Below, piece after piece: positions 1 to 64,000 of a DNA stretch of 64,000 bases. The position numbers were made by a program, and so were the translations under genes. The stretch lies in the NCBI RefSeq assembly GCF_001458255.1, contig NZ_CYSB01000025.1:310001-374000 (forward strand), read 5' to 3'. Source of the stretch: Thalassovita autumnalis. Lineage in GTDB: Bacteria > Pseudomonadota > Alphaproteobacteria > Rhodobacterales > Rhodobacteraceae. Below the pieces are notes generated by a model that was not told where the DNA came from, made no database searches, and worked only from the letters and a program-made list of their open reading frames with translations. How positions within the stretch are numbered: position 1 is the stretch's first letter; each line of letters starts with the position of its first letter.

Positions 1-354
1 ATCTGCCAGGCGCGGCACCAGCCAGCGCATGCCAAAGGTCGGCAGGATGGCCAAGTTCAGCGATCCGCTCTCTGGATTGACCTGCACCTTAAGCGAAGCT
101 TTGGCGATCATTTCCAAGGCGTCGCGGATGGTCGCGGCATATTCACTGGCGGCGGGCGTCAGCTTCATCATTTTGCGGTCGCGCACGATCAATGTGGTGC
201 CCAGTTGGGTTTCCAACGCCTGCAACTGACGGCTGACCGCACTTTGGGTCTGAGACAGTTCATCGGCCACCGCTGTGGCGCTGCCCAGACGGTCCAGGGC
301 TTCCAGCGCCCTCAGAGATGCAACAGAGGGCAGGTAACGGCGCGGCGCAGGCAT
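1..354 (-). CDS. LysR-family transcriptional regulator, N-terminal part (cut by window start)
   Basis: Translation of the minus strand from the ATG at 354 gives a typical LysR N-terminus: an HTH segment (LRALEALDRLGSATAVADEL, then QTQSAVSRQLQALETQLG) running into the linker helix and the start of the effector-binding domain. The remaining codons lie beyond the window. It is transcribed away from glutaryl-CoA dehydrogenase, whose start is about 110 bp off. LysR regulators commonly control the gene they diverge from, so regulation of glutaryl-CoA degradation is a reasonable inference, but no operator is proven here. Confidence 0.85.
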   Translation of the reverse strand, partial: MPAPRRYLPSVASLRALEALDRLGSATAVADELSQTQSAVSRQLQALETQLGTTLIVRDRKMMKLTPAASEYAATIRDALEMIAKASLKVQVNPESGSLNLAILPTFGMRWLVPRLAD

Positions 355-462
355 CTATGACTTTTCCTCATGACATAATGCGGAAGAATTGCTGTATCCT
401 GCCTTAAACCCGGTATATCCCTGCGTCAATCGTAATGAAAACTCATGAATTGGAGGTCCAAC

Positions 463-1683
463 ATGACCGATCGTCCCGCACTGCGCGCCAAAGATAAACC
501 CGATCTGGGGGCTTTTGATTGGGCCGACCCGTTTAAACTGGACCAGCAGCTGACCGAAGATGAGCGGATGATCCGCGACAGCGCTCAGGCTTACTGTCAG
601 GAAAAGCTGCAGCCACGTGTTCTGTCGGCCTTTGAAAACGAAGAAACCGATCCGGAAATCTTCCGCGAAATGGGGGATATGGGCCTGTTGGGCGTGACCA
701 TTCCCGAAGAATACGGCGGAATTGCAGCAGGTTACGTGGCCTACGGCCTGGTTGCCCGCGAAGTCGAGCGTGTTGACTCGGGCTACCGTTCGATGATGTC
801 GGTGCAAAGCTCGCTGGTGATGTATCCGATCTACGCCTATGGCTCGGAAGAACAGCGCAAGAAGTATCTGCCGAAACTGGCCTCGGGCGAATGGATCGGC
901 TGTTTTGGTCTGACCGAACCCGACGCAGGTTCGGACCCGGCCGGCATGAAGACCCGCGCTGTGAAAACCGAAAACGGCTATGTGCTGACCGGTTCCAAGA
1001 TGTGGATTTCCAACAGCCCGATCGCCGATGTCTTTGTTGTTTGGGCCAAATCCGAAGCCCACGGTGGCAAGATCCGCGGTTTCGTGCTGGAAAAAGGCAT
1101 GAAGGGCCTCAGCGCGCCGAAGATCGCCAACAAGATGTCGCTGCGTGCCTCGATCACCGGTGAGATCGTGTTGGACAACGTGGAAGTGGGCGAAGACGCG
1201 CTGCTGCCACATGTCGAAGGCCTGAAAGGTCCGTTCGGCTGTCTGAACCGTGCCCGTTACGGCATCAGCTGGGGTGCCTTGGGCGCGGCTGAGTTCTGCT
1301 GGCACGCCGCACGTCAGTACGGTCTTGACCGTCACCAGTTCAAAAAGCCGCTGGCGCAGACGCAGCTGTACCAGAAAAAACTGGCCGATATGCAGACCGA
1401 GATTTCGCTGGGGCTTCAGGCCAGCCTGCAAGTGGGCCGCCTGATGGACAAAGCAGAAGCCGCGCCGGAGATGATTTCGATCGTCAAACGCAACAACTGC
1501 GGCAAAGCGCTGGAAATCGCGCGCCACGCCCGTGACATGCACGGCGGCAACGGCATCAGCTTGGAATTCGGTGTGATCCGCCACATGGTGAACCTGGAAA
1601 CGGTCAACACCTATGAAGGCGCCCATGACGTCCACGCGCTGATCCTGGGCCGTGCACAAACCGGGCTGCAGGCATTTTTCTAA
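463..1683 (+). CDS. gcdH: Glutaryl-CoA dehydrogenase
   Basis: 406-residue acyl-CoA dehydrogenase that oxidises and decarboxylates glutaryl-CoA to crotonyl-CoA with FAD, in lysine, tryptophan and glutarate degradation. The C-terminal signature [20 protein letters not shown] is characteristic of glutaryl-CoA dehydrogenases; the Glu at about residue 385 is the expected catalytic base. The FAD/substrate motif [13 protein letters not shown] is also present. An ATG at 445 is in frame, but 463 is preferred because GGAGGT sits 5 bases before it. It diverges from a LysR gene and ends at a strong terminator. The short acyl-CoA dehydrogenase alternative is less likely given the C-terminus. Confidence 0.93.
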
Positions 1684-1708
1684 AGCCTTAACAGAATACA
1701 GATCAAAG

Positions 1709-1733
1709 CGGGCGCCACAGAGCGCCCGTTTTT
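1709..1733 (+). terminator. Rho-independent terminator after gcdH
   Basis: A 7-bp perfect stem CGGGCGC/GCGCCCG with a 6-base loop is followed directly by five T residues. It closes the gcdH transcript 25 bases after the stop codon. Confidence 0.85.
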
Positions 1734-1825
1734 GCGTTAAGGCGATGACGTTTGGCCGATAGGGGATTGTTTTATTGATATTTTCAGCAATTGGCTTGCT
1801 GTATGATAAGCGTCTTACCCGTCAA

Positions 1826-1830
1826 TCTAT
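1826..1830. repeat. Left copy of 5-bp target duplication (TCTAT)
   Basis: TCTAT lies immediately outside the proposed left end of the insertion element; an identical TCTAT lies immediately outside the right end at 4213-4217. This is the expected footprint of transposition with a 5-bp staggered cut. Confidence 0.7.
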
Positions 1831-1881
1831 TGTAAATCCCATTCAGAAATGTCACTGGCTGCGCAAAGCAGAAACGTCACC
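1831..1881 (+). repeat. Left terminal repeat region of the insertion element
   Basis: It starts TGTA and contains two GTCAC motifs at 1851-1855 and 1876-1880, 25 bp apart. The first sits in ATTCAGAAATGTCACT and the second in CAAAGCAGAAACGTCACC. Both halves recur at the right end in inverted orientation but swapped order, suggesting tandem transposase-binding sites. Confidence 0.65.
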
Positions 1882-1988
1882 ACAGGGAGGGACAGGAGCA
1901 AGGCTTTGCAGCCCGCAGACCCCAAATATCGGAGGGCTGAAAAGCCTTGCGGATTGCGGGTCTGTGGTGTCGAGGATAGCGTGGCGAC

Positions 1989-2714
1989 ATGCTTCCGACG
2001 CTCAAACTTCACTCAGATGCTGATGTCCTGAAACACTCTTCGCTGGTTCGTGGGATGACGCTTGCGTTGCGTTATGCCAACGAAACCGGCGGGATCGGGC
2101 TGACGCAATCAGGCTCCTTCAACCGCAAGTTTGTGCATTGGGCGGCGGAACACTTTGAATGGCCAGATTACACCGCCACCGAGTTATTCGAAATGAACAA
2201 GGTGCTGGATGAATACAAAATGCCACCTTTGTTCCCGGTGCATGGGTTGCTGCGTCATCTGAAGCTTCTTCGTCGTTACAAGGGCAAGCTGGTTGCGACT
2301 AAGAAAGGACGGGAGATGGCGGAAGCATCTGACGTCTTTTTTGATCTGACCGCTCCGGTTTATCTTTATCGTTTCATCCATGATGAACGGATCGAAGCCC
2401 GGGGTGGCCCCTTGGGCAACTGGGACATCTTTCTGAACGTGATCAACGTCGAGGCGCGGGCAGGGTGTACCTTAGCACATCTTCTCAAAACGCTTTACGG
2501 GTGGGAAGAAAAGGACCGCTACGATCCAGAGCACAGCGACATGCGGTTTGCGCTGAAATTCTGCGTCTTGCAGCCACTGTGTTGGCTCGGCCTGCTTTGG
2601 GAAGATCGGGAGGGGCTGAGGATTTGGGACGACGGCACATTTTACAAGACGCCACTCTGGCACGCAGCCCTTAAACTCGAAACCGATGGTCAGGCCGCTT
2701 TACGCCTTGTCTGA
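1989..2714 (+). CDS. Passenger protein of the insertion element, function unknown
   Basis: 241 residues, no signal peptide or membrane segment visible. The N-terminal half has the pattern GGIGLTQSGSFNRKFVHWA, then a conserved-looking FPVHGLLRHLKLLRRYKGKL and VATKKGREMA. This reads like one or two winged-helix-type units, a pattern I associate with C-terminal parts of some pRiA4b ORF-3-like hypothetical proteins; that resemblance is recollection, not proof. The gene begins about 160 bp inside the left end and stops 69 bp from the transposase stop, so it belongs to the element. No clear ribosome site precedes the ATG at 1989, and the next in-frame ATG is at 2055. DNA-binding accessory or antitoxin-like roles are possible. 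Confidence 0.7.
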   Translation: MLPTLKLHSDADVLKHSSLVRGMTLALRYANETGGIGLTQSGSFNRKFVHWAAEHFEWPDYTATELFEMNKVLDEYKMPPLFPVHGLLRHLKLLRRYKGKLVATKKGREMAEASDVFFDLTAPVYLYRFIHDERIEARGGPLGNWDIFLNVINVEARAGCTLAHLLKTLYGWEEKDRYDPEHSDMRFALKFCVLQPLCWLGLLWEDREGLRIWDDGTFYKTPLWHAALKLETDGQAALRLV

Positions 2715-2783
2715 TGCCACAGCTGCCGCATCCTGCTCGGCGTGTTTGAGCTCGTAATAGGCGTCCATGTCAGCAGTCTTGAG

Positions 2784-4130
2784 TTATTCTGCCGCGCGCG
2801 CAATCTTCTTCTTGGCCCGCGATCCTGGCGGTCTGCCTGGCCGACGCCCGTTCGGCTTGTAGCCCATCTTCTCTGAGTTTGTCCGCACCTTCGGCTTAGG
2901 CGGTGCGGCGTCCTGCATCTCTTTGACATAGGCCAGAACCGCACCGAGCCGCTTGTTCTCGGTGATGGCTGCATGGGTGACGCGCTGGTCCATATCAAAG
3001 ATCCTGTAGGGCAGGGCTTGGCCTTTCCAGCGTACCTCGAACCGCCCATCCACAAAGACATAGGTGTCCACATATTTGCCGACCAGAGCGCGTGACAGCT
3101 CGTTCTCTTCGAGCATGATCCGCTTGCGGTCATAGGAAAACGTGAGCTGCTTGCCGACATAGCGGTTCTCACGCCAGCACAACACTTCCGCCAGCCGATC
3201 CGGCTCCACATTCAACGCCCGGTGCAGGTTGTCCGGTTTGGCCGGGGCCTTGGCAAATTTGGCGTTAAAGCGGCTCTTAAAGCCTTCAAGAAAAGCGTTT
3301 CCGGCTTTCATGTCCGAAACGCCTGCCAGCCTCAGTTCTTTGACAAGCCGGTCCTGAAGCGTGCGGTTGGCCCGTTCTACGCGACCTTTGGCCTGAGAGC
3401 TGTTGGCGCACAGGATCTCGATGTTCAGCTCATTCAACGCACGCCCGAACTGGGTCATGCCTGCACCATTCCTGGCGTCTTCTTTGGCAACTCGGAATAC
3501 CGAATGCTTGTCGCTGTAAAAGGCCACTGGGCGGCCATGCTGAACCAAATAACTGTCCAACGCCTCGAAATAGCTGAACGTGCTCTCGGACTTCACAAAC
3601 CGCAGCTCCATCAAGGTGCTGGTGGCATCATCGATGAAAACGAGCAGGGTGCAGGGATCACCCCGATCCTCAAACCAACGGTGATCGGAACCATCAATCT
3701 GGATCAGCTCACCATAGCATTCGCGCCGTAAGCGAGGTTGATGGAAGGTCCGGCGCTGTTTCCGCGAGAGCCAGATGCCGTCTTCGATCATCCATTTGCG
3801 CACGGTCTCGCGAGACACTGTGAACCCGTGATGCTCAGCCAGCTTCTCAGCTGCCAGTGTTGGGCCGAAATCCGGGTAATTCTCTTTGATCAGGCTCAGA
3901 GCATAATCGCGCTTTGCATGATGGATACGATTGTTTGGAGGTTTGCCGCGCGCCTTATGCCGGATCGCTGAGGCGCCATCCTGCCGGTATCGCTTGAGAA
4001 GCCGGAACACTTGCCGCCTTGTCAGATCCAACATGTTCGCCGCATTAGCGACCGTCAGCCGACCATCACCAACCTGCGCCAAAACCTCAACGCGGTTCAA
4101 ATCGCGCTCGCTCATCATCACCCATCCCAT
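2784..4130 (-). CDS. ISNCY/IS1202-type DDE transposase
   Basis: 448 residues. An N-terminal HTH (NAANMLDLTRRQVFRLLKRYR) is followed by an HTH_29/rve-type core. The motifs QIDGSDHRWFEDRG, FIDDATS, FYSDKHSVFRV and AKGRVERANRTLQDRLVKELR match the DDE domain of ISNCY transposases and supply the expected D, D and E. The C-terminus is basic (GRRPGRPPGSRAKKK). Start at 4130 has AGGA upstream; an internal ATG at 4115 giving MSERDLN is an equally plausible start. The frame stays open for 27 more codons beyond the TAA at 2784, down to 2700, so the stop may be a recent nonsense change. Otherwise the gene looks intact. Confidence 0.9.
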   Translation of the reverse strand: MGWVMMSERDLNRVEVLAQVGDGRLTVANAANMLDLTRRQVFRLLKRYRQDGASAIRHKARGKPPNNRIHHAKRDYALSLIKENYPDFGPTLAAEKLAEHHGFTVSRETVRKWMIEDGIWLSRKQRRTFHQPRLRRECYGELIQIDGSDHRWFEDRGDPCTLLVFIDDATSTLMELRFVKSESTFSYFEALDSYLVQHGRPVAFYSDKHSVFRVAKEDARNGAGMTQFGRALNELNIEILCANSSQAKGRVERANRTLQDRLVKELRLAGVSDMKAGNAFLEGFKSRFNAKFAKAPAKPDNLHRALNVEPDRLAEVLCWRENRYVGKQLTFSYDRKRIMLEENELSRALVGKYVDTYVFVDGRFEVRWKGQALPYRIFDMDQRVTHAAITENKRLGAVLAYVKEMQDAAPPKPKVRTNSEKMGYKPNGRRPGRPPGSRAKKKIARAAE

Positions 4131-4162
4131 GTCCGCTCGTCCTCGCTACCGTATGCGAGGAG

Positions 4163-4212
4163 AGTGACACTTCTGAATTGCTCAGGGGTGACATTATCGC
4201 TTTGCGGCTACA
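4163..4212 (-). repeat. Right terminal repeat region of the insertion element
   Basis: Read inward on the minus strand it begins TGTAGCC and has GTCAC motifs 20 and about 44 bases from the tip (plus-strand GTGAC at 4188-4192 and 4164-4168). The outer unit reads GCAAAGCGATAATGTCACC and the inner AATTCAGAAGTGTCACT, matching the two left-end units. Confidence 0.65.
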
Positions 4213-4217
4213 TCTAT
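4213..4217. repeat. Right copy of 5-bp target duplication (TCTAT)
   Basis: Identical to 1826-1830 and directly outside the right end. It also forms the exact 5-bp spacer between the element and the dif-like site that follows. Confidence 0.7.
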
Positions 4218-4245
4218 AAATCGTATAATTAGTATTATGGTAAAT
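4218..4245 (+). other. dif-like XerC/XerD recombination site
   Basis: The 28-bp site has three parts. The left arm AAATCGTATAA (4218-4228) fits the variable XerC half (CGNATAA core). The spacer is the 6 bases TTAGTA. The right arm TTATGGTAAAT (4235-4245) differs at one base from the consensus XerD half TTATGTTAAAT. Arm lengths of 11, 6 and 11 are those of bacterial dif. Surrounding genes are chromosomal, so this may be the chromosomal dif where dimers are resolved; the unusual spacer also allows a pdif-type site. An insertion element lies 5 bp from the XerC arm. Confidence 0.68.
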
Positions 4246-4333
4246 AGTGATACACCCAAGAGACACCCCGCATAGAAACGCCGCCCAGCAGCACGACAGA
4301 CCTGCAACACTGATATCGCAAAGTTTGAATTTG

Positions 4334-4363
4334 GCGCGTTGTAGGCCTCGACACAACACGCGC
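4334..4363. promoter_or_regulatory. Inverted repeat upstream of the LuxR gene
   Basis: GCGCGTTGT (4334-4342) pairs with ACAACACGCGC (4353-4363) apart from one bulged A. It lies about 100 bp before the LuxR start and could be an operator or an RNA hairpin. No recognised lux-box consensus is visible, so the role is unassigned. The rest of 4246-4461 shows nothing else clear. Confidence 0.35.
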
Positions 4364-4461
4364 TTGAGATGTAAGTTTTTTGCGCATACCCTGTGTGCCC
4401 CTGTGACGCATCTCTTCCCCCATGCATCACGCATTGGAATGCAACAAAACTCGAGGACGGA

Positions 4462-5217
4462 ATGAGGAATAGCAAATATCTGCAAGCGCTCACCAATACG
4501 CAAAGTATTGAGGAGCTCTGGGATATGCACACGCGCAAAATGGCCTCCTACGGGTTTGACCGTCTGCTCTATGGTTTCACGCGTTACCGCACCTCCACCT
4601 CGCTTGGGGATCCCGATGATTTCATCGTGCTGACCAACCACGATCCGGCCTACACAGATGTCTTCATGGGCAAAGGCCTGTATTTCCATGGCCCTATGGT
4701 CAAATGGGTGCTGGAAAACGAAGGCGCCGCCAGCTGGAGCATCCTGGGCGAAATGCTGGATCAAGGTGCGCTGAGCGAGAGTGAGAAGCGCGTGCTGGAG
4801 TTTAACCGTAAAATGCAGGTGACCGCCGGTTATTCGATCAGTTTTAAATCAATTTCCCCGCGGGCCAAAGGGGCAATTGCGCTGACTGCGCAGGCCGATA
4901 TCCCGCAGGAAGAGATTGATAAGGTCTGGGCCGAACATGGCGACGAAATTCTGGTGATGAACAATGTATGTCACCTGAAAATCATGACCCTGCCCTATGC
5001 AACGCCGAACCAGACCTTGACCAAGCGGCAGCGTGAAGCGCTGGAATGGGTTGGCGACGGCAAGACAACACAGGACATTGCGCTGCTGATGGGGCTCACG
5101 CCTGCCACGGTTGAAAAACACCTGCGCCTGGCCCGCGACAACCTGAATGTTGAGACCACCGCACAGGCGGTTTTGAAGGCGGCACTGCAGAACCAAATGT
5201 TTGTTATCGAAGCCTAA
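4462..5217 (+). CDS. LuxR-family regulator with autoinducer-binding domain (LuxR solo)
   Basis: 251 residues: an N-terminal autoinducer-binding-like domain (about 10-165) and a C-terminal GerE HTH (LTKRQREALEWVGDGKTTQDIALLMG, TPATVEKHLRLARDNLNV). No luxI-type synthase is present in the window, so it is a solo as far as can be seen. In the ligand pocket the usual Asp-Pro pair is replaced by His-Gly-Pro (LYFHGPMVKW), so the ligand, if any, may differ from ordinary acyl-homoserine lactones. ATG 4462 is preferred over an in-frame GTG at 4393 because GAGGACGG precedes it. It lies next to the dif-like site. Which genes it controls is unknown. Confidence 0.85.
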   Translation: MRNSKYLQALTNTQSIEELWDMHTRKMASYGFDRLLYGFTRYRTSTSLGDPDDFIVLTNHDPAYTDVFMGKGLYFHGPMVKWVLENEGAASWSILGEMLDQGALSESEKRVLEFNRKMQVTAGYSISFKSISPRAKGAIALTAQADIPQEEIDKVWAEHGDEILVMNNVCHLKIMTLPYATPNQTLTKRQREALEWVGDGKTTQDIALLMGLTPATVEKHLRLARDNLNVETTAQAVLKAALQNQMFVIEA

Positions 5218-5279
5218 GAATTGATGCTACGGCATTGATAACCATAGGTTTTAACGCGAATCTTGAAGGTTGATGTCGC

Positions 5280-5551
5280 AAGGTACGGAAAACCTTACTT
5301 TCTCTTCGGCGCTGTATTTTGCATGTTGCAGGAGTTCCGTGAGTGGTGGCTTTGGCCAGGGAACATACGGAGGGGACCCCTTGTCATTGCAAGGCTCTCT
5401 GCTTCGTCCGGTTTTCCGGATGCCGATCTATACGCTTATTGGTCGCGTATAGGTCGGTTATCGGTTGCACTCCCGCTCATCCCCAATCGTCCAGGGGTGC
5501 ATCCGGTGTTTCAAGGAGCGGCGTCGCAATGTTTTGCGGCGCCGCTTTTTT
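5280..5551 (+). ncRNA. Candidate structured small RNA (or structured 3' UTR) downstream of the LuxR gene
   Basis: The 399-bp stretch between the LuxR stop and the GIY-YIG gene has no convincing gene but a series of stems: AAGGT/ACCTT (5280-5296), CCTTG/CAAGG (5379-5394), CGTCCGG/CCGGATG with a TTTT loop (5405-5422), and a 13-bp stem CCGATCTATACGC/GCGTATAGGTCGG (5423-5457, one G-T pair). It finishes with a 12-bp terminator. Stacked stems ending in a terminator are what an independent small RNA or a long structured trailer looks like. I did not recognise tmRNA, SRP RNA, RNase P RNA or 6S RNA signatures. The 5' end is unknown, and no strong promoter was identified. Confidence 0.45.
5518..5551 (+). 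terminator. Strong rho-independent terminator
   Basis: Stem GCGGCGTCGCAA/TTGCGGCGCCGC (12 bp, one G-T), loop TGTT, then six T residues. It lies 300 bp after the LuxR stop, so it ends either a long trailer or a separate RNA. Confidence 0.88.
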
Positions 5552-5616
5552 GTGGCCGGTTCGCGCTGCCTATGATTTAACAAACCCACAGAAATAATAC
5601 CTAAGAGTGATAAAAG

Positions 5617-6405
5617 ATGACCACCCCGGCCAATTCGGTCCACCCTACCCTGCCAAATGCCTTTCCTGCTGAAGTATCAGACGCACTAAACTTCTACGTT
5701 TATCGCTTAATCGATCCCAGAAATGGCGAAACTTTTTATGTCGGAAAAGGGAAAGGCAATCGTGTATTCGCCCATGCCGCCGGCCTAAAAGAAACGCTCA
5801 ACACTGCCGAGGCGGAGGAGGATCGCCCGGTCCTCAATGATAAAATGACCAGGATCTATGACATTATGAAGTCAGGTCTTTCGGTACAACATGTGATCCA
5901 CCGTCACGGGCTGGACAACAAAACAGCCTACGAAGTTGAGGCCGCCCTTATTGAAGCCTATCCTGCGGTCACCAACATTGCTGGTGGGCATGGCTCTTTG
6001 GATCGGGGCGTTGCCCATAGTTCTGAGATCATTCGCCGTTACATGGCGGAAGAGGCGATTGTTGATGATCCGGCTGTGGAGATCATTGTACGGCACTCAT
6101 CTGGGAAGAATGAATTGTATGACGCTACGCGATTCAGCTGGCGCATCAGCCAGGTCCGGGCAAACAAAGCACGACTCGCTCTTGCGGTTGAGAACGGCCT
6201 GATTATTGGTGTCTTTGAAATTGACGAATGGCTGCCGGCGACGGCCAGAAATTTCCCTGGGTTGATAGACCCCGATACCGAAAGTGACCGCTTCGGCTTT
6301 GTTGGCCGTGAGGCGGCACAGCATCTGAAAGATAAATACCACATGAAGAAAGTTGCACCGCGGGCGCGGGGGGCCGCGAACCCGATCCGGTACCACAATA
6401 TCTAA
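5617..6405 (+). CDS. GIY-YIG domain protein (LEM-3-like)
   Basis: 262 residues. The N-terminal third carries a GIY-YIG nuclease-type fold: FYVYRLIDPRNGETFYVGKGKGNRVFAH supplies the two short motifs (here YVYR and YVGKGKGNR with the Arg) and EVEAALIEAYP the conserved Glu region. The rest is a region with no motif I recognise, ending in a basic tail. Proteins of this class are metal-dependent endonucleases or DNA-repair associated, but the bacterial LEM-3-like members are mostly uncharacterised, so substrate and role are not stated. A weak AAGAG-type ribosome site precedes the ATG. It converges on tsf, separated by a terminator. Confidence 0.75.
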   Translation: MTTPANSVHPTLPNAFPAEVSDALNFYVYRLIDPRNGETFYVGKGKGNRVFAHAAGLKETLNTAEAEEDRPVLNDKMTRIYDIMKSGLSVQHVIHRHGLDNKTAYEVEAALIEAYPAVTNIAGGHGSLDRGVAHSSEIIRRYMAEEAIVDDPAVEIIVRHSSGKNELYDATRFSWRISQVRANKARLALAVENGLIIGVFEIDEWLPATARNFPGLIDPDTESDRFGFVGREAAQHLKDKYHMKKVAPRARGAANPIRYHNI

Positions 6406-6435
6406 GATCTGGCCCCAATCGCGCAGACGCCGCAC

Positions 6436-6467
6436 AAAAAACGCCCCGCGCAGCAAGCACGGGGCGT
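6436..6467 (-). terminator. Terminator of the rpsB-tsf transcript
   Basis: On the minus strand an ACGCCCCG/CGGGGCGT stem with an 11-base loop is followed by a run of six T residues. It lies 35 bases past the tsf stop. Confidence 0.88.
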
Positions 6468-6502
6468 TCAAAGAAATTCCTGAAACCTCAGGACTGTCGG
6501 GC

Positions 6503-7381
6503 TTACGAGCCTTTGACAGCGGCAGCGACTTCAGCTGCGAAATCTTCTTCTTTTTTCTCGATGCCTTCGCCCACTTCCAGACGCACAAAGCCGAGAACCT
6601 CAGCGCCGGCTTCGGCGGCTGCTTTCTCAACGGTCAGGTCGGGGTTCACAACAAACGCCTGACCCAGCAGAGTGCTTTCGGCGATGTATTTCTTCATGCG
6701 GCCAACGATCATTTTTTCGATCACGGCGTCGGGCTTGCCCGATTCCTTGGCGATGTCGATCTGAACCTGACGCTCTTTTTCAACAGCAGCCGGATCCAGG
6801 TCCGCTTCGCCCAGGGCCAGCGGGTTAGCAGCTGCGATGTGCATTGCAACCTGCTTACCAAACGCTTCGTCGCCGCCTTTCAGCGCAACCAGAACACCGA
6901 TCTGGCCCAGGCCAGCGGCAGCAGCGTTGTGCACGTAGGAGGCAACAACGTCACCCTCAACCGATGCCATACGACGCAGCGACATGTTTTCGCCGATGGT
7001 GGCGATTTTGTCGGTGATGGTGTCGGCAACCGTTTTGCCACCCATGTCAGCAGCGGCCAGCGCTTCAACATCAGCGGCGTTCAGAGCAGCAGCTGCGATG
7101 CCTTTAACCATTTCCTGGAAGTCGGCGTTTTTCGCAACGAAGTCGGTTTCCGAGTTCACCTCAACAGCAACACCCTTGCCACCTTCAACGGCCAGAGCAA
7201 CAAGGCCCTCGGCTGCGGTACGGCCCGATTTCTTGGCGGCTTTCGCCAGACCTTTGGTGCGCAGCCAATCAACCGCGGCTTCCATGTCGCCATCGGTTTC
7301 GGTCAGCGCTTTTTTCGCGTCCATCATGCCTGCGCCGGTCGAATCGCGCAGTTCTTTCACCATCTTTGCAGTGATCGCCAT
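6503..7381 (-). CDS. tsf: Translation elongation factor Ts
   Basis: 292 residues, normal length. The N-terminal UBA-like segment ([19 protein letters not shown]) and the TDFVAKN motif of the EF-Tu-binding core are both present. EF-Ts catalyses GDP release from EF-Tu in the cytoplasm. It follows rpsB by 78 bp in the usual rpsB-tsf order and ends at its own terminator. GAGAGGCTC-type purines precede the ATG. Confidence 0.98.
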
Positions 7382-7459
7382 GAGAGGCTCTCCTTGGTAA
7401 TATGTTTGAACTTCCGGGGGCGGCCTTAACCGCGCCCCGTGTCACTGTGATGACGAAGC

Positions 7460-8233
7460 TTAGGCTTCGGCGCCTTCTTCGGCGGCAACGGCTTCTTCAA
7501 CCATGCCATCTTCCAGCGCGCCCAGGTCAACACCTGCGGCATCCATCTGAGCCGACATACCGTCCAGGGCAGCGCGGCTGACCAGGTCGGTGTACAGAGC
7601 GATCGCGCGGGCCGCGTCGTCGTTGCCGGGGATGATGTAGTCTACGCCTGCGGGCGAGCAGTTGGTGTCGACAACAGCCACAACCGGGATACCCAGCTTG
7701 TTGGCTTCTGCGATGGCCAGCGACTCTTTCTTAACGTCGATGACGAACAGCAGGTCAGGCACGCCGCCCATGTCACGGATACCACCCAGCGAAGCCTGCA
7801 GCTTCTGCTGGTCGCGGTCCATGTTCAGACGCTCTTTCTTGGTCAGGCCTTCGGCGCCCGATGCCAGTTTCTCATCGATCTCTTTCAGACGGTTGATCGA
7901 CTGCGAAACGGTCTGCCAGTTGGTCAGCGTGCCGCCCAGCCAGCGGTGGTTCATGTAGTACTGTGCGCATTTCTCAGCGGCTTCAGCAACCGGGCCAGCG
8001 GCCTGACGCTTGGTACCAACGAACAGAACACGGCCGCCTTTGGCAACGGTGTCACGTACAACTTTCAGAGCCTGGTCCAGCAGCGGAACAGTCTGGGTCA
8101 GGTCCATGATGTGGATGCCGTTGCGCGAGCCGTAGATGTACTCGCCCATGCGGGGGTTCCAACGCTGGGTCTGGTGACCAAAGTGTACGCCGGCTTCCAG
8201 CAGCTGGCGCAGAGTGAATTCAGGAAGAGCCAT
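7460..8233 (-). CDS. rpsB: Small ribosomal subunit protein uS2
   Basis: 257 residues beginning [21 protein letters not shown], the standard S2 start, with the [22 protein letters not shown] block following. S2 binds the head-body junction of the 30S subunit late in assembly. The frame is open for 16 more codons upstream, but ATG 8233 is used because AAGGAA precedes it and homologues start here. The C-terminal tail is acidic, as in other alphaproteobacteria. First gene of the rpsB-tsf operon, driven by a good promoter about 120 bp upstream. Confidence 0.98.
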
Positions 8234-8587
8234 TCTCTTATTCCTTTCCGGTTTGTGCCTAAGCGGGGCTTTCAAGGGCACGCGCCCAACCGGCGGACCG
8301 TTACAGGATTTCTCCCTGCAGGGCCCAACCCCGCCTGTGAAGTGCCGCGCGTATAGACGGGTTTTGTAGGGGTGGCAAGTACTATCGGGCAGGAAAAGCT
8401 AAGTTTTCCACAGCCAGCCTGTGCCATGCGTTTTTACACCTCTTGAGCCTGCCAAAAATCTCTCTATGGTGTGACGCTTCGCCTGCTGACTGCTACAACA
8501 GATCCAACAGTCAAACCAGCGGAAAGGGAGCGTGATCCGTTCGCGCCGACCCTTAGCTTGAACATCATAGTCTAGGTGACAACAGGC
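8234..8587. other. Intergenic region between rpsB and psuK
   Basis: 354 bp without a gene. It holds the rpsB promoter (8350-8378) and an rpsB leader of about 110 nt. The leader could serve S2 autoregulation, but I recognise no known leader motif. The psuK promoter was not identified. ORFs crossing this stretch have no ribosome sites or family motifs. Confidence 0.6.
8350..8378 (-). promoter_or_regulatory. Promoter of rpsB-tsf
   Basis: On the minus strand -35 TTGCCA (8378-8373) and -10 TATACG (8355-8350) are separated by exactly 17 bp. The expected start point is near 8343, giving a leader of roughly 110 nt. Confidence 0.65.
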
Positions 8588-9493
8588 ATGGATCAACCAA
8601 CTGATAAGAAACAGCAAATCCTGTGCATTGGCTCCGTCCTCTGGGACGTTGTGGGCCGCGCTACAATTGCGATGCGGGCTGGCTCGGATGTGCCGGGCCG
8701 GATTGAGCGGATCCCCGGCGGGGTGGCGCTGAACATTGCCATGGCGCTGGGGCGCTTTGGCCTGAACCCTTCGGCGCTGACCGCAATTGGCCGCGACCCT
8801 GAGGGTGAAGAGCTGATGGCGGCCTGTGGCCGTTTGGGGGTGTCAACCGAACACGCCTATCGCTCCGACGATCTGCCAACAGATCAATATATGGCCATTG
8901 AGGGCGCCAACGGGCTGATCGCCGCCATCGCGGATGCCCATTCGCTGGAGGCCGCTGGCCCGCGCATTCTGACACCGCTGATCGAAGGGCCGCTTGGCAC
9001 CCGTGAGGCCCCGTTTGATGGGCTGATCGCGCTGGATGGCAACCTGACCCACGCGCTTTTGGAAGAGATTGCTACGGACGCTGCCTTTGCCAAGGCCGAT
9101 CTCCGGGTTGCGCCCGCCTCGCCCGGCAAGGCCGAACGGCTGACCCCCTTCCTGCGTCATTCCCGGGCGGTGCTTTATGTGAACCTCGAAGAGGCCGGCC
9201 TGCTATGCCAGCGCACCTTTGAAACCTCCGCCGAGGCCGCCGAAGCGCTGGTTGCGCGTGGTGCCAAACGTGCGCTGGTCACCAACGGGGCCAAGCCCTG
9301 TTCCGATGGCACGGCGAATGGCGTCATCACCGCCTGCCCGCCTGAAGTTCTGGTCACCCGCATCACCGGCGCCGGTGACACCTTTATGGCTGCCCATATG
9401 GCCGCCGAACTGTCCGGCATGGACCGTGAAGCCGCGCTGGAGCGCGCCCTACATGCCGCCGCAATCTACGTATCCGGAGAACTCCCCGCATGA
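8588..9493 (+). CDS. psuK: Pseudouridine kinase (PfkB family)
   Basis: 301 residues of the ribokinase/PfkB fold. The N-terminal glycine motif is RIPGGVALNIAMALGRFG and the C-terminal signature is TRITGAGDTFMAAHMAAEL, with the catalytic Asp at about residue 264. The kinase phosphorylates pseudouridine to pseudouridine 5'-phosphate, the substrate of the next gene product. The substrate assignment rests on that neighbour, because PfkB kinases cannot be told apart by motif alone. The stop overlaps the psuG start (ATGA), indicating translational coupling. ATG 8588 was chosen over an in-frame GTG at 8576. Confidence 0.85.
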   Translation: MDQPTDKKQQILCIGSVLWDVVGRATIAMRAGSDVPGRIERIPGGVALNIAMALGRFGLNPSALTAIGRDPEGEELMAACGRLGVSTEHAYRSDDLPTDQYMAIEGANGLIAAIADAHSLEAAGPRILTPLIEGPLGTREAPFDGLIALDGNLTHALLEEIATDAAFAKADLRVAPASPGKAERLTPFLRHSRAVLYVNLEEAGLLCQRTFETSAEAAEALVARGAKRALVTNGAKPCSDGTANGVITACPPEVLVTRITGAGDTFMAAHMAAELSGMDREAALERALHAAAIYVSGELPA

Positions 9494-10395
9494 GCCTCAA
9501 ACCTGTACTCAGCCCCGAAGTTGCCGCCGCACAAGCCGAGGGCAAAGCCATCGTGGCGCTGGAAAGCACCATCATCACCCACGGCATGCCCTACCCGCAG
9601 AACCTGGAAACAGCGCGCCGGGTTGAGGATGAAATCCGCGCGGCTGGCGCTGTGCCCGCAACCATCGCCGTCTTGAACGGCACGCTGCACGCCGGTCTCA
9701 CAGATGCCCAGTTGGAAGAGCTGGCGCAGGCCAAAAACGTGGCCAAGATCAGCCGCGCCGATATGGCTGTGATTATGGCGCAGGGCCGCACCGGGGCCAC
9801 CACTGTGGCCGCCACCATGATTGCTGCACATCTGGCGGGCATCCACGTCTTTGCCACCGGCGGCATCGGCGGTGTGCACAAAGGCGCCGAAGACAGCTTT
9901 GACATCTCCGCCGATCTGCTGGAACTGGCCGCCACGCCCGTCAGCGTTGTGGCGGCAGGTGCCAAGGCCATTCTGGATGTGCCGAAAACGCTGGAAGTGC
10001 TGGAAACTCAAGGGGTTCCGGTCATTACTTACGGTCAAGACAGCTTTCCTGCGTTTTGGTCCGCGACTTCGCCGCTGGCATCGCCCTTGCGGATGGATGC
10101 ACCCGAAGACATTGCCAAGGCCCATCAGATGCGTGGCCAGCTGGGCCTGCCCGGGGGTCAGCTGATCGCCAACCCGATCCCGGCCGCTGCCGAAATCCCG
10201 CAGGCGGAAATGAACCCGATCATCGATGCCGCCACCACTGAGGCGGATGAAAAAGGGATCACCGGCAAAGAGGTCACGCCCTTCCTGCTTCAGCGGATCT
10301 TTGAGCTGACCGAAGGCCGGTCGCTGACCGCCAATATCGAACTGGTCCTGAACAACGCCCGACTGGCGGCACAGATCGCCAAAGCCTTAGGCTGA
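9490..10395 (+). CDS. psuG: Pseudouridine-5'-phosphate glycosidase
   Basis: 301 residues with the family's conserved N-terminus (VALESTIITHGMPYPQNLE), the IAVLNGTLHAGL and ATGGIGGVHKGAEDSFDISADL blocks and the C-terminal NIELVLNNARLAAQIA. PsuG cleaves the C-C glycosidic bond of pseudouridine 5'-phosphate to uracil and ribose 5-phosphate with a Mn ion and a lysine Schiff base. Together with psuK it recycles pseudouridine from RNA turnover. It overlaps psuK by 4 bp. Confidence 0.96.
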   Translation: MSLKPVLSPEVAAAQAEGKAIVALESTIITHGMPYPQNLETARRVEDEIRAAGAVPATIAVLNGTLHAGLTDAQLEELAQAKNVAKISRADMAVIMAQGRTGATTVAATMIAAHLAGIHVFATGGIGGVHKGAEDSFDISADLLELAATPVSVVAAGAKAILDVPKTLEVLETQGVPVITYGQDSFPAFWSATSPLASPLRMDAPEDIAKAHQMRGQLGLPGGQLIANPIPAAAEIPQAEMNPIIDAATTEADEKGITGKEVTPFLLQRIFELTEGRSLTANIELVLNNARLAAQIAKALG

Positions 10396-10535
10396 TCCTT
10401 CAGAAAACGCCGCTAAAGGCGCAAAAACATGCTGCTTTTCCCCGACTTACCGCAAGATGCATTGTGATAGCGGGGGAAAGCCCCTAAGTAAGCGTTGACG
10501 CTGTTTTCAAACACCTATCGACGCCTACCGATCCA

Positions 10536-11231
10536 ATGACCACACCTTTTGACGAAGATATCCCAAAGCCACGCAAACCGGGGCTGTTTGCCCGTGTGCG
10601 TTCGTCCTTCCTGACCGGCATCGTTGTGATCGCCCCGGTCGGCCTGACGGTCTGGTTCCTGTGGACCTTCGCGGGATGGGTTGATGGCTTTGTGCTGCCG
10701 CTGGTGCCCGGTCAGTTTAAGCCCGAGCCCTATATCGGCATCAACCTGCGCGGTGTCGGCATCCTGTTTTTCCTGGTCTTCACCGTTGTCATCGGCTGGA
10801 TCGCCAAGGGTCTGATGGGGCGTTCCCTCATCCGCTTTGGCGAAAGCCTAGTACAGCGCATGCCGGTGGTGCGGTCGATCTATTCCGGCGTCAAACAGAT
10901 CGCCGAAACTGTTTTCGCCCAGTCAGAACGGTCCTTTGAACGTGCCTGCCTGATTGAATATCCCCGCAAAGGCATCTGGGCGATCGGCTTTGTCTCGACC
11001 GAGGCGAAGGGCGAGATTCGCCAGCGCGCCGGTGAAGATGACAATGACCTGCTGTCCGTCTTTGTGCCGACCACGCCAAACCCAACCTCGGGCTTCCTGC
11101 TCTATTTCCCGCGCAAAGACGTGATGGAGTTGGACATGAGCGTGGAAGATGCCGCGAAATTGGTGATTTCAGCCGGTCTGGTCTATCCAAACGGCAAAGA
11201 TCCCAGCCAACCGCCGCGCAGTAAGTCCTAA
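10536..11231 (+). CDS. DUF502 family inner-membrane protein
   Basis: 231 residues. Two membrane segments (about residues 25-50, FLTGIVVIAPVGLTVWFLWTF, and 67-90, GVGILFFLVFTVVIGWIAKG) are followed by the DUF502 core (RMPVVRSIYSGVKQIAETVF) and the C-terminal VPTTPNPTSGFLLYFPRKDV. The family is widespread but its biochemical function is not established. There is no recognisable ribosome site at this ATG. It is 140 bp after psuG and convergent with the patatin gene. Confidence 0.9.
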   Translation: MTTPFDEDIPKPRKPGLFARVRSSFLTGIVVIAPVGLTVWFLWTFAGWVDGFVLPLVPGQFKPEPYIGINLRGVGILFFLVFTVVIGWIAKGLMGRSLIRFGESLVQRMPVVRSIYSGVKQIAETVFAQSERSFERACLIEYPRKGIWAIGFVSTEAKGEIRQRAGEDDNDLLSVFVPTTPNPTSGFLLYFPRKDVMELDMSVEDAAKLVISAGLVYPNGKDPSQPPRSKS

Positions 11232-11250
11232 GCAGCAAATCCTAAACGGA

Positions 11251-12276
11251 CTAGCCGTACATTTCGCTGAGATCGACGGTGCTGTGACTGTTCAGCGCCG
11301 TTTTATGCTCAGCCAGAAACGCCTTGGCCGCCGCCTGACCGGCCTCTTTCAGATGCAACAGCACCGACGGCACCGGCCAGCTTTTGGTGACGACCGATAG
11401 GCTGTTCATCAGCTCATCATCCGCGATCCTATGCACCTTAACATCCCTTTTTTCTTCACGTTTCAGCACGCCTTGCGCAATCAGCCGCTGGACGAAGGCA
11501 ACTGCGCGCAACTCACTCAACAGCGAGGCGTTGAAACTGATCTCATTGATCCGGTTGCTGATCTGTTGCGGCGTGACCGGCAAGGCTTCGCGCCGCAGCG
11601 GGTTGATATTGATGATGACCACATCTTCGGGCAGATCGCCTGAATAGAGCGGCCAAAGCGCCGGATTGCCGGTATAGCCGCCGTCCCAATAGGCCTCTTG
11701 CGTGCCGGTGGTGGGATCGGTAATCTCGACCGCCTGAAACAGGGTTGGCAGACAGGCGGAGGCCAGCAGAGCATCGGTGCTGATCTCAGCCCCCTGAAAC
11801 ACCCGCGCCTTGCCAGAACGCACATTGGTGGCACAGACAAATAGCGCCGGACCCTGATCGGCGCAGACCAGATCATATCGCAATCGCTCCACCAGCCCCC
11901 GCAGCGGATGGGCATAAAGCGATCCCAGCGCATAAGGTGAGGTGAAGCGTTGTAGAGCATCGGCTGCGATAAAGGGCCAACTGGCCTCCATCCCCTGGCT
12001 GATCCAACTGGGGGGCAGCGCCCCCAGCCACAGGTCCAGCCCCGGCAGCTCAATCGCGCCTAGCTGCTGCCAGAACCAATCTAGGTTTTGCCGCGCGCCA
12101 TCACGGCCGCCGTTCAGCAATCCGGCCTTAAGCGCCGCGCCATTCATCGCCCCGGCAGAGGTGCCGGTGATGCCGGCAATCTCGATCTCTTCGTCCTGCA
12201 GCAGCACATCCAGCACGCCCCAGGTAAACGCCCCATGCGCCCCGCCGCCCTGCAAAGCCAAGTTGATCCGTTTCAT
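11251..12276 (-). CDS. Patatin-like phospholipase/esterase
   Basis: 341 residues. It carries the oxyanion motif GGGAHGAF at residues 10-17, the nucleophile elbow GTSAG with Ser at about 40, and DGG in YWDGGYTGNPAL, the Ser-Asp dyad of patatins. The start ATG 12276 has GGAGAGAAGG upstream. It lies 52 bp downstream of 3-hydroxybutyrate dehydrogenase on the same strand, so the two are probably co-transcribed. Some patatin-type enzymes hydrolyse polyhydroxybutyrate or its oligomers, which would fit that neighbour, but ordinary lipid hydrolysis is equally possible. No signal peptide, so it acts in the cytoplasm or at the inner membrane. Confidence 0.9.
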   Translation of the reverse strand: MKRINLALQGGGAHGAFTWGVLDVLLQDEEIEIAGITGTSAGAMNGAALKAGLLNGGRDGARQNLDWFWQQLGAIELPGLDLWLGALPPSWISQGMEASWPFIAADALQRFTSPYALGSLYAHPLRGLVERLRYDLVCADQGPALFVCATNVRSGKARVFQGAEISTDALLASACLPTLFQAVEITDPTTGTQEAYWDGGYTGNPALWPLYSGDLPEDVVIININPLRREALPVTPQQISNRINEISFNASLLSELRAVAFVQRLIAQGVLKREEKRDVKVHRIADDELMNSLSVVTKSWPVPSVLLHLKEAGQAAAKAFLAEHKTALNSHSTVDLSEMYG

Positions 12277-12328
12277 CCTTCTCTCCTCGGCTCTTCGCGG
12301 ACTGCGGGGTTTACATGATCTGACGGGC

Positions 12329-13099
12329 TCAGAGGGCGGTCCAGCCACCGTCCACCGACAGCGTGGTGCCGGTCATCTGTGTTGCCGCGTCCGAGCAGAG
12401 GAAGACACAGGTGCCGCCCAGTTGCTCCACGGTGGCGAATTCTTTCGACGGCTGGCGCTCCATCAGCATTTCCACTACCTCTTCGCGGGATTTGCCGTAT
12501 TTCTCCATCGTGTCGGGGATCTGCGCCTCAACCAGTGGCGTCGCGACATAGCCGGGGCAGATCGCGTTGCAGGTGATCGGTTCGCGGGCGGTTTCCAGCG
12601 CCGTCACTTTGGTCAGCCCAACAACACCGTGTTTTGCCGCCACATAGGCCGACTTGAAGGGCGATGCCGTCAGACCGTGGGCTGAGGCGATATTGATCAC
12701 CCGGCCCCATCCTGCGGCGCGCATCATCGGCAGCGCCGCCGCTGTGGTGTGGAAGGCCGACGACATGTTGATCGCAATGATCGCGTCCCATTTTTCCACC
12801 GGGAAACTGTCAATCGGCTCCACATGCTGGATGCCGGCGTTGTTGATCAGAATGTCGCAACGCCCTGCTTTTTCAATCAGTTGGCGACAGTCGTCGGCCT
12901 TGGACATATCGGCCTGAATATAGCGCACGGTGACGCCGAATTCCGTCGACATCTCAGCGGCCAATGCGTGATCTTCCGCGCTGTCGGTGAATGAGTTCAG
13001 CACCACATCCGCGCCAGCACGTGCCAGTTCCCGCGCCACACCCAGACCAATGCCGGAGTTCGATCCGGTCACCACGGCAGTTTTTCCCTGCAATGTCAT
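12329..13099 (-). CDS. bdhA: 3-hydroxybutyrate dehydrogenase
   Basis: 256-residue short-chain dehydrogenase: NAD motif TGSNSGIG, NNAG, the catalytic S-YxxxK (SAYVAAKHG), and the D-3-hydroxybutyrate dehydrogenase hallmarks IQHVEPI, YVATPLVEAQIPD and C-terminal SVDGGWTAL. It interconverts D-3-hydroxybutyrate and acetoacetate in polyhydroxybutyrate and ketone-body use. ATG 13099 is preferred, with GAGGG five bases upstream; the open frame runs 22 codons further without a good start. Confidence 0.93.
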   Translation of the reverse strand: MTLQGKTAVVTGSNSGIGLGVARELARAGADVVLNSFTDSAEDHALAAEMSTEFGVTVRYIQADMSKADDCRQLIEKAGRCDILINNAGIQHVEPIDSFPVEKWDAIIAINMSSAFHTTAAALPMMRAAGWGRVINIASAHGLTASPFKSAYVAAKHGVVGLTKVTALETAREPITCNAICPGYVATPLVEAQIPDTMEKYGKSREEVVEMLMERQPSKEFATVEQLGGTCVFLCSDAATQMTGTTLSVDGGWTAL

Positions 13100-13258
13100 T
13101 TTTACCCTCGCCATTACTTTGCAGGCGCAGCATAACCGTTCCCCTGCCCTGCGGCGAGTCAGCAAAACTACGATGATTCGGGATGTTTCGTGCCCCGCCT
13201 AAGGAGAGGGCACCTTCGGCGAAAAACCGCGCAGAGCCAAGAAATATAGGCCCAAAAC

Positions 13259-13284
13259 AAAAAAACGCCGGCACAAGGCCGGCG
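13259..13284 (-). terminator. Terminator of the small-RNA candidate
   Basis: Minus-strand stem CGCCGGC/GCCGGCG with a 5-base loop, then seven T residues at 13265-13259. It points toward bdhA but lies 160 bp before that gene's start, so it must end an upstream RNA. Confidence 0.85.
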
Positions 13285-13335
13285 CAAAGTTATTGAGGCA
13301 GGTTTCATACAGGCAAGAAACCTATCGAGCAGTGA
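13259..13335 (-). ncRNA. Candidate trans-encoded small RNA, about 77 nt
   Basis: In the bdhA/binding-protein gap the minus strand has a complete small-RNA layout. A promoter at 13368-13340 (TTGGAA, 17 bp, TATAAA) is followed by a start near 13333-13336, a hairpin AGGTTTC/GAAACCT, an unpaired stretch containing CCTGCCTCAATAAC, and a 7-bp GC terminator stem with seven T residues. No reading frame of note lies inside. The terminator precedes bdhA, so this RNA is separate from bdhA mRNA. The CU-rich loop could pair with ribosome sites, and an hfq gene exists in this genome. Targets are unknown. Confidence 0.62.
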
Positions 13336-13339
13336 TCCC

Positions 13340-13368
13340 TTTATAAGCAAAACATCCGCTCGTTCCAA
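13340..13368 (-). promoter_or_regulatory. Sigma-70-type promoter of the small-RNA candidate
   Basis: TTGGAA (13368-13363) and TATAAA (13345-13340) with a 17-bp spacer. This is one of the best -35/-10 pairs I found in the window, and it faces away from the binding-protein gene. Confidence 0.65.
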
Positions 13369-13446
13369 GCTAAAAAATTGAAATCACACAAAAGCCATAT
13401 TAGGCTAAGTCCAAATAAAATAAGGCAGAGTAGGATTGTTGCCAGA

Positions 13447-15261
13447 ATGCGACCAGAGATTTTCCCACGACTGAAGACACTTACCAGTGCCGCAGCGCTT
13501 GTTTTGTTGGGCAGCGCGTTGCAGGCCGCACCGAAACACGGAATTGCAATGTATGGTGAACCGGCCCTGCCCGCCGATTACCAGTCCTTGCCTTACGTCA
13601 ACGCCGATGCCCCTAAAGGCGGGTCCTTTATTGAGGGCAACACAGGTGGCTTTGACAGTTTGAACCCATTTGTGCGCAAAGGCACGGTGCCGTGGCAGCT
13701 GCGCTTCTTTATTTCCGAATCACTTATGGGGCGCAGCTGGGACGAACCCTTCACGCTTTACGGGCTTCTGGCCGAAAGCATCGAGGTGCCCGAAGATCGC
13801 TCCTGGGTCGAGTTTACCCTGCGGCCTGAGGCCAAGTTTTCCGATGGCAGCCCGCTGACCGTCGAAGATGTGATCTGGTCCTATGAAACCCTCGGCACCG
13901 AGGGACATCCGCGCTACCACGGCTTCAGGAAAAAGATCGACAAGATCGAACAGACCGGCGACCGCTCGGTACGGATCACCTTCAACGTCGAAGATCGCGA
14001 ACTGGCGCTTATCGCAGGTCTGCGCCCGATCCTCAAGAAAGCACAGTGGCAGGACATGGCCCTGACCGATGGTAGCCTGCAGGACGTGCCGATTACCTCG
14101 GCACCTTATGTGGTCTCTGACTATGAGGCGGGGCGTTACGTCTCGCTGAAACGCAACCCCGAGTATTGGGGCAAGGATCTGGCCTTCCGCCAAGGCACCG
14201 GCAACTTTGATGAGCTGCGGATTGAGTTTTACGGCGACCAGTCGGTGCTGTTTGAAGCTTTCAAAGCGGGAGAGATGAATTTCTACCGCGAGGGCAATGC
14301 TGAAAAATGGGCCAGCCAGTATGACTTCCCAGCCGTTTCTGATGGCGACGTGCTGAAATCTGAAATCAAGCACCAACGCCCCACCGGCATGGTGGGCTAT
14401 GTGATGAACTCCCGCCGGCCGGTGTTTGAGGATTGGCGCGTGCGTCAGGCGATGATCACCGCCTTTAACTTCCCCTATGTGAACGGCACCGTCACCGGTG
14501 GCCGTCAGAACCGAATCCAGTCCTACTTCTCCAACTCGCACCTTGGGCTGCAAGAGGGCCCCGCCACCGGCAAGGTGTTGGAGATCCTGCAACCTTTCGC
14601 CGCGGATCTGCTGCCCGGCACCATCGAAGGTCTGACCTTGCCCGAAGGTGACGACAGCCCGCGCAACCGCGCCGACACGCGCGCCGCCCTGAACCTGCTG
14701 GAAGAGGCCGGCTGGACCGTCAAAGACGGCACGCTGGTCAATGCCGATGGCGCGCCTTTCACCTTCGAAGTGGTGATCCGTCAGGGCGACAAAGAAGCCC
14801 AGTCGATCATGGAGATCTACCGTGAGGGGCTGACACGTCTGGGCATCACCATGCAGATCGCCCAGGTTGACAACGCGCAATTTGCCGAACGCCGCGACAA
14901 GCAAGACTTCGACATGATGCCCTATGTGCGCTACCTGTCGCTGAGCCCGGGCAATGAACAGAACCTTTACTGGGGTTCGGCGCAGGCCGATATCGAAGGT
15001 TCGCGCAACCTGATGGGGATGAAATCCGCCGCTGTGGATGCCACCATTCAGGCGATGCTGACGGCAACCTCAAGCGAGGATTTCACCGCCGCAACCCGGG
15101 CGCTGGACCGTCAGTTGATGGCCGGTCGCTACGTTATTCCGCTCTGGGCGGGCGGCCCGGCCCGCATCGCCCATCGCAAAACGTTGCAATTCCCGCAAAA
15201 TACACCAATTTATGGCGACCGTATCGGCTACACGCCAGACGTTTGGTGGTCTGAGGAGTAA
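13447..15261 (+). CDS. Extracellular solute-binding protein, family 5 (YejA-like)
   Basis: 604 residues from ATG 13447 with a clear signal peptide (LTSAAALVLLGSALQA, cleavage before APKHG). The mature N-terminus HGIAMYGEPALPADYQSLPY then VNADAPKGGSF is the hallmark of YejA-type periplasmic binding proteins, which deliver peptides, including microcin C in E. coli, to an ABC importer. No permease or ATPase genes follow, so it is an orphan in this window. The upstream ribosome site is weak; an in-frame TTG at 13378 would spoil the signal peptide. The entericidin gene's ribosome site overlaps its last codons. Confidence 0.88.
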   Translation: MRPEIFPRLKTLTSAAALVLLGSALQAAPKHGIAMYGEPALPADYQSLPYVNADAPKGGSFIEGNTGGFDSLNPFVRKGTVPWQLRFFISESLMGRSWDEPFTLYGLLAESIEVPEDRSWVEFTLRPEAKFSDGSPLTVEDVIWSYETLGTEGHPRYHGFRKKIDKIEQTGDRSVRITFNVEDRELALIAGLRPILKKAQWQDMALTDGSLQDVPITSAPYVVSDYEAGRYVSLKRNPEYWGKDLAFRQGTGNFDELRIEFYGDQSVLFEAFKAGEMNFYREGNAEKWASQYDFPAVSDGDVLKSEIKHQRPTGMVGYVMNSRRPVFEDWRVRQAMITAFNFPYVNGTVTGGRQNRIQSYFSNSHLGLQEGPATGKVLEILQPFAADLLPGTIEGLTLPEGDDSPRNRADTRAALNLLEEAGWTVKDGTLVNADGAPFTFEVVIRQGDKEAQSIMEIYREGLTRLGITMQIAQVDNAQFAERRDKQDFDMMPYVRYLSLSPGNEQNLYWGSAQADIEGSRNLMGMKSAAVDATIQAMLTATSSEDFTAATRALDRQLMAGRYVIPLWAGGPARIAHRKTLQFPQNTPIYGDRIGYTPDVWWSEE

Positions 15262-15266
15262 CAGGC

Positions 15267-15380
15267 ATGAAGAAACTCTTTGTCATCGCAACCCTGACCC
15301 TGCTGGCGGGTTGCGCAACAATTGATGGGATTGGCCAGGATATCTCGGGCGGGTCCCGCCGGGTTCAGGGCTGGCTCTGA
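15267..15380 (+). CDS. Entericidin-like small lipoprotein
   Basis: 37 residues. A lipobox LLAGC follows a short hydrophobic leader (MKKLFVIATLTLLAGCA). The mature part ATIDGIGQDISGGSRRVQGW matches the entericidin EcnA/EcnB family of membrane-inserted peptides, described in enterobacteria as an antidote/toxin pair. GAGGAG eight bases before the ATG overlaps the end of the binding-protein gene, suggesting co-transcription. Only one family member is present and no second peptide was seen. Followed by a strong terminator. Confidence 0.8.
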   Translation: MKKLFVIATLTLLAGCATIDGIGQDISGGSRRVQGWL

Positions 15381-15400
15381 ACCACCTTGGTTCCAAATGA

Positions 15401-15428
15401 AAAGGCGGCCTTGCGGGGCCGCCTTTTT
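15401..15428 (+). terminator. Terminator after the entericidin-like gene
   Basis: Stem AAAGGCGGCC/GGCCGCCTTT (10 bp) with loop TTGCGG and a run of T residues. It ends the binding-protein/entericidin transcript. Confidence 0.9.
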
Positions 15429-15477
15429 CACATGCTGTCACTTAGATCGCGTACTCAGATCGTGCTGAGGCTGCGCG

Positions 15478-16104
15478 TTACACCAGTGAGGTCACCCATA
15501 GGATCGTTGCATCCTCCGGGCTGAGCGAAATCACGTTATGCCCCATGGTGGCGTCATAATAGGCGCTATCCCCGCGACGCATTTCGACAGGTTCGTAAAA
15601 CTCAGTGTAAAGCCGCACAACGCCGGTCAGCACATAAAGGAACTCTTCGCCGTCGTGACGCACCCAGCCGTCAAATTCTTCCATCGAACGGGCGCGAACG
15701 CGGGCGCGATAGGGCAGCATGGTCTTCTTGGTCAGGCTGCCGCCCAGCATCTCATGTTCATATGTGGCGGTGGCGTGGCCGGTGCCCTCGTCATTGCGGG
15801 TTAACGCCATACGGCCATTGACCTTTTCCCGGCTGGGTGGGGTGAACAGCTGAGGTACCGAAATCTCCAGCCCCGTCGCCAGCTTTTTCAACGCCTCATA
15901 GGTCGGTGACATCTGCCCGTTTTCGATCTTTGACAAGGTGGACCGCGCCAGGCCCGCCTGCCCGGCCGCCTGTTCCAGCGTCAGACCGCGCGATTTGCGC
16001 AGCTCGCGCACACGGCTTGGCAGATCCAGCGGCTCAGGGCTTTCCTGGTTGCCGTTCTCACGCGCGATCCGAACGATCGATCCTTGGGGCATCTGTTCTG
16101 TCAT
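15478..16104 (-). CDS. XRE-family regulator with C-terminal cupin
   Basis: 208 residues. An HTH of the XRE type at about 28-85 (RVRELRKSRGLTLEQAAGQA, LARSTLSKIENGQMSPTYEALKKLA) is followed by a cupin_2 domain (about 130-205: HDGEEFLYVLTGVVRLY, RRGDSAYYDATMGHNV). Such proteins usually sense a small metabolite with the cupin and repress or activate a neighbouring gene. It is divergent from an acyl-CoA ligase only 76 bp away, the most likely target. The ligand is unknown. Confidence 0.88.
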   Translation of the reverse strand: MTEQMPQGSIVRIARENGNQESPEPLDLPSRVRELRKSRGLTLEQAAGQAGLARSTLSKIENGQMSPTYEALKKLATGLEISVPQLFTPPSREKVNGRMALTRNDEGTGHATATYEHEMLGGSLTKKTMLPYRARVRARSMEEFDGWVRHDGEEFLYVLTGVVRLYTEFYEPVEMRRGDSAYYDATMGHNVISLSPEDATILWVTSLV

Positions 16105-16180
16105 AGCGCTGTCATACGCGTCTGCGCCCCATGTTGCAACGCAGCTTGCAACCAGACCGGCCTTTGCCTATCCCGGGGAT

Positions 16181-17698
16181 ATGCAAGCACTCTTTGATCA
16201 AAGCGCCTTTGCGCCCTGCCCGACGCCCTTCAATCTTGCCGCCCATGTTCTGGCTGCGGCAGACGACCACGCAGATAAAATCGCCCTCGCGGTTCTGTCC
16301 GCCACCGGCGCCGAAGAGTGGAGCTATGCGCAGCTGAAACAGGCGGTTCTCGGCACAGGCACCGGCCTGCTGCAACGTGGCTATAAACCCGGTGACATCC
16401 TGCTGATGCGGCTGGGCAATACGGTGGATTTCCCGATCGCCTATCTGGGGGCCATAGCTGTCGGGCTGATCCCGGTGCCGACCTCGTCAATGCTGACGGA
16501 GGCTGAGGTTGCCAAGATGATCGCCCAGCTGTCGCCCCGTGCGGTGTTGCGGGATCCTGAAGTGGCCTGCCCCGCAGGTGTTGAAACCGTCACTACAGCT
16601 GATCTGGCCGCGATGCGCAACCTACCGCAGGCCGCTTATGAAATGGGGGATCCCAATCGGCTGGCCTATATCATCTACACCTCAGGCACCTCAGGCACGC
16701 CGCGTGCAGTGATGCACGCCCATCGCGCGATCTGGGCGCGGCAGATGATGCATCAGGGCTGGTACGGGCTGCAGCCCACAGACCGGCTGTTACACGCTGG
16801 CGCCTTCAACTGGACCTTTACACTGGGCACCGGGTTGATGGATCCATGGTCCGTCGGCGCCACCGCGCTGATCCCCGCCGAAGGTGTGGCGATGGATCAC
16901 CTGCCGCACCTGTTGAAACAACATGACGCCACGCTTTTTGCCGCTGCGCCAGGGGTTTATCGCAAGATATTGCAGTCCCAGGACCAGTTGGATCTGCCCA
17001 CACTGCGACATGGTCTGGCGGCTGGGGAAAAACTGTCCGAGGCCATTCGCGCCGCCTGGGCAAGTGCGACCGGGGGCAAGGCGATTTACGAAGCCTACGG
17101 CATGTCAGAATGTTCGACCTTCATCTCCTCCAGCCCCGATCACCCGGCAACGGACGGTGCCCTGGGCCAGCCGCAAACCGGTCGCCGGATTGCGCTACGG
17201 AATGAGGATGGCACCGTAAACGTCGGGGAAGAAGGCGAAATCTGCGTTCACGAAACGGACCCCGGCCTGATGCTCGGCTATTTCGGCGCCGAAGACGCCA
17301 CAAAGGCGCGGTTCCGCGACGGCTGGTTCCTGACCGGCGATCACGGCGTGATGCGTGCGGATGGTCAGATCGATTATGCAGGTCGTGGCGATGACATGAT
17401 GAATGCGGGCGGCTATCGCGTTTCCCCGCTAGAGGTTGAAGCCGCCCTGTCAGGCCTGCCCGGCGTCACTGCACTGGGCGTCACAGACGTTGAGGTCAAG
17501 GCCGACACCAAGCTAATCGTGGCCTTTTACAGCAGCCCGGAACCCATTGATAAAGCGTTTCTTTCCGATTTTGCCTCGGAACGGCTGGCGCGCTACAAAC
17601 AACCGCGCGACTGGGTGCACCTGCCAGTGCTGCCGACCAATCCAAACGGCAAACTGTCGCGTAAGGCCCTGAAATCGCTCTATCCCGTCAAGGCATGA
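16181..17698 (+). CDS. AMP-dependent acyl/aryl-CoA ligase (class I adenylate-forming)
   Basis: 505 residues with all the core motifs: P-loop YTSGTSGTPRAVMHAHR, YGMSECS, DGWFLTGDHG, GRGDDMMNAGGYRVSPLEVE and the catalytic Lys in NPNGKLSRKAL. It activates a carboxylic acid with ATP and transfers it to CoA. The overall layout resembles benzoate/4-chlorobenzoate-CoA ligases, but the acid is not determinable here. ATG 16181 has GGGGAT just before it; the longer open frame upstream overlaps the divergent regulator and is not used. Probably controlled by that XRE-cupin regulator. Confidence 0.85.
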   Translation: MQALFDQSAFAPCPTPFNLAAHVLAAADDHADKIALAVLSATGAEEWSYAQLKQAVLGTGTGLLQRGYKPGDILLMRLGNTVDFPIAYLGAIAVGLIPVPTSSMLTEAEVAKMIAQLSPRAVLRDPEVACPAGVETVTTADLAAMRNLPQAAYEMGDPNRLAYIIYTSGTSGTPRAVMHAHRAIWARQMMHQGWYGLQPTDRLLHAGAFNWTFTLGTGLMDPWSVGATALIPAEGVAMDHLPHLLKQHDATLFAAAPGVYRKILQSQDQLDLPTLRHGLAAGEKLSEAIRAAWASATGGKAIYEAYGMSECSTFISSSPDHPATDGALGQPQTGRRIALRNEDGTVNVGEEGEICVHETDPGLMLGYFGAEDATKARFRDGWFLTGDHGVMRADGQIDYAGRGDDMMNAGGYRVSPLEVEAALSGLPGVTALGVTDVEVKADTKLIVAFYSSPEPIDKAFLSDFASERLARYKQPRDWVHLPVLPTNPNGKLSRKALKSLYPVKA

Positions 17699-17799
17699 CC
17701 GCGGTTTCGCAAATAAGTGAAGTCCACTGTGCAGTTCTGCATCTTTCCTTTTTGAACGAAACCGTTTAGGCACAGCGATCTTCTATAGGAGCGCGCGCA

Positions 17800-18513
17800 A
17801 TGGACGGTTTGGATACAATGGAACAGGCAGTGAAACTGGACATCCTGTCGGATCCGATCTGCCCGTGGTGCTACATTGGCAAGACCTATCTGGACCGCGC
17901 CTTGGAACAGCGCCCCGGCCATCCCTTCGTGATCGAATGGCATCCGTTTCAGCTGAACCCGGATATGCCCGTCGCTGGCATGGACCGCCGCACCTATCTG
18001 GAGACCAAGTTTGGTGGCAAAGAGGCTGCGGTGAAGGCCTATATGCCGGTGCAGCAGCATGCGGATCAGGCCGGGCTGAAGGTGAACCTTGAAGGGATCA
18101 AGGTGACCCCCAACACGCTGAAGGCCCATCGCTTGATCCATTGGGCCGGGCTGGAGGGCAAGCAAACCGCCGTGGTTTCAGCCCTGTTCAAAGCCTATTT
18201 TGTCGATGGCCGTGACATTGGCGATACCGACACGCTGGCCGATATCGCCGATAGTGCGGGTCTCGATGCCTCCGTGGTGCGCAAACTGCTGGAGGGTGAG
18301 GCCGATGCCGCTGAAATCCAGCAGCGCGATCAGGCGGCTCGGCAGATGGGTGTCGGTTCGGTCCCGACCTTCATCGTGGCCAGTCAGCATGCCGTGCCCG
18401 GTGCGCAGTCGACTGAAATGTGGCTGAAGGTCATCGATGAAATCATCGAAAACCATGCGCAAGCCGCAGCGGTGGACAAGACCGACGAAGAGGCCGAGCC
18501 GCCAAGCGCCTAA
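17800..18513 (+). CDS. DsbA/FrnE-family oxidoreductase
   Basis: 237 residues. Thioredoxin fold with an N-terminal CPWC active site (SDPICPWCYIGKTYLDRAL) and the cis-Pro segment GVGSVPTFIV near residue 185. It lacks a signal peptide, as in the cytoplasmic FrnE-like group related to 2-hydroxychromene-2-carboxylate isomerase and polyketide-modifying proteins, rather than periplasmic DsbA. AGGAG precedes the ATG by 8 bases. The partner protein is unknown. The 3' end is acidic (KTDEEAEPP). Confidence 0.88.
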   Translation: MDGLDTMEQAVKLDILSDPICPWCYIGKTYLDRALEQRPGHPFVIEWHPFQLNPDMPVAGMDRRTYLETKFGGKEAAVKAYMPVQQHADQAGLKVNLEGIKVTPNTLKAHRLIHWAGLEGKQTAVVSALFKAYFVDGRDIGDTDTLADIADSAGLDASVVRKLLEGEADAAEIQQRDQAARQMGVGSVPTFIVASQHAVPGAQSTEMWLKVIDEIIENHAQAAAVDKTDEEAEPPSA

Positions 18514-18692
18514 GGCAACACCAGCGGGCTGTTTCGTCAACTTCGGCGACACCTTGCCTACTGCATGAATACCGTATTTAGCGCGTATAGCGGTCCTGCC
18601 ACTGTCGCGCTACCCTCATAAGTGCTCCGCGATTACGGGGCCATGTCTCGGGTCACATTTCTGGCCCAAGCAAACCCAGTGAAAGTAGACCG

Positions 18693-19928
18693 ATGTCTGA
18701 ACCCACCCGCCTCTCCCGCGTGGAGTTTGTCGCCCTCTTGGCGATGCTATTTGCCACGATCGCCTTTTCGATCGATTCCATGCTGCCCGCCCTGCCCGAG
18801 ATTGGCCGCGCCCTCAGCCCGGATGACATGAACCAGGCGCAGCTGGTGCTGACCTCCTTTGTTTTTGGTATGGGCATCGGCACCTTCTTTACCGGCCCGC
18901 TGTCTGACAGTTTTGGCCGCAAGAAGGTCATCGTGATTGGCGCCGCGCTTTATATCGCGGCCTCGGTCGTGGCGCTGCTGACCCAAGGGATGGAGATGCT
19001 GCTGATCGCCCGCGTCCTGCAGGGCCTGGGTGCGGCGGCCCCGCGTGTTGTTGGGCTGGCTATTGTGCGTGACCTTTATTCGGGCCGCGATATGGCGCGC
19101 ATCATGAGCTTTGCGATGATGGTCTTCACGCTGGTGCCGGCCGTTGCGCCGCTGCTGGGCGCTGGGGTGATCAGCCTTGTTGGGTGGCGCGGTATCTTCG
19201 GCTCGTTCATCATCTTCTCGGTGTTTTCTGTGGGCTGGCTGATGCTGCGCCAGCCGGAATCCCTACCCGTTGAAAACCGCCGCCCCTTTAAGGTCGGCAA
19301 GATCGGCAGCGCCATCAAAGAGATGTTTGCCCACCCCACGGTGCGCCTGTCGATTGCGACGCAGACCTTGTGTTTTGCCACGCTCTTCATGTCGATCAGC
19401 CTGATCCAGCCGATCTTTGACGATGTGTTTGACCGCGCCGCCAGCTTCCCCTTCTGGTTTGCGGTTGTGGCGCTGGTGTCGGGCACCGCCAGCCTGTTGA
19501 ACGCGGCGATGGTGATGCGCTTTGGTATGCGCCGAATGATCACCGTGGCTGTGGCCATGCAGGTTGTTGCCGCCTCCGCCATGTCGCTGGCCTGGATGAG
19601 TTTTGGCCTCAATGGTCTGCCGGGGGATGCGATGTTCTATGTCTTCGTGATCTGGATCACCTCAGTCTTCTTCAACGCGGGCCTGACCCTTGGCAACCTC
19701 AACGCCATCACAATGGAACCCATGGGCCATATCGCGGGCACCGCCGCCTCGGTCTCGGGCGGGGTGGCGACGGTGATCTCCGCCGCCATCGCAGCCCCTG
19801 TGGGCCTGACCTTCAACGGCACACCTTTGCCGCTAACCATCGGGGTGACCATCGCCATGGTTGCAGCACTTTTTGTGATGCTTTGGATGCAGCGTCTTGA
19901 AACCCGCGCGGCAGTGGCTGCGCAATAA
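18693..19928 (+). CDS. MFS multidrug efflux transporter, Bcr/CflA type
   Basis: 411 residues with 12 predicted membrane helices. It has the MFS motif A (GPLSDSFGRKKVIV), the helix-4 RVLQGLGAAAPRVVGLAIVRD typical of Bcr/CflA drug/H+ antiporters, and the SIDSMLPALPEI start of the family. Likely exports drugs or metabolites such as sulfonamides, bicyclomycin or cysteine; the substrate cannot be told. No regulator gene adjoins. Stands alone between dsbA-like and icd genes. Confidence 0.88.
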   Translation: MSEPTRLSRVEFVALLAMLFATIAFSIDSMLPALPEIGRALSPDDMNQAQLVLTSFVFGMGIGTFFTGPLSDSFGRKKVIVIGAALYIAASVVALLTQGMEMLLIARVLQGLGAAAPRVVGLAIVRDLYSGRDMARIMSFAMMVFTLVPAVAPLLGAGVISLVGWRGIFGSFIIFSVFSVGWLMLRQPESLPVENRRPFKVGKIGSAIKEMFAHPTVRLSIATQTLCFATLFMSISLIQPIFDDVFDRAASFPFWFAVVALVSGTASLLNAAMVMRFGMRRMITVAVAMQVVAASAMSLAWMSFGLNGLPGDAMFYVFVIWITSVFFNAGLTLGNLNAITMEPMGHIAGTAASVSGGVATVISAAIAAPVGLTFNGTPLPLTIGVTIAMVAALFVMLWMQRLETRAAVAAQ

Positions 19929-19971
19929 GGGGTTTTCGGCACTGAGGGATTTACGGTCAAAGGTATTGCGC

Positions 19972-19993
19972 GCGGTATACCATCGCATACCGC
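19972..19993. promoter_or_regulatory. Inverted repeat upstream of icd (possible operator)
   Basis: GCGGTAT (19972-19978) and ATACCGC (19987-19993) form a perfect inverted repeat about 80 bp before icd. An 8-bp palindrome GGTATACC (19974-19981) is embedded in it. GGTATACC cores resemble operators of FadR-subfamily GntR regulators, but the regulator is unknown. Confidence 0.35.
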
Positions 19994-20068
19994 AATTGCC
20001 TTTGCCGTAGATTTCCTGTATTAAGGCGTCAGAATATCGCACTCATATAGGTACGAAAGACTCCTCTT

Positions 20069-21283
20069 ATGTCGAAAATCAAGGTTGAAAACCCCATCGT
20101 CGAAATGGACGGCGATGAAATGACCCGCATCATGTGGCAGTTCATCAAGGATAAATTGATCCTGCCCTATCTGGATGTGGACTTGCTCTATTACGATCTG
20201 GGCATCGAAGAGCGTGACCGCACCGAAGATCAGATCACCATCGATGCGGCGGAAAAAACCAAAGAAGTAGGCGTTGCCGTCAAATGTGCCACCATCACGC
20301 CGGACGAAGCCCGGGTTGAGGAATTTGGCCTCAAGAAGATGTGGCGCAGCCCCAATGGCACCATCCGCAACATTCTGGGTGGCGTGGTGTTCCGTCAGCC
20401 GATCATCTGTCAGAACGTGCCGCGTCTGGTGCCTGGCTGGACCTCGCCCATCGTGGTGGGCCGTCATGCCTTTGGTGATCAGTACAAGGCCACCGATTTC
20501 CATTTCCCCTCGGCCGGTAAGCTGACCATGAAATGGGAAGGCGCCAATGGTGAGGTGATCGAACGTGAAGTCTATGATGCGCCGGACGCCGGTGTCTACA
20601 TGGGCATGTACAACCAGGATGAAAGCATCCGCGATTTCGCCCGCGCCTCGCTGAACTACGGCCTGAACGTCGGCTGGCCGGTTTACCTGTCGACCAAGAA
20701 CACCATCCTGAAAGCCTATGACGGCCGGTTCAAAGACCTCTTCCAGGAGATCTATGAGACCGAGTTTGCGGATAAGTTCAAAGACGCCGGCATCTGGTAC
20801 GAACACCGCTTGATCGACGATATGGTCGCCTGCGCGCTGAAATGGAACGGCAAGTTTGTCTGGGCCTGTAAGAACTATGACGGCGATGTGCAGTCCGACA
20901 CGGTTGCCCAGGGCTTTGGCTCGCTGGGCATGATGGCCAGCCAGTTGATGACCCCGGATGGCAAGATTGTCGAATCCGAGGCCGCGCATGGCACCGTGAC
21001 CCGTCACTATCGCCAGCACCAGGAAGGTAAATCGACCTCGACCAACTCGATCGCGTCGATCTACGCCTGGACCGGCGCACTGAAGCACCGCGCCAAACTG
21101 GACGACAACGCTCAGCTGAAACGGTTTGCCGAAACGCTGGAAAAGGTCATCATCGACACCGTTGAATCCGGCCACATGACCAAAGACCTGGCGCTGCTGG
21201 TTGGCCCCGATCAGGGCTGGCTGACCACCATGGGCTTCCTTGAGAAGATTGACGAAAACCTGAACAAGGCGCTGGTTGGCTAA
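20069..21283 (+). CDS. icd: NADP-dependent isocitrate dehydrogenase
   Basis: 404 residues of the dimeric eukaryote-like NADP-IDH class common in alphaproteobacteria: [19 protein letters not shown] at the N-terminus, [12 protein letters not shown], the metal-binding [20 protein letters not shown] and [14 protein letters not shown]. It oxidatively decarboxylates isocitrate to 2-oxoglutarate in the TCA cycle, making NADPH and the carbon skeleton for ammonium assimilation. No clear ribosome site precedes the ATG. Followed by a terminator. Confidence 0.97.
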
Positions 21284-21306
21284 TCCCACCGCACTGAAAA
21301 AATCAG

Positions 21307-21339
21307 AACCTCCGGAGGCATCCCTTCCGGAGGTTTTTT
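21307..21339 (+). terminator. Terminator after icd
   Basis: A perfect 10-bp stem AACCTCCGGA/TCCGGAGGTT is followed by T residues, 24 bases past the icd stop. Confidence 0.92.
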
Positions 21340-21387
21340 CTTGCCTGCCCACTGGATTTTTCTGCAACGCAGCGATAAGGCCGATGT

Positions 21388-22005
21388 ATGGTTGAGAACA
21401 CACAGAAAAACCCGCAGAAACATGGCCTTCTTGCTGATGCACAGGGGCTGATCTTTGGCTCCACCATGGCGTCGTTTGCGATGGTGATGCTGACCCATCT
21501 GGGGCTGGTCACCGGCCAGACGGCGGGTCTGGCGGTACTAATCTCCTATGTCACCGGCTATGGGTTTGGCGTGGTGTTCTTTGTCGTCAACCTGCCGTTT
21601 TATTGGCTGGCGATCCGGCGGATGGGCTGGCGCTTCACGCTCAAGACCTTTACGGCGGTGGCGATGCTGTCGGTGATCTCAACCCTGATGCCTGGCTATG
21701 TGAGCTTTGCGGCGCTGGATCCCATTTTGGGCGCCGTGTTGATCGGCATGTTGTCTGGCGCAGCGCTGCTGGCGCTGTTCCGCCATGGCGCGTCCCTCGG
21801 CGGCGTCGGCATTCTGGCGCTGTATCTTCAGGAAAAAACCGGTTTTCGCGCCGGTTATACGCAGCTGCTGTTTGACCTGGGCGTGTTCACGGCGGCGCTA
21901 TTTGTGATTGACCTTCCGCTGGTTCTCTATTCCCTTCTGGGGGCCTTGGTCATCAACCTGACCATCGCCGTCAACCACCGCAAAGATTGGTATATCGCCA
22001 CCTAA
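21388..22005 (+). CDS. YitT family membrane protein
   Basis: 205 residues with five or six hydrophobic segments. The family features GQTAGLAVLISYVTGYGFGVVFFVVNLPFYWLA and the GASLGGVGILALYLQEKTG block are present. YitT proteins are conserved inner-membrane proteins without a settled function. The stop is 15 bp from the SMR gene start, so the two are likely co-transcribed. Confidence 0.88.
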   Translation: MVENTQKNPQKHGLLADAQGLIFGSTMASFAMVMLTHLGLVTGQTAGLAVLISYVTGYGFGVVFFVVNLPFYWLAIRRMGWRFTLKTFTAVAMLSVISTLMPGYVSFAALDPILGAVLIGMLSGAALLALFRHGASLGGVGILALYLQEKTGFRAGYTQLLFDLGVFTAALFVIDLPLVLYSLLGALVINLTIAVNHRKDWYIAT

Positions 22006-22020
22006 CCGCCGGAGCCGCCC

Positions 22021-22356
22021 ATGCCCAAGACCTATCTGATCCTGCTCCTGGCGGTTGCCGCCGAAACCATCGGCACCTCGGCCCTGCAGGCCAGCCAACA
22101 GTTTTCCAAACTACTGCCGTCGGTTCTGGTGGTGATTGCCTATGGCACCAGCTTCTGGCTGCTGTCGCTAACGCTCAAGACATTGCCTGTGGGTGTGGTC
22201 TATGCGCTCTGGAGTGGGCTAGGCATAGTGTTGATCGCCATCATCGGCTATCTGGTCTTCGGTCAGAAGCTTGACTGGCCCGCGGTGCTGGGGATCGCGA
22301 TGATCCTGGCGGGTATTTTGGTGATCAACCTGTTTTCGAAAACCGCGGGACACTGA
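22021..22356 (+). CDS. Small multidrug resistance (SMR) family transporter
   Basis: 111 residues, four transmembrane helices. The membrane-embedded Glu of the family is in AAETIGTSAL (residue 15), and the YALWSGLGIVLIAIIGYLVFGQ and GIAMILAGILVIN segments are standard. SMR proteins work as dimers, exchanging protons for cationic compounds or guanidinium. Whether it is an EmrE-type drug or a Gdx-type transporter is not resolvable by eye. GGAG seven bases upstream supports the start. Confidence 0.92.
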   Translation: MPKTYLILLLAVAAETIGTSALQASQQFSKLLPSVLVVIAYGTSFWLLSLTLKTLPVGVVYALWSGLGIVLIAIIGYLVFGQKLDWPAVLGIAMILAGILVINLFSKTAGH

Positions 22357-22381
22357 AAGCGCCCCCGTCCAAAAACGACTA

Positions 22382-22399
22382 AGAGGCCATCCGGCCTCT
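22382..22399. terminator. Bidirectional terminator-like hairpin
   Basis: AGAGGCC/GGCCTCT with a 4-base loop lies between the convergent SMR and dehydrogenase genes. On the minus strand a short T-rich run (CGTTTTT) follows a few bases later, making that direction more convincing. Confidence 0.5.
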
Positions 22400-22424
22400 C
22401 AGTACATTCGTATCGGAACCCGTC

Positions 22425-23297
22425 TTACGACAGCGCGCGCAGGCGTTTGATCAGGCTTGAGGTGTCCCAGCGACCACCGCCCAAGGCCTGCACATCCTTG
22501 TAGAACTGATCCACAACCGCGGTGACCGGCAGTGAGGCGCCAATCTCATCCGCGGTGTCCAGACAAATGCCCAGATCCTTGCGCATCCAGTCCACCGCAA
22601 AGCCGTGTTCAAACTCATCATCCGCCATGGTGCCCACACGGTTCACCATCTGCCAGCTGCCCGCAGCCCCACCGCCGATCACTTCGACAACATCGCGTGC
22701 ATCCAGACCAGCCTTTTCGGCAAAGTTCAGACCCTCAGACAGCGCCTGCACCAGACCTGCGATGCAGATCTGGTTGACCATCTTGGTCTTCTGCCCCGCG
22801 CCGCTGTCACCCAGACGTTTGCACAGCTTCGCATAGGCGTCGATCACCGCCTCGGCTTTGTCATAGTCGGCCTGATCGCCGCCACACATCACAACCAGCT
22901 GACCGTTTTCCGCACCGGCCTGACCGCCAGACACCGGCGCATCCACAAAGGCCACGCCCTGCCCCTTGGCCACATCATACAGCTCTGCGGTGACTTTGGC
23001 CGAAACCGTGGTGTGATCCACAAAAATGGTGTTTTCCGCCATACCGGCAAAGGCACCGTCATCGCCCAGACAGACCGAGCGGAGGTCATCGTCATTGCCC
23101 ACACAGGCCATCACAAAATCCGCGCCGTCGGCCGCTTCGCGTGGGGTCACACCCATCGCGCCACCATGCTCTACCACCCAATTTTCCGCTTTTGCGGCGG
23201 TGCGATTGTAAACGGTGACCTCATGACCGGCCTGCACCAGATGGCCCGCCATCGGGTAGCCCATCACGCCTAGGCCGAGAAATGCTACTTTTGCCAT
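22425..23297 (-). CDS. NAD(P)-dependent beta-hydroxyacid dehydrogenase (3-hydroxyisobutyrate dehydrogenase family)
   Basis: 290 residues. Rossmann motif FLGLGVMGYPMAGHL, the substrate loop DAPVSGGQAGAENGQL and the catalytic Lys segment GAGQKTKMVNQ are all family signatures. Members oxidise 3-hydroxyisobutyrate, tartronate semialdehyde or related short hydroxyacids, or reduce succinic semialdehyde. The exact substrate is not visible, and no valine-degradation genes adjoin. GGGGG before the ATG is a strong ribosome site. Confidence 0.88.
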   Translation of the reverse strand: MAKVAFLGLGVMGYPMAGHLVQAGHEVTVYNRTAAKAENWVVEHGGAMGVTPREAADGADFVMACVGNDDDLRSVCLGDDGAFAGMAENTIFVDHTTVSAKVTAELYDVAKGQGVAFVDAPVSGGQAGAENGQLVVMCGGDQADYDKAEAVIDAYAKLCKRLGDSGAGQKTKMVNQICIAGLVQALSEGLNFAEKAGLDARDVVEVIGGGAAGSWQMVNRVGTMADDEFEHGFAVDWMRKDLGICLDTADEIGASLPVTAVVDQFYKDVQALGGGRWDTSSLIKRLRALS

Positions 23298-23377
23298 TTT
23301 TACCCCCTCGGTATTTGTGTTTCTCTTGGTTTGTGGCTAGCTAGCGCGGCAAAGGCAAGAGTGAACAGGACAACACC

Positions 23378-25843
23378 ATGGCATTGATTTTCCGGTGGCT
23401 TATGAGATTGACCGGTGGGATGATCGCGGTGGCGGTGCTGACCATGCTGGGGATCTACTTCCTGGCCTCCCGTTCGCTGCCCGATTACGACAAAACGCTG
23501 CAGGTTTCGGGCCTCTCCGCGCCGCTGGAAATCGTGCGCGACAATGCCAATGTGCCGCATATTCTGGGCGCCAGCGATGCGGATGTGTTCTTTGGCCTGG
23601 GCTATGCCCATGCGCAGGACCGCCTGTGGCAGATGGTGACGCTGCGCCGCACCGTGCAGGGCCGCCTGTCCGAGGTTTTTGGCACCCGCACGGTTGAGAT
23701 TGACACAGTGATGCGCCGGCTTGACCTCTACCCGCTGGCGCAGGCGGCGGTGCGCCATCAGGATGCCCGCACGCAGGTGGCCCTGAAAGCCTACGCCGAC
23801 GGGGTGAACGCGCGCCTGGATGAGATCAACCAGAACGCCCTGGGCCGTGGCGCGCCTGAGATGTTCCTGTTCAACATGCCAATCGCCCCCTGGCAGCCCG
23901 CCGACAGCATCGCCATGGTGAAACTGATGGCGCTGCGACTGACCGGCCAGATTGACACCGAAGTGCTGCGCGCCCGCACCTCGCTCTTGCTGCCTGCGGA
24001 ACGGCTGCTGGACATTCTGCCTGATGCGCCTGGGGCTGGCATTGCCGCGCTGCCCCGCTACGCAGATCTGTTTGATGCCACGCTGCCGCGTTTTACGGCC
24101 TCCACCCCGCTGCCAGAACATCCGCTGTCGCCCTTTAGTCGCGCTGGTTTCTCCGGCGCCTCCAACGCTTGGGCCGCCGCCACCAGCCGCTCCGCCGCGG
24201 GTGGCACACTTCTGGCCAGCGATCCGCATATGGGCTTCACCGCGCCCGGCAGCTGGTATTTGGCCCGGCTGCAGCTGCAACAGGGCGGCGTGATCGGCGC
24301 CACCATCCCGGGCATTCCCGCCGTTTTGTCGGGCCGCTCAGACGTACTGGGCTGGGGCATCACCGCCGCCTATCTGGATGATCAGGACCTTTATGTTGAG
24401 GAACTGAACCCAGAAAATTCCGAAGAATACCGCACGCCCGAGGGCTTCAAGCCCTTCCGCAGCCGCAAATCGATCCTACAGGTCGCCGAAGAGAAACCCG
24501 TGACCCTGACCCTGCGCTGGAGTGATAACGGCCCGGTCCTGCCCGCCAGCTTTAACGACATCGGCACCATCACCCCCAAAGGTCACGTCGCAACGCTGAA
24601 CTGGACTGCGCTGACCGAAGAAGACCGCTCCATCACCGCGGCGATCAATGTCATGTATGCCCGCACCGTGCAGGGCGCGATGGCTGCAGGCGAAGATATG
24701 GTCGCCCCGGCGTTGAATATGGTGCTGGTGGATGAGAGCCAGATCGCCATGAAAACACTGGGCAAAATGCCCCGTCGCCAATCCGGCCACCAAAGTCAGG
24801 GCCGCATGCCCAGTCCCGGCTGGCTGGAAGAAAACCGCTGGCAGGGCAGCCATTCCTATGCCGCCAACCCAGAGTTTGTGAACCCGATCGGCGGCATTGT
24901 CGGCAATACCAACAACAAGACCGTGGATCGCCCCTTCCCACTGCATGTCAGCTTTGACTGGGGCGACACCCAGCGAATCCAGCGCTGGACCCGGCTGATG
25001 CAAAGCCGTCAGGTCCACACCCGCGACAGCTTCATCGAAACCCAGCTGGATACCGTCAGCCCCGCCGCCCGCACCCTGCTGCCGCTGATCGGGGCGGATC
25101 TGTGGTTCACCGGCGCCGCCGCCCCTGATGGCACGCCCGAGAGGCAAAGACAGCGCGCACTGGCGCTCCTGGCCAATTGGAACGGTGAGATGAACGAACA
25201 TATGCCCGAACCGCTGATCTACGCTGCCTGGGTCCGCGCCCTGCAGGAACGTCTGATCCGCGACGATCTGGGCCCGCTGGCCGATCAGTTCAATCAGGTG
25301 GAGCCGCTTTTTATCGAACGTGTATACCGCGACGTTGATGGTGCCAGCATCTGGTGCGACGTGATCCAATCCGCCCCGGTGGAAAGCTGCACCGATATGG
25401 CACGCCTCGCGCTGGATGATGCCCTGCTGTGGATCGAAGAACGCTACGGTCAGGCCTTGGAAAGCCTGCAATGGGGCGAGGCGCATCAGGCCGCCCACGA
25501 CCACCCGGTGCTGGGTGATGTGCCACTGCTGCGCAGTTTCGTGAACATCCGCCAGCCCACCTCGGGCGGTGATCAAACGTTGATGCGCGGCCTGGCCTCC
25601 GGGGATGCGGCTGATCCTTTCCGCAACATTCACGGCGCAGGCTATCGCGGGGTCTACGACTTTGAAGATCCAGACAGTTCGGTTTTCATCACCGCCACCG
25701 GGCAGTCCGGCCACTTCCTGTCACGCTACTATGATGATCTGGGCGAGCTGTGGCGGCGCGGCGAATACATCCCGATGTCGCTGGATCAGGATCTGGCCCG
25801 CGCGGCCGCCGTTGGCGTGACGGTGCTGCGTCCGGTCAACTAG
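23378..25843 (+). CDS. Penicillin acylase family protein
   Basis: 821 residues of the Ntn-hydrolase type. An N-terminal membrane anchor or uncleaved signal (about 10-32), an alpha-chain region with GYAHAQDRLWQM, and the autocatalytic site GAS-N with nucleophile Ser at about 262 (SGASNAWAAA) begin the beta chain; the NPIGGIVGNTNNKTV block follows. These enzymes cleave amide bonds of acylated compounds, including beta-lactams and acyl-homoserine lactones. Substrate here is unknown; quorum-signal quenching is a possibility in a roseobacter. It diverges from the dehydrogenase. Confidence 0.92.
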   Translation: MALIFRWLMRLTGGMIAVAVLTMLGIYFLASRSLPDYDKTLQVSGLSAPLEIVRDNANVPHILGASDADVFFGLGYAHAQDRLWQMVTLRRTVQGRLSEVFGTRTVEIDTVMRRLDLYPLAQAAVRHQDARTQVALKAYADGVNARLDEINQNALGRGAPEMFLFNMPIAPWQPADSIAMVKLMALRLTGQIDTEVLRARTSLLLPAERLLDILPDAPGAGIAALPRYADLFDATLPRFTASTPLPEHPLSPFSRAGFSGASNAWAAATSRSAAGGTLLASDPHMGFTAPGSWYLARLQLQQGGVIGATIPGIPAVLSGRSDVLGWGITAAYLDDQDLYVEELNPENSEEYRTPEGFKPFRSRKSILQVAEEKPVTLTLRWSDNGPVLPASFNDIGTITPKGHVATLNWTALTEEDRSITAAINVMYARTVQGAMAAGEDMVAPALNMVLVDESQIAMKTLGKMPRRQSGHQSQGRMPSPGWLEENRWQGSHSYAANPEFVNPIGGIVGNTNNKTVDRPFPLHVSFDWGDTQRIQRWTRLMQSRQVHTRDSFIETQLDTVSPAARTLLPLIGADLWFTGAAAPDGTPERQRQRALALLANWNGEMNEHMPEPLIYAAWVRALQERLIRDDLGPLADQFNQVEPLFIERVYRDVDGASIWCDVIQSAPVESCTDMARLALDDALLWIEERYGQALESLQWGEAHQAAHDHPVLGDVPLLRSFVNIRQPTSGGDQTLMRGLASGDAADPFRNIHGAGYRGVYDFEDPDSSVFITATGQSGHFLSRYYDDLGELWRRGEYIPMSLDQDLARAAAVGVTVLRPVN

Positions 25844-25865
25844 CTCTGTTTTCGCGGAAGGCTTG

Positions 25866-25929
25866 GGATTTGAGTATTTTTGGCAAGATGAAAACATCTT
25901 TCACCTTCCCTAAATACTCAAAAAAATCC
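25866..25929. repeat. Extragenic palindrome, possible dispersed roseobacter repeat
   Basis: GGATTTGAGTATTT (25866-25879) is mirrored by AAATACTCAAAAAAATCC (25912-25929), with an internal GATG/CATC mini-stem. It lies between the acylase and hflX stops. A GAGTATTTTTGG-then-AAGATGAAA motif recurs in many Rhodobacterales genomes to my recollection, so it may be a dispersed element that also works as a terminator. Confidence 0.5.
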
Positions 25930-25994
25930 TGAGGCCGTCAGGCCGAGGTATAGGGCGCGCGCCGGAAAGGCGCGCACCATTTGGTTAACTGATC

Positions 25995-27272
25995 TTAAAG
26001 ATCGCGGAAGCGTTTTTCCTGCCGGGCGGTCCAGCGCACAGTGAGGTCAAAACCCGTCTCGGTCTGTTCTTCCTGCTGCACCAGATCCTCCTGAAACAGC
26101 CAGGCGCGTTTGCGGCCCTCGGCAAAGCTGAGGCTCAGCTGGCTTTCATGGGTTTCCGAGGCCAGCTTGGCCTTTACCGCGTCCAGCAGTTTGCCCTGAC
26201 CCTCCCCGGTGATCGCGGAGATCGCAAAGATATCCTCTTCACGGTCTGCGCGTTCATTCATCACCTCGCGGGTGTCCTCGTCCAGGAGGTCAATCTTGTT
26301 CCAGACCTCCAGAACCGGGGTGTCTTCGCCCACACCCAGGCTCTCCATGATCGACAGCACGTTTTCCGCCTGCCCCTCGGTTTCGGGATGGGCAATGTCA
26401 CGTACATGCAGGATCAGGTTAGCGCTCAGAACCTCTTCCAGCGTGGCGCGGAAGGAGGCGACCAGTTCCGTTGGCAGATCCGAGATGAAGCCCACCGTGT
26501 CACTGAGGATCACCTCAGGCCCGTTGTCGGGCAGATCGACCCGCCGCATGGTCGGATCCAGCGTGGCAAAGAGCATGTCTTTGGCCATCACATCGGCGCC
26601 GGTCAGATGGTTGAACAGGGTGGATTTGCCAGCGTTGGTGTAGCCCACTAGTGCAACCACCGGAAACGGCACCTTGGCGCGCGCGGCGCGGTGCAATTCG
26701 CGGGTTTTCACCACCTTGTCCAACTGACGGCGCAGGCGCACCAGCTGTTCGTCAATCGCACGGCGGTCGGCCTCAATCTGGGTTTCGCCGGGACCGCCGA
26801 CAAAGCCCAATCCCCCCCGCTGGCGTTCCAGGTGGGTCCAGGCGCGCACCAGTCGGGTGCGCTGATAGCTCAGCGCCGCCATTTCCACCTGCAACACACC
26901 TTCACGGGTGCGGGCCCGATCCGAGAAGATCTCAAGGATCAGCCCGGTGCGGTCCAGCAGTTTGACCTTCCAGGCCTTTTCTAGGTTGCGTTGCTGCACG
27001 GGCGTCACCGGCCCGTCGATCAGCACCAATTCGACCTCATTCGCCTTCAGCAGCTGCTTCAGTTCCTCAATCTTACCCGAGCCAAACAGGTAGCCCGCGT
27101 GCGCGCGGGGCAGCGGCACTTTGGTGGAACCAACCACCTCCAAATCGGGCAAAGCCGCCGCAAGCGAGACCGCCTCTTCCAAGGCATAGTCTGCTTCACG
27201 ACGGTTCTTGTCGGTTTTCAGATCAGGATGCAGAACCCAGGCGCGGGTCGCGATCCGTTCATGTGTTTCCAA
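25995..27272 (-). CDS. hflX: GTPase HflX
   Basis: 425 residues. An N-terminal HflX domain carries the glycine-rich segment LFGSGKIEELK and PVTPVQQRNLE. The G domain begins at about 205 with Walker A GYTNAGKS, then switch II DTVGFI and NKID. HflX binds the 50S subunit and rescues or splits stalled ribosomes under stress. It directly follows hfq with no gap, the usual alphaproteobacterial order, and is presumably co-transcribed. Confidence 0.97.
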   Translation of the reverse strand: METHERIATRAWVLHPDLKTDKNRREADYALEEAVSLAAALPDLEVVGSTKVPLPRAHAGYLFGSGKIEELKQLLKANEVELVLIDGPVTPVQQRNLEKAWKVKLLDRTGLILEIFSDRARTREGVLQVEMAALSYQRTRLVRAWTHLERQRGGLGFVGGPGETQIEADRRAIDEQLVRLRRQLDKVVKTRELHRAARAKVPFPVVALVGYTNAGKSTLFNHLTGADVMAKDMLFATLDPTMRRVDLPDNGPEVILSDTVGFISDLPTELVASFRATLEEVLSANLILHVRDIAHPETEGQAENVLSIMESLGVGEDTPVLEVWNKIDLLDEDTREVMNERADREEDIFAISAITGEGQGKLLDAVKAKLASETHESQLSLSFAEGRKRAWLFQEDLVQQEEQTETGFDLTVRWTARQEKRFRDL

Positions 27273-27509
27273 TTAGGACTCTTCACCATCGTAAAGGTTG
27301 ATGGGTTGTGCCGGCATGATGGTCGAGATTGCGTGTTTGTAGACAAGCTGCGACTGGCCGTCACGGCGCAGGAGCACACAGAAATTGTCAAACCAGGTGA
27401 TGACCCCCTGCAGCTTCACGCCGTTGATCAGAAAGATGGTCACCGGGATTTTCGTTTTCCGGGTGTGGTTCAGAAAGGCGTCTTGCAGGTTCTGTTTGTC
27501 GGAAGCCAT
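27273..27509 (-). CDS. hfq: RNA chaperone Hfq
   Basis: 78 residues with the Sm1 ([27 protein letters not shown], in parts) and Sm2 (YKHAISTI) signatures of Hfq; the short acidic tail is typical of alphaproteobacteria. It forms a hexamer that pairs small RNAs with mRNAs. The hflX start lies directly after its stop. AAGG (in AAAAGGTAACC) precedes the ATG. Confidence 0.98.
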
Positions 27510-27650
27510 TTATGGTTACCTTTTATTATTTGCCGCTTTTCCAGCGTCCCTGTTCATCAATAGGTGCTACTATGTCGCGCCAGCAGAGGAGTTTCCACCC
27601 CAAAAATCAACAGGGTATCTTCGCATGAGCCACTGTGGCCAATCGGTGAC

Positions 27651-29168
27651 CTAGCGGCGGAACAGCCCAGAGGTAAAGAGCGCCACAATCGCCAGCATCT
27701 CCAGCCGGCCCAGCACCATCGCCGCAGCAAAGGTCAATTTCGCTACCGGCGCCAGTGAGGACAGGTGCACCGTGGTTTCCGGCGCAATGCTGACCAGCGG
27801 TCCAGTGGTCGACAGGCCGGCAATCGCCAACGTCAGTGCGGTTTGCAGATCCGATCCGTAGCCCGCAAAGACCATGGTGAAAAAAGCTAGCGACAGGGCA
27901 AACATCATAAAGAAGATCCAGGCGATATAGGCCCCCTGACGGCGGATGCGGCGGCTCATCCCATGGGCGCGCCCCACGGAGGACGGGTGCACCAGCCGTT
28001 CAATCTCACGCAGTCCATTGAGGTAGAGCGCCCAGACACGCAGCAGCTTCACACCGCCCGCGGTTGTTGCCACGCCGCCGCCAATCATCGCCAGGCCGAG
28101 AAAAATGAGGCCCGGCGTCGGCAGGCCAGACCAATCGCGCGCGGTCTTCCACTCAACGCTTTCAAACCCGGTGGTCGACAGGAACGACAGCGTGGTGAAC
28201 AGACCACCCCAAAGCGCCCGAAGCGCCACCATGACGCTTTGCTCCTCCTCCATACTGTAGGAGGCCACCCAATGGCGCATGAACAGCAGCGTTGGCACAG
28301 CAACGACCAGCACCAGCCCCAGACGGAATTCCGGATCCTCATGCAGACCACGGCGGGAGGTGGTGATCGTGTCGGTGGAAAAGGTCAGCCGCGACAGGGC
28401 GAACAGCATGAACAGGGCGGTGATCGCCTCACCGGTGACACCGGCCTGCGCCTCCCCGGCTGATTGCAACGGGGTGATCCCGCTGGTGGCCATCACCGAC
28501 ATGCCATGGATCAGCGCCACCAAGGGCCGGTCGCCGCTGATCGTCAACATAACCCATAGCGCAACGGTCAATCCGATGTAGATCGGCAACAGCTGCACCG
28601 CCACGCGGATGATCCGACGCTGGGGATCGGGCCGTTCGAACCGACCGTGCAGCACATCGCTTTGACCAGGCTCAGCCGTCGCAGTGACCTCAAAACCGCC
28701 AAGGTTCAGCGGTGCCAGGATCGCCGCCGCCGCCACCCAGATCAGCGCGCCGCCCATCCAGCCGACCATGCCGCGCCACAGGTGCAACGTGTCACTCAGG
28801 CGATCGGCGTCAAAAAACGCAGCGCCCGTGGTGGTCAGCGCCGAGACCATCTCCACATAGGCATTGAGGTAGGACGTGGTGCGCAGCGCCTCATAAAACG
28901 GCAGCGCCAGAAACAGCGGCAGCGCCGCAAGCCCGGCAAACAGGGCCAGCAGATTGCCCATTTCGCCGCGCCGGCGCAGCAGATTGGCCCGGGCGATCCC
29001 GACCAGCGCAACCATCAGACCGCCAAGAACTGCGGAATAGAGAAAGGCCCGCCCCTCAGCAGCGTTTTCCAAGGCAAAAGCATGGGCAGCAGGCACCAAC
29101 ATCGACAGCGCAGAAATCCCCGCCATCAACAGAAACAATGGTTGCTCAAGCAGCCGCGCCCACATCAC
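27651..29168 (-). CDS. trkH: TrkH-type potassium uptake channel subunit
   Basis: 505 residues with about ten membrane segments. Several filter-like loops are seen, such as VSALTTTGAAFFDADRL, MSVMATSGITPL, SFLSTTGFESVEW and IAGLSTTGPLVS, each matching a pore loop of the TrkH/HKT fold. It is the K+-conducting subunit gated by TrkA. The first codon is GTG at 29168; the ATG at 29165 directly after it may be the real start. trkA lies immediately upstream. Confidence 0.95.
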   Translation of the reverse strand: MMWARLLEQPLFLLMAGISALSMLVPAAHAFALENAAEGRAFLYSAVLGGLMVALVGIARANLLRRRGEMGNLLALFAGLAALPLFLALPFYEALRTTSYLNAYVEMVSALTTTGAAFFDADRLSDTLHLWRGMVGWMGGALIWVAAAAILAPLNLGGFEVTATAEPGQSDVLHGRFERPDPQRRIIRVAVQLLPIYIGLTVALWVMLTISGDRPLVALIHGMSVMATSGITPLQSAGEAQAGVTGEAITALFMLFALSRLTFSTDTITTSRRGLHEDPEFRLGLVLVVAVPTLLFMRHWVASYSMEEEQSVMVALRALWGGLFTTLSFLSTTGFESVEWKTARDWSGLPTPGLIFLGLAMIGGGVATTAGGVKLLRVWALYLNGLREIERLVHPSSVGRAHGMSRRIRRQGAYIAWIFFMMFALSLAFFTMVFAGYGSDLQTALTLAIAGLSTTGPLVSIAPETTVHLSSLAPVAKLTFAAAMVLGRLEMLAIVALFTSGLFRR

Positions 29169-29194
29169 AGGGGTCCCTATGCTATTGGTGAATG

Positions 29195-30571
29195 CTAGAA
29201 GAAATCGATGGAGACCTGCAACAGCCGCTCCACCTCAGGCACGTCGGAGGCCAGAGAAAACAGCGCTACAACGTCCCCATCATCAATTCGGGTGTCGGCC
29301 AGCGGTTTCACCACCTTGTCGCCTTTCAGCACGCCGCCCACCAGCACACCTTCGGGAAACTCAATGTCGCGGATCTTGCGGCCCGCGATGGGGGAGGTCG
29401 AAAGCACCTCTGCCTCAATCATCTCCGCTTCGGCGTCGCCGATGGAATATACGCTGTGCACCTTGCCGTGCCGCACATGGCGCAGGATCGACGACACGGT
29501 GGTTGAGCGTGGGTTGACGTAGGCATCGATGCCCAGCGGTGCCATCATCGGCACCAGCGTCGGGTCATTGATCAGCGCGATGGCCATCGGGCAGCCTTCG
29601 GCCTTGGCACGTACCGCTGCCAGCATGTTGGTCTTATCGTCATCCGTCACACAAAGGACCGCATCAGCGCGTTCAATGTTGGCTTCTGACAGCAGAGAAA
29701 CGTCCAGACCGTCACCATGCAAAACGATGGTTTTCTCAAGAATATCAGCGGCTTTTTCGGCGATGCTACGGTTGCGCTCCACCACTTTGGCCCGCACCCG
29801 TTCGGTGCGTTCTTCAAGCGAGCGCGCCACCGCAAGCCCAACGTTGCCGCCGCCGATGATGACCACACGTTCCTGTTTTTTGGATTCTTTGCCAAAGATT
29901 TCCATCGTACGGTTGATGTCTTCGTTCACGGTGAAAATGTAGCATTCATCCCCGACAAAGATCTGATCGCCCGGCTCCGGCGCGAACAGACGGCCGTCAC
30001 GGCGGATCCCCACCACAATCGCGCGCAGGGTGGAAAACAGATCGTTCAGCTGGCGCAACGGTGTGTTCACCACCGGACAGCCCTCTTCGATGCTGATGCC
30101 CAAAAGATGCGCCTTGCCGGACAGGAACTTTTCTGTGTCGAAGGCGGCCGGTGAGGCGATGCGCTGCAGCGCTGCCTCGGCCACTTCGCGTTCGGGGCTG
30201 ATGACCACGTCAATCGGCATGTGGTCACGCCGGTAGAGGTCCGAATAAATCGCGGTCAGATAGCTTTGTGACCGCAGACGGGCGATTTTCCGCGGAATGG
30301 CAAACACCGAATGCGCCACCTGACAGGTCACCATGTTGACCTCATCGGAATGGGTCGCCGCGATGATCATATCCGCGTCCCGCGCTCCAGCCTGATCCAG
30401 AACATCCGGGTAAGAGGCAAAGCCCGCAATCCCCTGCACATCAAGCGTATCCGTGGCCCGGCGCACCAGATCGGCATTGTTGTCGACCACGGTGACGTCG
30501 TTCTTTTCACCAGACAAATGGCGGGCGATTTGCCAGCCGACCTGCCCTGCCCCGCAGATGATGACCTTCAT
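29195..30571 (-). CDS. trkA: Trk potassium uptake regulatory protein TrkA
   Basis: 458 residues, two tandem RCK units. The first NAD-binding motif is CGAGQVGWQIARHL at the N-terminus and the second IGGGNVGLAVARSLEE near residue 233, each followed by a TrkA_C domain. TrkA binds NAD(H) or ATP and gates TrkH. ATG 30571 is used since MKVIICGAG is the family start and GGGGAAC precedes it; the open frame extends 24 codons upstream. 26 bp from trkH. Confidence 0.96.
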   Translation of the reverse strand: MKVIICGAGQVGWQIARHLSGEKNDVTVVDNNADLVRRATDTLDVQGIAGFASYPDVLDQAGARDADMIIAATHSDEVNMVTCQVAHSVFAIPRKIARLRSQSYLTAIYSDLYRRDHMPIDVVISPEREVAEAALQRIASPAAFDTEKFLSGKAHLLGISIEEGCPVVNTPLRQLNDLFSTLRAIVVGIRRDGRLFAPEPGDQIFVGDECYIFTVNEDINRTMEIFGKESKKQERVVIIGGGNVGLAVARSLEERTERVRAKVVERNRSIAEKAADILEKTIVLHGDGLDVSLLSEANIERADAVLCVTDDDKTNMLAAVRAKAEGCPMAIALINDPTLVPMMAPLGIDAYVNPRSTTVSSILRHVRHGKVHSVYSIGDAEAEMIEAEVLSTSPIAGRKIRDIEFPEGVLVGGVLKGDKVVKPLADTRIDDGDVVALFSLASDVPEVERLLQVSIDFF

Positions 30572-30686
30572 CACATGTTCCCCTGCAATCAGGCGCTTTG
30601 CATCGCATGCGCAGCCCAAACGGTCAATGCAATTGAATAACATGGGCCATCACGGCACCGTCTTGGCAATAAAAAAGGAGACATAG

Positions 30687-31133
30687 ATGCAACGATTCGC
30701 CCTAGTCGCCCTCTGCGGCGTTTTATTGAGCGGCTGTAATTACACCGTCTATCATCAGGCCGGCAAAAGCGTGCAGGACCGTGACCGCGACATCACCAAT
30801 TGTGACGTTCAGGCGCTGCGCGATGCGCCGGTGCAAACCCAGATCCGCTACACCGCGCCGCAACCCCGCGAACGCAAAATCTGTGACGACAAAGGCAACT
30901 GCCTGACCGAAACCTATTGGACCCGCCCGGAACCCTACACCGTGGACATCAACGAAGATCTGCGCAGCCGGGTGAAAGCGCAATGTATGATGGATCAGGG
31001 CTACAGCCAGGTGTCGCTGCCGATGTGTGACAACGGCACCTCGGTTTCAGTGCCGGTCACCATGAAGGGCATCAGCGCCAAGTCCTGCGTTGTGCGGGTC
31101 AATGGCAAGCTTCAGGTGGGTGAGCCCAGCTAA
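30687..31133 (+). CDS. Small lipoprotein, function unknown
   Basis: 148 residues with a lipoprotein signal (FALVALCGVLLSGC, Cys17). The mature protein has six or so further Cys, including CDDKGNC and a C-terminal MCDNG, probably disulfide-linked in the periplasm. It is the only plus-strand gene between trkA and ntrX, and AAAGGAG precedes the ATG. I recognise no family. Its placement among ntr/trk genes is not evidence of a shared role. Confidence 0.85.
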   Translation: MQRFALVALCGVLLSGCNYTVYHQAGKSVQDRDRDITNCDVQALRDAPVQTQIRYTAPQPRERKICDDKGNCLTETYWTRPEPYTVDINEDLRSRVKAQCMMDQGYSQVSLPMCDNGTSVSVPVTMKGISAKSCVVRVNGKLQVGEPS

Positions 31134-31169
31134 CACCCACATCTGAATCGACGATTTGACCGCCGGGGC

Positions 31170-32582
31170 TTATTCAGCCTCGGCGGTTTCTTTATCCACT
31201 GTCGCAACCCGCGCGCCCGCCTTGGAGGTGGTCACGACCCCCAGCGACTTCAGCTTGCGGTGCAGAGCGGAACGTTCCATGCCAACAAAATTGGCGGTAC
31301 GGCTGATGTTGCCACCAAAGCGGTTGATCTGCGTCAGCAGGTATTCCCGTTCAAAGACTTCCCGCGCCTCCCGCAGCGGCAAGGTTGCCAAGGTGCCGGT
31401 CAGAACCACCTGATCGGAACTGTCGCCCCCTTCGCTGCTGCCCGGCAGTTCCTTGGCCTCAATCGCGCCACTGCCATCGCCCAGGATCAGCACCCGTTCA
31501 ATCAGGTTGCGCAGCTGGCGCACATTGCCGGGCCAACGCATGGTCTGCATCAGCGCAACCGCATCCTCGGACAATTCGCGCAGCGGCAGGCCCTGGGTCT
31601 GGTTGAACATCTCAATGAAATGCTGCGCAAGCACCGGAATATCCTCGCGGCGTTCTTCCAGCGAAGGCACGGCGATCGGCACCACGTTCAGACGATGATA
31701 CAGCTCCTGCCGGAAACGCCCGGCGGCAATCTCACCCTCCAGATCGCGGCTTGTGGAGGAAATCACCCGCAGATCCACCCGCACCTTGTCCGCGCCACCA
31801 ACCCGCTGGAACTGCTGATCCACCAGAACCCGCAGGATCTTGGACTGTGAGCCCAACGGCATATCCGCAACCTCATCAAAGAAGATCACGCCGCCATGCG
31901 CCTGCTCCAACAGCCCCGGCTCCACGCCGCGTTCTGCACTTTCGCGGCCAAACAGCACCTCTTCGATCCGCTCAGGCTCAATCGTGGCGCAGCCAACCGT
32001 CACAAAGGGGGCCGAGGCCCGGTTGGATTGGGCATGGATGTAGCGCGCAGCCACCTCTTTCCCGACGCCGGAGGGACCCGAGAGCATCACCCGACCGTTG
32101 GATTTGGTCACCTTCTCCAGCTGGCCCACCAGGGTACGGAAGGAGGCAGTATCGCCGATCATCTCGGCCTCATTGCTGCCCTTGCGCCGCAGCTTCTGGT
32201 TTTCACGCCGCAGCCGCGAGGTTTCCATCGCCCGGCGGATCACCACCAGCAGCTGATCGATGTTGAACGGCTTTTCGATGAAATCGTAAGCGCCCTGTTT
32301 GATCGCCGCGACCGCAATTTCAATATTGCCGTGCCCCGAAATGATCACCACTGGCACATCCGGATTGTCCCGCTTCACCGTTTTCAGAATGTCGATCCCG
32401 TCCATCCGGCTGTCCTTGAGCCAGATATCCAGAATGATCAGCGCTGGCGGTTCGCCGTTGATCTCATTCATCGCCTCATCAGAGTTACCTGCAAGGCGGG
32501 TGGTAAAGCCTTCATCTTCAAGGATATCCGAGATCAGCTCGCGAATGTCCTTTTCGTCGTCAACAATCAGAATATCACTCAT
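31170..32582 (-). CDS. ntrX: Nitrogen regulation response regulator NtrX
   Basis: 470 residues. Receiver domain 1-120 with phospho-acceptor Asp52 (ILDIW), an AAA+ domain with Walker A GPSGVGKE and Walker B GGVIFFDE, and a Fis-type HTH (FGGNISRTANFVGMERSALHRKLKSL). The sigma-54 contact loop GAFTGA is absent (region reads GRESAERGVEPGL), as in other NtrX proteins. Partner of the sensor NtrY just upstream (16-bp gap); the pair responds to nitrogen or redox signals and cell-envelope state in alphaproteobacteria. Confidence 0.96.
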   Translation of the reverse strand: MSDILIVDDEKDIRELISDILEDEGFTTRLAGNSDEAMNEINGEPPALIILDIWLKDSRMDGIDILKTVKRDNPDVPVVIISGHGNIEIAVAAIKQGAYDFIEKPFNIDQLLVVIRRAMETSRLRRENQKLRRKGSNEAEMIGDTASFRTLVGQLEKVTKSNGRVMLSGPSGVGKEVAARYIHAQSNRASAPFVTVGCATIEPERIEEVLFGRESAERGVEPGLLEQAHGGVIFFDEVADMPLGSQSKILRVLVDQQFQRVGGADKVRVDLRVISSTSRDLEGEIAAGRFRQELYHRLNVVPIAVPSLEERREDIPVLAQHFIEMFNQTQGLPLRELSEDAVALMQTMRWPGNVRQLRNLIERVLILGDGSGAIEAKELPGSSEGGDSSDQVVLTGTLATLPLREAREVFEREYLLTQINRFGGNISRTANFVGMERSALHRKLKSLGVVTTSKAGARVATVDKETAEAE

Positions 32583-32598
32583 CTTGTCCTCACGTCTG

Positions 32599-34869
32599 TC
32601 ATTCTGCCGCCTCTGTTGCGGCTGTGTCTTCGCTGTCTTTGCCGGTGGAGGTCACCCCCAGCCGGATGATTGCCATGGCGCCTCTGCGGGCCCCTTCTTC
32701 GAATGCCGGCGCATCTTCGAGTGAGAGCGTACCGCCATGTTCTTCAATAATTTTCTTCACAATCGGCAGGCCAAGCCCGGTGCCTTCGCTACGCGTGGTC
32801 ACATAGGGTTCAAACAGCCGCGTCCGGTCCTCGGGCAGGCCGATGCCATTATCCATAATCCGGATCACCGCGCTGCGCCCCTCGCCACACATGGTAATAT
32901 TGATCTGGCCGCTGATCGGGGTATCAGGTGATTTTTTGTTATAACTTTCAATAGCTTCACCGGCGTTCTTGATCAGATTTGTCAGCGCCTGCGAAATCAT
33001 CGTTGCGTCAAGATCGGCCAAAACCGCCCCCTCTGGCAGATTGGCGGTGATCGTCACATCCGGCTGCCCGGCCTGCTGCAACAGCACCGCATCCTGCACC
33101 AACTGGCGCAGATCCTCGGGGCGGCGCTCGGGTTCCGGCATCCGGGCAAATTTGGAAAATTCATCAACAATGCGCCGCAAGTCGTTGGTTTGGCGCACAA
33201 TAACCTCAGTAAGCTGCGCCAGGCTGTCAGCATTATCTTCGTTCAGATGGCGGCTGAATTTACGCTTGATCCGCTCCGCCGACAGCTGAATGGGCGTCAG
33301 CGGGTTCTTGATCTCATGGGCAATCCGGCGCGCCACGTCACCCCAGGCCGCCATACGCTGTGCGGCCACCAGATCGCTGACGTCGTCAAAGGCCACTACG
33401 TAACCTTCTGGCACGCCCTCTTCGCCGTAACGCGTTGCCATCCGCACCAGCAGGTTTTCCAACTGACCGTTGCGGGTCACCTTGACCTCTTCCTGCAGGG
33501 TGCCCAGCTCATCCGCTTTCAGCCGCTCAAACAGCGATGCAAACTCCGGCACCGCAACCGAGAGCGCCAGGCTGGCGTGGTCTTCGCCCCAATCCAACAG
33601 ACGTTCTGCCGACCGGTTCACAAAGGTCACGCGCCCCTCCTCATCCAGACCAACAACGCCGGAAGTAACGGAGCTAAGAACCGAGTCAAACAACCGGCGC
33701 CGGCGTTCGATCTGTTCGGTGTTTTCCAACAGCGTCTCGCGCTGCGCTTTTAGCTGTCGGGTCATCTGGTTGAAGTACCGGCCCAGCATGGCGATTTCAT
33801 CATCGCCATCCTCTTCCATCACCCGCACATCCAGATCGCCCGCCCCGACGCGCTGCGCCGCACCAGTCAACCGCCCAACCGGACGCGACAAACGTTCGGC
33901 GAACCACAGCCCCAGCCAGATCGCGGCCAGGATCAGGATCACCGCAAAGCCCAGATAGATCAGGCCAAATTCAAACAGCACCCGTCCGCGTTCGCTTTCC
34001 AACTGCTGATAAAACTGCGCGGTTTCTTTGGTGTCATCCAACAGGCTCAGCAGCTCACCATCGACCTCACGGCTGATATACAGGAACCGGTCCACAAACT
34101 CATTCAGCCGCACCAGCGCGCGGAACTCGTTGTTTTCCCAATCCTCAATGATCTGCGCGCCATTTTCACTGGCGGCCTGCAGTTGACTTGAGGAAGGTTG
34201 TTCGAAATCAAACAGATAGCTGCGTTCCCCCCGGGCGCGGATCTGGCCGGTACCGTCGATTACATAGGCCTCACGCAGGCCACGCTGGATCTGCGCCTGC
34301 CCCTGGGCCAGCACGATCCGCACATCACCATCGGTCATGAAAAAGGTCTGCCGCCTTGATCGATCAATGTGATCGGCCAGCGCTGAAATATCCAGCATCA
34401 GATCACGGCGGTGCTCTTCCTCATAGGCTTCCGCCGCCTCCAACGAGGTGCCAACCACCTGCCGCACGCGGTCCGAAAACCAGCCTTCAAGGCCGATGTT
34501 CACGGTCAAGGCTGCAAAGATGGCCACCGAAACTGTGGGGATCAACGCCAGAATTGCAAAGACGCCGGTCAGGCGCAGGTGCAGCCGGGATCCTGCGGAT
34601 TTTGCCCGACGCGCCGCGATCAGCGCCACGATCCTTTGCAGAACCAACGCAGCCACCAACATCGCATAGACGAAATCGGCCAGCAGGATCACCCGAAGGG
34701 AGAATGACGACGCCCCCTGATCCAGAGGGCCAAGCACCAGATAGGTGGCGATCACCAGAACCGGCGCAAGGACCACCAGACAGAAGGTGGCAATATTCTG
34801 CACCCTCCGCTGCCGTCGCAACCGGCTGATTTTCGCCCATGAGCGTTTCTGCTGTGCCTCGGAGGCCAC
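32599..34869 (-). CDS. ntrY: Sensor histidine kinase NtrY
   Basis: 756 residues starting at a GTG with GAGGG seven bases upstream. Several N-terminal membrane helices (NIATFCLVVLAPVLVIATYL and onward to about 130), a periplasmic part, HAMP (RLSRPVGRLTGAAQRV), a PAS domain, a phospho-acceptor His in IAHEIKNPLTPIQLSAERI and the HATPase motifs NLIKNAGEA and GTGLGLPIV. It phosphorylates NtrX. ntrX follows in the same direction. Confidence 0.96.
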   Translation of the reverse strand: MASEAQQKRSWAKISRLRRQRRVQNIATFCLVVLAPVLVIATYLVLGPLDQGASSFSLRVILLADFVYAMLVAALVLQRIVALIAARRAKSAGSRLHLRLTGVFAILALIPTVSVAIFAALTVNIGLEGWFSDRVRQVVGTSLEAAEAYEEEHRRDLMLDISALADHIDRSRRQTFFMTDGDVRIVLAQGQAQIQRGLREAYVIDGTGQIRARGERSYLFDFEQPSSSQLQAASENGAQIIEDWENNEFRALVRLNEFVDRFLYISREVDGELLSLLDDTKETAQFYQQLESERGRVLFEFGLIYLGFAVILILAAIWLGLWFAERLSRPVGRLTGAAQRVGAGDLDVRVMEEDGDDEIAMLGRYFNQMTRQLKAQRETLLENTEQIERRRRLFDSVLSSVTSGVVGLDEEGRVTFVNRSAERLLDWGEDHASLALSVAVPEFASLFERLKADELGTLQEEVKVTRNGQLENLLVRMATRYGEEGVPEGYVVAFDDVSDLVAAQRMAAWGDVARRIAHEIKNPLTPIQLSAERIKRKFSRHLNEDNADSLAQLTEVIVRQTNDLRRIVDEFSKFARMPEPERRPEDLRQLVQDAVLLQQAGQPDVTITANLPEGAVLADLDATMISQALTNLIKNAGEAIESYNKKSPDTPISGQINITMCGEGRSAVIRIMDNGIGLPEDRTRLFEPYVTTRSEGTGLGLPIVKKIIEEHGGTLSLEDAPAFEEGARRGAMAIIRLGVTSTGKDSEDTAATEAAE

Positions 34870-34969
34870 GCTTTGCCCTCATTCTGATGTGTCGCTTTGC
34901 GCGACGAACCGCTTTATTTGGGGGTCAAACCAATGTTTCCAACCGATTTGCCACGCCATTGTTGCGGTT

Positions 34970-36337
34970 TTACATCAATTTCCGGCGTCGTGTCACGTTA
35001 ATATCCAGATCGGTGATCTTCTTGCGCAGCGTATTGCGGTTGATGCCCAAGAGATCCGCGCATTTCGCCTGATTGCCACCTGTGGCTTCAAGTGCGATTT
35101 CGATCAGCGGCAGCTCCACCTCACGCAGAATCCGCGCGTATAGCCCGGCGGGCGGCAACATGGCGCCATGCAAATCGAAATAGCGGCGCAGATGACGCGC
35201 GACCGAGGCCGAGAGCTTTTCAGTATCACCGCCGCCCAGCACCGGCTCCATCTCGGGCTGGTTGCCCAGCACCATCTCCACCTCGGACCGGGTGATCTCT
35301 TCAGCGCGGGAGGTCAGCACCAAACGGCGCACCGCATGTTCCAGCTGGCGCACATTGCCGGGCCAACTGTAGCTGCGCATCAATTCCATCGCGTCCTCAG
35401 ACAGGCGACGTGACGGCTGGCCATCCCGTTCTGCCCGCAACAGGAAGTGTTCGGCCAAGAGCGGAATATCCTCCACCCGCTCCCGCAGCGAGGGCACCAT
35501 CAGCGTTGCACCGCTCAGCCGGTAATAGAGGTCCTGACGAATATCGCCACGATCCAGCGCTTCGGTCAGGTCGGTCTGGCTGGTCGCCATGAAGCGCGGC
35601 ACATGTTCGCCGGGATTGTCGATCATCCGCACGATGCGTGCTTGTACCTCGGCGTCCACATCGCCGATCTCATCGATCAGCAGCGTGCCGCCTTTGACCC
35701 GCGCCAGGCTGCGCGATGGGCCCTCGATGTCCTGCAGGTCACTGGCCGTCACGGTGACAAAGGGCAGCGTGCGACGGTCGGAAAAATCGTGAATTGCTCG
35801 TGCAATCAGTGACTTACCCGTCCCACTTTCACCAGCGATCAGCACCGGCAGATCGGTATTCATCACCCGCGCCACAAGGCGATAGAGCGACTGCATCGCA
35901 GGTGTGCGCCCCACAAGTGGCAGTTCATCCGGGCGCTCAGCCTCTTCAACGCGGGCTGCGGGCGCTGCACGCTGACGCTGCTCCAGCGCCTTGGCGGTGC
36001 GTTTCATCAGATCGGGCAGATCGAAGGGTTTGGGCAGATAATCATAAGCCTCGGCCTCGGCGGCCTGAATGGCGGTCATGATGGTGTTCTGGGCCGAGAT
36101 GACGATCACCGGCAATCCTGGCCGATCCTGTGCTATTTTCGGCAACATTTCCAATCCGTTACCGTCCGGCATGACCACATCCGAAATCACCACATCACCT
36201 TTACCTTCGGCCACCCAGCGCATCAGCGTGGTCAGCGACGAGGTGGCATGCACCTTACAGCCGGCGCGGGTCAGCGCTTGGGTCAAAACGGTACGGATCG
36301 TGCGGTCATCATCCGCGACCAGAACGGTGCCATCCAT
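34970..36337 (-). CDS. ntrC: Nitrogen regulation protein NtrC, Rhodobacter type
   Basis: 455 residues. Receiver domain with Asp53 (ISDVVMPDG), AAA+ domain with Walker A GESGTGKS, and a C-terminal Fis HTH ([25 protein letters not shown]). The GAFTGA loop needed for sigma-54 contact is missing: the segment between Walker A and B ([20 protein letters not shown]) is shortened. In Rhodobacter capsulatus such an NtrC activates sigma-70 polymerase instead. It follows ntrB by 3 bp and should be phosphorylated by NtrB when nitrogen is short. Confidence 0.95.
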
Positions 36338-36340
36338 CGG

Positions 36341-37438
36341 TTAGCTCTCCTTTTTTAAGCGCTTCTTTGGCGCCTCTGCGAGCGGCAGAGATATTTTGAA
36401 AACCGTGCGGCCGGGGGTGCTGTCCACCGAGATCCAGCCGCCGTGGTCGGATATGATTTTGCTGACCAGCGCCAGCCCCAGACCGGTGCCGTTTTCCCGT
36501 CCCGAGACAAAGGGATCAAAGATATCGCCCTTGATGTCTTCGGGCAGACCCGGCCCGTCATCGATGATCTCGATCTGCAGCGGCAACGATTGGCCGGTGC
36601 CATCCGCACGCCGCAGGCGGAACGAGTGTTCGTAGAAGGTATGAAGGCGGATGTTTCCGCCTTTTTTATCAGCAGCTTCCGAGGCGTTCTTTACCAAGTT
36701 CAGAACCACCTGCAGCAGCTGATCCGGATCCCCCAGTGCCATAGGCAGCGAGGGATCGTAATCCTCAACAATCTTCATATGCGCGCCAAAGCCCAGCAGG
36801 GCCGAACGTCGTGCGCGGTCCAGCACGTCGTGAATATTGACCTCTTGCCGCTCTGGCTCAGACAGGTTGCCAAACTGCTCCACCTGCTCCAGCAGCTTCA
36901 CAATCCGACGGCTTTCTTCAACGATCAGATCCGTCAGCTCCAGATCTTCGGGGCTGAGGTTCATGGACAAAAGCTGCGCCGCGCCGGTGATCCCTGCCAG
37001 CGGGTTCTTGATCTCATGCGCCAGCATCTCGGCCATGCCGATCGCGGATTTGGCCGCGGATTTGACCGAATTGCTCTGCGTCATCCGCCCTGCCAACTCG
37101 CGTGGCGAAATGAGGAAGATCATATGCCCCGGCCGGCCCTGAAGGGGGGCGATCTGCAGATTGCAATGCAGCGGCGCCCGGCTGCCGGTGCCCACATCCA
37201 CATCGTTCACAAACAGCGGCGAATTGGTTTCCCGCGCCCGCTCAAAGGCCTCTTCCATCGGGGCATCAACCATGATGCGGTCCCAGACAGGTTCACCCTG
37301 AATGGATTTGGCCGAGGTGTTCAGGAACCCTTCAGCGGCGGAATTGATATCGGTGATCCGATCCTCCGGGTCGATCAACACGCCGGGAATGGGCAATGAC
37401 GACCACAGGTTTACGTCCATCTGCGCCTCACCGGTCAT
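36341..37438 (-). CDS. ntrB: Nitrogen sensor histidine kinase NtrB
   Basis: 365 residues. N-terminal PAS-like domain, H-box LAHEIKNPLAGI with His at about 141, N-box VLNLVKNASEA and G-boxes DDGPGLP and GTGLGLALV. It is a soluble kinase/phosphatase that is governed by PII proteins and controls NtrC. Its start overlaps the dusB stop by 4 bp (ATGA), the classic nifR3-ntrB-ntrC coupling. Confidence 0.96.
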   Translation of the reverse strand: MTGEAQMDVNLWSSLPIPGVLIDPEDRITDINSAAEGFLNTSAKSIQGEPVWDRIMVDAPMEEAFERARETNSPLFVNDVDVGTGSRAPLHCNLQIAPLQGRPGHMIFLISPRELAGRMTQSNSVKSAAKSAIGMAEMLAHEIKNPLAGITGAAQLLSMNLSPEDLELTDLIVEESRRIVKLLEQVEQFGNLSEPERQEVNIHDVLDRARRSALLGFGAHMKIVEDYDPSLPMALGDPDQLLQVVLNLVKNASEAADKKGGNIRLHTFYEHSFRLRRADGTGQSLPLQIEIIDDGPGLPEDIKGDIFDPFVSGRENGTGLGLALVSKIISDHGGWISVDSTPGRTVFKISLPLAEAPKKRLKKES

Positions 37439-38418
37439 GCTGCGGCCTCCTCTGGGTGCAAAATGGCCTGCGGCAGCAGTTTGATGACCTTGGCCGGATC
37501 CTTTTCGGTCAGCACAGCGCGGCGCAGCGCAGTATGGGTGCCTGCCTCATCCATATACCAGCCCAGATGTTTGCGGGCGACACGCAGCCCCAGATCCATG
37601 CCATAAAAAGCCAGCATCGCCTCATAATGTGCGACGATCATATCGGCGAGCGCCGCACCCTCCGGCACCTCTGGCGCCTCTGACCCAAAAAGATCTGCCG
37701 CAACCTGCGCCAGCAACCAGGGCCGTCCCTGCGATCCGCGCCCGATCATCACCCCATCCGCGCCAGAAAGATCCAGCGCCTGACGGGCGTCTGTAGCGGA
37801 ACAGATATCGCCATTGGCAACCACCGGGATCGATACCGCCTCTTTCACGCGGTTGATCGCCGCCCAATCGGCGCTGCCTTTGTAGAACTGGCAGCGGGTG
37901 CGGCCATGAATGGTGATCATCTGAATGCCCGCGGCCTCGGCCCGTTTGGCCAGTTCAGGCGCGTTCAGCAGGTTGTCATCCCAGCCCAGCCGGGTTTTCA
38001 GGGTGACCGGCAGATCCACGGCTTCCACCACCGCCTCAATCAGGGTCAGGGCGTGATCCAGATCTTTCAGCAGGGCTGAGCCGGAATAGCCGTTCACCAC
38101 CTTTTTGGCGGGGCAGCCCATGTTGATGTCGATGATCTGGGCGCCATTGTCCTCAACCATCTTGGCCGCCAGCGCCATCCACGAGGCCTCGCGCCCAGCC
38201 AGCTGCACGGCGGTGTTCACCTTGTCAAAGCCCAATTCGGCCTTTTCGCGCACGCCGGGTTTGGCCTGAACCATTTCCTGACTGGCCACCATTTCACTGA
38301 CCACCAGCCCAGCCCCAAAACGCGACACCAGATCGCGAAACGGCAGATCGGTGATTCCGGCCAGCGGGGCCAGAAAGACCGGGGATGTGATGGTTTTATC
38401 TGCAAGCCTGAGCGGCAT
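37435..38418 (-). CDS. dusB: tRNA-dihydrouridine synthase DusB (NifR3)
   Basis: 327 residues: FMN-binding TIM barrel beginning APLAGITDLPFR, the catalytic Cys102 in NMGCPAKKVVNGYSGSALL, and TIHGRTRCQFYKG. It reduces uridines in tRNA. As in other alphaproteobacteria it heads the ntrBC operon (historic name nifR3), so its promoter should govern nitrogen control genes. Confidence 0.96.
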   Translation of the reverse strand: MPLRLADKTITSPVFLAPLAGITDLPFRDLVSRFGAGLVVSEMVASQEMVQAKPGVREKAELGFDKVNTAVQLAGREASWMALAAKMVEDNGAQIIDINMGCPAKKVVNGYSGSALLKDLDHALTLIEAVVEAVDLPVTLKTRLGWDDNLLNAPELAKRAEAAGIQMITIHGRTRCQFYKGSADWAAINRVKEAVSIPVVANGDICSATDARQALDLSGADGVMIGRGSQGRPWLLAQVAADLFGSEAPEVPEGAALADMIVAHYEAMLAFYGMDLGLRVARKHLGWYMDEAGTHTALRRAVLTEKDPAKVIKLLPQAILHPEEAAA

Positions 38419-38443
38419 GACTGCTTAATCCTTGTGCGTTACT

Positions 38444-38460
38444 CTCTGGCTAGACCAGAG
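38444..38460. promoter_or_regulatory. Perfect inverted repeat upstream of dusB
   Basis: CTCTGG/CCAGAG around a 5-base centre lies 26 bp before the dusB start, so it falls in the leader or is an operator. A TTGACA hexamer on the minus strand at 38512-38507 could be the -35 of the dusB-ntrBC promoter, though its -10 is poor. Role unproven. Confidence 0.4.
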
Positions 38461-38647
38461 ATTGAGGGAGTTTCAACGAAACCCGCTACGTTTTTAGCCA
38501 CCCCAATGTCAATCGCCTAATTTTTAAGCAATTGCCTCTGGATCAGGCTCAGCGTTGCTCTTATCGGTCTCTCCGCCTATGCAGGATCGCAACAAACTAA
38601 CCTCAGCCGCACCTCCAGATGTGCGGCCCTTCGTTGCGGAGCCTTAG

Positions 38648-39808
38648 ATGACCACAGCCGCCCTTATCGTTGCCGCCGGACGGGGCACCCGCGCAGGCGC
38701 GGGACTGCCAAAACAATGGCGCCCTCTGGCCGGGCAGCGGGTGGCGGATCAAACGCTCATGGCGCTGGTGGATCATCCGCGCATCGATCAGGTGATGTTG
38801 GTCATCCATCCCGATGATGTGGCGCATCTGGCTGAATGGTCCAGTCACCCGAAGGTCAGCCATTGTTTTGGCGGTGACAGCCGCGACCAATCGGTGTTGA
38901 ACGGGCTACAGGCGCTTGCAGGCAGCGATGTGCACAAGGTGCTGGTGCATGACGTCGCCCGCCCCTGCCTGTCCGCCGATCTGATCGACCAGTTGATTGA
39001 TACGCTGGACATCCATCAGGCCGCAGCCCCGGGGCTGGAGGTGGTGGATGCCCTCTGGCGGGGGGACGAAGGGCTGGTGGCCGGGGTGCAGGACCGCAGC
39101 GCGCTCTACCGGGCCCAGACGCCACAGGCCTTTCACTATGATGCGCTGCTGGAGGCACATGATGCCCACCCCGGCGGGGCCGCCGATGATGTTGAAGTGG
39201 CACGCGCCCATGGCATTGACGTGGCCATCGTTCCGGGCGAGGAGAGCAACCTGAAAATCACCCGGCCCGGCGATTTCGCCCGCGCCGAAGACATCCTGCG
39301 TGAGCAGACCAAAAAGGAAGAACACATGGATATCCGTCTGGGCAATGGCTACGACGTGCATCGGTTTGGCGAAGGGGATCATGTGATCCTCTGCGGGGTG
39401 AAGATCCCCCATGGGCGCGGACTACAGGGGCATTCAGATGCGGATGTGGGCATGCATGCGGTGACCGATGCGCTTTATGGCGCGATGGCTGAGGGTGACA
39501 TTGGCCGTCACTTCCCGCCCTCGGATCCGCAGTGGAAAGGCGCCGCCAGTGAGATTTTCCTGAAACACGCCGCTGATCTGGCACGTTCCAAAGGGTTCAC
39601 CATCTCGAACGTCGACTGCACGCTGGTCTGCGAATACCCCAAGGTGGGGCCACATGCCGCTGCGATGATGACGGAAATGGCGCGCATTCTGGGGATGGAG
39701 ATGGATCGTGTGTCGATCAAGGCCACAACCTCGGAACGGCTGGGTTTCACCGGCCGCGAAGAAGGCATTGCCGCCATCGCCACTGCAACCCTGATCAAGG
39801 CGCAATGA
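38648..39808 (+). CDS. ispDF: Bifunctional IspD/IspF isoprenoid enzyme
   Basis: 386 residues. The first about 220 are MEP cytidylyltransferase ([31 protein letters not shown]). The rest, from about 226 ([14 protein letters not shown]), is MECDP synthase with the metal-binding [23 protein letters not shown] and the C-terminal [17 protein letters not shown]. The fusion performs the third and fifth steps of the MEP pathway and is usual in alphaproteobacteria. It diverges from dusB. Confidence 0.97.
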
Positions 39809-39809
39809 C

Positions 39810-40301
39810 ATGACCAAGCTGCTCGCGACCTTCTTCTATGCCGGGCTGATGCGCCCGGCCCCCGGCACCTGGGGATCCCTTGCCGCCCTGCCCGCTGGCG
39901 CCCTGATCTTCTGGATTGGCGGGCTGAATGCCTTTCTGATCGCGGTGCCACTGGTCTTTGCCCTCGGCTGGTGGGCCACAGCGGTTGAAACCCGTGGTAA
40001 GGACGATCACGACCCGTCCGAGATTGTGATTGATGAGGTGGCCGGCCAATGGATCGCCCTGATCCCGGTCTTTATCGGCATCACCCATTCCGGCGCGGGT
40101 ATGCTGGCGCTTTGGCCCGGTTGGGTCACCGCCTTTGTGTTCTTCCGCCTGTTTGACATCACCAAACCCGGCCCGATCGGTTGGGCCGATCGGCGCGGTG
40201 ACGCGCTTGGGGTGATGCTGGATGATGTGATCGCCGGGGTCTTTGCCGGGATCGTCGTGATGATCGGCGCATGGCTCAGCCACGGGGTGCTGGGCCTGTG
40301 A
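39810..40301 (+). CDS. pgpA: Phosphatidylglycerophosphatase A
   Basis: 163 residues, membrane protein. The family markers RPAPGTWGSLAAL, EIVIDEVAGQWIAL and FRLFDITKPGPIGWAD are present. It removes phosphate from phosphatidylglycerophosphate to give phosphatidylglycerol. One base separates it from ispDF, and its stop overlaps the next start (GTGA), so the three genes form an operon. Confidence 0.95.
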   Translation: MTKLLATFFYAGLMRPAPGTWGSLAALPAGALIFWIGGLNAFLIAVPLVFALGWWATAVETRGKDDHDPSEIVIDEVAGQWIALIPVFIGITHSGAGMLALWPGWVTAFVFFRLFDITKPGPIGWADRRGDALGVMLDDVIAGVFAGIVVMIGAWLSHGVLGL

Positions 40302-40783
40302 TCGCCGAGGCACAGGCCCGCGCCACACTGGACGCGCTGAAGGAACGCGGCTGGATGGCCACCGCCGCCGAAAGCTGCACCGGCGGCATGGTGATGGCGG
40401 CGCTGACCGACATCGCCGGCTCCTCCGCCGTGGTGGACCGCGGTTTTGTCACCTACACCAACGCCGCCAAAGAGCAGATGCTGGGCGTGCGGCCCGAAAC
40501 CCTCACAGCCCATGGTGCTGTCTCAGAACAGGTGGCCCGCGAAATGGCCGAAGGGGCGCTTGCGCACTCCGACGCGCAGGTCGCCGTTGCCATCACCGGC
40601 ATCGCAGGCCCCGGCGGATCCGAACATAAACCCGAAGGCCGGGTCTGCTTTGGCCTGGCCTATGAGGGCGGCAAAACCCGCACCGAAACCATTGAGTTCG
40701 GCGCGAAGGGCCGCGCCAAGGTGCGCCTGGCCGCCGCCCAAAAAGCACTCAGCCTGCTGGAAATTGCGGCAACTACGGTGTGA
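40298..40783 (+). CDS. CinA-family nicotinamide-nucleotide amidohydrolase (PncC-type)
   Basis: 161 residues from the GTG at 40298, which overlaps the pgpA stop by 4 bp; an in-frame ATG at 40271 lies further inside pgpA. Only the CinA C-terminal domain is present: AAESCTGGMVMAALTDIAGSSAVVDRGFV in segments and ITGIAGPGG. Such stand-alone domains deamidate nicotinamide mononucleotide for NAD recycling. The N-terminal COG1058 domain of full CinA is absent, which is common in alphaproteobacteria. Confidence 0.92.
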   Translation: MIAEAQARATLDALKERGWMATAAESCTGGMVMAALTDIAGSSAVVDRGFVTYTNAAKEQMLGVRPETLTAHGAVSEQVAREMAEGALAHSDAQVAVAITGIAGPGGSEHKPEGRVCFGLAYEGGKTRTETIEFGAKGRAKVRLAAAQKALSLLEIAATTV

Positions 40784-40934
40784 TGCCAAATTAAGCATCT
40801 GCATAAAATTTTCGCGTAAAATTTAGACACTTTGCAAAACGGGTGATTTTTAGCCTGTTTTTGCAGTGTTTGCTGTTTTCTTTCGCGCCCTTTCTGAAAT
40901 GCATCGCCGAAATGGGAACGGAAGGAACGGAAAC

Positions 40935-42113
40935 ATGAACGGAGCGGATACCGCCTGGATCATCGTCGCAACAGCTCTGGTGCTGTTCATGACATTGCCC
41001 GGACTGGCGCTGTTTTACGGCGGTCTGGTGCGGGCACGAAATGTGCTCAGTGTCTTTATGCATTGTTACGCCATCGCCTGTTTGATGAGCGTCTTGTGGT
41101 TTGTCGCAGGCTACTCGATCGCCTTTGGCGACGGTGGTGCCTATTGGGGTGGTCTGGGCAAAATGTTCCTCGGCGGCATCAACGCCGACACCCTGTCAGG
41201 CAACCTGCCCGAAGTTCTGTTCTTTGCCTTCCAGATGACCTTTGCCATCATCACCCCGGCGCTGATCGTGGGCGCCTATGTGGAACGGATCGGCTTTGGT
41301 TTTGTGCTGCTGTTCTCGGCCCTCTGGATGCTGCTGATCTACGCACCGGTGACCCATTGGATCTGGGGCGGTGGCTTCCTGTCGGATGGCGGCATCTTCG
41401 GCGAAACCGGCGTTAAGGATTTCGCTGGCGGCATCGTGGTGCATGAAACCGCAGGCATCGCCGCGCTGGTGCTGGCCGTCATGCTGGGCGCCCGCAAAAA
41501 CCAGACCACCCCGCCGCACAACCCCGGCTACGTGATGATCGGCGCCTCGATGCTGTGGGTCGGCTGGTTCGGCTTCAACGGCGGCTCGCAGCTGGCCGCA
41601 GATGGCGGCGCAGCCATGGCGCTGACCGTCACTCATATCTCGGCCGCCACCGCCTCGCTGACCTGGGCCGCCTGGGAGTGGGTCAAATACGGCAAGGCCT
41701 CGCTGGTGGGTCTGGTCACCGGCACCATTGCGGGCCTCGCCTCGATCACCCCGGCCTCGGGCTTTGTTGGTCCGGTTGAGGCACTGATCATCGGTGCGGT
41801 CGCAGGGATCCTCTGCCAGGAAGCGGTCAACCTCATTCGCAATAAGATCAAAATCGACGACACGCTGGATGTCTTCGCTGTACACGGTGTTGGCGGCATC
41901 TTCGGCACCATCATGATCGCCGCCTTCGGTGCAGGGTCCTGGGCCGCCCAGCTGGGCAGCCTTGTCATCGTGGGGGTCTTCACGCTGGTCGGCTCGGTGC
42001 TGATTGCCAAGCTGGTTGGCCTGATCACCCCGCTGCGCGTCGATGCCGAGACCGAGGTCAACGGGCTGGACCTGATGGCCCACGGCGAACGCGCCTACGA
42101 CCACTCGTCGTAA
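40935..42113 (+). CDS. amtB: Ammonium transporter AmtB
   Basis: 392 residues, eleven membrane helices, ammonium-channel family. The conserved Asp162 and His170 are in KDFAGGIVVHETAG, and the twin His317 in VFAVHGVGGIFG. No leader peptide is present. ATG 40935 has GGAACGG before it. No glnK neighbour was found here, although AmtB is usually shut by GlnK. Located after the cinA-type gene, near the ntr block but with its own 150-bp leader; I could not find a convincing sigma-54 or NtrC site. Followed by a strong terminator. Confidence 0.95.
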   Translation: MNGADTAWIIVATALVLFMTLPGLALFYGGLVRARNVLSVFMHCYAIACLMSVLWFVAGYSIAFGDGGAYWGGLGKMFLGGINADTLSGNLPEVLFFAFQMTFAIITPALIVGAYVERIGFGFVLLFSALWMLLIYAPVTHWIWGGGFLSDGGIFGETGVKDFAGGIVVHETAGIAALVLAVMLGARKNQTTPPHNPGYVMIGASMLWVGWFGFNGGSQLAADGGAAMALTVTHISAATASLTWAAWEWVKYGKASLVGLVTGTIAGLASITPASGFVGPVEALIIGAVAGILCQEAVNLIRNKIKIDDTLDVFAVHGVGGIFGTIMIAAFGAGSWAAQLGSLVIVGVFTLVGSVLIAKLVGLITPLRVDAETEVNGLDLMAHGERAYDHSS

Positions 42114-42187
42114 CGCATTTTCCACTCACCCGGCGCCCTCTTCTCCTGTGGCGCCGACCCTTGAACCCCAAGGGCGGTGAGAGACTG

Positions 42188-42216
42188 AGCGGGCCTTACG
42201 AGGCCCGCTTTTTTTT
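42188..42216 (+). terminator. Terminator after amtB
   Basis: Perfect 8-bp stem AGCGGGCC/GGCCCGCT with a 6-base loop, followed by a run of T residues. Confidence 0.93.
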
Positions 42217-42314
42217 GGCGGAGTAAAATCAGAACCACTTGGACTCAGAATAGACTTCAACTTTTGCGGGCAGATACATATCTTAACCGGACATGAAGCT
42301 GAGGGACTTCTGAT

Positions 42315-43415
42315 TTGCCAGATTTTGAACGTGACGAAGAGCGACTAAAGGACTTGACGCAACTTGCTTCACTGGTCGCAGATCGGTCTGAGGGCGATTT
42401 TGAGTTTAGGCGCGCCACCGGGTCACTGGCCCAGGACATCGACTACATTTCAAACGCGCTGCGCCGTGATGGCGAGGTATGGCGTATGAACAGGGCGTTC
42501 CATTCGGTTCATGTCCCCAGTTTCATCGCGGTAGTGACGATGCTGTCTGATATCGATGATATAAAATCGATCAGCGAAGACGAACGTCACCAACTCTACA
42601 GCTCCATCCATCGCGCAGCTCAACTCGCATCCTCAGCACGGGAACGCCTGGAACACTCTGCCCTGACAGAAACGCAGGTGGAGATTGGCGTACTGGCCGA
42701 TTACGCCCCAGCCACTGGCGAAGAATATAAACCCGCTTCACTGTTTGAACGGACACGCGAGAGCTTTTTCTCTGCCTCAAACGCGGCATTGGGCAAGGCC
42801 AAGACCAGCATTGAAGCGCTACCAAGCGTGACAGGCGCGCTGAAAAACGGGATGAACAGCTCATTGGAACGCGCCAATGCGGTGCCGATCCTTGCCTCCA
42901 ATCTGCAGCGGACCCTGACCGGGACGTTGTCCGACAATGTCACCAAACCGATTGGGATGCGCCTTAAGGCCAGCGGCAAGGCCCTGACCCATGGCGCGGG
43001 CGCCAGTGTAGGGCTTGGCGCCATGGCGGCCGTGCTGTTTCCCCCTTTGGTGCCCATCAGCGCAGGTGCCGGCATCCTGGTGGCGCTGCGGTCCTGGCAA
43101 AAAGAAATGCAAAAGGCGCAAAGCCTGAACACGCAACTGCGCGCGCAACGCATTGCAGAATTGCAGGCTGAAAGGAAAGCAGCACTGCTGCAACTGACCA
43201 ACGGCGCCCCATCGCTTCAGATGGAAACGGATGAGTTGAGCCTGACACTGAACGCTGAGACGGGCGAAGCCGATGCCCTCATCCTCAAAGGCCAACATGC
43301 CGGGCGGACGTGGTCTGACCTGACCATGATCGAAAAGGCAGAAACCGCCTCATATGTGGTTGAAGGAGCCAGTGCAATTTTGAGAATTCTTGAAATTGTG
43401 GGGGAAGACTACTGA
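42315..43415 (+). CDS. Hypothetical protein with central hydrophobic segment
   Basis: 366 residues from a TTG with GAGGG upstream. Mostly helical and charged, with a glycine/alanine-rich hydrophobic stretch around 230-260 (SVGLGAMAAVLFPPLVPIS then AGAGILVAL) that could insert in a membrane. I recognise no family. It begins after the amtB terminator and has its own start, with a second unrecognised gene 70 bp downstream. Codon use looks somewhat less GC-rich than in the neighbours, so it may be acquired. Function not assigned. Confidence 0.7.
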   Translation: MPDFERDEERLKDLTQLASLVADRSEGDFEFRRATGSLAQDIDYISNALRRDGEVWRMNRAFHSVHVPSFIAVVTMLSDIDDIKSISEDERHQLYSSIHRAAQLASSARERLEHSALTETQVEIGVLADYAPATGEEYKPASLFERTRESFFSASNAALGKAKTSIEALPSVTGALKNGMNSSLERANAVPILASNLQRTLTGTLSDNVTKPIGMRLKASGKALTHGAGASVGLGAMAAVLFPPLVPISAGAGILVALRSWQKEMQKAQSLNTQLRAQRIAELQAERKAALLQLTNGAPSLQMETDELSLTLNAETGEADALILKGQHAGRTWSDLTMIEKAETASYVVEGASAILRILEIVGEDY

Positions 43416-43485
43416 TCAACTTCTCAGGCCGACACCTGCGCTTCGCTGTTTTTTACCGTCATCCCCAGACCGGGAAACAGCTATT

Positions 43486-43890
43486 TTGATAAATCTGTTT
43501 AAATCTCAGCCACGGGCGAAATTGCTGCGATGGCTTGGCTACACAGTAGGCCTCCTCTTCCTCGCGGCGGTATTCTGGCACGCTGGGGCCTCATCAGCCC
43601 TGGACCTTATCATCCTGATCGCCAGCCTCTACCTAGGGACAAGCATAGGCGCCAAGCTGGCATACTTCGTGTCCGCGCACTTGCTCAAGGTGCCTAAAGA
43701 CACACAACAAAGATTGGTCACAAGCGGCTCGGTCTTCGGCTTTCTTTTCGCTCCGGCGCTTGCCGGATCCTGTGCAAATGCAATTTTGGGAACCAACATC
43801 GTATTACACACACTGAGCGCGCATTTTCTATGGGCCTGTCTTGGCGCTGGTTTATTTTACTACATAAAGCCCGACAAATCTGAGCTGTAA
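43486..43890 (+). CDS. Hypothetical membrane protein
   Basis: 134 residues from a TTG at 43486; the frame is open earlier, so the start is uncertain. Three or four hydrophobic helices (GYTVGLLFLAAVFWHAG, LDLIILIASLYLGTSIGAKL, SVFGFLFAPALAGSCANA, HFLWACLGAGLFYYI). No family recognised. It probably forms a unit with the gene just upstream. Lower GC than nearby genes. Confidence 0.55.
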   Translation: MINLFKSQPRAKLLRWLGYTVGLLFLAAVFWHAGASSALDLIILIASLYLGTSIGAKLAYFVSAHLLKVPKDTQQRLVTSGSVFGFLFAPALAGSCANAILGTNIVLHTLSAHFLWACLGAGLFYYIKPDKSEL

Positions 43891-43917
43891 TCTCGCGCCG
43901 CTCCAGATGCGTTCCAG

Positions 43918-45246
43918 CTACCCCCGCAACACCGCCCCCAATTCCACCGCATCGGCATAACTCGCAATCAGCGCCTCTACCCGCTGCGCCCTCTCTGCGC
44001 CCAATAGGCTCTTGGCTTTGCGCAGCACTTTGGCTTTGCGATCCTGCAGGTCCATCGGGGCGATCAGGTCGTGGGTGGCCTCAAACATGCCAGAGCGGGT
44101 CTGCAGCCGCAGCCGGGTGCCGGTTTCGCTGGTGCTGTCATCAGCGGTGACGCGCACTTTGGCGCGCAAGGCCTGCAGGGCGGGATCGGCGCAGACCTTA
44201 TCGCTGTAGCTGTCGAGCCGCGCCGTATCATGCCCCAAAAGGGCCATGGCCAGCACCGTGCTATAGGAAAACTTCGCCCCAAGCCCGGTCATTGGCGCCG
44301 GTTGATTGCAGACGCTCAACCAGCGGGGATGGGTGGTGACCTCAATCACGCTGACCTCTTCCGGGCGCAGCGGCATCAGCTCCTGCAGCGCCTCCAGCGC
44401 CGCGTGCAGCCCGTGACAACAGGCGTGGAACTTGTGGCTGACAGTTTCAAACAGCCAGTCCTGTCCCAGACCCGCCAGCGCCAGCAGGTCGCCCTGCCCC
44501 ATATGGGTTGGCCCGAAGCCCTGTGCCAGTTCCAGCGCGCCGGGTTTGGCGACGAACCCACGCGCCACCATCTCTGCCGCTTCAACGCCATTGGAGGCAG
44601 CGATCCCGGCGTTATAGGGCTTGCCCATGGTGCCAAACTGGCTTTTCAGACCCGAGGCCCGGGTGGCCACCAAGCCGAGGGTCATTTCACATTGCGCTGC
44701 TGAGAACCCCATCAAACGGGCCGCCGCCAAAGCCGCGCCAAAGGCCCCCGCTGTGCCGGTCTGATGGAACCCGCCCTGATAATGATCCCGGCCCAGCCAG
44801 ACGCCGACACGCGTCGCGGCCTCCACCCCGATCAGGCAGGCCTGTTGCAGGGCACGCCCTGACGCGCCATGTTTTTCCGCAACCGCCAGCGCGGCGGAGA
44901 CCACAGCGACCGAGGGGTGGCCGATATGGGCAAAATGGGTGTCATCGTAATCCAGCGCATGGCTGATCGTACCATTGGCCAAAGCCGCCGCACGGGCCGG
45001 CACCTGGCCGCCGCCCACCACCGTGGCCTGCGGCGCACCGCCCTCCGCCAACACCATGTCGCGCAGGATGGTGGAGACCGGCTCATCCGCACCAACCACC
45101 GCACAGGCAACCCAATCAAGGAGTGAAAGCTGCATCACCGCCATTGGCGCCTCAGGAATTTGGTTTTCCACAGTTTCAGCGGCAAACCGGGCCAGGGCCG
45201 CCGTTACAGGGGCTGCAGTCATCGGATCATTCTGGGCATTGGGCAT
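43918..45246 (-). CDS. MmgE/PrpD family protein
   Basis: 442 residues with the family's LANGTISHALDYDDTHFAHIGHPS motif and SQFGTMGKPYNAGIAASNGV. Relatives include 2-methylcitrate dehydratase and cis-aconitate decarboxylase or isomerases of small carboxylic acids; the particular substrate is unknown. No methylcitrate-cycle genes adjoin. AAGGAGAG before the ATG is a good ribosome site. Confidence 0.9.
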   Translation of the reverse strand: MPNAQNDPMTAAPVTAALARFAAETVENQIPEAPMAVMQLSLLDWVACAVVGADEPVSTILRDMVLAEGGAPQATVVGGGQVPARAAALANGTISHALDYDDTHFAHIGHPSVAVVSAALAVAEKHGASGRALQQACLIGVEAATRVGVWLGRDHYQGGFHQTGTAGAFGAALAAARLMGFSAAQCEMTLGLVATRASGLKSQFGTMGKPYNAGIAASNGVEAAEMVARGFVAKPGALELAQGFGPTHMGQGDLLALAGLGQDWLFETVSHKFHACCHGLHAALEALQELMPLRPEEVSVIEVTTHPRWLSVCNQPAPMTGLGAKFSYSTVLAMALLGHDTARLDSYSDKVCADPALQALRAKVRVTADDSTSETGTRLRLQTRSGMFEATHDLIAPMDLQDRKAKVLRKAKSLLGAERAQRVEALIASYADAVELGAVLRG

Positions 45247-45317
45247 TCACGTCTCTCCTTGCGGGGTGCAACCCTAGCCGCGCCCTGTTGGAACGAAAAG
45301 CCCTCCGTGAGGCACTT

Positions 45318-45767
45318 CTAGCCGTAAAGCGCAACGGCGCGCTGTTCAAAGGCGCGCACGATGCGTTGCATCGCCTCATTGAAGACTACGCCGATAATGC
45401 CCTGCAGCACCGCGTTCTTAAACTCAAAGTCGACAAAGAAAGAGACATCGCAGCCGCCATCTTCGCGGTCGGTGAATTCCCAATAGCTCTTCATATATTT
45501 GAACGGGCCATCCAGATATTCGGTATCGATCCGCTTCTTTGCCGGCGCCAGGATCACGCGGCTGCCAAACCGTTCGCGAAACACCTTGAAAGAAATCACC
45601 AGATCCGCCTCCATCAGGTCAGTGCCATCGCCCTGCGGCGTGACCTTGCGGATGCGCGCGGCGGCGCACCAGGGCAGGAATTTCGGATAGGCGGCGACAT
45701 CCGCGACCAGATCATACATCTGCTGGGCTGAGTGCGGCAGCGGTCGTGTTTCGGAATGGGTCGGCAT
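45318..45767 (-). CDS. Coenzyme Q-binding START-domain protein (Coq10/RatA-like)
   Basis: 149 residues. START-type fold with the family's N-terminal [34 protein letters not shown] and the C-terminal [22 protein letters not shown]. Members bind ubiquinone and support respiratory function; E. coli RatA, a relative, was described as a toxin. ATG 45767 matches the homologues; a longer start at 45812 is possible. 80 bp from the divergent hpt. Confidence 0.9.
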
Positions 45768-45847
45768 TTCGCGCGTCTCAGCCTCTTTTCGCATGGTATC
45801 TTGGAGGCTCATTTCGTAGAGTATGGCCGAAATTGCAAGAGGGTCTC

Positions 45848-46399
45848 ATGTCCAAGCGTCCATATGTCATCGACGAAATGATCTCAGCCAAGCAAATCGC
45901 TGCCCGGATCGAATCTCTGGCCCGTGAGATTGAGTTTGAATTTGGCAGCACCGACAAGTTGATCGTGGTTGGCCTGCTGCGTGGCAGCTTCGTCTTTATC
46001 GCGGATATCGTGCGCGAACTGGGCCTGCCGGTTGAGGTCGACTTCCTCGAGGCATCGTCTTACGGCAACGACATGGAAAGCTCCCGCGAGGTGCGGATTC
46101 TCAAGGACATCCGGGGGGAGATTGAAGGCCGTGATGTGCTGGTCGTTGAAGATATCGTCGACACCGGGTTTACCCTGCAGCATGTGCTGCGTCTGCTGAA
46201 CGGGCGCAACCCAAAGAAGCTGCGCACCATTGCGCTGCTGGACAAACCGTCACGCCGTGAGGCGGAGGTCAAAGCCAACTGGATCGGTTTTGAAATCCCC
46301 GATGAGTTTGTGGTGGGCTATGGCATCGACTACGCACAGCGCAACCGCAACCTGCCCTTCATCGGCAAGGTGCGCTTTGTTGAGGAAGACGAGGCCTGA
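45848..46399 (+). CDS. hpt: Hypoxanthine phosphoribosyltransferase
   Basis: 183 residues. The PRPP-binding motif [18 protein letters not shown] and the flexible loop in [13 protein letters not shown] are as in Hpt enzymes. It converts hypoxanthine or guanine plus PRPP to IMP or GMP for purine salvage. GAGGG upstream of ATG 45848 sets the start. Ends at a terminator. Confidence 0.95.
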
Positions 46400-46422
46400 G
46401 GCCAGACCCTGCCTGACAGATC

Positions 46423-46451
46423 AAAGACCGCTCCCTCAGGGGCGGTCTTTT
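46423..46451. terminator. Terminator between hpt and the LysR gene
   Basis: AAAGACCGCTCC/GGGGCGGTCTTT (12 bp, one G-T) with a CTCA loop and T residues after it. It ends hpt and may also serve the convergent LysR transcript. Confidence 0.85.
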
Positions 46452-46462
46452 GCATTTCCGGG

Positions 46463-47317
46463 TCAGGGGTGACTGGACAGACGTTCGCTGTGGCGCAGAC
46501 TGGTCAGCACCTGACGCTTCAGCTGTTTCAGCCGCCGAATGCCTGACAAGTCGGGATGATTGCCAATGTGCAGAGGGATCATCTTGCCGGTCAGCTCAAT
46601 GTCATAGCGTTTGAGCCAGGCAAACTGATCCCCAACATAGCTGGGCAATACCGCACGCCCAACGCCTGCCTGCACCATCATGGCCAGGGTTACGAAACTG
46701 TCAGAACTAAGCGTGATCTCATTGACCGGCACATGGTCGCGGTACCATTGCGCGGCCGGCGCCCGTTCCAGCACGCCAGAGAGGCCCAGCCAGCTGTTGC
46801 GGGCATCGGCCCGTTCATAAACCGCGAAGTCGAAATAGCCCGCCACCTCGGAATCCAGCTCATCCGCCATGCCATGACCGGGGCGCACCACCAGTTCGGT
46901 GCCCAGATGATCCAGTTGCTGCACTTCCTGCGCATGCATGAAGGACACAACCGGCAATGGGGTGCCTTCGGGGATCCGGGCCATACAGTCGACCAGCAAA
47001 TACTGATTGATACAGTCCAGCGTAGATATGGCGATCGGCGCCACACCGCTTGCAGATTTCTGCGCGGCCCCTTGCCCGACCTTTTCCATCGAAGACATCA
47101 CTTCACGCGCCGCTGACACGATCCTACGCCCCGAGGGCGTTAGCTCCATCAGGTCGCCGATCCGGTCAAACAGCGGCTGACCAACAGAATCCTCATAGGC
47201 CTGCACCCGCACCAGAACCTCTGTCGGCTCGCACCGCAATGTCTTGGCTGCGCGCCTCAGGCTGCTGCTTTCTAGCAGGGTCAAAACATAGCGAAAGTTT
47301 TCCCAGTTGCTGGGCAC
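46463..47317 (-). CDS. LysR-family transcriptional regulator
   Basis: 284 residues from a GTG with AAGGAAC six bases upstream. N-terminal HTH (NWENFRYVLTLLESSSLRRAAK, in part) with the variant TEVLVRVQAYEDSVGQPLFDR recognition helix, then an effector-binding domain. It sits divergent from a cytochrome c' gene 300 bp away. Its ligand and targets are not evident; the cytochrome pair is a possible target. A 52-codon open extension upstream is not used. Confidence 0.85.
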   Translation of the reverse strand: MPSNWENFRYVLTLLESSSLRRAAKTLRCEPTEVLVRVQAYEDSVGQPLFDRIGDLMELTPSGRRIVSAAREVMSSMEKVGQGAAQKSASGVAPIAISTLDCINQYLLVDCMARIPEGTPLPVVSFMHAQEVQQLDHLGTELVVRPGHGMADELDSEVAGYFDFAVYERADARNSWLGLSGVLERAPAAQWYRDHVPVNEITLSSDSFVTLAMMVQAGVGRAVLPSYVGDQFAWLKRYDIELTGKMIPLHIGNHPDLSGIRRLKQLKRQVLTSLRHSERLSSHP

Positions 47318-47620
47318 TGGCCTGTTCCTTTGTCCCGTGCGCCTTGGCGCATTTTCAACTAAGCGAATGATTATACTGCAGCCGAAAAGAAGAGCCGAGG
47401 CACAGCGGCATGATTGGCACAAATCGCGCCCCCAATTAGTGTATTTTTGTCGCACCTTTTGGGATCTGAACAACCCAGACGACCGAAGACCTAGCAGGCC
47501 ACAAACCTAACGCGCAGAATCGCATCCCCCCTGACAGAGATGTGAAGACAGAACCGCGGGATTCGGCTTATCCTGCAGATGTTGAGACTTTGCCTTTACG
47601 ACATTCAGGAGAGCCAGATT
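47318..47620. other. Intergenic region between LysR gene and cytochrome c' gene
   Basis: 303 bp without a supported gene. It should hold the promoters of both flanking genes, but I found no clear -35/-10 pair. The small reading frames in it have no ribosome sites or family motifs. Confidence 0.5.
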
Positions 47621-48094
47621 ATGCGTCTAGCCAAGAAATTCATCACCCTCACTGCCCTTTCCCTAACCCTGTCTGCGCCCGCGATTGCGCAAGACGCCAA
47701 AGCAATTGATGGTGCCGTCAAAGCCCGCAAAGCGCAGATGTCCCTTTATGCCTTTAATCTGGGCATCCTTGGAAATATGGCCAAAGGTCAGGCCGACTAT
47801 GACGCCGCTGTTGCACAGGGTGCCGCCAGCAGCCTTCTGGCCCTGATCCGTCTGGATGCGTCGCAAATGTGGCCCGCAGGCAGTGAACAAGGCGCCGCGG
47901 CCGGCAGCCGTGCCAAGCCTGAAATGTGGAACAACATGAATGACGTCATTGCCAAAGCCATGGCAATGCAGGCCGCCGCCGAAGCGATGGATGGCGCAGC
48001 CGGTCAAGGGTTGGAGGCGATGCAGGCCGCAATGGGCGGCGTTGGCGGGGCGTGCAGCGCTTGTCACAAAGCCTACCGCGGCCCTAAAGAGTAA
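47621..48094 (+). CDS. Cytochrome c' / c-556 family protein
   Basis: 157 residues with a signal peptide (MRLAKKFITLTALSLTLSAP, cleaved near AIAQ). The single heme site CSACHKAYR (Cys145, Cys148, His149) lies at the C-terminus of a four-helix bundle, as in cytochromes c'. Expected in the periplasm, binding NO or passing electrons. AGGAGAG precedes the ATG. Just upstream of a diheme cytochrome in the same direction. Confidence 0.9.
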   Translation: MRLAKKFITLTALSLTLSAPAIAQDAKAIDGAVKARKAQMSLYAFNLGILGNMAKGQADYDAAVAQGAASSLLALIRLDASQMWPAGSEQGAAAGSRAKPEMWNNMNDVIAKAMAMQAAAEAMDGAAGQGLEAMQAAMGGVGGACSACHKAYRGPKE

Positions 48095-48100
48095 CCGCAG

Positions 48101-48991
48101 GTGCTGCGTTTGTTGAAATGGCTGGTCCTGCTGGGGGTTGCCGGACTGGGGCTGGGCTACTGGTTCACCCGCCCGGCCACGCTTGATCCGCTGGCGATGG
48201 ATGGGTTGCAGGGGGATGCGGAGGCCGGTGCGCTGGTCTTTGCGGCGGGGGGGTGTGCCTCCTGCCACGCCGCGCCCGATGCCACCGGTGAGGCCAAGTT
48301 GATCCTTGCGGGCGGCCATGCCTTTCCCAGCGATTTCGGCACCTTCTATGCGCCGAACATTTCCCCCGATCCCACCCAGGGCATCGGCGGCTGGCAGGCC
48401 GTGGATCTGGCCAATGCGATGCTGTTTGGCACCAGCCCTACAGGCCAGCATTACTACCCGGCCTTTCCCTACACGTCTTACGACCGCACCTCGATGAAGG
48501 ATATTGCCGACCTCTGGGCCTATATGCAGACGCTTCCTGCCTCGGAAACGCCAAGCAAAGCCCATGACGTAAGCTTCCCCTTCTCCATCCGCGCCAGTCT
48601 GGGGGGATGGAAACTGCTCTTTGCCGGCAGCGAGCCAACAGCGGTGGAGCCGACCAACGCCGAGATGCAACGCGGGCAATATCTGGTGGAGGTTCTGGGC
48701 CACTGCGGGGAATGCCACACCAGCCGCAACGCTTTGGGTGGGGTGAACTATGACGCCTGGCTAGGTGGTGCGCCGAATCCATCGGGTCAGGGCCGCATTC
48801 CCAACATCACCCCAGCCGCGCTGGACTGGTCCGAGGCCGATCTGGTGGAATATTTCACCTCAGGCTTCACACCTGATTTCGACAGTGCAGGTGGTGAAAT
48901 GGCCGCCGTGGTGGAAAATCTGGCGAAACTGCCAGAAAGCGATCGCGCCGCCATTGCGGCCTATCTGAAAATGGTTCCGCCCGTTGAATGA
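48101..48991 (+). CDS. Diheme cytochrome c
   Basis: 296 residues from GTG 48101, six bases after the cytochrome c' stop. An uncleaved N-terminal membrane helix (LLKWLVLLGVAGLGLGYWF) and two heme-binding CXXCH sites: CASCH at 52-56 and CGECH at 202-206. It resembles membrane-anchored cytochromes c acting as electron acceptors of periplasmic dehydrogenases. The partner dehydrogenase is not in this window. Confidence 0.9.
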   Translation: MLRLLKWLVLLGVAGLGLGYWFTRPATLDPLAMDGLQGDAEAGALVFAAGGCASCHAAPDATGEAKLILAGGHAFPSDFGTFYAPNISPDPTQGIGGWQAVDLANAMLFGTSPTGQHYYPAFPYTSYDRTSMKDIADLWAYMQTLPASETPSKAHDVSFPFSIRASLGGWKLLFAGSEPTAVEPTNAEMQRGQYLVEVLGHCGECHTSRNALGGVNYDAWLGGAPNPSGQGRIPNITPAALDWSEADLVEYFTSGFTPDFDSAGGEMAAVVENLAKLPESDRAAIAAYLKMVPPVE

Positions 48992-49002
48992 CCAACGGGC
49001 GG
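48977..49002. terminator. Hairpin at the end of the diheme cytochrome gene
   Basis: A perfect 9-bp stem CCGCCCGTT/AACGGGCGG with an 8-base loop spans the stop codon. No T tract follows, so it may be a weak terminator or an mRNA-stabilising stem. Confidence 0.4.
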
Positions 49003-49036
49003 TGAAGGCGGTTTAACCTGTAAAACCGGGGGCGGC

Positions 49037-49990
49037 TTAGGCGCGGCCCAGTTTTTCCATCCGGGCCTGACGCAGGCGGGCGAAATCATCACCTGCGTGG
49101 TAAGACGACCGGGTCAACGGCGTGGCCGAGACCATCAGGAAGCCCTTGCCGTAAGCGGCTTTCTCATAGGCTTTAAACTCATCCGGGTGCACAAAACGAT
49201 CCACGGCGTGGTGTTTCGGCGTCGGCTGCAGGTATTGGCCGATGGTCAGGAAGTCGATGTCCGCAGCGCGCATGTCATCCATAACCTGCAACACGGATTG
49301 TTTGTCTTCCCCCAGACCAACCATAATGCCGGATTTGGTGAACATGGTCGGGTCCAGCTCCTTCACCCGCTGCAAAAGGCGCAGCGAGTGGAAATACCGG
49401 GCCCCTGCCCGCACCTCAGGATAAAGGCCGGGAACAGTTTCAAGGTTGTGGTTGAAGACGTCAGGACGGGCTTCGATCACCACTTCCAGCACCTTGGGAT
49501 CACAGCGCAGGAAATCCGGGGTCAGGATTTCAATGGTGGTGCTGGGGCTGCGATGACGGATGGCGCGAATGGTCTGGGCAAAGTGCTCTGCCCCGCCATC
49601 TTCAATATCGTCGCGGTCGACCGAGGTCACAACAACGTGGTTCAGTCCCAGCTTTGCAACAGCATCGGCAACCCGGCCCGGCTCAAACACGTCCAGCGCC
49701 TCAGGCGGCTTGCCGGTAGCGATGTTGCAGAAGGAACAGGCGCGGGTACAAACCTCACCCATGATCATCATGGTGGCGTGGCCTTGCGACCAGCACTCGC
49801 CCGCGTTGGGACAGCCTGCTTCTTCACAGACCGTGACCAGCTTGTGTTCGCGCATGATCTTATGGGTCTTCTTATACCCATCAGACACGGGCGCCTTTAC
49901 GCGGATCCAATCGGGTTTCTTTGGCTGGGCATTGTCGGGCCGGTGGGCCTTTTCGGGATGCCGCTGCTCGGGAATCTTGAGGTCACGCAC
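49037..49990 (-). CDS. lipA: Lipoyl synthase
   Basis: 317 residues from a GTG with AGGA eight bases upstream. Auxiliary cluster ligands [12 protein letters not shown], radical-SAM cluster [10 protein letters not shown] and the C-terminal RSSYH serine. It inserts two sulfurs into octanoyl groups on E2/GcvH proteins. Transcribed convergently to the cytochrome pair. Confidence 0.97.
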
Positions 49991-50290
49991 GTCTTTGATC
50001 CTGATTTCAACCTGTTGGTCAGCCCGGCATCACACCGGGGTCATTCCGACATACTATACCGCCGCCGCAGGGGAAGTACCATCATCGCATAGGAGGTATG
50101 CGTTCAAAACATGGTATTATGTTGCATTGCAGCAGACGATACGGGATGCGACGCCAACAGACTGCCATTGCGTCAATTTTCCAACGCACCGGCAATTCTG
50201 CACCGCAGCGACATTCTGATCTGGCCGCTAATTTGGAATCGTTATAAAGAGGCGCCCGAACAGTCAAAATTCGAATAAAGGGACGAATCC
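49991..50290. other. Intergenic region between lipA and the peroxiredoxin gene
   Basis: 300 bp. A TATAGT (plus-strand complement at 50053-50058) may be the lipA -10, and a TATAAA at 50243-50248 the peroxiredoxin -10, but neither has a strong -35. A 49-codon frame at 50098 is discussed among the rejected items. Nothing else is evident. Confidence 0.45.
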
Positions 50291-50842
50291 ATGCAAACTG
50301 GCCAGAAGCTGCCCAACGTGACCTTCCGCACCCGTGTCCGTGACGAGTCGATTGAAGGCCCGAACCCGTTCCGCTGGCAGGACATGAGCAGCGACGACTA
50401 TTTCGCAGGCAAACGCGTTATCCTGTTCTCGCTGCCGGGCGCCTTCACCCCGACCTGCTCGACCTACCAGCTGCCGGGTTTCGAAGACAACTTCGCCAAG
50501 TTCAACGAGCTGGGCATCGAAGACATCTACTGCATGTCCGTAAACGACAGCTTCGTGATGAACAAATGGGCCGAAGCGCAGGGCATCAAGAACGTCAAAG
50601 TGATCCCCGATGGCTCCGGTGAATTCACCCGCAAGGCCGGTATGCTGGTCGCCAAGGACAACCTGGGCTTCGGCATGCGCTCCTGGCGCTACGCCGCCAT
50701 CATCAACAACGGTGTTGTTGAAGCATGGTTCGAAGAGCCGGGCCTCAGCGACAACCACGGCGAAGATCCCTACGGCGAAAGCTCGCCCGAGAACCTGCTG
50801 AAGTACCTGGAAAACGCAGGTGCCGAGGTCGCCGCAGAGTAA
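50291..50842 (+). CDS. Peroxiredoxin (Prx5-type)
   Basis: 183 residues with the peroxidatic Cys56 in the PGAFTPTCSTYQLPGFE motif and a second Cys81 in YCMSVND; the RYAAIINNGVV core is also present. It reduces peroxides with glutaredoxin or thioredoxin. Lacks a fused glutaredoxin domain. No OxyR gene is adjacent. A good terminator follows. Confidence 0.94.
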   Translation: MQTGQKLPNVTFRTRVRDESIEGPNPFRWQDMSSDDYFAGKRVILFSLPGAFTPTCSTYQLPGFEDNFAKFNELGIEDIYCMSVNDSFVMNKWAEAQGIKNVKVIPDGSGEFTRKAGMLVAKDNLGFGMRSWRYAAIINNGVVEAWFEEPGLSDNHGEDPYGESSPENLLKYLENAGAEVAAE

Positions 50843-50866
50843 TCTGCCGCCTCAGGTAAAGACGCA

Positions 50867-50898
50867 AGCCCCGTAGCCGGAAACGGCTGCGGGGTTTT
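50867..50898 (+). terminator. Terminator after peroxiredoxin gene
   Basis: AGCCCCGTAGCC/GGCTGCGGGGTT stem (one mispair), 6-base loop, followed by T residues. Confidence 0.85.
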
Positions 50899-50942
50899 CA
50901 TTTGCGCAGGATCAATTGCCGCGCGTCGTTTGGCTGCCATAT

Positions 50943-50963
50943 TAACGCAGAAGCGTTAGGAGG
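50943..50963 (+). promoter_or_regulatory. Hairpin abutting the ribosome site of the VIT1/CCC1 gene
   Basis: TAACGC-AGAA-GCGTTA (50943-50958) touches the AGGAGG ribosome site at 50958-50963. It could act as an operator or influence initiation of the metal transporter. No regulator is known. Confidence 0.4.
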
Positions 50964-50970
50964 CACCGAA

Positions 50971-51663
50971 ATGGCACTGAGCTTACGCGGATCATTGAAA
51001 CAGGTGATCTATGGCGGAAATGACGGCATTGTCACCACCTTTGCCATTGTCGCAGGCTTCGCAGGCGCGGGCGCAGATGGCGCTGCGCAGATCGGCGCCT
51101 TTGCGGTCGTCCTGTTTGGGCTGGCAAACCTTCTGGCCGATGCATTGTCGATGGGCATGGGCGAATACCTCTCCGCGCGTTCACAGCATCAGGTCTATCG
51201 GCGTAGCCTGCGCGAAACACGTGCGCTGCTGGACAGGGCCCCTGAGCAGGGTCTGGCCCAGCTGATCACAGGCTTCCGCGCACAAGGGTTGGCGGAGGAT
51301 CAGGCAACACAGGCAGCCGCCGCAGTGATTACCAACACGGATGCAGCAGCGGCGCAGATTTTGATATTGGATCAGGGCCTTACCCCGCCAGACCGTGACA
51401 ATCCCGCGCTGAACGGCATGGTAACTTTCGTGGCTTTCGTATGCTTTGGCCTCATGCCGGTCTCCCCCTATCTGATCGGGATTGAGCCTGCGCAGCAGTG
51501 GACCACTGCGATTATCTGCACCTTGGTTGCCTTGACCGCCCTCGGCCTATTGCGGGTGCGGGCCACCGATGAAAACGCCCCGAAAGCCCTGGTCGAGACC
51601 GTGGGTATTGGCGGACTTTGTGCTGCGGTGGCCTATGGTGTTGGCTGGGTTCTCGGCGGCTAG
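50971..51663 (+). CDS. VIT1/CCC1-family iron/manganese transporter
   Basis: 230 residues with five membrane segments. The N-terminal block [20 protein letters not shown] and [22 protein letters not shown] are the VIT family signature, followed by a charged metal-binding loop and three C-terminal helices. It likely exports Fe(II) or Mn(II) from the cytoplasm. AGGAGG upstream of ATG 50971 decides the start. Its stop overlaps the convergent DUF6456 gene by 4 bp. Confidence 0.92.
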
Positions 51664-52814
51664 CCGATCAGCGCCCCCTCCTCCCCCAGCCCCTCATAGT
51701 GCTGGCGCAATCGCTGCAGCGCGATGCGCAGGACGATCTTGCCAGAGCGCGCCGACCAGCCCATGCGTTTTTCGGCGGTCTCCAACCCTTCCAGATAACA
51801 ACAGCAGCGCAGCACCACATCGCCCAGCCCCGGTCCCAGATCATGCAGGGCAGCGGCGGTGCGCGCCCGCGCGGCCTCTGGCCCGAACGCCATCAAGGGT
51901 GCGGTATCAGCACCGCCGCCCCGCAGCGGGTTCCAATGATCCTCCTGCGATTGGGTCAACTGCGCCAACTCATAATCTTCGCGCAGGCGCTCGCCCGCCT
52001 GCACCAGCGCCTCCTCAAGAAAGGGTTGACCGCTTTTGTCACGACGGCGCGCCAGCAGGGCCAGCGGGGTTTCCCCCTGCGCCAATCTGCGGCGCTGGCT
52101 GTCGCTGAAACGGGGCAAGGGAAACGGGGTGGCGCCCGCAGGAACCGGTTGTGCGCCCTCAAAATGCGCGGCAGATTCGGCCATGCCCGGTGGCGCGGCG
52201 GGGCTGTCGCTGGGCTGCGTCTGTAGCAACTGTCGCCCGGCCTCTGACAGGCGGTAGCGCGACACACGGCCGGGGGCGTCACACTCAATCCAGCCCTGCA
52301 GCGCCAGCGCCTCGGCCAAGGCCCGGGCCACCACGGTTTTCTGCGCCGGATCGCTGCCTGCAATCACCGCCTTTTCCATATCTGCAGCCACCGCCAGAAC
52401 CCGGCCCTCCGCCGTGAGGGCCTGTAAAACGGGCAAAGCCTGCTGCAGCAGGTCGGGCGTGCTGTGGGGCGGGTCAAATGAGGGGACGGTGTTCATTTCA
52501 AGCTCCTTCTTGCAGCGGCGTGGCATTTGGTTTTCAGCAACGGGAGGGCGGGCACTGGGCAACAGGCGCGTGGTTCCTTTGGTGACTTGGCGACCAAGAC
52601 GACACAGCGCTTGGTCGATCAGCCCGTCGTCGCGGCGGTTTTCCAGCTTGCGGATTTGCCGCATAACGGTTGAGGCATGGCAGCCCCTTTCCCGAGCCAG
52701 CCGCCGCATCGAGAGCCCCTGTTCGACATGCGCCAGATAGAGCTGAGCATCGACCGGCAGCCATTCCGGCATGTTGAGGCAATCCGCTGAGGGATCAGGC
52801 CCGTTCCATGACAT
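51660..52814 (-). CDS. HTH protein with C-terminal DUF6456 domain
   Basis: 384 residues. An N-terminal HTH-like stretch ([20 protein letters not shown]), a middle of unknown role, and a C-terminal DUF6456 region ([40 protein letters not shown]). Probably a DNA-binding regulator, conserved in Rhodobacteraceae. GGAGGG upstream of the ATG. Divergent from a DUF6477 gene 235 bp away, a pairing common in this group. Confidence 0.85.
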
Positions 52815-53049
52815 TGCGCCCTCCTCTGGCCCAAACGGCGAGCCGCACGGACCATTTCTTTACCCTTTGGTGAAATTCACAACCTAGAGGTGAGACATCT
52901 AAGTATTGGTTAACAAATCAGAACTGTTTCCATCATTGTTTCCAAAATGTGAACAACGCTGAAAGGCGCCGCACGCTGCTCGCGTCGCGCGCAACACCCC
53001 TAAAAGCTGTGGTATGGCTGCCCGCCTTACCCCTGATTGGAGAGGGAAC

Positions 53050-53364
53050 ATGTGTGAATTAACGATTGCTTTGAAGACGTTAAAGCGGCCACGCCTGCTG
53101 ACCGCGGCGGCGCGGCACGGGCTGCCACCCTATCGGCGCGAACGTCACCTCAGCCGAATATTGCGTCAGGACAGCCTCCCAACGCCGCGAAAAGCGTTAA
53201 CCAAACTGCTGGATCTGGAAACAGAGATGAACGCGCGGCGGCAGCAGGCCCAAAATGACTACTGCATTGCCGATCATGTTGCGGTGCTGACCGCCCTCAT
53301 GGCAGAGGCGCGCCTTTTGCAAAGCGCGCCTCCAAACATCTCTCAGCGGTTGGAACCGGCCTAG
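53050..53364 (+). CDS. DUF6477 family protein
   Basis: 104 residues from ATG 53050 (GAGAGGGAAC upstream). The pattern KRPRLLTAAARHGLPPYRRE, KLLDLETEMNARR and VAVLTALMAEARLL is the DUF6477 layout of Rhodobacteraceae. Function unknown; a soluble helical protein. Its stop is 1 bp from the convergent MttB-like gene. Confidence 0.85.
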   Translation: MCELTIALKTLKRPRLLTAAARHGLPPYRRERHLSRILRQDSLPTPRKALTKLLDLETEMNARRQQAQNDYCIADHVAVLTALMAEARLLQSAPPNISQRLEPA

Positions 53365-53365
53365 A

Positions 53366-54910
53366 TCAGCCAATTACATCCGGCATCGAGGCCTTTTTGT
53401 TGGCGATATAGCTGTTCAGCGCCTCATTCACCGCCGGATCAATTGCCGGCTGCTGGTAATCGGCCAGCAGTTTCTCCACCCGCGCGGAGGCCAGCGCCAT
53501 GGTGTCACGGCTGCCTTCTTCGGCCCAGGTTTCAAACGGTTTGTAATCCAACAGGTCCGAACGCCAGAAGGCGGTTTTGAAGTTGGCCTGCGTATGGGCG
53601 CAGCCCAGGAAGTGGCCGCCCGGGCCGACCTCACGGATTGCATCCATGGCCTGCGCGTTGTCATCAATGGCAACGCCCTGCGCCATCTTGTGCAGCGCGC
53701 CCAGCTGATCGGCGTCCATCACAAACTTCTCATAAGAAGCGGCAAGGCCACCTTCCAGCCAGCCACAGGCGTGCAGCATGAAGTTCACACCTGCCAGCAG
53801 CCCCATATTCAGGCTGTTTGCGGTTTCATATGCGGCCTGCGCATCCGGCAGTTTAGAGCCACAGAAAGATCCCGCGGAACGATAAGGCAGACCCAGACGG
53901 CGGGCCAACTGACCGGCGCCATAGGTGATCTGGCTGGCTTCAGGGGTGCCGAAGGTCGGCGCGCCCGAGTTCATATCGATCGAGGTCACAAAGGCGCCCA
54001 TGATCACCGGCGCACCGGGGCGGATCAGCTGGCTGTAGGCAATGCCGGCCAGACCTTCGGCCAGAACCTGCGTCAGCGTGCCCGCAACCGAAACCGGCGC
54101 CATCGCACCACCCACAATGAAGGGCGAGATGATGCAGGCCTGATTGTTCTGCGCATAGACCTCAAGCGCGCCCATCATCACATCGTCGAAGGTCATCGGC
54201 GAGTTGATGTTGATGAGCGAGGTCATCACGGTGTTTTCCTGCACGAAGTCTTTGCCGAACAGGATCTCACACATCTCCACGCTGTCCTGCGCCCGGCTGG
54301 GTTCCGTGACCGAGCCCATGAACGGCTTGTCCGACAGGGTCATATGGGCGTGCAGCATGTCTAGGTGACGTTTGTTCACCGCAACATCCGTGGGTTCGCA
54401 GACGGTACCGCCGGAATGGTGCAGCCATTTCGACATGTAGCCCAGCTTCACGAAGTTCTGGAAATCTTCCATTTTCGCATAGCGGCGGCCCCCTTTCGCA
54501 TCATGCACGAAGGGCGGGCCATAGACCGGGGCCAGCACCAGATTGTTGCCACCGATCACCACGTTACGCTCAGGGTTGCGGGCGTGCTGGGTGAACTGCG
54601 ACGGCGCGGTGGCGCAAAGTTTGCGCGCCAGACCTTTGGGGATCCGCACCCGTTCGCCCTGCACATCGGCACCGGCATCGCGCCATCGGTCAAGCGCGGC
54701 GGGGTTGTTGACGAAGTTGACGCCAACCTCTTCCAGAATGGTTTCGGCGTTGGCCTCAATGATCTCCAGCGCTTCTTCGGTCAGAACCTCGAAGTTGGGG
54801 ATATTGCGCTCAATATATTTGGCGGTTTCAAACGATACCGCGCTGCGCGCTGCCCGACGGGCTGCACCGCCGCCACCTCTTGCTCTTCTGCGGGTTCCTG
54901 TTTCGGACAT
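53366..54910 (-). CDS. Trimethylamine methyltransferase (MttB) family protein, non-pyrrolysine
   Basis: 514 residues. The MttB fold is seen in GVNFVNNPAALDRWRDAG, APSQFTQHARNPERNVVIGG and FVHDAKGGRRY. No in-frame UAG interrupts it, so it is a non-pyrrolysine homologue like those acting on glycine betaine, proline betaine or carnitine via a corrinoid protein. No corrinoid-protein gene is adjacent. Substrate unknown. Start ATG has poor upstream purines but matches the family's Arg/Gly-rich N-terminus. Confidence 0.92.
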   Translation of the reverse strand: MSETGTRRRARGGGGAARRAARSAVSFETAKYIERNIPNFEVLTEEALEIIEANAETILEEVGVNFVNNPAALDRWRDAGADVQGERVRIPKGLARKLCATAPSQFTQHARNPERNVVIGGNNLVLAPVYGPPFVHDAKGGRRYAKMEDFQNFVKLGYMSKWLHHSGGTVCEPTDVAVNKRHLDMLHAHMTLSDKPFMGSVTEPSRAQDSVEMCEILFGKDFVQENTVMTSLININSPMTFDDVMMGALEVYAQNNQACIISPFIVGGAMAPVSVAGTLTQVLAEGLAGIAYSQLIRPGAPVIMGAFVTSIDMNSGAPTFGTPEASQITYGAGQLARRLGLPYRSAGSFCGSKLPDAQAAYETANSLNMGLLAGVNFMLHACGWLEGGLAASYEKFVMDADQLGALHKMAQGVAIDDNAQAMDAIREVGPGGHFLGCAHTQANFKTAFWRSDLLDYKPFETWAEEGSRDTMALASARVEKLLADYQQPAIDPAVNEALNSYIANKKASMPDVIG

Positions 54911-55146
54911 GACGCCCCCTCAAGTGCTGGTTCAAACGTTAGACAAAGATGTAACGCGCCCTGCCCGCCCCCTTGATGCCGGGAACGTCACCCAAGGCGC
55001 AAAAGCGACATTGCGGCGATTGAAACCCCGCGAAATCCGCATCTCATTCCAAAGCGCGACATATATCAGCGCCTTAAACGCGGCAATTGTGCATTTGCAG
55101 CACGCGCCCCCTTGCGTCAGCGCCGCCTCTTACCTAATAGGCAAAC

Positions 55147-56706
55147 ATGACCCAGACATCACACGACCGCCTTCTCATCATCGACTTCGGCAGCCAGGTC
55201 ACGCAGCTGATTGCACGGCGCCTGCGCGAGCTGAACGTCTATTGCGAAATCCACCCCTATCAGAACGTCACCATCGACTTTGTGCGCGACATGGCGCCAA
55301 AGGCCGTGATCTTCTCCGGTGGGCCTGACAGCGTCACCCGTGAGGGCAGCCCGCGCGCGCCTGAAGGGATCTTTGAGCTGGGTGTGCCGATCCTTGGAAT
55401 CTGCTACGGTCAGCAGGTGATGATGCACCAGCTGGGCGGCAAGGTCGAAAGTGGCCACGGCACCGCCGAATTTGGCCGCGCCTTTGTCACCCCTGAAAAC
55501 AGCCTGGATATTCTGGATGGCTGGTTCGCGGACGGCGACGAACAGGTCTGGATGAGCCACGGCGATCACGTCAGTGAAATCGCCCCGGGGTTTGAGGTCT
55601 ACGGCACCTCCCCCAATGCGCCTTACGCGATCACCGCCGACACCAAACGTCATTTCTACGCGGTTCAGTTCCACCCCGAGGTGCACCACACCCCGAAAGG
55701 TGCAAAGCTGTATGAGAACTTTGTCAAACTGGCAGGGTTCTCGGGCGATTGGACCATGGGTGCCTACCGTCAGGAAATGATCGAAGACATTCGCGCGCAG
55801 GTCGGCGACAAAAAGGTCATCTGCGCCCTGTCTGGCGGCGTTGACAGCTCGGTCACCGGGATCCTGCTGCACGAAGCGATCGGCGATCAGCTGACCTGTG
55901 TTTTTGTTGACCACGGTCTGCTGCGCAAGGATGAGGCCAAAGAAGTCGTCGCCATGTTCCGCGACAACTACAATCTGAACCTGATCCACGCCGACGAAAG
56001 CGATCTGTTCTTGGGTGAGTTGGAGGGCGTCAGCGACCCCGAAACCAAGCGCAAGATCATCGGCAAGCTGTTTATCGACGTGTTCCAGAAATACGCCGAT
56101 CAGATCGAAGGGGCGGAGTTCCTGGCACAGGGCACCCTGTACCCTGACGTGATTGAATCGGTTTCCTTCTCTGGTGGTCCTTCGGTCACTATCAAATCGC
56201 ACCACAACGTGGGCGGCCTGCCTGAGAAGATGGGCCTGAAACTTGTGGAACCGCTGCGTGGTCTGTTCAAGGATGAGGTCCGCGTGCTGGGCCGCGAGTT
56301 GGGCCTGCCGGCCAGCTTCATCGGCCGCCACCCCTTCCCCGGGCCGGGTCTGGCGATCCGCTGCCCTGGTGAGATCACCCGTGACAAACTGGATATCCTG
56401 CGCGAAGCAGATGCGGTCTATATCGATCAGATCCGCAAGCACGGTCTGTATGACGAGATCTGGCAGGCCTTTGCCGCGATCTTGCCGATGCGCACCGTGG
56501 GTGTGATGGGCGATGGCCGCACCTATGACTATGCGGTGGGCCTGCGCGCTGTGACCTCAGTCGATGGTATGACTGCGGATTACTACCCGTTCAGCCACGA
56601 ATTCCTGGGCGAAACCATGACCCGCATCATCAATGAGGTGAAAGGCGTGAACCGCGTGTTCTACGACGTTACCTCAAAACCGCCGGGTACCATTGAGCTG
56701 GAATAA
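55147..56706 (+). CDS. guaA: GMP synthase (glutamine-hydrolysing)
   Basis: 519 residues: glutaminase domain with Cys86 in GICYGQQ and the His in [12 protein letters not shown]-pyrophosphatase P-loop SGGVDSS at about 229, and the C-terminal dimerisation domain ending PPGTIELE. It aminates XMP to GMP. AGG lies five bases before the ATG. Followed by a hairpin without a strong T run. Confidence 0.98.
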
Positions 56707-56740
56707 TCCACGCTAACATATTGGTTGAGCAAACAATTCG

Positions 56741-56768
56741 CAGGCGGCGCCCCAACGGGCGCCGCCTG
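56741..56768 (+). terminator. Hairpin after guaA
   Basis: Perfect 12-bp stem CAGGCGGCGCCC/GGGCGCCGCCTG with loop CAAC, 34 bases past guaA. The following bases (ATTTCG) are a poor T tract. Confidence 0.65.
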
Positions 56769-56951
56769 ATTTCGTTCTGCGGCATGCCCAATCGCAACAT
56801 AAACCCCGGTTTAATAGGCCCGGATTAGGCCCTACGTTTAATTGTCAGCCCCCTCGACGGATTTTTACGGTCATGCAGTCCCCAGAGGAGCAGGACCAGA
56901 TGCCAACGTCGCCATTTCCCCCATGTCACCTATGCGTTCAACGCGGGCTTT

Positions 56952-57929
56952 GTGCGGCAGGGGCTGATCTCGATCTATTCGCTGCTGGTCGCGACCCACG
57001 GCAAGGTGGCGGTGGTGGTGCACATAGATGCCCCCGCCGAGGAGCTGAGCCACGGCATCAAAGCGCTGAGTGCGCTGTTCCCCGACGCCCAGATCACCCA
57101 ACACATTAACCCTGATCTGCCACAGCAGGATCACCCACATCTGAAACATGGCCGCCCCTATACCCATTGGATGATGACAGCGCTGGCCTCAACCAAGGTC
57201 AAAACCCTCTACGTTGATGGGGACACGCTGTTTGTCGATGATCCGACGCCGCTTTACCATCTGGACCTTGAGGGCAAGCTGCTGGCGGGTGTGCCGGACA
57301 CGCGTTTTGAAATCCTGCACCATAAAATCGGCCTCTGGTCGCGGTTTGGCGCCCTTGGTGTGGCCTGTAGAAGGCCGTTCCGGCAAGTGATCGCGACGCA
57401 AAAACACGACCTGCATAGGGCGCAATACATCAACGCCGGCCTGTTGCTGGTGGATATGCCCGCGCTGCGCCGGGCCGGTTTGGCAGAGCAGCTGGATGGC
57501 TACAAATCCTACAGCCAGATCTACGATCACAAGGGCTGGACCAATTGCGATCAGGATTGGTTCAACTATCTGTTTGGCACCCAGCGCGACGCCATTCAGC
57601 TGCTTTCTGCCCGCTGGAACCTGCTGGCCAATCTGGCCAATATGGATCGGCTTTGGGCCATTTCTGTTCCCAGCAAAATCCGCGCGGCCTACCGCAGGGC
57701 ACAGAACAATCCGGCGCTTTATCATTTTGCCGGCAGCGTCTTCAAACCCTGGCAAAGCCAGCCTCTGCAACGCCCGATGAGTCCCCTCCAAAAACGCGCG
57801 CTGGGGGCCTGGTATCAAGCCGCCATCACCTTTTCTGCAAAAACCGGGATGGACATTCCACCGATGATAGAGAAAATCAGCCGGATTGCAGAAAAGGAAC
57901 GCCACAAATGGACCTCTACATTCGCCTGA
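56952..57929 (+). CDS. GT8-family glycosyltransferase with apparent N-terminal frameshift
   Basis: 325 residues in the longest clean frame, from a GTG. DXD-type site YVDGDTLFVDDP, QYINAGLLLVD and CDQDWFNYLFG fit GT8 enzymes, which transfer hexoses to lipopolysaccharide or polysaccharide. The expected N-terminus HVTYAFNAGF is in the same frame upstream but without a start. The ATG at 56900 (GAGGAG upstream) is in another frame and would join HVTYAF if the CCCCC tract at 56918-56922 lost one C. So this is a frameshift, a phase-variable tract, or a sequencing error. Confidence 0.72.
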   Translation: MRQGLISIYSLLVATHGKVAVVVHIDAPAEELSHGIKALSALFPDAQITQHINPDLPQQDHPHLKHGRPYTHWMMTALASTKVKTLYVDGDTLFVDDPTPLYHLDLEGKLLAGVPDTRFEILHHKIGLWSRFGALGVACRRPFRQVIATQKHDLHRAQYINAGLLLVDMPALRRAGLAEQLDGYKSYSQIYDHKGWTNCDQDWFNYLFGTQRDAIQLLSARWNLLANLANMDRLWAISVPSKIRAAYRRAQNNPALYHFAGSVFKPWQSQPLQRPMSPLQKRALGAWYQAAITFSAKTGMDIPPMIEKISRIAEKERHKWTSTFA

Positions 57930-57966
57930 GCCCACGTGCCACGGGGCCCCGTTTGGGGCGACCAGC

Positions 57967-58836
57967 ATGATCAGCCAGACCTTTGCCGCCATTTTGTGGA
58001 TGTCGGGCGCGATTGTCTCGTTTTCATCCATGGCCGTGGCGGGACGCGCCATCAGTTTTGAACTCGATACCTTCGAGATCATGATGTACCGCAGCTTCGT
58101 AGGCTTCGCGATTGTACTGGTCGTGGCAACGGCGACGGGCCACTTGGGTGACGTGACCAAGCGTCACTTGGGAACCCACGCCATTCGCAATTTCAGCCAC
58201 TTCGCCGGACAGAACCTCTGGTTTTATGCGTTGACTGTGATTCCTTTGGCACAGGTCTTTGCTCTGGAGTTTACATCGCCGCTTTGGGCCATCGCCCTGT
58301 CTGCGATTGTGCTGGGGGAACGCATCACCCGGACACGTGGCATTGCGGCACTGATCGGCTTCATCGGCATTCTGATCGTCGCCCGCCCCAGCCCCGACAG
58401 CCTGAATGTTGGCCAATTGGCTGCCGCGCTTGCCGCCATTGGTTTTGCCGGCTCCGCCGTCTTCACCCGCAAGTTGACGCGCAGCGAAACCATCACCTGT
58501 ATCCTGTTCTATCTGACGCTGATGCAGGCGGTTTTTGGAATAATTGCAGCAGGTTATGACGGTGACGTGGCCCTGCCCTCAGCCCAATCCGTTCCCTGGC
58601 TGGTGCTGATTGCTGTTGCCGGGCTGGTTGCGCATTTCTGTCTGACAACCGCCCTGAAACTGGCGCCGGCCACGGTTGTCATGCCAATCGATTTCATTCG
58701 CCTGCCGTTGATCGCGGTGATCGGCATGCTGCTTTATGCCGAGGCATTGGACCCTTGGGTGTTCCTGGGCGCGGCGGTCATTTTTGGCGCGAACTACCTC
58801 AACATCCGTGCAGAAATGCCACGTAACCCAAAATAG
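57967..58836 (+). CDS. EamA/DMT-family transporter
   Basis: 289 residues, ten membrane helices in two EamA repeats. The first repeat runs to about residue 135 and holds EFTSPLWAIALSAIVLGERI; the second ends with LRLPLIAV-like FIRLPLIAVIGMLLYAEAL. It probably exports a metabolite or amino acid. The frame is open upstream into the GT8 gene's end, but ATG 57967 is used; GGGGCGACC precedes it. Confidence 0.88.
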   Translation: MISQTFAAILWMSGAIVSFSSMAVAGRAISFELDTFEIMMYRSFVGFAIVLVVATATGHLGDVTKRHLGTHAIRNFSHFAGQNLWFYALTVIPLAQVFALEFTSPLWAIALSAIVLGERITRTRGIAALIGFIGILIVARPSPDSLNVGQLAAALAAIGFAGSAVFTRKLTRSETITCILFYLTLMQAVFGIIAAGYDGDVALPSAQSVPWLVLIAVAGLVAHFCLTTALKLAPATVVMPIDFIRLPLIAVIGMLLYAEALDPWVFLGAAVIFGANYLNIRAEMPRNPK

Positions 58837-58887
58837 ACACAGCATCGCTTTCTCCACAAACTGCGACAAGTTTACGCTGGGGCTGCG

Positions 58888-58917
58888 TTGACAGGCGGAA
58901 TCTTGCTTGGCTATGCC
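58888..58917 (+). promoter_or_regulatory. Candidate promoter of the FadL-family gene
   Basis: TTGACA (58888-58893), 18-bp spacer, TATGCC (58912-58917). The expected start is near 58924, about 29 bases before the ATG. Confidence 0.5.
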
Positions 58918-58952
58918 TGACAGACGCACAAGTTTGTGAAGGGGAGGAATGC

Positions 58953-60095
58953 ATGCAGCGTTATATGGTAGGAGCCGCAGTACTGGCTCTGACGGCAGGA
59001 GCAGCACAGGCGGGCGGGATCGACCGGTCGGGCCAAAGTATTGCGCCGATTTTTGAAGACGGTAACTACGTTGAGTTCAGCTTTGGCCACGTCAAACCTA
59101 AGGTATCGGGCGAGCAGGTAAATAATCTTTTTGGGCCCGGTCCGGTCGTTGTAGTGCCGGGTCTCGGCCAATCGTCGGGGAACATGACGGGCAGCTACAA
59201 CCTGCCGGGTTTCGCCTTTAAAACCGACATTAATGAGAAACTGTCAGCGGCCATCATTCTCGATAGCCCGTATGGCGCGGATGTGGACTACAGCTATGTA
59301 GATCCTTTGGCTCCATATGCCTACACCGGCTCCAACGCAACGATCGACTCGCGCGGGATCACCGCCGTTCTGAAATACGACATCAGCGATCGTTTCTCGG
59401 TTCATGCTGGTGCCCGCAACGTGACGACCAATGGCAACGTCACGTTGTTCAACGGCTATCAGATGGAAACCACGAACGAGAGTGATTGGGGTTACCTGAT
59501 CGGTGCGGCTTACGAAATTCCGGACATCGCGCTGCGTGCAGCACTGACCTACAACTCGGCAATCACGCACAACTTCACCACCACTGAGAACGGCGTGTTC
59601 GACAGCCCAATGGAAACGGTTATCCCCCAGTCGGTTAACTTTGATTTCCAAACTGGCATTGCCGAAGGCACGTTGCTGATGGCGTCGGTTCGCTGGGTTG
59701 AGTGGACTGCCTTCGACATTTCGCCAACGGCCTATGTGGCTTCGCCGACCAACCTCGACAATTCACCTCTGCTTTCTTACGACAACGATACCTTCACCTA
59801 CAGCCTTGGCATCGGTCGCCAGTTGACCGACAAACTGTCGGGCTCGGTAACGCTGGGCTATGAGAAGTCGACCGGTGGATTCTCGAGCAACCTTGGTCCG
59901 ACCGATGGCTACACCTCGATCTCACTGGGTCTGAAGTATCAGGTCACCGATGGCACAGCGATCTCGGGCGGCATTCGCTTTGCGAAACTGGGTGACGCTG
60001 AAACGCAGAACCCCAGCGTTCTGGGCCAGACCTTTGGCGATTTTGACGACAATACCGCGACAGCAATTGGTCTGAAAATCAGCCACAGCTTCTAA
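58953..60095 (+). CDS. Outer-membrane transport protein, OmpP1/FadL family
   Basis: 380 residues with a signal peptide (MVGAAVLALTAGAAQA, cleaved before GGIDRSGQS). The mature N-terminus GGIDRSGQSIAPIFEDGNYV and the C-terminal GLKISHSF, ending in Phe as outer-membrane barrels do, fit the FadL family of long-chain fatty acid or hydrophobic-compound channels. GGGGAGG lies before the ATG. Followed by a terminator. Confidence 0.92.
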   Translation: MQRYMVGAAVLALTAGAAQAGGIDRSGQSIAPIFEDGNYVEFSFGHVKPKVSGEQVNNLFGPGPVVVVPGLGQSSGNMTGSYNLPGFAFKTDINEKLSAAIILDSPYGADVDYSYVDPLAPYAYTGSNATIDSRGITAVLKYDISDRFSVHAGARNVTTNGNVTLFNGYQMETTNESDWGYLIGAAYEIPDIALRAALTYNSAITHNFTTTENGVFDSPMETVIPQSVNFDFQTGIAEGTLLMASVRWVEWTAFDISPTAYVASPTNLDNSPLLSYDNDTFTYSLGIGRQLTDKLSGSVTLGYEKSTGGFSSNLGPTDGYTSISLGLKYQVTDGTAISGGIRFAKLGDAETQNPSVLGQTFGDFDDNTATAIGLKISHSF

Positions 60096-60117
60096 AGCGT
60101 TTAGACGCGAAAAGAAT

Positions 60118-60147
60118 CGGGTGGGGCTAACGCCCCGCCCGTTTTTT
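60118..60147 (+). terminator. Terminator after the FadL-family gene
   Basis: CGGGTGGGGC/GCCCCGCCCG stem (10 bp, one G-T) around a 4-base loop, then a run of six T residues. Confidence 0.9.
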
Positions 60148-60157
60148 ATTACCAGGT

Positions 60158-60931
60158 CTAGATCTTCGCCGCCTTTTTCAGCCGTTCATCCAGCGCTTTT
60201 TGGTAAGCCGCTTTTGCCGCCTCATCCACCTGGGCGCTTTTGGCGTAGTAGATGAAGCCAAGCGCCTGACGCGACCGTGTGGGTGAGTTATTGGCGCCGG
60301 CCCAATGCACCGTTTTGGCATGATGCATCAGAAAGGTGCCGGCGGGGCCCGGGAAACTGACCGTGTTGGCGTGATCTGCTTCGGTGCCGAAATCTGTCAT
60401 CCCTTGTGAAAAGCCCAGCATTCCGCTCTGGCCATGATCGCGAAACCCGCCCTTATGGGATCCCCGCAGATAGTGGATGCAGCCGTTTTCCGCATCGACC
60501 TCTTCCAGCGCCAGCCAGCCGGTCACCGCCTCACACGGGGTGAGGTGGAAAAACACGCCATCCTGATGGGGCGGGGTTGGTTGGCCGATGCCCGCAGGTT
60601 TGTTGAAATACTGCATGTTGATCGGCACAACCTCATCCTGCAGAACCTCCTCGGCGATCCGGCGCGCGGGGCCGTTCAGCATCATCTCAGCAAACCAATC
60701 GTCATAGTGAAACATCTGCTGCAGCTGTTTCAGCGTGCTGCGGTCGGCGCGCTCCTCATAATAGACCTGCGCCTCGGGCATCTGGGGCACTTTTTCACGC
60801 ACAAACCGATCCAATTGACGCCGGATCTCAGCCACTTCGGGCGCAGAGTACAGCGCATCGACATGGACATATCCATCCCTGTCGAAGTCAGATTTCAGAG
60901 GTCTCTCGGCTTGTTTGGTGTCATTTTTCAT
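60158..60931 (-). CDS. Phytanoyl-CoA dioxygenase (PhyH) family protein
   Basis: 257 residues of the Fe(II)/2-oxoglutarate oxygenase fold. The iron ligands are the His and Asp in TPPHQDGVFFHLTP and a distal His in MHHAKTVHWAGANNS; the Arg of SRQ binds 2-oxoglutarate. Substrate unknown; PhyH-like enzymes hydroxylate phytanoyl-CoA, ectoine, phosphonates and secondary metabolites. It diverges from an AraC gene 89 bp away, probably its regulator. GGAAACC precedes the ATG. Confidence 0.9.
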   Translation of the reverse strand: MKNDTKQAERPLKSDFDRDGYVHVDALYSAPEVAEIRRQLDRFVREKVPQMPEAQVYYEERADRSTLKQLQQMFHYDDWFAEMMLNGPARRIAEEVLQDEVVPINMQYFNKPAGIGQPTPPHQDGVFFHLTPCEAVTGWLALEEVDAENGCIHYLRGSHKGGFRDHGQSGMLGFSQGMTDFGTEADHANTVSFPGPAGTFLMHHAKTVHWAGANNSPTRSRQALGFIYYAKSAQVDEAAKAAYQKALDERLKKAAKI

Positions 60932-61020
60932 CTCGGGGTTTCCTTTTCTGTTCTGCCTCAGCCTAGGTTCTCCAAAGCCCTTTCCCTATTGAGCAGATCG
61001 GCTAAAATATAGGAAATCCG

Positions 61021-61788
61021 ATGAACTCTGAGGGGATAGTGGACACAGGCCTGAACATATTGCGGCTGGATCTGGGGCGGTTTGACCGGCGGTTCGGCAT
61101 TGGTCCGGCCTGTTGGCCATTCTTTGACCTGTTGTGGATCCATAGCGGCTCTGTTCAGATCAGAATTGGTGGGGCTAATCTGACCCTTCAGGCTCCAGAC
61201 GGGGTGCTGATCGCACCGGATGTTGCCTTTGAGGGGCGCTCGCAGGGGGCGGATGCCTCGATTTGTCATTTCGACTGGACAGCGCCGGATCTGGCATGTC
61301 CGCACGGATTTCTGCGTCCAGGGCTGGTGGCCGGGGCCAATCTGCAAACGATGATCCGTCTGCTGCACAGGCACGCCGCCCAAAACGCATCGGCGGAGAT
61401 CCGGAAACGTCTGTTACGGGCCATTTTGGATGGGTTTTCACCACCTGCCGAAACCGATCCCCCCAGCCGCGTTGATCGCGCCTGGCAAGAGGCAACGGAG
61501 AAGCTGGCCGAGATCCGCAGCCTGCAGGACGTGGCCGCGCTGGCGGGCCTGTCAGAAAGCAGTTTCCGCGCCGAGCATCGGACGCAACACGGCGCGCCGG
61601 CGGGGCGTCATTTACAAAGGTTAAAATTGCGCCATGCCGCGCGGCTGCTGACAACCACCGGACTGACCCTGTCGGATGTTGCTGCGCAGGTTGGGTTTGC
61701 CCACGCCGAAAGCCTGTCTGCCGCCTTCAGCCGTCACTATGGTCAATCGCCGGGACGCTATCGTCGCGCCCATCGGCATCTGGCATGA
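61021..61788 (+). CDS. AraC-family transcriptional regulator
   Basis: 255 residues. An N-terminal sensing part with beta-rich cupin-like pattern, and a C-terminal double HTH (LQDVAALAGLSESSFRAEHR and LSDVAAQVGFAHAESLSAAFSRHYGQSPGRYRR in parts). It is divergent from the PhyH gene and convergent with the sulfatase-maturation pair, so control of the PhyH gene is likely. The inducer is unknown. Confidence 0.92.
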   Translation: MNSEGIVDTGLNILRLDLGRFDRRFGIGPACWPFFDLLWIHSGSVQIRIGGANLTLQAPDGVLIAPDVAFEGRSQGADASICHFDWTAPDLACPHGFLRPGLVAGANLQTMIRLLHRHAAQNASAEIRKRLLRAILDGFSPPAETDPPSRVDRAWQEATEKLAEIRSLQDVAALAGLSESSFRAEHRTQHGAPAGRHLQRLKLRHAARLLTTTGLTLSDVAAQVGFAHAESLSAAFSRHYGQSPGRYRRAHRHLA

Positions 61789-61800
61789 TTAGCCTAGAAT

Positions 61801-62685
61801 TTAGGTCGGCCGCAGAACGCAGCGAAATCCAAGATGGTTAGTGGTAGACCGCACCTCTTGCGGGCTGCGCGCGGCGGCGCGGTAGCGGCGGCAATAGCTT
61901 GGCGCACAGAGAAAGGAGCCGCCTTTGGTGACATAGCTTTGCCCCGGCAAAACCGTTCTGCTGGGGGTGCAACAGGCGCCAGATTGCGCCCGGGAATGCC
62001 CATTGCGATAGGGCGTCACCGTCCATTCCCACACATTGCCGATCATGTTGTAAAGGCCAAAACGGCTGCGCTGTCCCTGCCTTGACGCACAGGACAGAAA
62101 CCGACCCTTCTTTCTGTTTTTATGGGGAAATTCACCGTGCCAGATGTTGGCCATACGGCGCCCGTTGGGCATCAGTTGGTCGCCCCATGGATATTCGGTG
62201 GAGACCCCATCGCGGGCAGCAAACTCCCACTCTTTTTCCGTTGGCAGCGCCTTGCCCGCCCAGGCCGCATAGGCCATCGCATCATTGAGTGAGACCTGAA
62301 CCACCGGATGATCCAAGCGGCCCAGCAGGTCAGAGCCCGGACCCTCAGGCTGATACCAGCAGGCCCCCGGCACAAAGCGCCACCATTGGCGAAAATCCCC
62401 CAAGGGCACCGGGTGATCGGTCATGGTAAACACCAGACCGCCGGGTTCACGCGCCTCAGGCGGCAGATCCGGTGCTTCGCATTGCGGGATCGCCTTTTCA
62501 GCGTCGCTGACATAGCCGGTGTCCAGCACAAAGCGGCGGAATTCGGCGTTGGTGACCGTGGCCTCATCGATGGCAAAGGGGCGCACCTCGGCCATATGGG
62601 CCGGGGCCTCCTCAGGGTAATGATGGTTACTGCCCATCTGGAAAATGCCGCCTTTCAGCGCCACCATACCCGCCGTCTTGATCAT
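61801..62685 (-). CDS. Formylglycine-generating enzyme (SUMF1 family)
   Basis: 294 residues. The domain runs from MVALKGGIFQMGS to LGFRCVLRP, and both copper-binding catalytic Cys of the aerobic enzyme are present in GGSFLCAPSYCRRYR (about Cys260 and Cys265). It oxidises the active-site Cys of sulfatases to formylglycine in the cytoplasm before folding. Its start overlaps the stop of the sulfatase by 4 bp, so the pair is translationally coupled. Confidence 0.93.
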   Translation of the reverse strand: MIKTAGMVALKGGIFQMGSNHHYPEEAPAHMAEVRPFAIDEATVTNAEFRRFVLDTGYVSDAEKAIPQCEAPDLPPEAREPGGLVFTMTDHPVPLGDFRQWWRFVPGACWYQPEGPGSDLLGRLDHPVVQVSLNDAMAYAAWAGKALPTEKEWEFAARDGVSTEYPWGDQLMPNGRRMANIWHGEFPHKNRKKGRFLSCASRQGQRSRFGLYNMIGNVWEWTVTPYRNGHSRAQSGACCTPSRTVLPGQSYVTKGGSFLCAPSYCRRYRAAARSPQEVRSTTNHLGFRCVLRPT

Positions 62686-64000
62686 TCCCAGCCCTTTACA
62701 AATCCACGATCGCCATCAACGACACCCAGATCTTCCTTCAGATCCGCGCACTCCTGCACAAAGGCGGCAAGCTGATCCTGCAATGCTGCAAATTCTGCTG
62801 ACAGATCCGGCTGACCGTCATTTGTCAGGCAGCGCAATTCCTTTGGGTCGGCGGCAAGATCATAAGCCTCATCGCCATTGTCCGGGTCATTGATGTAGCT
62901 GCGGGTCTTGGTGCGGATCGCATGGGTCAGGCTGGGGTGACGACCGGACTTTGGCATGCCGGAGGGCCAGCTGGTGCCGATGAAGCCGTGATAGTCGCCG
63001 ACCTGCGCAAAGACGGCGTCCCGAAGAGGCGCCTCATGCCCGTCCCGCACCCATGGCAGCAGCGAATGCCCCTGATTTCGTGGCGCGGTGATGCCCGCCA
63101 TGTCAAGGATGGTTGGGAACAGATCCACCGTGCTGACCAAGTCCTCAATGCGGCGCGGTCCCGGCTCCTTGGCGCCGGCGGGTGGCACAATCACCATGGG
63201 GACGTGCAGCAAACAACCATATAGGGATTCCGATTTGTTAAAGAGCCCCTTCTCCCCGGTATAATCACCATGGTCCGAGCCAAGGATGATCCAGGTGTTT
63301 TCCAGCAGCCCCTTTTCAGACAGCGCCTTATGCAGCCGTGCCATTTCATCATCGATGTAGCGGATCATGCCGTAATAGACCGCCAGCACTTTGCGAAAAT
63401 CTGCCTCGGATCCCAGCTCTGTGCCAACATCTGCACGGGCTTTGGCCTGCCAGGCGGGCAGATCAGCTGAATCGCCTGCCTCGGGCAGGGTCAGGCTGTC
63501 AGGGTCATACATGGTGTCATAGGGGTGCGGCACGAAATAGGGCGGATGCGGATCGTCATAGGCCAGATGCAGGAAGAACGGCCGGCCCGTGGCCTCAGCC
63601 TGATCCAGCATGCGTAGCGCGCGATCGGTCAGAAGGGCCGAATTGCCATCCTTGGCCTCACAGTCAATCGCACCCGAAGACCAGGCCACATCTTTGCGGC
63701 CCGATTTGATATGCGCGATCCAGCTGTCAAACAGCGGGCCGCGTTCGTGCATCGGCGCCTGTTCATGCCAGCCGCGGCTAAGGTTGCGCTCAGGCTCATA
63801 ATGGCCCAGGGCCGCGGTGTAATAGCCTGCGTCCTGCAACAGCTCCGCCAGTTGCGGCAGGTTATAAGCCACCCGGTTTTGGTGGCAGGTCGCGCCATGC
63901 ACCTGCGGGAACATGCCCGTGTGCACCGAAGCGCGCGAGGGGGTGCAGATCGGCGCCGCCGCATAGGCCTGATCGAACACCCAGCCAGACGCGGCCAGGT
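62682..64000 (-). CDS. Sulfatase, type I (N-terminal part beyond the window)
   Basis: At least 438 residues here, continuing past 64000. The segment LAASGWVFDQAYAAAPICTPSRASVHTG, read in parts, holds the C-x-P-S-R site (CTPSR) whose Cys must be turned into formylglycine. Further motifs are LGSDHGDYTGEKG, with metal-binding Asp and His, and FLHLAYDDPHPPY. It hydrolyses a sulfate ester; the substrate is unknown. The downstream FGE gene overlaps its stop. No periplasmic leader can be judged, as the start lies outside. Confidence 0.93.
   Translation of the reverse strand, partial: LAASGWVFDQAYAAAPICTPSRASVHTGMFPQVHGATCHQNRVAYNLPQLAELLQDAGYYTAALGHYEPERNLSRGWHEQAPMHERGPLFDSWIAHIKSGRKDVAWSSGAIDCEAKDGNSALLTDRALRMLDQAEATGRPFFLHLAYDDPHPPYFVPHPYDTMYDPDSLTLPEAGDSADLPAWQAKARADVGTELGSEADFRKVLAVYYGMIRYIDDEMARLHKALSEKGLLENTWIILGSDHGDYTGEKGLFNKSESLYGCLLHVPMVIVPPAGAKEPGPRRIEDLVSTVDLFPTILDMAGITAPRNQGHSLLPWVRDGHEAPLRDAVFAQVGDYHGFIGTSWPSGMPKSGRHPSLTHAIRTKTRSYINDPDNGDEAYDLAADPKELRCLTNDGQPDLSAEFAALQDQLAAFVQECADLKEDLGVVDGDRGFVKGWE

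Follow-up and report, generated by a model that had tools for sequence, protein, structure and literature searches.

The insertion sequence and its genes

The window, that is, the whole 64-kb stretch of the Thalassovita autumnalis genome considered here, contains an insertion sequence (IS) with a transposase gene and a passenger gene, a 28-bp dif-like site next to it, and a gene encoding a LuxR-type regulator. The features are as follows (coordinates within the window, strand in brackets).

1826..1830 (no strand): target-site duplication TCTAT, distal side, from the sequence and from alignment to the close relative G002
1831..4212 (-): transporter insertion sequence of the IS1202 family (ISAjo2 group), 2382 bp, TGT...ACA ends
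1831..1880 (+): distal end, 25-bp terminal inverted repeat and subterminal copy (13/19)
1989..2714 (+): passenger gene, 241 aa, with homologues in related elements and elsewhere
2458..2465 (+): KOPS-like GGGCAGGG in the passenger gene, toward dif
2784..4130 (-): transposase gene, 448 aa
3009..3016 (+): KOPS-like GGGCAGGG in the transposase gene, toward dif
4164..4212 (-): dif-side end, 25-bp terminal inverted repeat and subterminal copy (12/19)
4213..4217 (no strand): target-site duplication TCTAT, dif side, abutting the XerC arm
4218..4245 (+): putative chromosomal dif, with XerC arm (4218-4228), spacer (4229-4234) and XerD arm (4235-4245)
4462..5217 (+): LuxR-type regulator gene, from Pfam and synteny, a conserved neighbour that marks the dif locus and lies outside the element

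The element belongs to the ISAjo2 group of the IS1202 family and represents a transporter IS. According to PMC10132070, members of this group possess a DDE transposase of 394-507 aa with a glutamine seven residues past the glutamate, TGT/ACA ends with imperfect inverted repeats of 22-29 bp, and a target duplication of 3-5 bp. The assignment is made because the DDE + Q (+7) motif, the TGT/ACA ends, the terminal repeats, the subterminal copies and the 5-bp duplication all match this description. The two terminal repeats are identical at 15 of 25 positions, at the low end of the published range but shared with ISRel10 (also 15/25, PMC10132070). The subterminal copies sit 5-6 bp inside the repeat, compared to 7-10 bp in Acinetobacter (PMC10132070); the next best match is 8/19. 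A protein search returns a single copy of the element in the 48-contig genome.

The transposase matches the NCBIfam model NF033594 (ISNCY) with an E-value of 7.5e-152. Its catalytic residues D146, D207, E252 and Q259 (the latter at +7) are assigned by motif and by analogy with PMC10132070. The fold model is of low confidence (mean pLDDT 57.7); its best Foldseek matches are IstA and TnsB (E 4e-5), but with TM-scores of about 0.2, and a PDB sequence search with the transposase gives no match at E 0.01.

The element had been predicted from the sequence and is present as described, apart from a second gene, the passenger, which has to be added to that description. The passenger protein has no match in Pfam, NCBIfam (E 0.001), PADLOC or PHROGs (E 0.1). 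Its model (pLDDT 83) shows weak winged-helix-like matches, none at E 0.001, and the family has 33 invariant columns across 12 sequences. The family is also found outside these elements, with matches in 17 of 198 family genomes; a second copy in the genome of the window lies at C18:17486. The genes beside such non-element homologues are, judged by eye, presumably serine-recombinase, DUF2924 or Fic genes. In loci L004, L007 and L015 and in loci L025 and L040, two other recurring frames of about 90-120 aa replace the 241-aa gene (again by eye).

Identity of the dif site

The 28-mer at 4218-4245 reads AAATCGTATAA-TTAGTA-TTATGGTAAAT. As the original prediction described, it has an 11-6-11 layout with an XerD arm one mismatch off TTATGTTAAAT. 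The end of the element at 4212, the TCTAT and the adjoining XerC arm are likewise found where they had been placed, together with the second TCTAT at 1826-1830. The interval 4213-4245, which had been given as the site, does contain dif, but it also includes the 5-bp duplication. The insertion thus lies 5 bp out from the XerC arm, with dif adjoining the 5' end of the transposase gene. The NF033594 match, the ends and the duplication bear out the predicted type of the element (ISAba32/ISAjo2) and its distance of exactly 5 bp from the XerC arm.

With up to 3 mismatches allowed, the window contains no second copy of the 28-mer (0 expected from 100 shuffles). A looser dif pattern, also with up to 3 mismatches, occurs at one other place in the 4.36-Mb, 48-contig genome, namely C47:90494. 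A chance origin of the 28-mer was considered and is ruled out, with no match in the shuffles and with independent evidence from the terminus.

This evidence comes from the composition of the contig and from related genomes. Contig C25 of the window has a length of 427,244 bp, with dif at contig position 314,218. Its cumulative GC skew increases up to position 287,782 and decreases thereafter; the skew flip, which had been proposed as a check, is hence 26 kb away from dif, and the switch of KOPS-like motifs is found at the site itself. To the left of dif, 80 KOPS-like GGGNAGGG motifs are on the plus and 3 on the minus strand, to the right 1 is on the plus and 31 are on the minus strand. When a single switch point is placed on C25, the best position, between 313,009 and 314,988, encloses dif and gives 111 of the 115 motifs the expected direction. 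Two of the motifs (313,009 and 312,458) belong to the element itself; leaving them out widens the interval to 309,779-314,988, which also encloses dif.

Comparison with relatives, also proposed originally, gives a concordant result. In 16 of the 27 LuxR-gene loci read, the window's own included, this gene is preceded by a TAA-N6-TTATG site. In two of the 11 misses (G035 and G015) the element is located between the LuxR gene and the site, which is then about 3 kb upstream; these two sites fell outside the stretch read for the 27-locus comparison and were seen in the scan for element ends. In the one-contig close relative G002 (4,606,831 bp), the orthologous site is empty and located near 2.2915 Mb, at mid-chromosome; sampling the skew of this genome at 20 points places its sign change between 2.20 and 2.32 Mb. 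When the flanks of the window are joined with one TCTAT, they align across the uninterrupted G002 locus with dif intact and few small differences. Judged from the KOPS switch and the empty orthologous site, the 28-mer is identified as the chromosomal dif of T. autumnalis, and the prediction of a chromosomal dif in an alphaproteobacterium appears to be correct.

The genome also harbors candidates for the cognate recombinases. The best match to the XerD model is C25:210338 (317.9 bits, below the cut-off of 329.6) and the best match to the XerC model is C30:64975 (311.9 bits, below the cut-off of 335.15); each ranks second for the other Xer model. The reading frame at 5617-6405, which lies just past the LuxR-type regulator gene near dif, encodes a protein whose GIY-YIG domain is LEM-3-like.

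Target choice among related elements

Targeting of Xer-like sites is also seen for related elements, many of them in Rhodobacterales and some in Rhizobiales, with a spacing of 6-7 bp in part of the cases. A scan of named genomes results in 270 relatives, the best 80 of which were kept as loci. Spacing was evaluated for the window and for 52 of the 80 loci (53 elements in total), all of which have a strict end and sufficient flanking sequence; 27 loci lacked a strict end and one had too short a flank, and these were excluded. A dif-like core is found on the XerC side at 5-8 bp in 47 of these 53 elements (from the best 80 of 270), with a spacing of 5 bp in 24, 6 bp in 13, 7 bp in 9 and 8 bp in one case. 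The core is absent in 6 of the 53. One of these, L036, has a 6-bp duplication and is therefore probably a true insertion elsewhere. L023, whose end is tandemly repeated, is scored as a miss in this count and was assigned manually to the 7-bp class when the tree described below was analyzed. In L005, L050, L055, L059, L061 and L081 the core is present in a looser scan, but these loci have no strict end and are left out of the count. A strict test for 5 bp only (21/50) understated the targeting, because other copies use 6-7 bp. A simple search finds a duplication of at least 5 bp in 24 of the 53 elements, of 4 bp only in 9, and none in 20.

A survey for the same 5-bp spacing, as had been suggested, was carried out in 394 family genomes, using an XerC-side pattern of element end plus site that was open to 1-9 bp. 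Across 34 genomes the pattern occurs 52 times, in 39 cases at exactly 5 bp, compared to one match for the reversed control pattern. The single match at 8 bp (G167) looks like chance. No XerD-side insertion is found in the 394 genomes with a stricter pattern that demands the canonical XerD arm (AACATAA) and that degenerate cases could escape. Insertions 6 or 7 bp from the XerC arm are seen, for example, in L017, L024, L025, L031 and others as well as in G373:C67 (L224, L225); these have 5- or 6-bp duplications where found, and several have the common spacer GGTTTA.

Several targets can be compared with published sites. The genome G083 (fits Rhodobacter sphaeroides 2.4.1) has two large contigs of 3,188,524 and 943,018 bp, in which elements of about 1.6 kb with 5-bp duplications are located beside GAGTCGGATAATCTGTATTATGTATTCT and TTATCTGATAAGCAAGATTATGTAATCA. 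Both sites are letter-identical to the dif of R. sphaeroides chromosome 1 and 2, respectively, in PMC2731167. Element ends are also found at Xer-like sites on three plasmid-sized contigs (100-114 kb) of this genome. In Agrobacterium salinitolerans, an element is located beside a site that is one base off the A. tumefaciens dif published in PMC2731167.

Closely related copies occur at different sites. Leisingera caerulea S216 carries the element of the window, with equal length and a 100% identical transposase, on four plasmids at four different Xer-like sites, each with its own 5-bp duplication. L003, from another genus (Pseudooceanicola batsensis), encodes a transposase and a passenger protein that are 99% and 98% identical to those of the window, at a different dif-like site. 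This near-identity at a different site suggests recent horizontal spread.

We note that the transposase may recognize bare dif-like DNA (TAA-N6-TTATG) with no involvement of the Xer proteins, an explanation whose chances we put only slightly below even. The targets are degenerate and have mainly the inner arms in common. Furthermore, the spacings of 5, 6 and 7 bp cluster on the transposase tree, as for a ruler that is built into the transposase: nine changes of spacing are required, compared to 17.0 after shuffling (40 rows), such that spacing follows the tree in part. Against this explanation stands the proposal of PMC10132070 that the transposase contacts bound XerC. The inner arms are also the conserved core of Xer sites, and therefore the data do not separate the reading of DNA from contact with XerC.

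KOPS-like motifs inside the elements

The two KOPS-like motifs inside the element of the window both point toward dif, and the same polarity is found among its relatives. Within 1.5 kb around the transposase gene, the best 80 of the 270 loci contain 66 KOPS-like motifs directed toward dif and one directed away, with at least one permissive motif in 55 of the 80. The transposase genes themselves contain 57 permissive motifs, compared to 5.7 expected by synonymous shuffling (SD 2.3, maximum 13, 200 shuffles), and one reversed motif (3.4 expected). To account for redundancy, 81 sequences including the window were reduced to 66 of at least 400 aa and further to 58 that are less than 90% identical. 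Of these 58 non-redundant genes, 38 harbor the motif in the permissive direction (4.1 expected) and none in the reversed direction. Relative to synonymous shuffles, the permissive KOPS word ranks first among 12,315 words of the same shape, with a close runner-up (13.5 versus 14.9).

Further samples point in the same direction. Of seven further plasmid copies, five have a transposase gene with a permissive motif and none has one with a reversed motif. A phylum- and class-wide sample comprises 49 readable copies, from which the window and two readings of L025 were removed. Among the copies with a dif-like target, 4 of 8 are permissive and none is reversed; among the 38 with no detected target, two are permissive and two are reversed (Fisher p = 0.0055, with relatedness uncorrected). 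The KOPS motif is absent from the transposase gene of the Acinetobacter and Vibrio elements that were fetched.

The main rival to a reading in terms of adaptation, and a serious one, is shared ancestry. The internal motifs would then be a by-product of common descent and of codon choice (A/S/T-L-P with C-rich codons) rather than an adaptation to FtsK. Shared ancestry does contribute, because much of the KOPS signal derives from one homologous codon triplet (residues 372-374, A/S/T-L-P), a site common to 32 of the 57 non-redundant genes. The proline codon of this triplet is fifth, not first, of 295 columns in synonymous conservation, and the presence or absence of the motif requires just 7 changes on the 40-row tree. 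On the other hand, codon usage predicts 2.19 rather than 32 occurrences at this site, and the motif ranks first among all 12,315 words of its shape. Permissive motifs are also found at positions 295, 348, 381, 425, 433, 440 and 89, including in elements that lack the one at 372, for example a Roseibium element with a motif at 348. Likewise, the members with no detected dif-like target are unbiased. We regard ancestry and codon choice as somewhat less likely than not to explain the motifs.

The polarity of the motifs is good, but not final, evidence of selection. There is in our judgement an even chance that the dif-hunting elements of the IS1202 family have evolved to contain the FtsK-orienting motif of their host in the permissive direction only, owing to their fixed XerC-side orientation. 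If so, very small mobile elements would be shaped by the polarity of chromosome segregation, and dif-hunting elements would point to the site of dimer resolution in each replicon visited, including plasmids.

Target sites as probable replicon termini

The surroundings of 21 of the 52 matches were fetched, 17 of which were counted with both flanks. G281, G104 and G182, whose left-flank values are contig-end artefacts, and G254 were dropped. For the counts, 1.5 kb was cut out for the element, such that a remnant of longer elements may stay. At the 8 sites with a chromosomal-type spacer or a published dif, 86 flanking KOPS-like motifs point toward the site and 2 away. The remaining 9 sites have 52 motifs toward and 20 away, with G011 and G075 against the trend and G397 weak. 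For the four L. caerulea plasmid sites, with the element excluded, 49 motifs point toward and 11 away (weak for unnamed3). The elements hence often, but not always, mark the dimer-resolution sites of replicons. At G011:C1:2763659 (L220, L221), an element is located at a dif-like site within one arm of a one-contig genome of 3.56 Mb, away from any KOPS switch; this is perhaps a secondary or imported Xer site.

The second dif-like site of the T. autumnalis genome (C47:90494-90521, locus L002 of G000) reads ATTTCGTGTAA-TATATA-TTATGATAAAT and has no element. Contig C47 encodes plasmid-type RepA and RepB at about 25-27 kb. Its KOPS-like motifs are oriented 9 minus to 2 plus before 27 kb, and 18 plus to 4 minus from 27 kb to 90,494. 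The site is probably that plasmid's own Xer site.

The original prediction had considered interference with dimer resolution. An element located 5 bp from the XerC arm might crowd XerC and cause such harm, and its presence would then be a transient deleterious state. The scarcity of occupied sites fits such a view: in 15 of the 18 LuxR-gene loci with a site (the 16 of 27 plus G015 and G035), no element end is seen before the site. However, the window retains both an intact dif and the KOPS direction, and seven other genus codes also have elements at dif-type sites where KOPS converge (G083 with two chromosomes, G015, G035, G107, G165, G246 and G096). The sequence evidence leans against harm, which we consider improbable. 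Finally, it is very improbable that the 28-mer is a dif-like relic with a working dif elsewhere: C47:90494 does exist as a second site, and an assembly of 48 contigs leaves room for a third site in a gap, but the motifs of C47 change direction at its plasmid-type RepA/RepB genes and the KOPS switch of C25 falls at the 28-mer.

Interpretation

The explanation that we favor, with considerable confidence for the whole of it, is that an Xer-site hunter of the IS1202 family (ISAjo2 group) inserted beside the chromosomal dif of a Rhodobacterales bacterium. The element is on the XerC side, in the orientation published for the family, and the 28-bp dif is left whole. The transposase would find its target by reading either the dif DNA or dif-bound XerC. 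The flank of dif may represent a near-neutral landing place that is offered by large replicons, such that the element could pass between plasmids and chromosomes. Selection for permissive FtsK-orienting motifs, for which the statistical signal is strong, would ensure that FtsK is not misdirected in the dimer-resolution zone; such motifs could be selected in the permissive direction because the orientation of the element to dif is invariant.

Comparison with known systems

The ISAjo2-type elements (ISAjo2, ISAba71, ISAba32 and kin) were described as part of the IS1202 family by Harmer, Pong and Hall in 2023 (PMC10132070). In Acinetobacter, such elements lie at a distance of 5 bp from the XerC arm, both in plasmid pdif sites and in chromosomal dif (PMC10132070), a placement that the original prediction had mentioned for pdif. 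Targeting of dif at this distance is already in print for Acinetobacter. Added here are the targeting in Rhodobacterales and some Rhizobiales, the variants with 6-7 bp, and the dif-directed KOPS-like motifs inside the elements. Compared to the ISAjo2-type elements, the element of the window resides in an alphaproteobacterial host, has a length of 2382 bp including a passenger gene, and has relatives with a spacing of 6 and 7 bp. The transposase of the A. johnsonii element (1482 bp) is 46% identical, and the oriented KOPS motif is missing in that copy.

The IS1202 family has previously been found in Alphaproteobacteria. ISRel10, ISRel26 and ISMex6 generate 5-bp duplications, as here, and ISRel10 likewise possesses an extra gene (PMC10132070). 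Their targets are said to resemble pdif loosely (PMC10132070). The TTATGGAAC-type arms of these targets resemble the rhizobial dif of PMC2731167 and may hence be ordinary alphaproteobacterial Xer sites, an option raised by PMC10132070 itself. Several of the alphaproteobacterial targets considered here coincide with a published chromosomal dif and with KOPS convergence. Given the spread of the elements in Rhodobacterales and other Alphaproteobacteria, the dimer-resolution sites of plasmids, chromids and chromosomes can be sought beside them.

The gammaproteobacterial ISKpn21, also a transporter IS of the IS1202 family, is similar in several respects: it has a length of 2278 bp, a 50% identical transposase, a passenger gene in the same place, an insertion 5 bp from a dif-like site, and one permissive KOPS motif (at 425). 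Unlike the other shared properties, its passenger protein has no BLAST match to that of the window.

We found no report of KOPS in mobile elements or of dif-targeting elements in Rhodobacterales among titles and abstracts, which included few subscription papers. The closest precedent are prophages and acquired or transferred DNA near the terminus, which carry KOPS/AIMS in the permissive direction of the host (PMC5993296); neither "insertion sequence" nor "transpos" is found as a term in the main text of that paper. The cases described there are prophages and transferred segments, whereas here the incoming DNA is an element of 1.5-3 kb with one orientation relative to dif. If its KOPS motifs are indeed selected, such an element constitutes a clean test of the constraint that FtsK polarity imposes on incoming DNA beside dif, and also of the possibility that a transposase is guided by Xer proteins.
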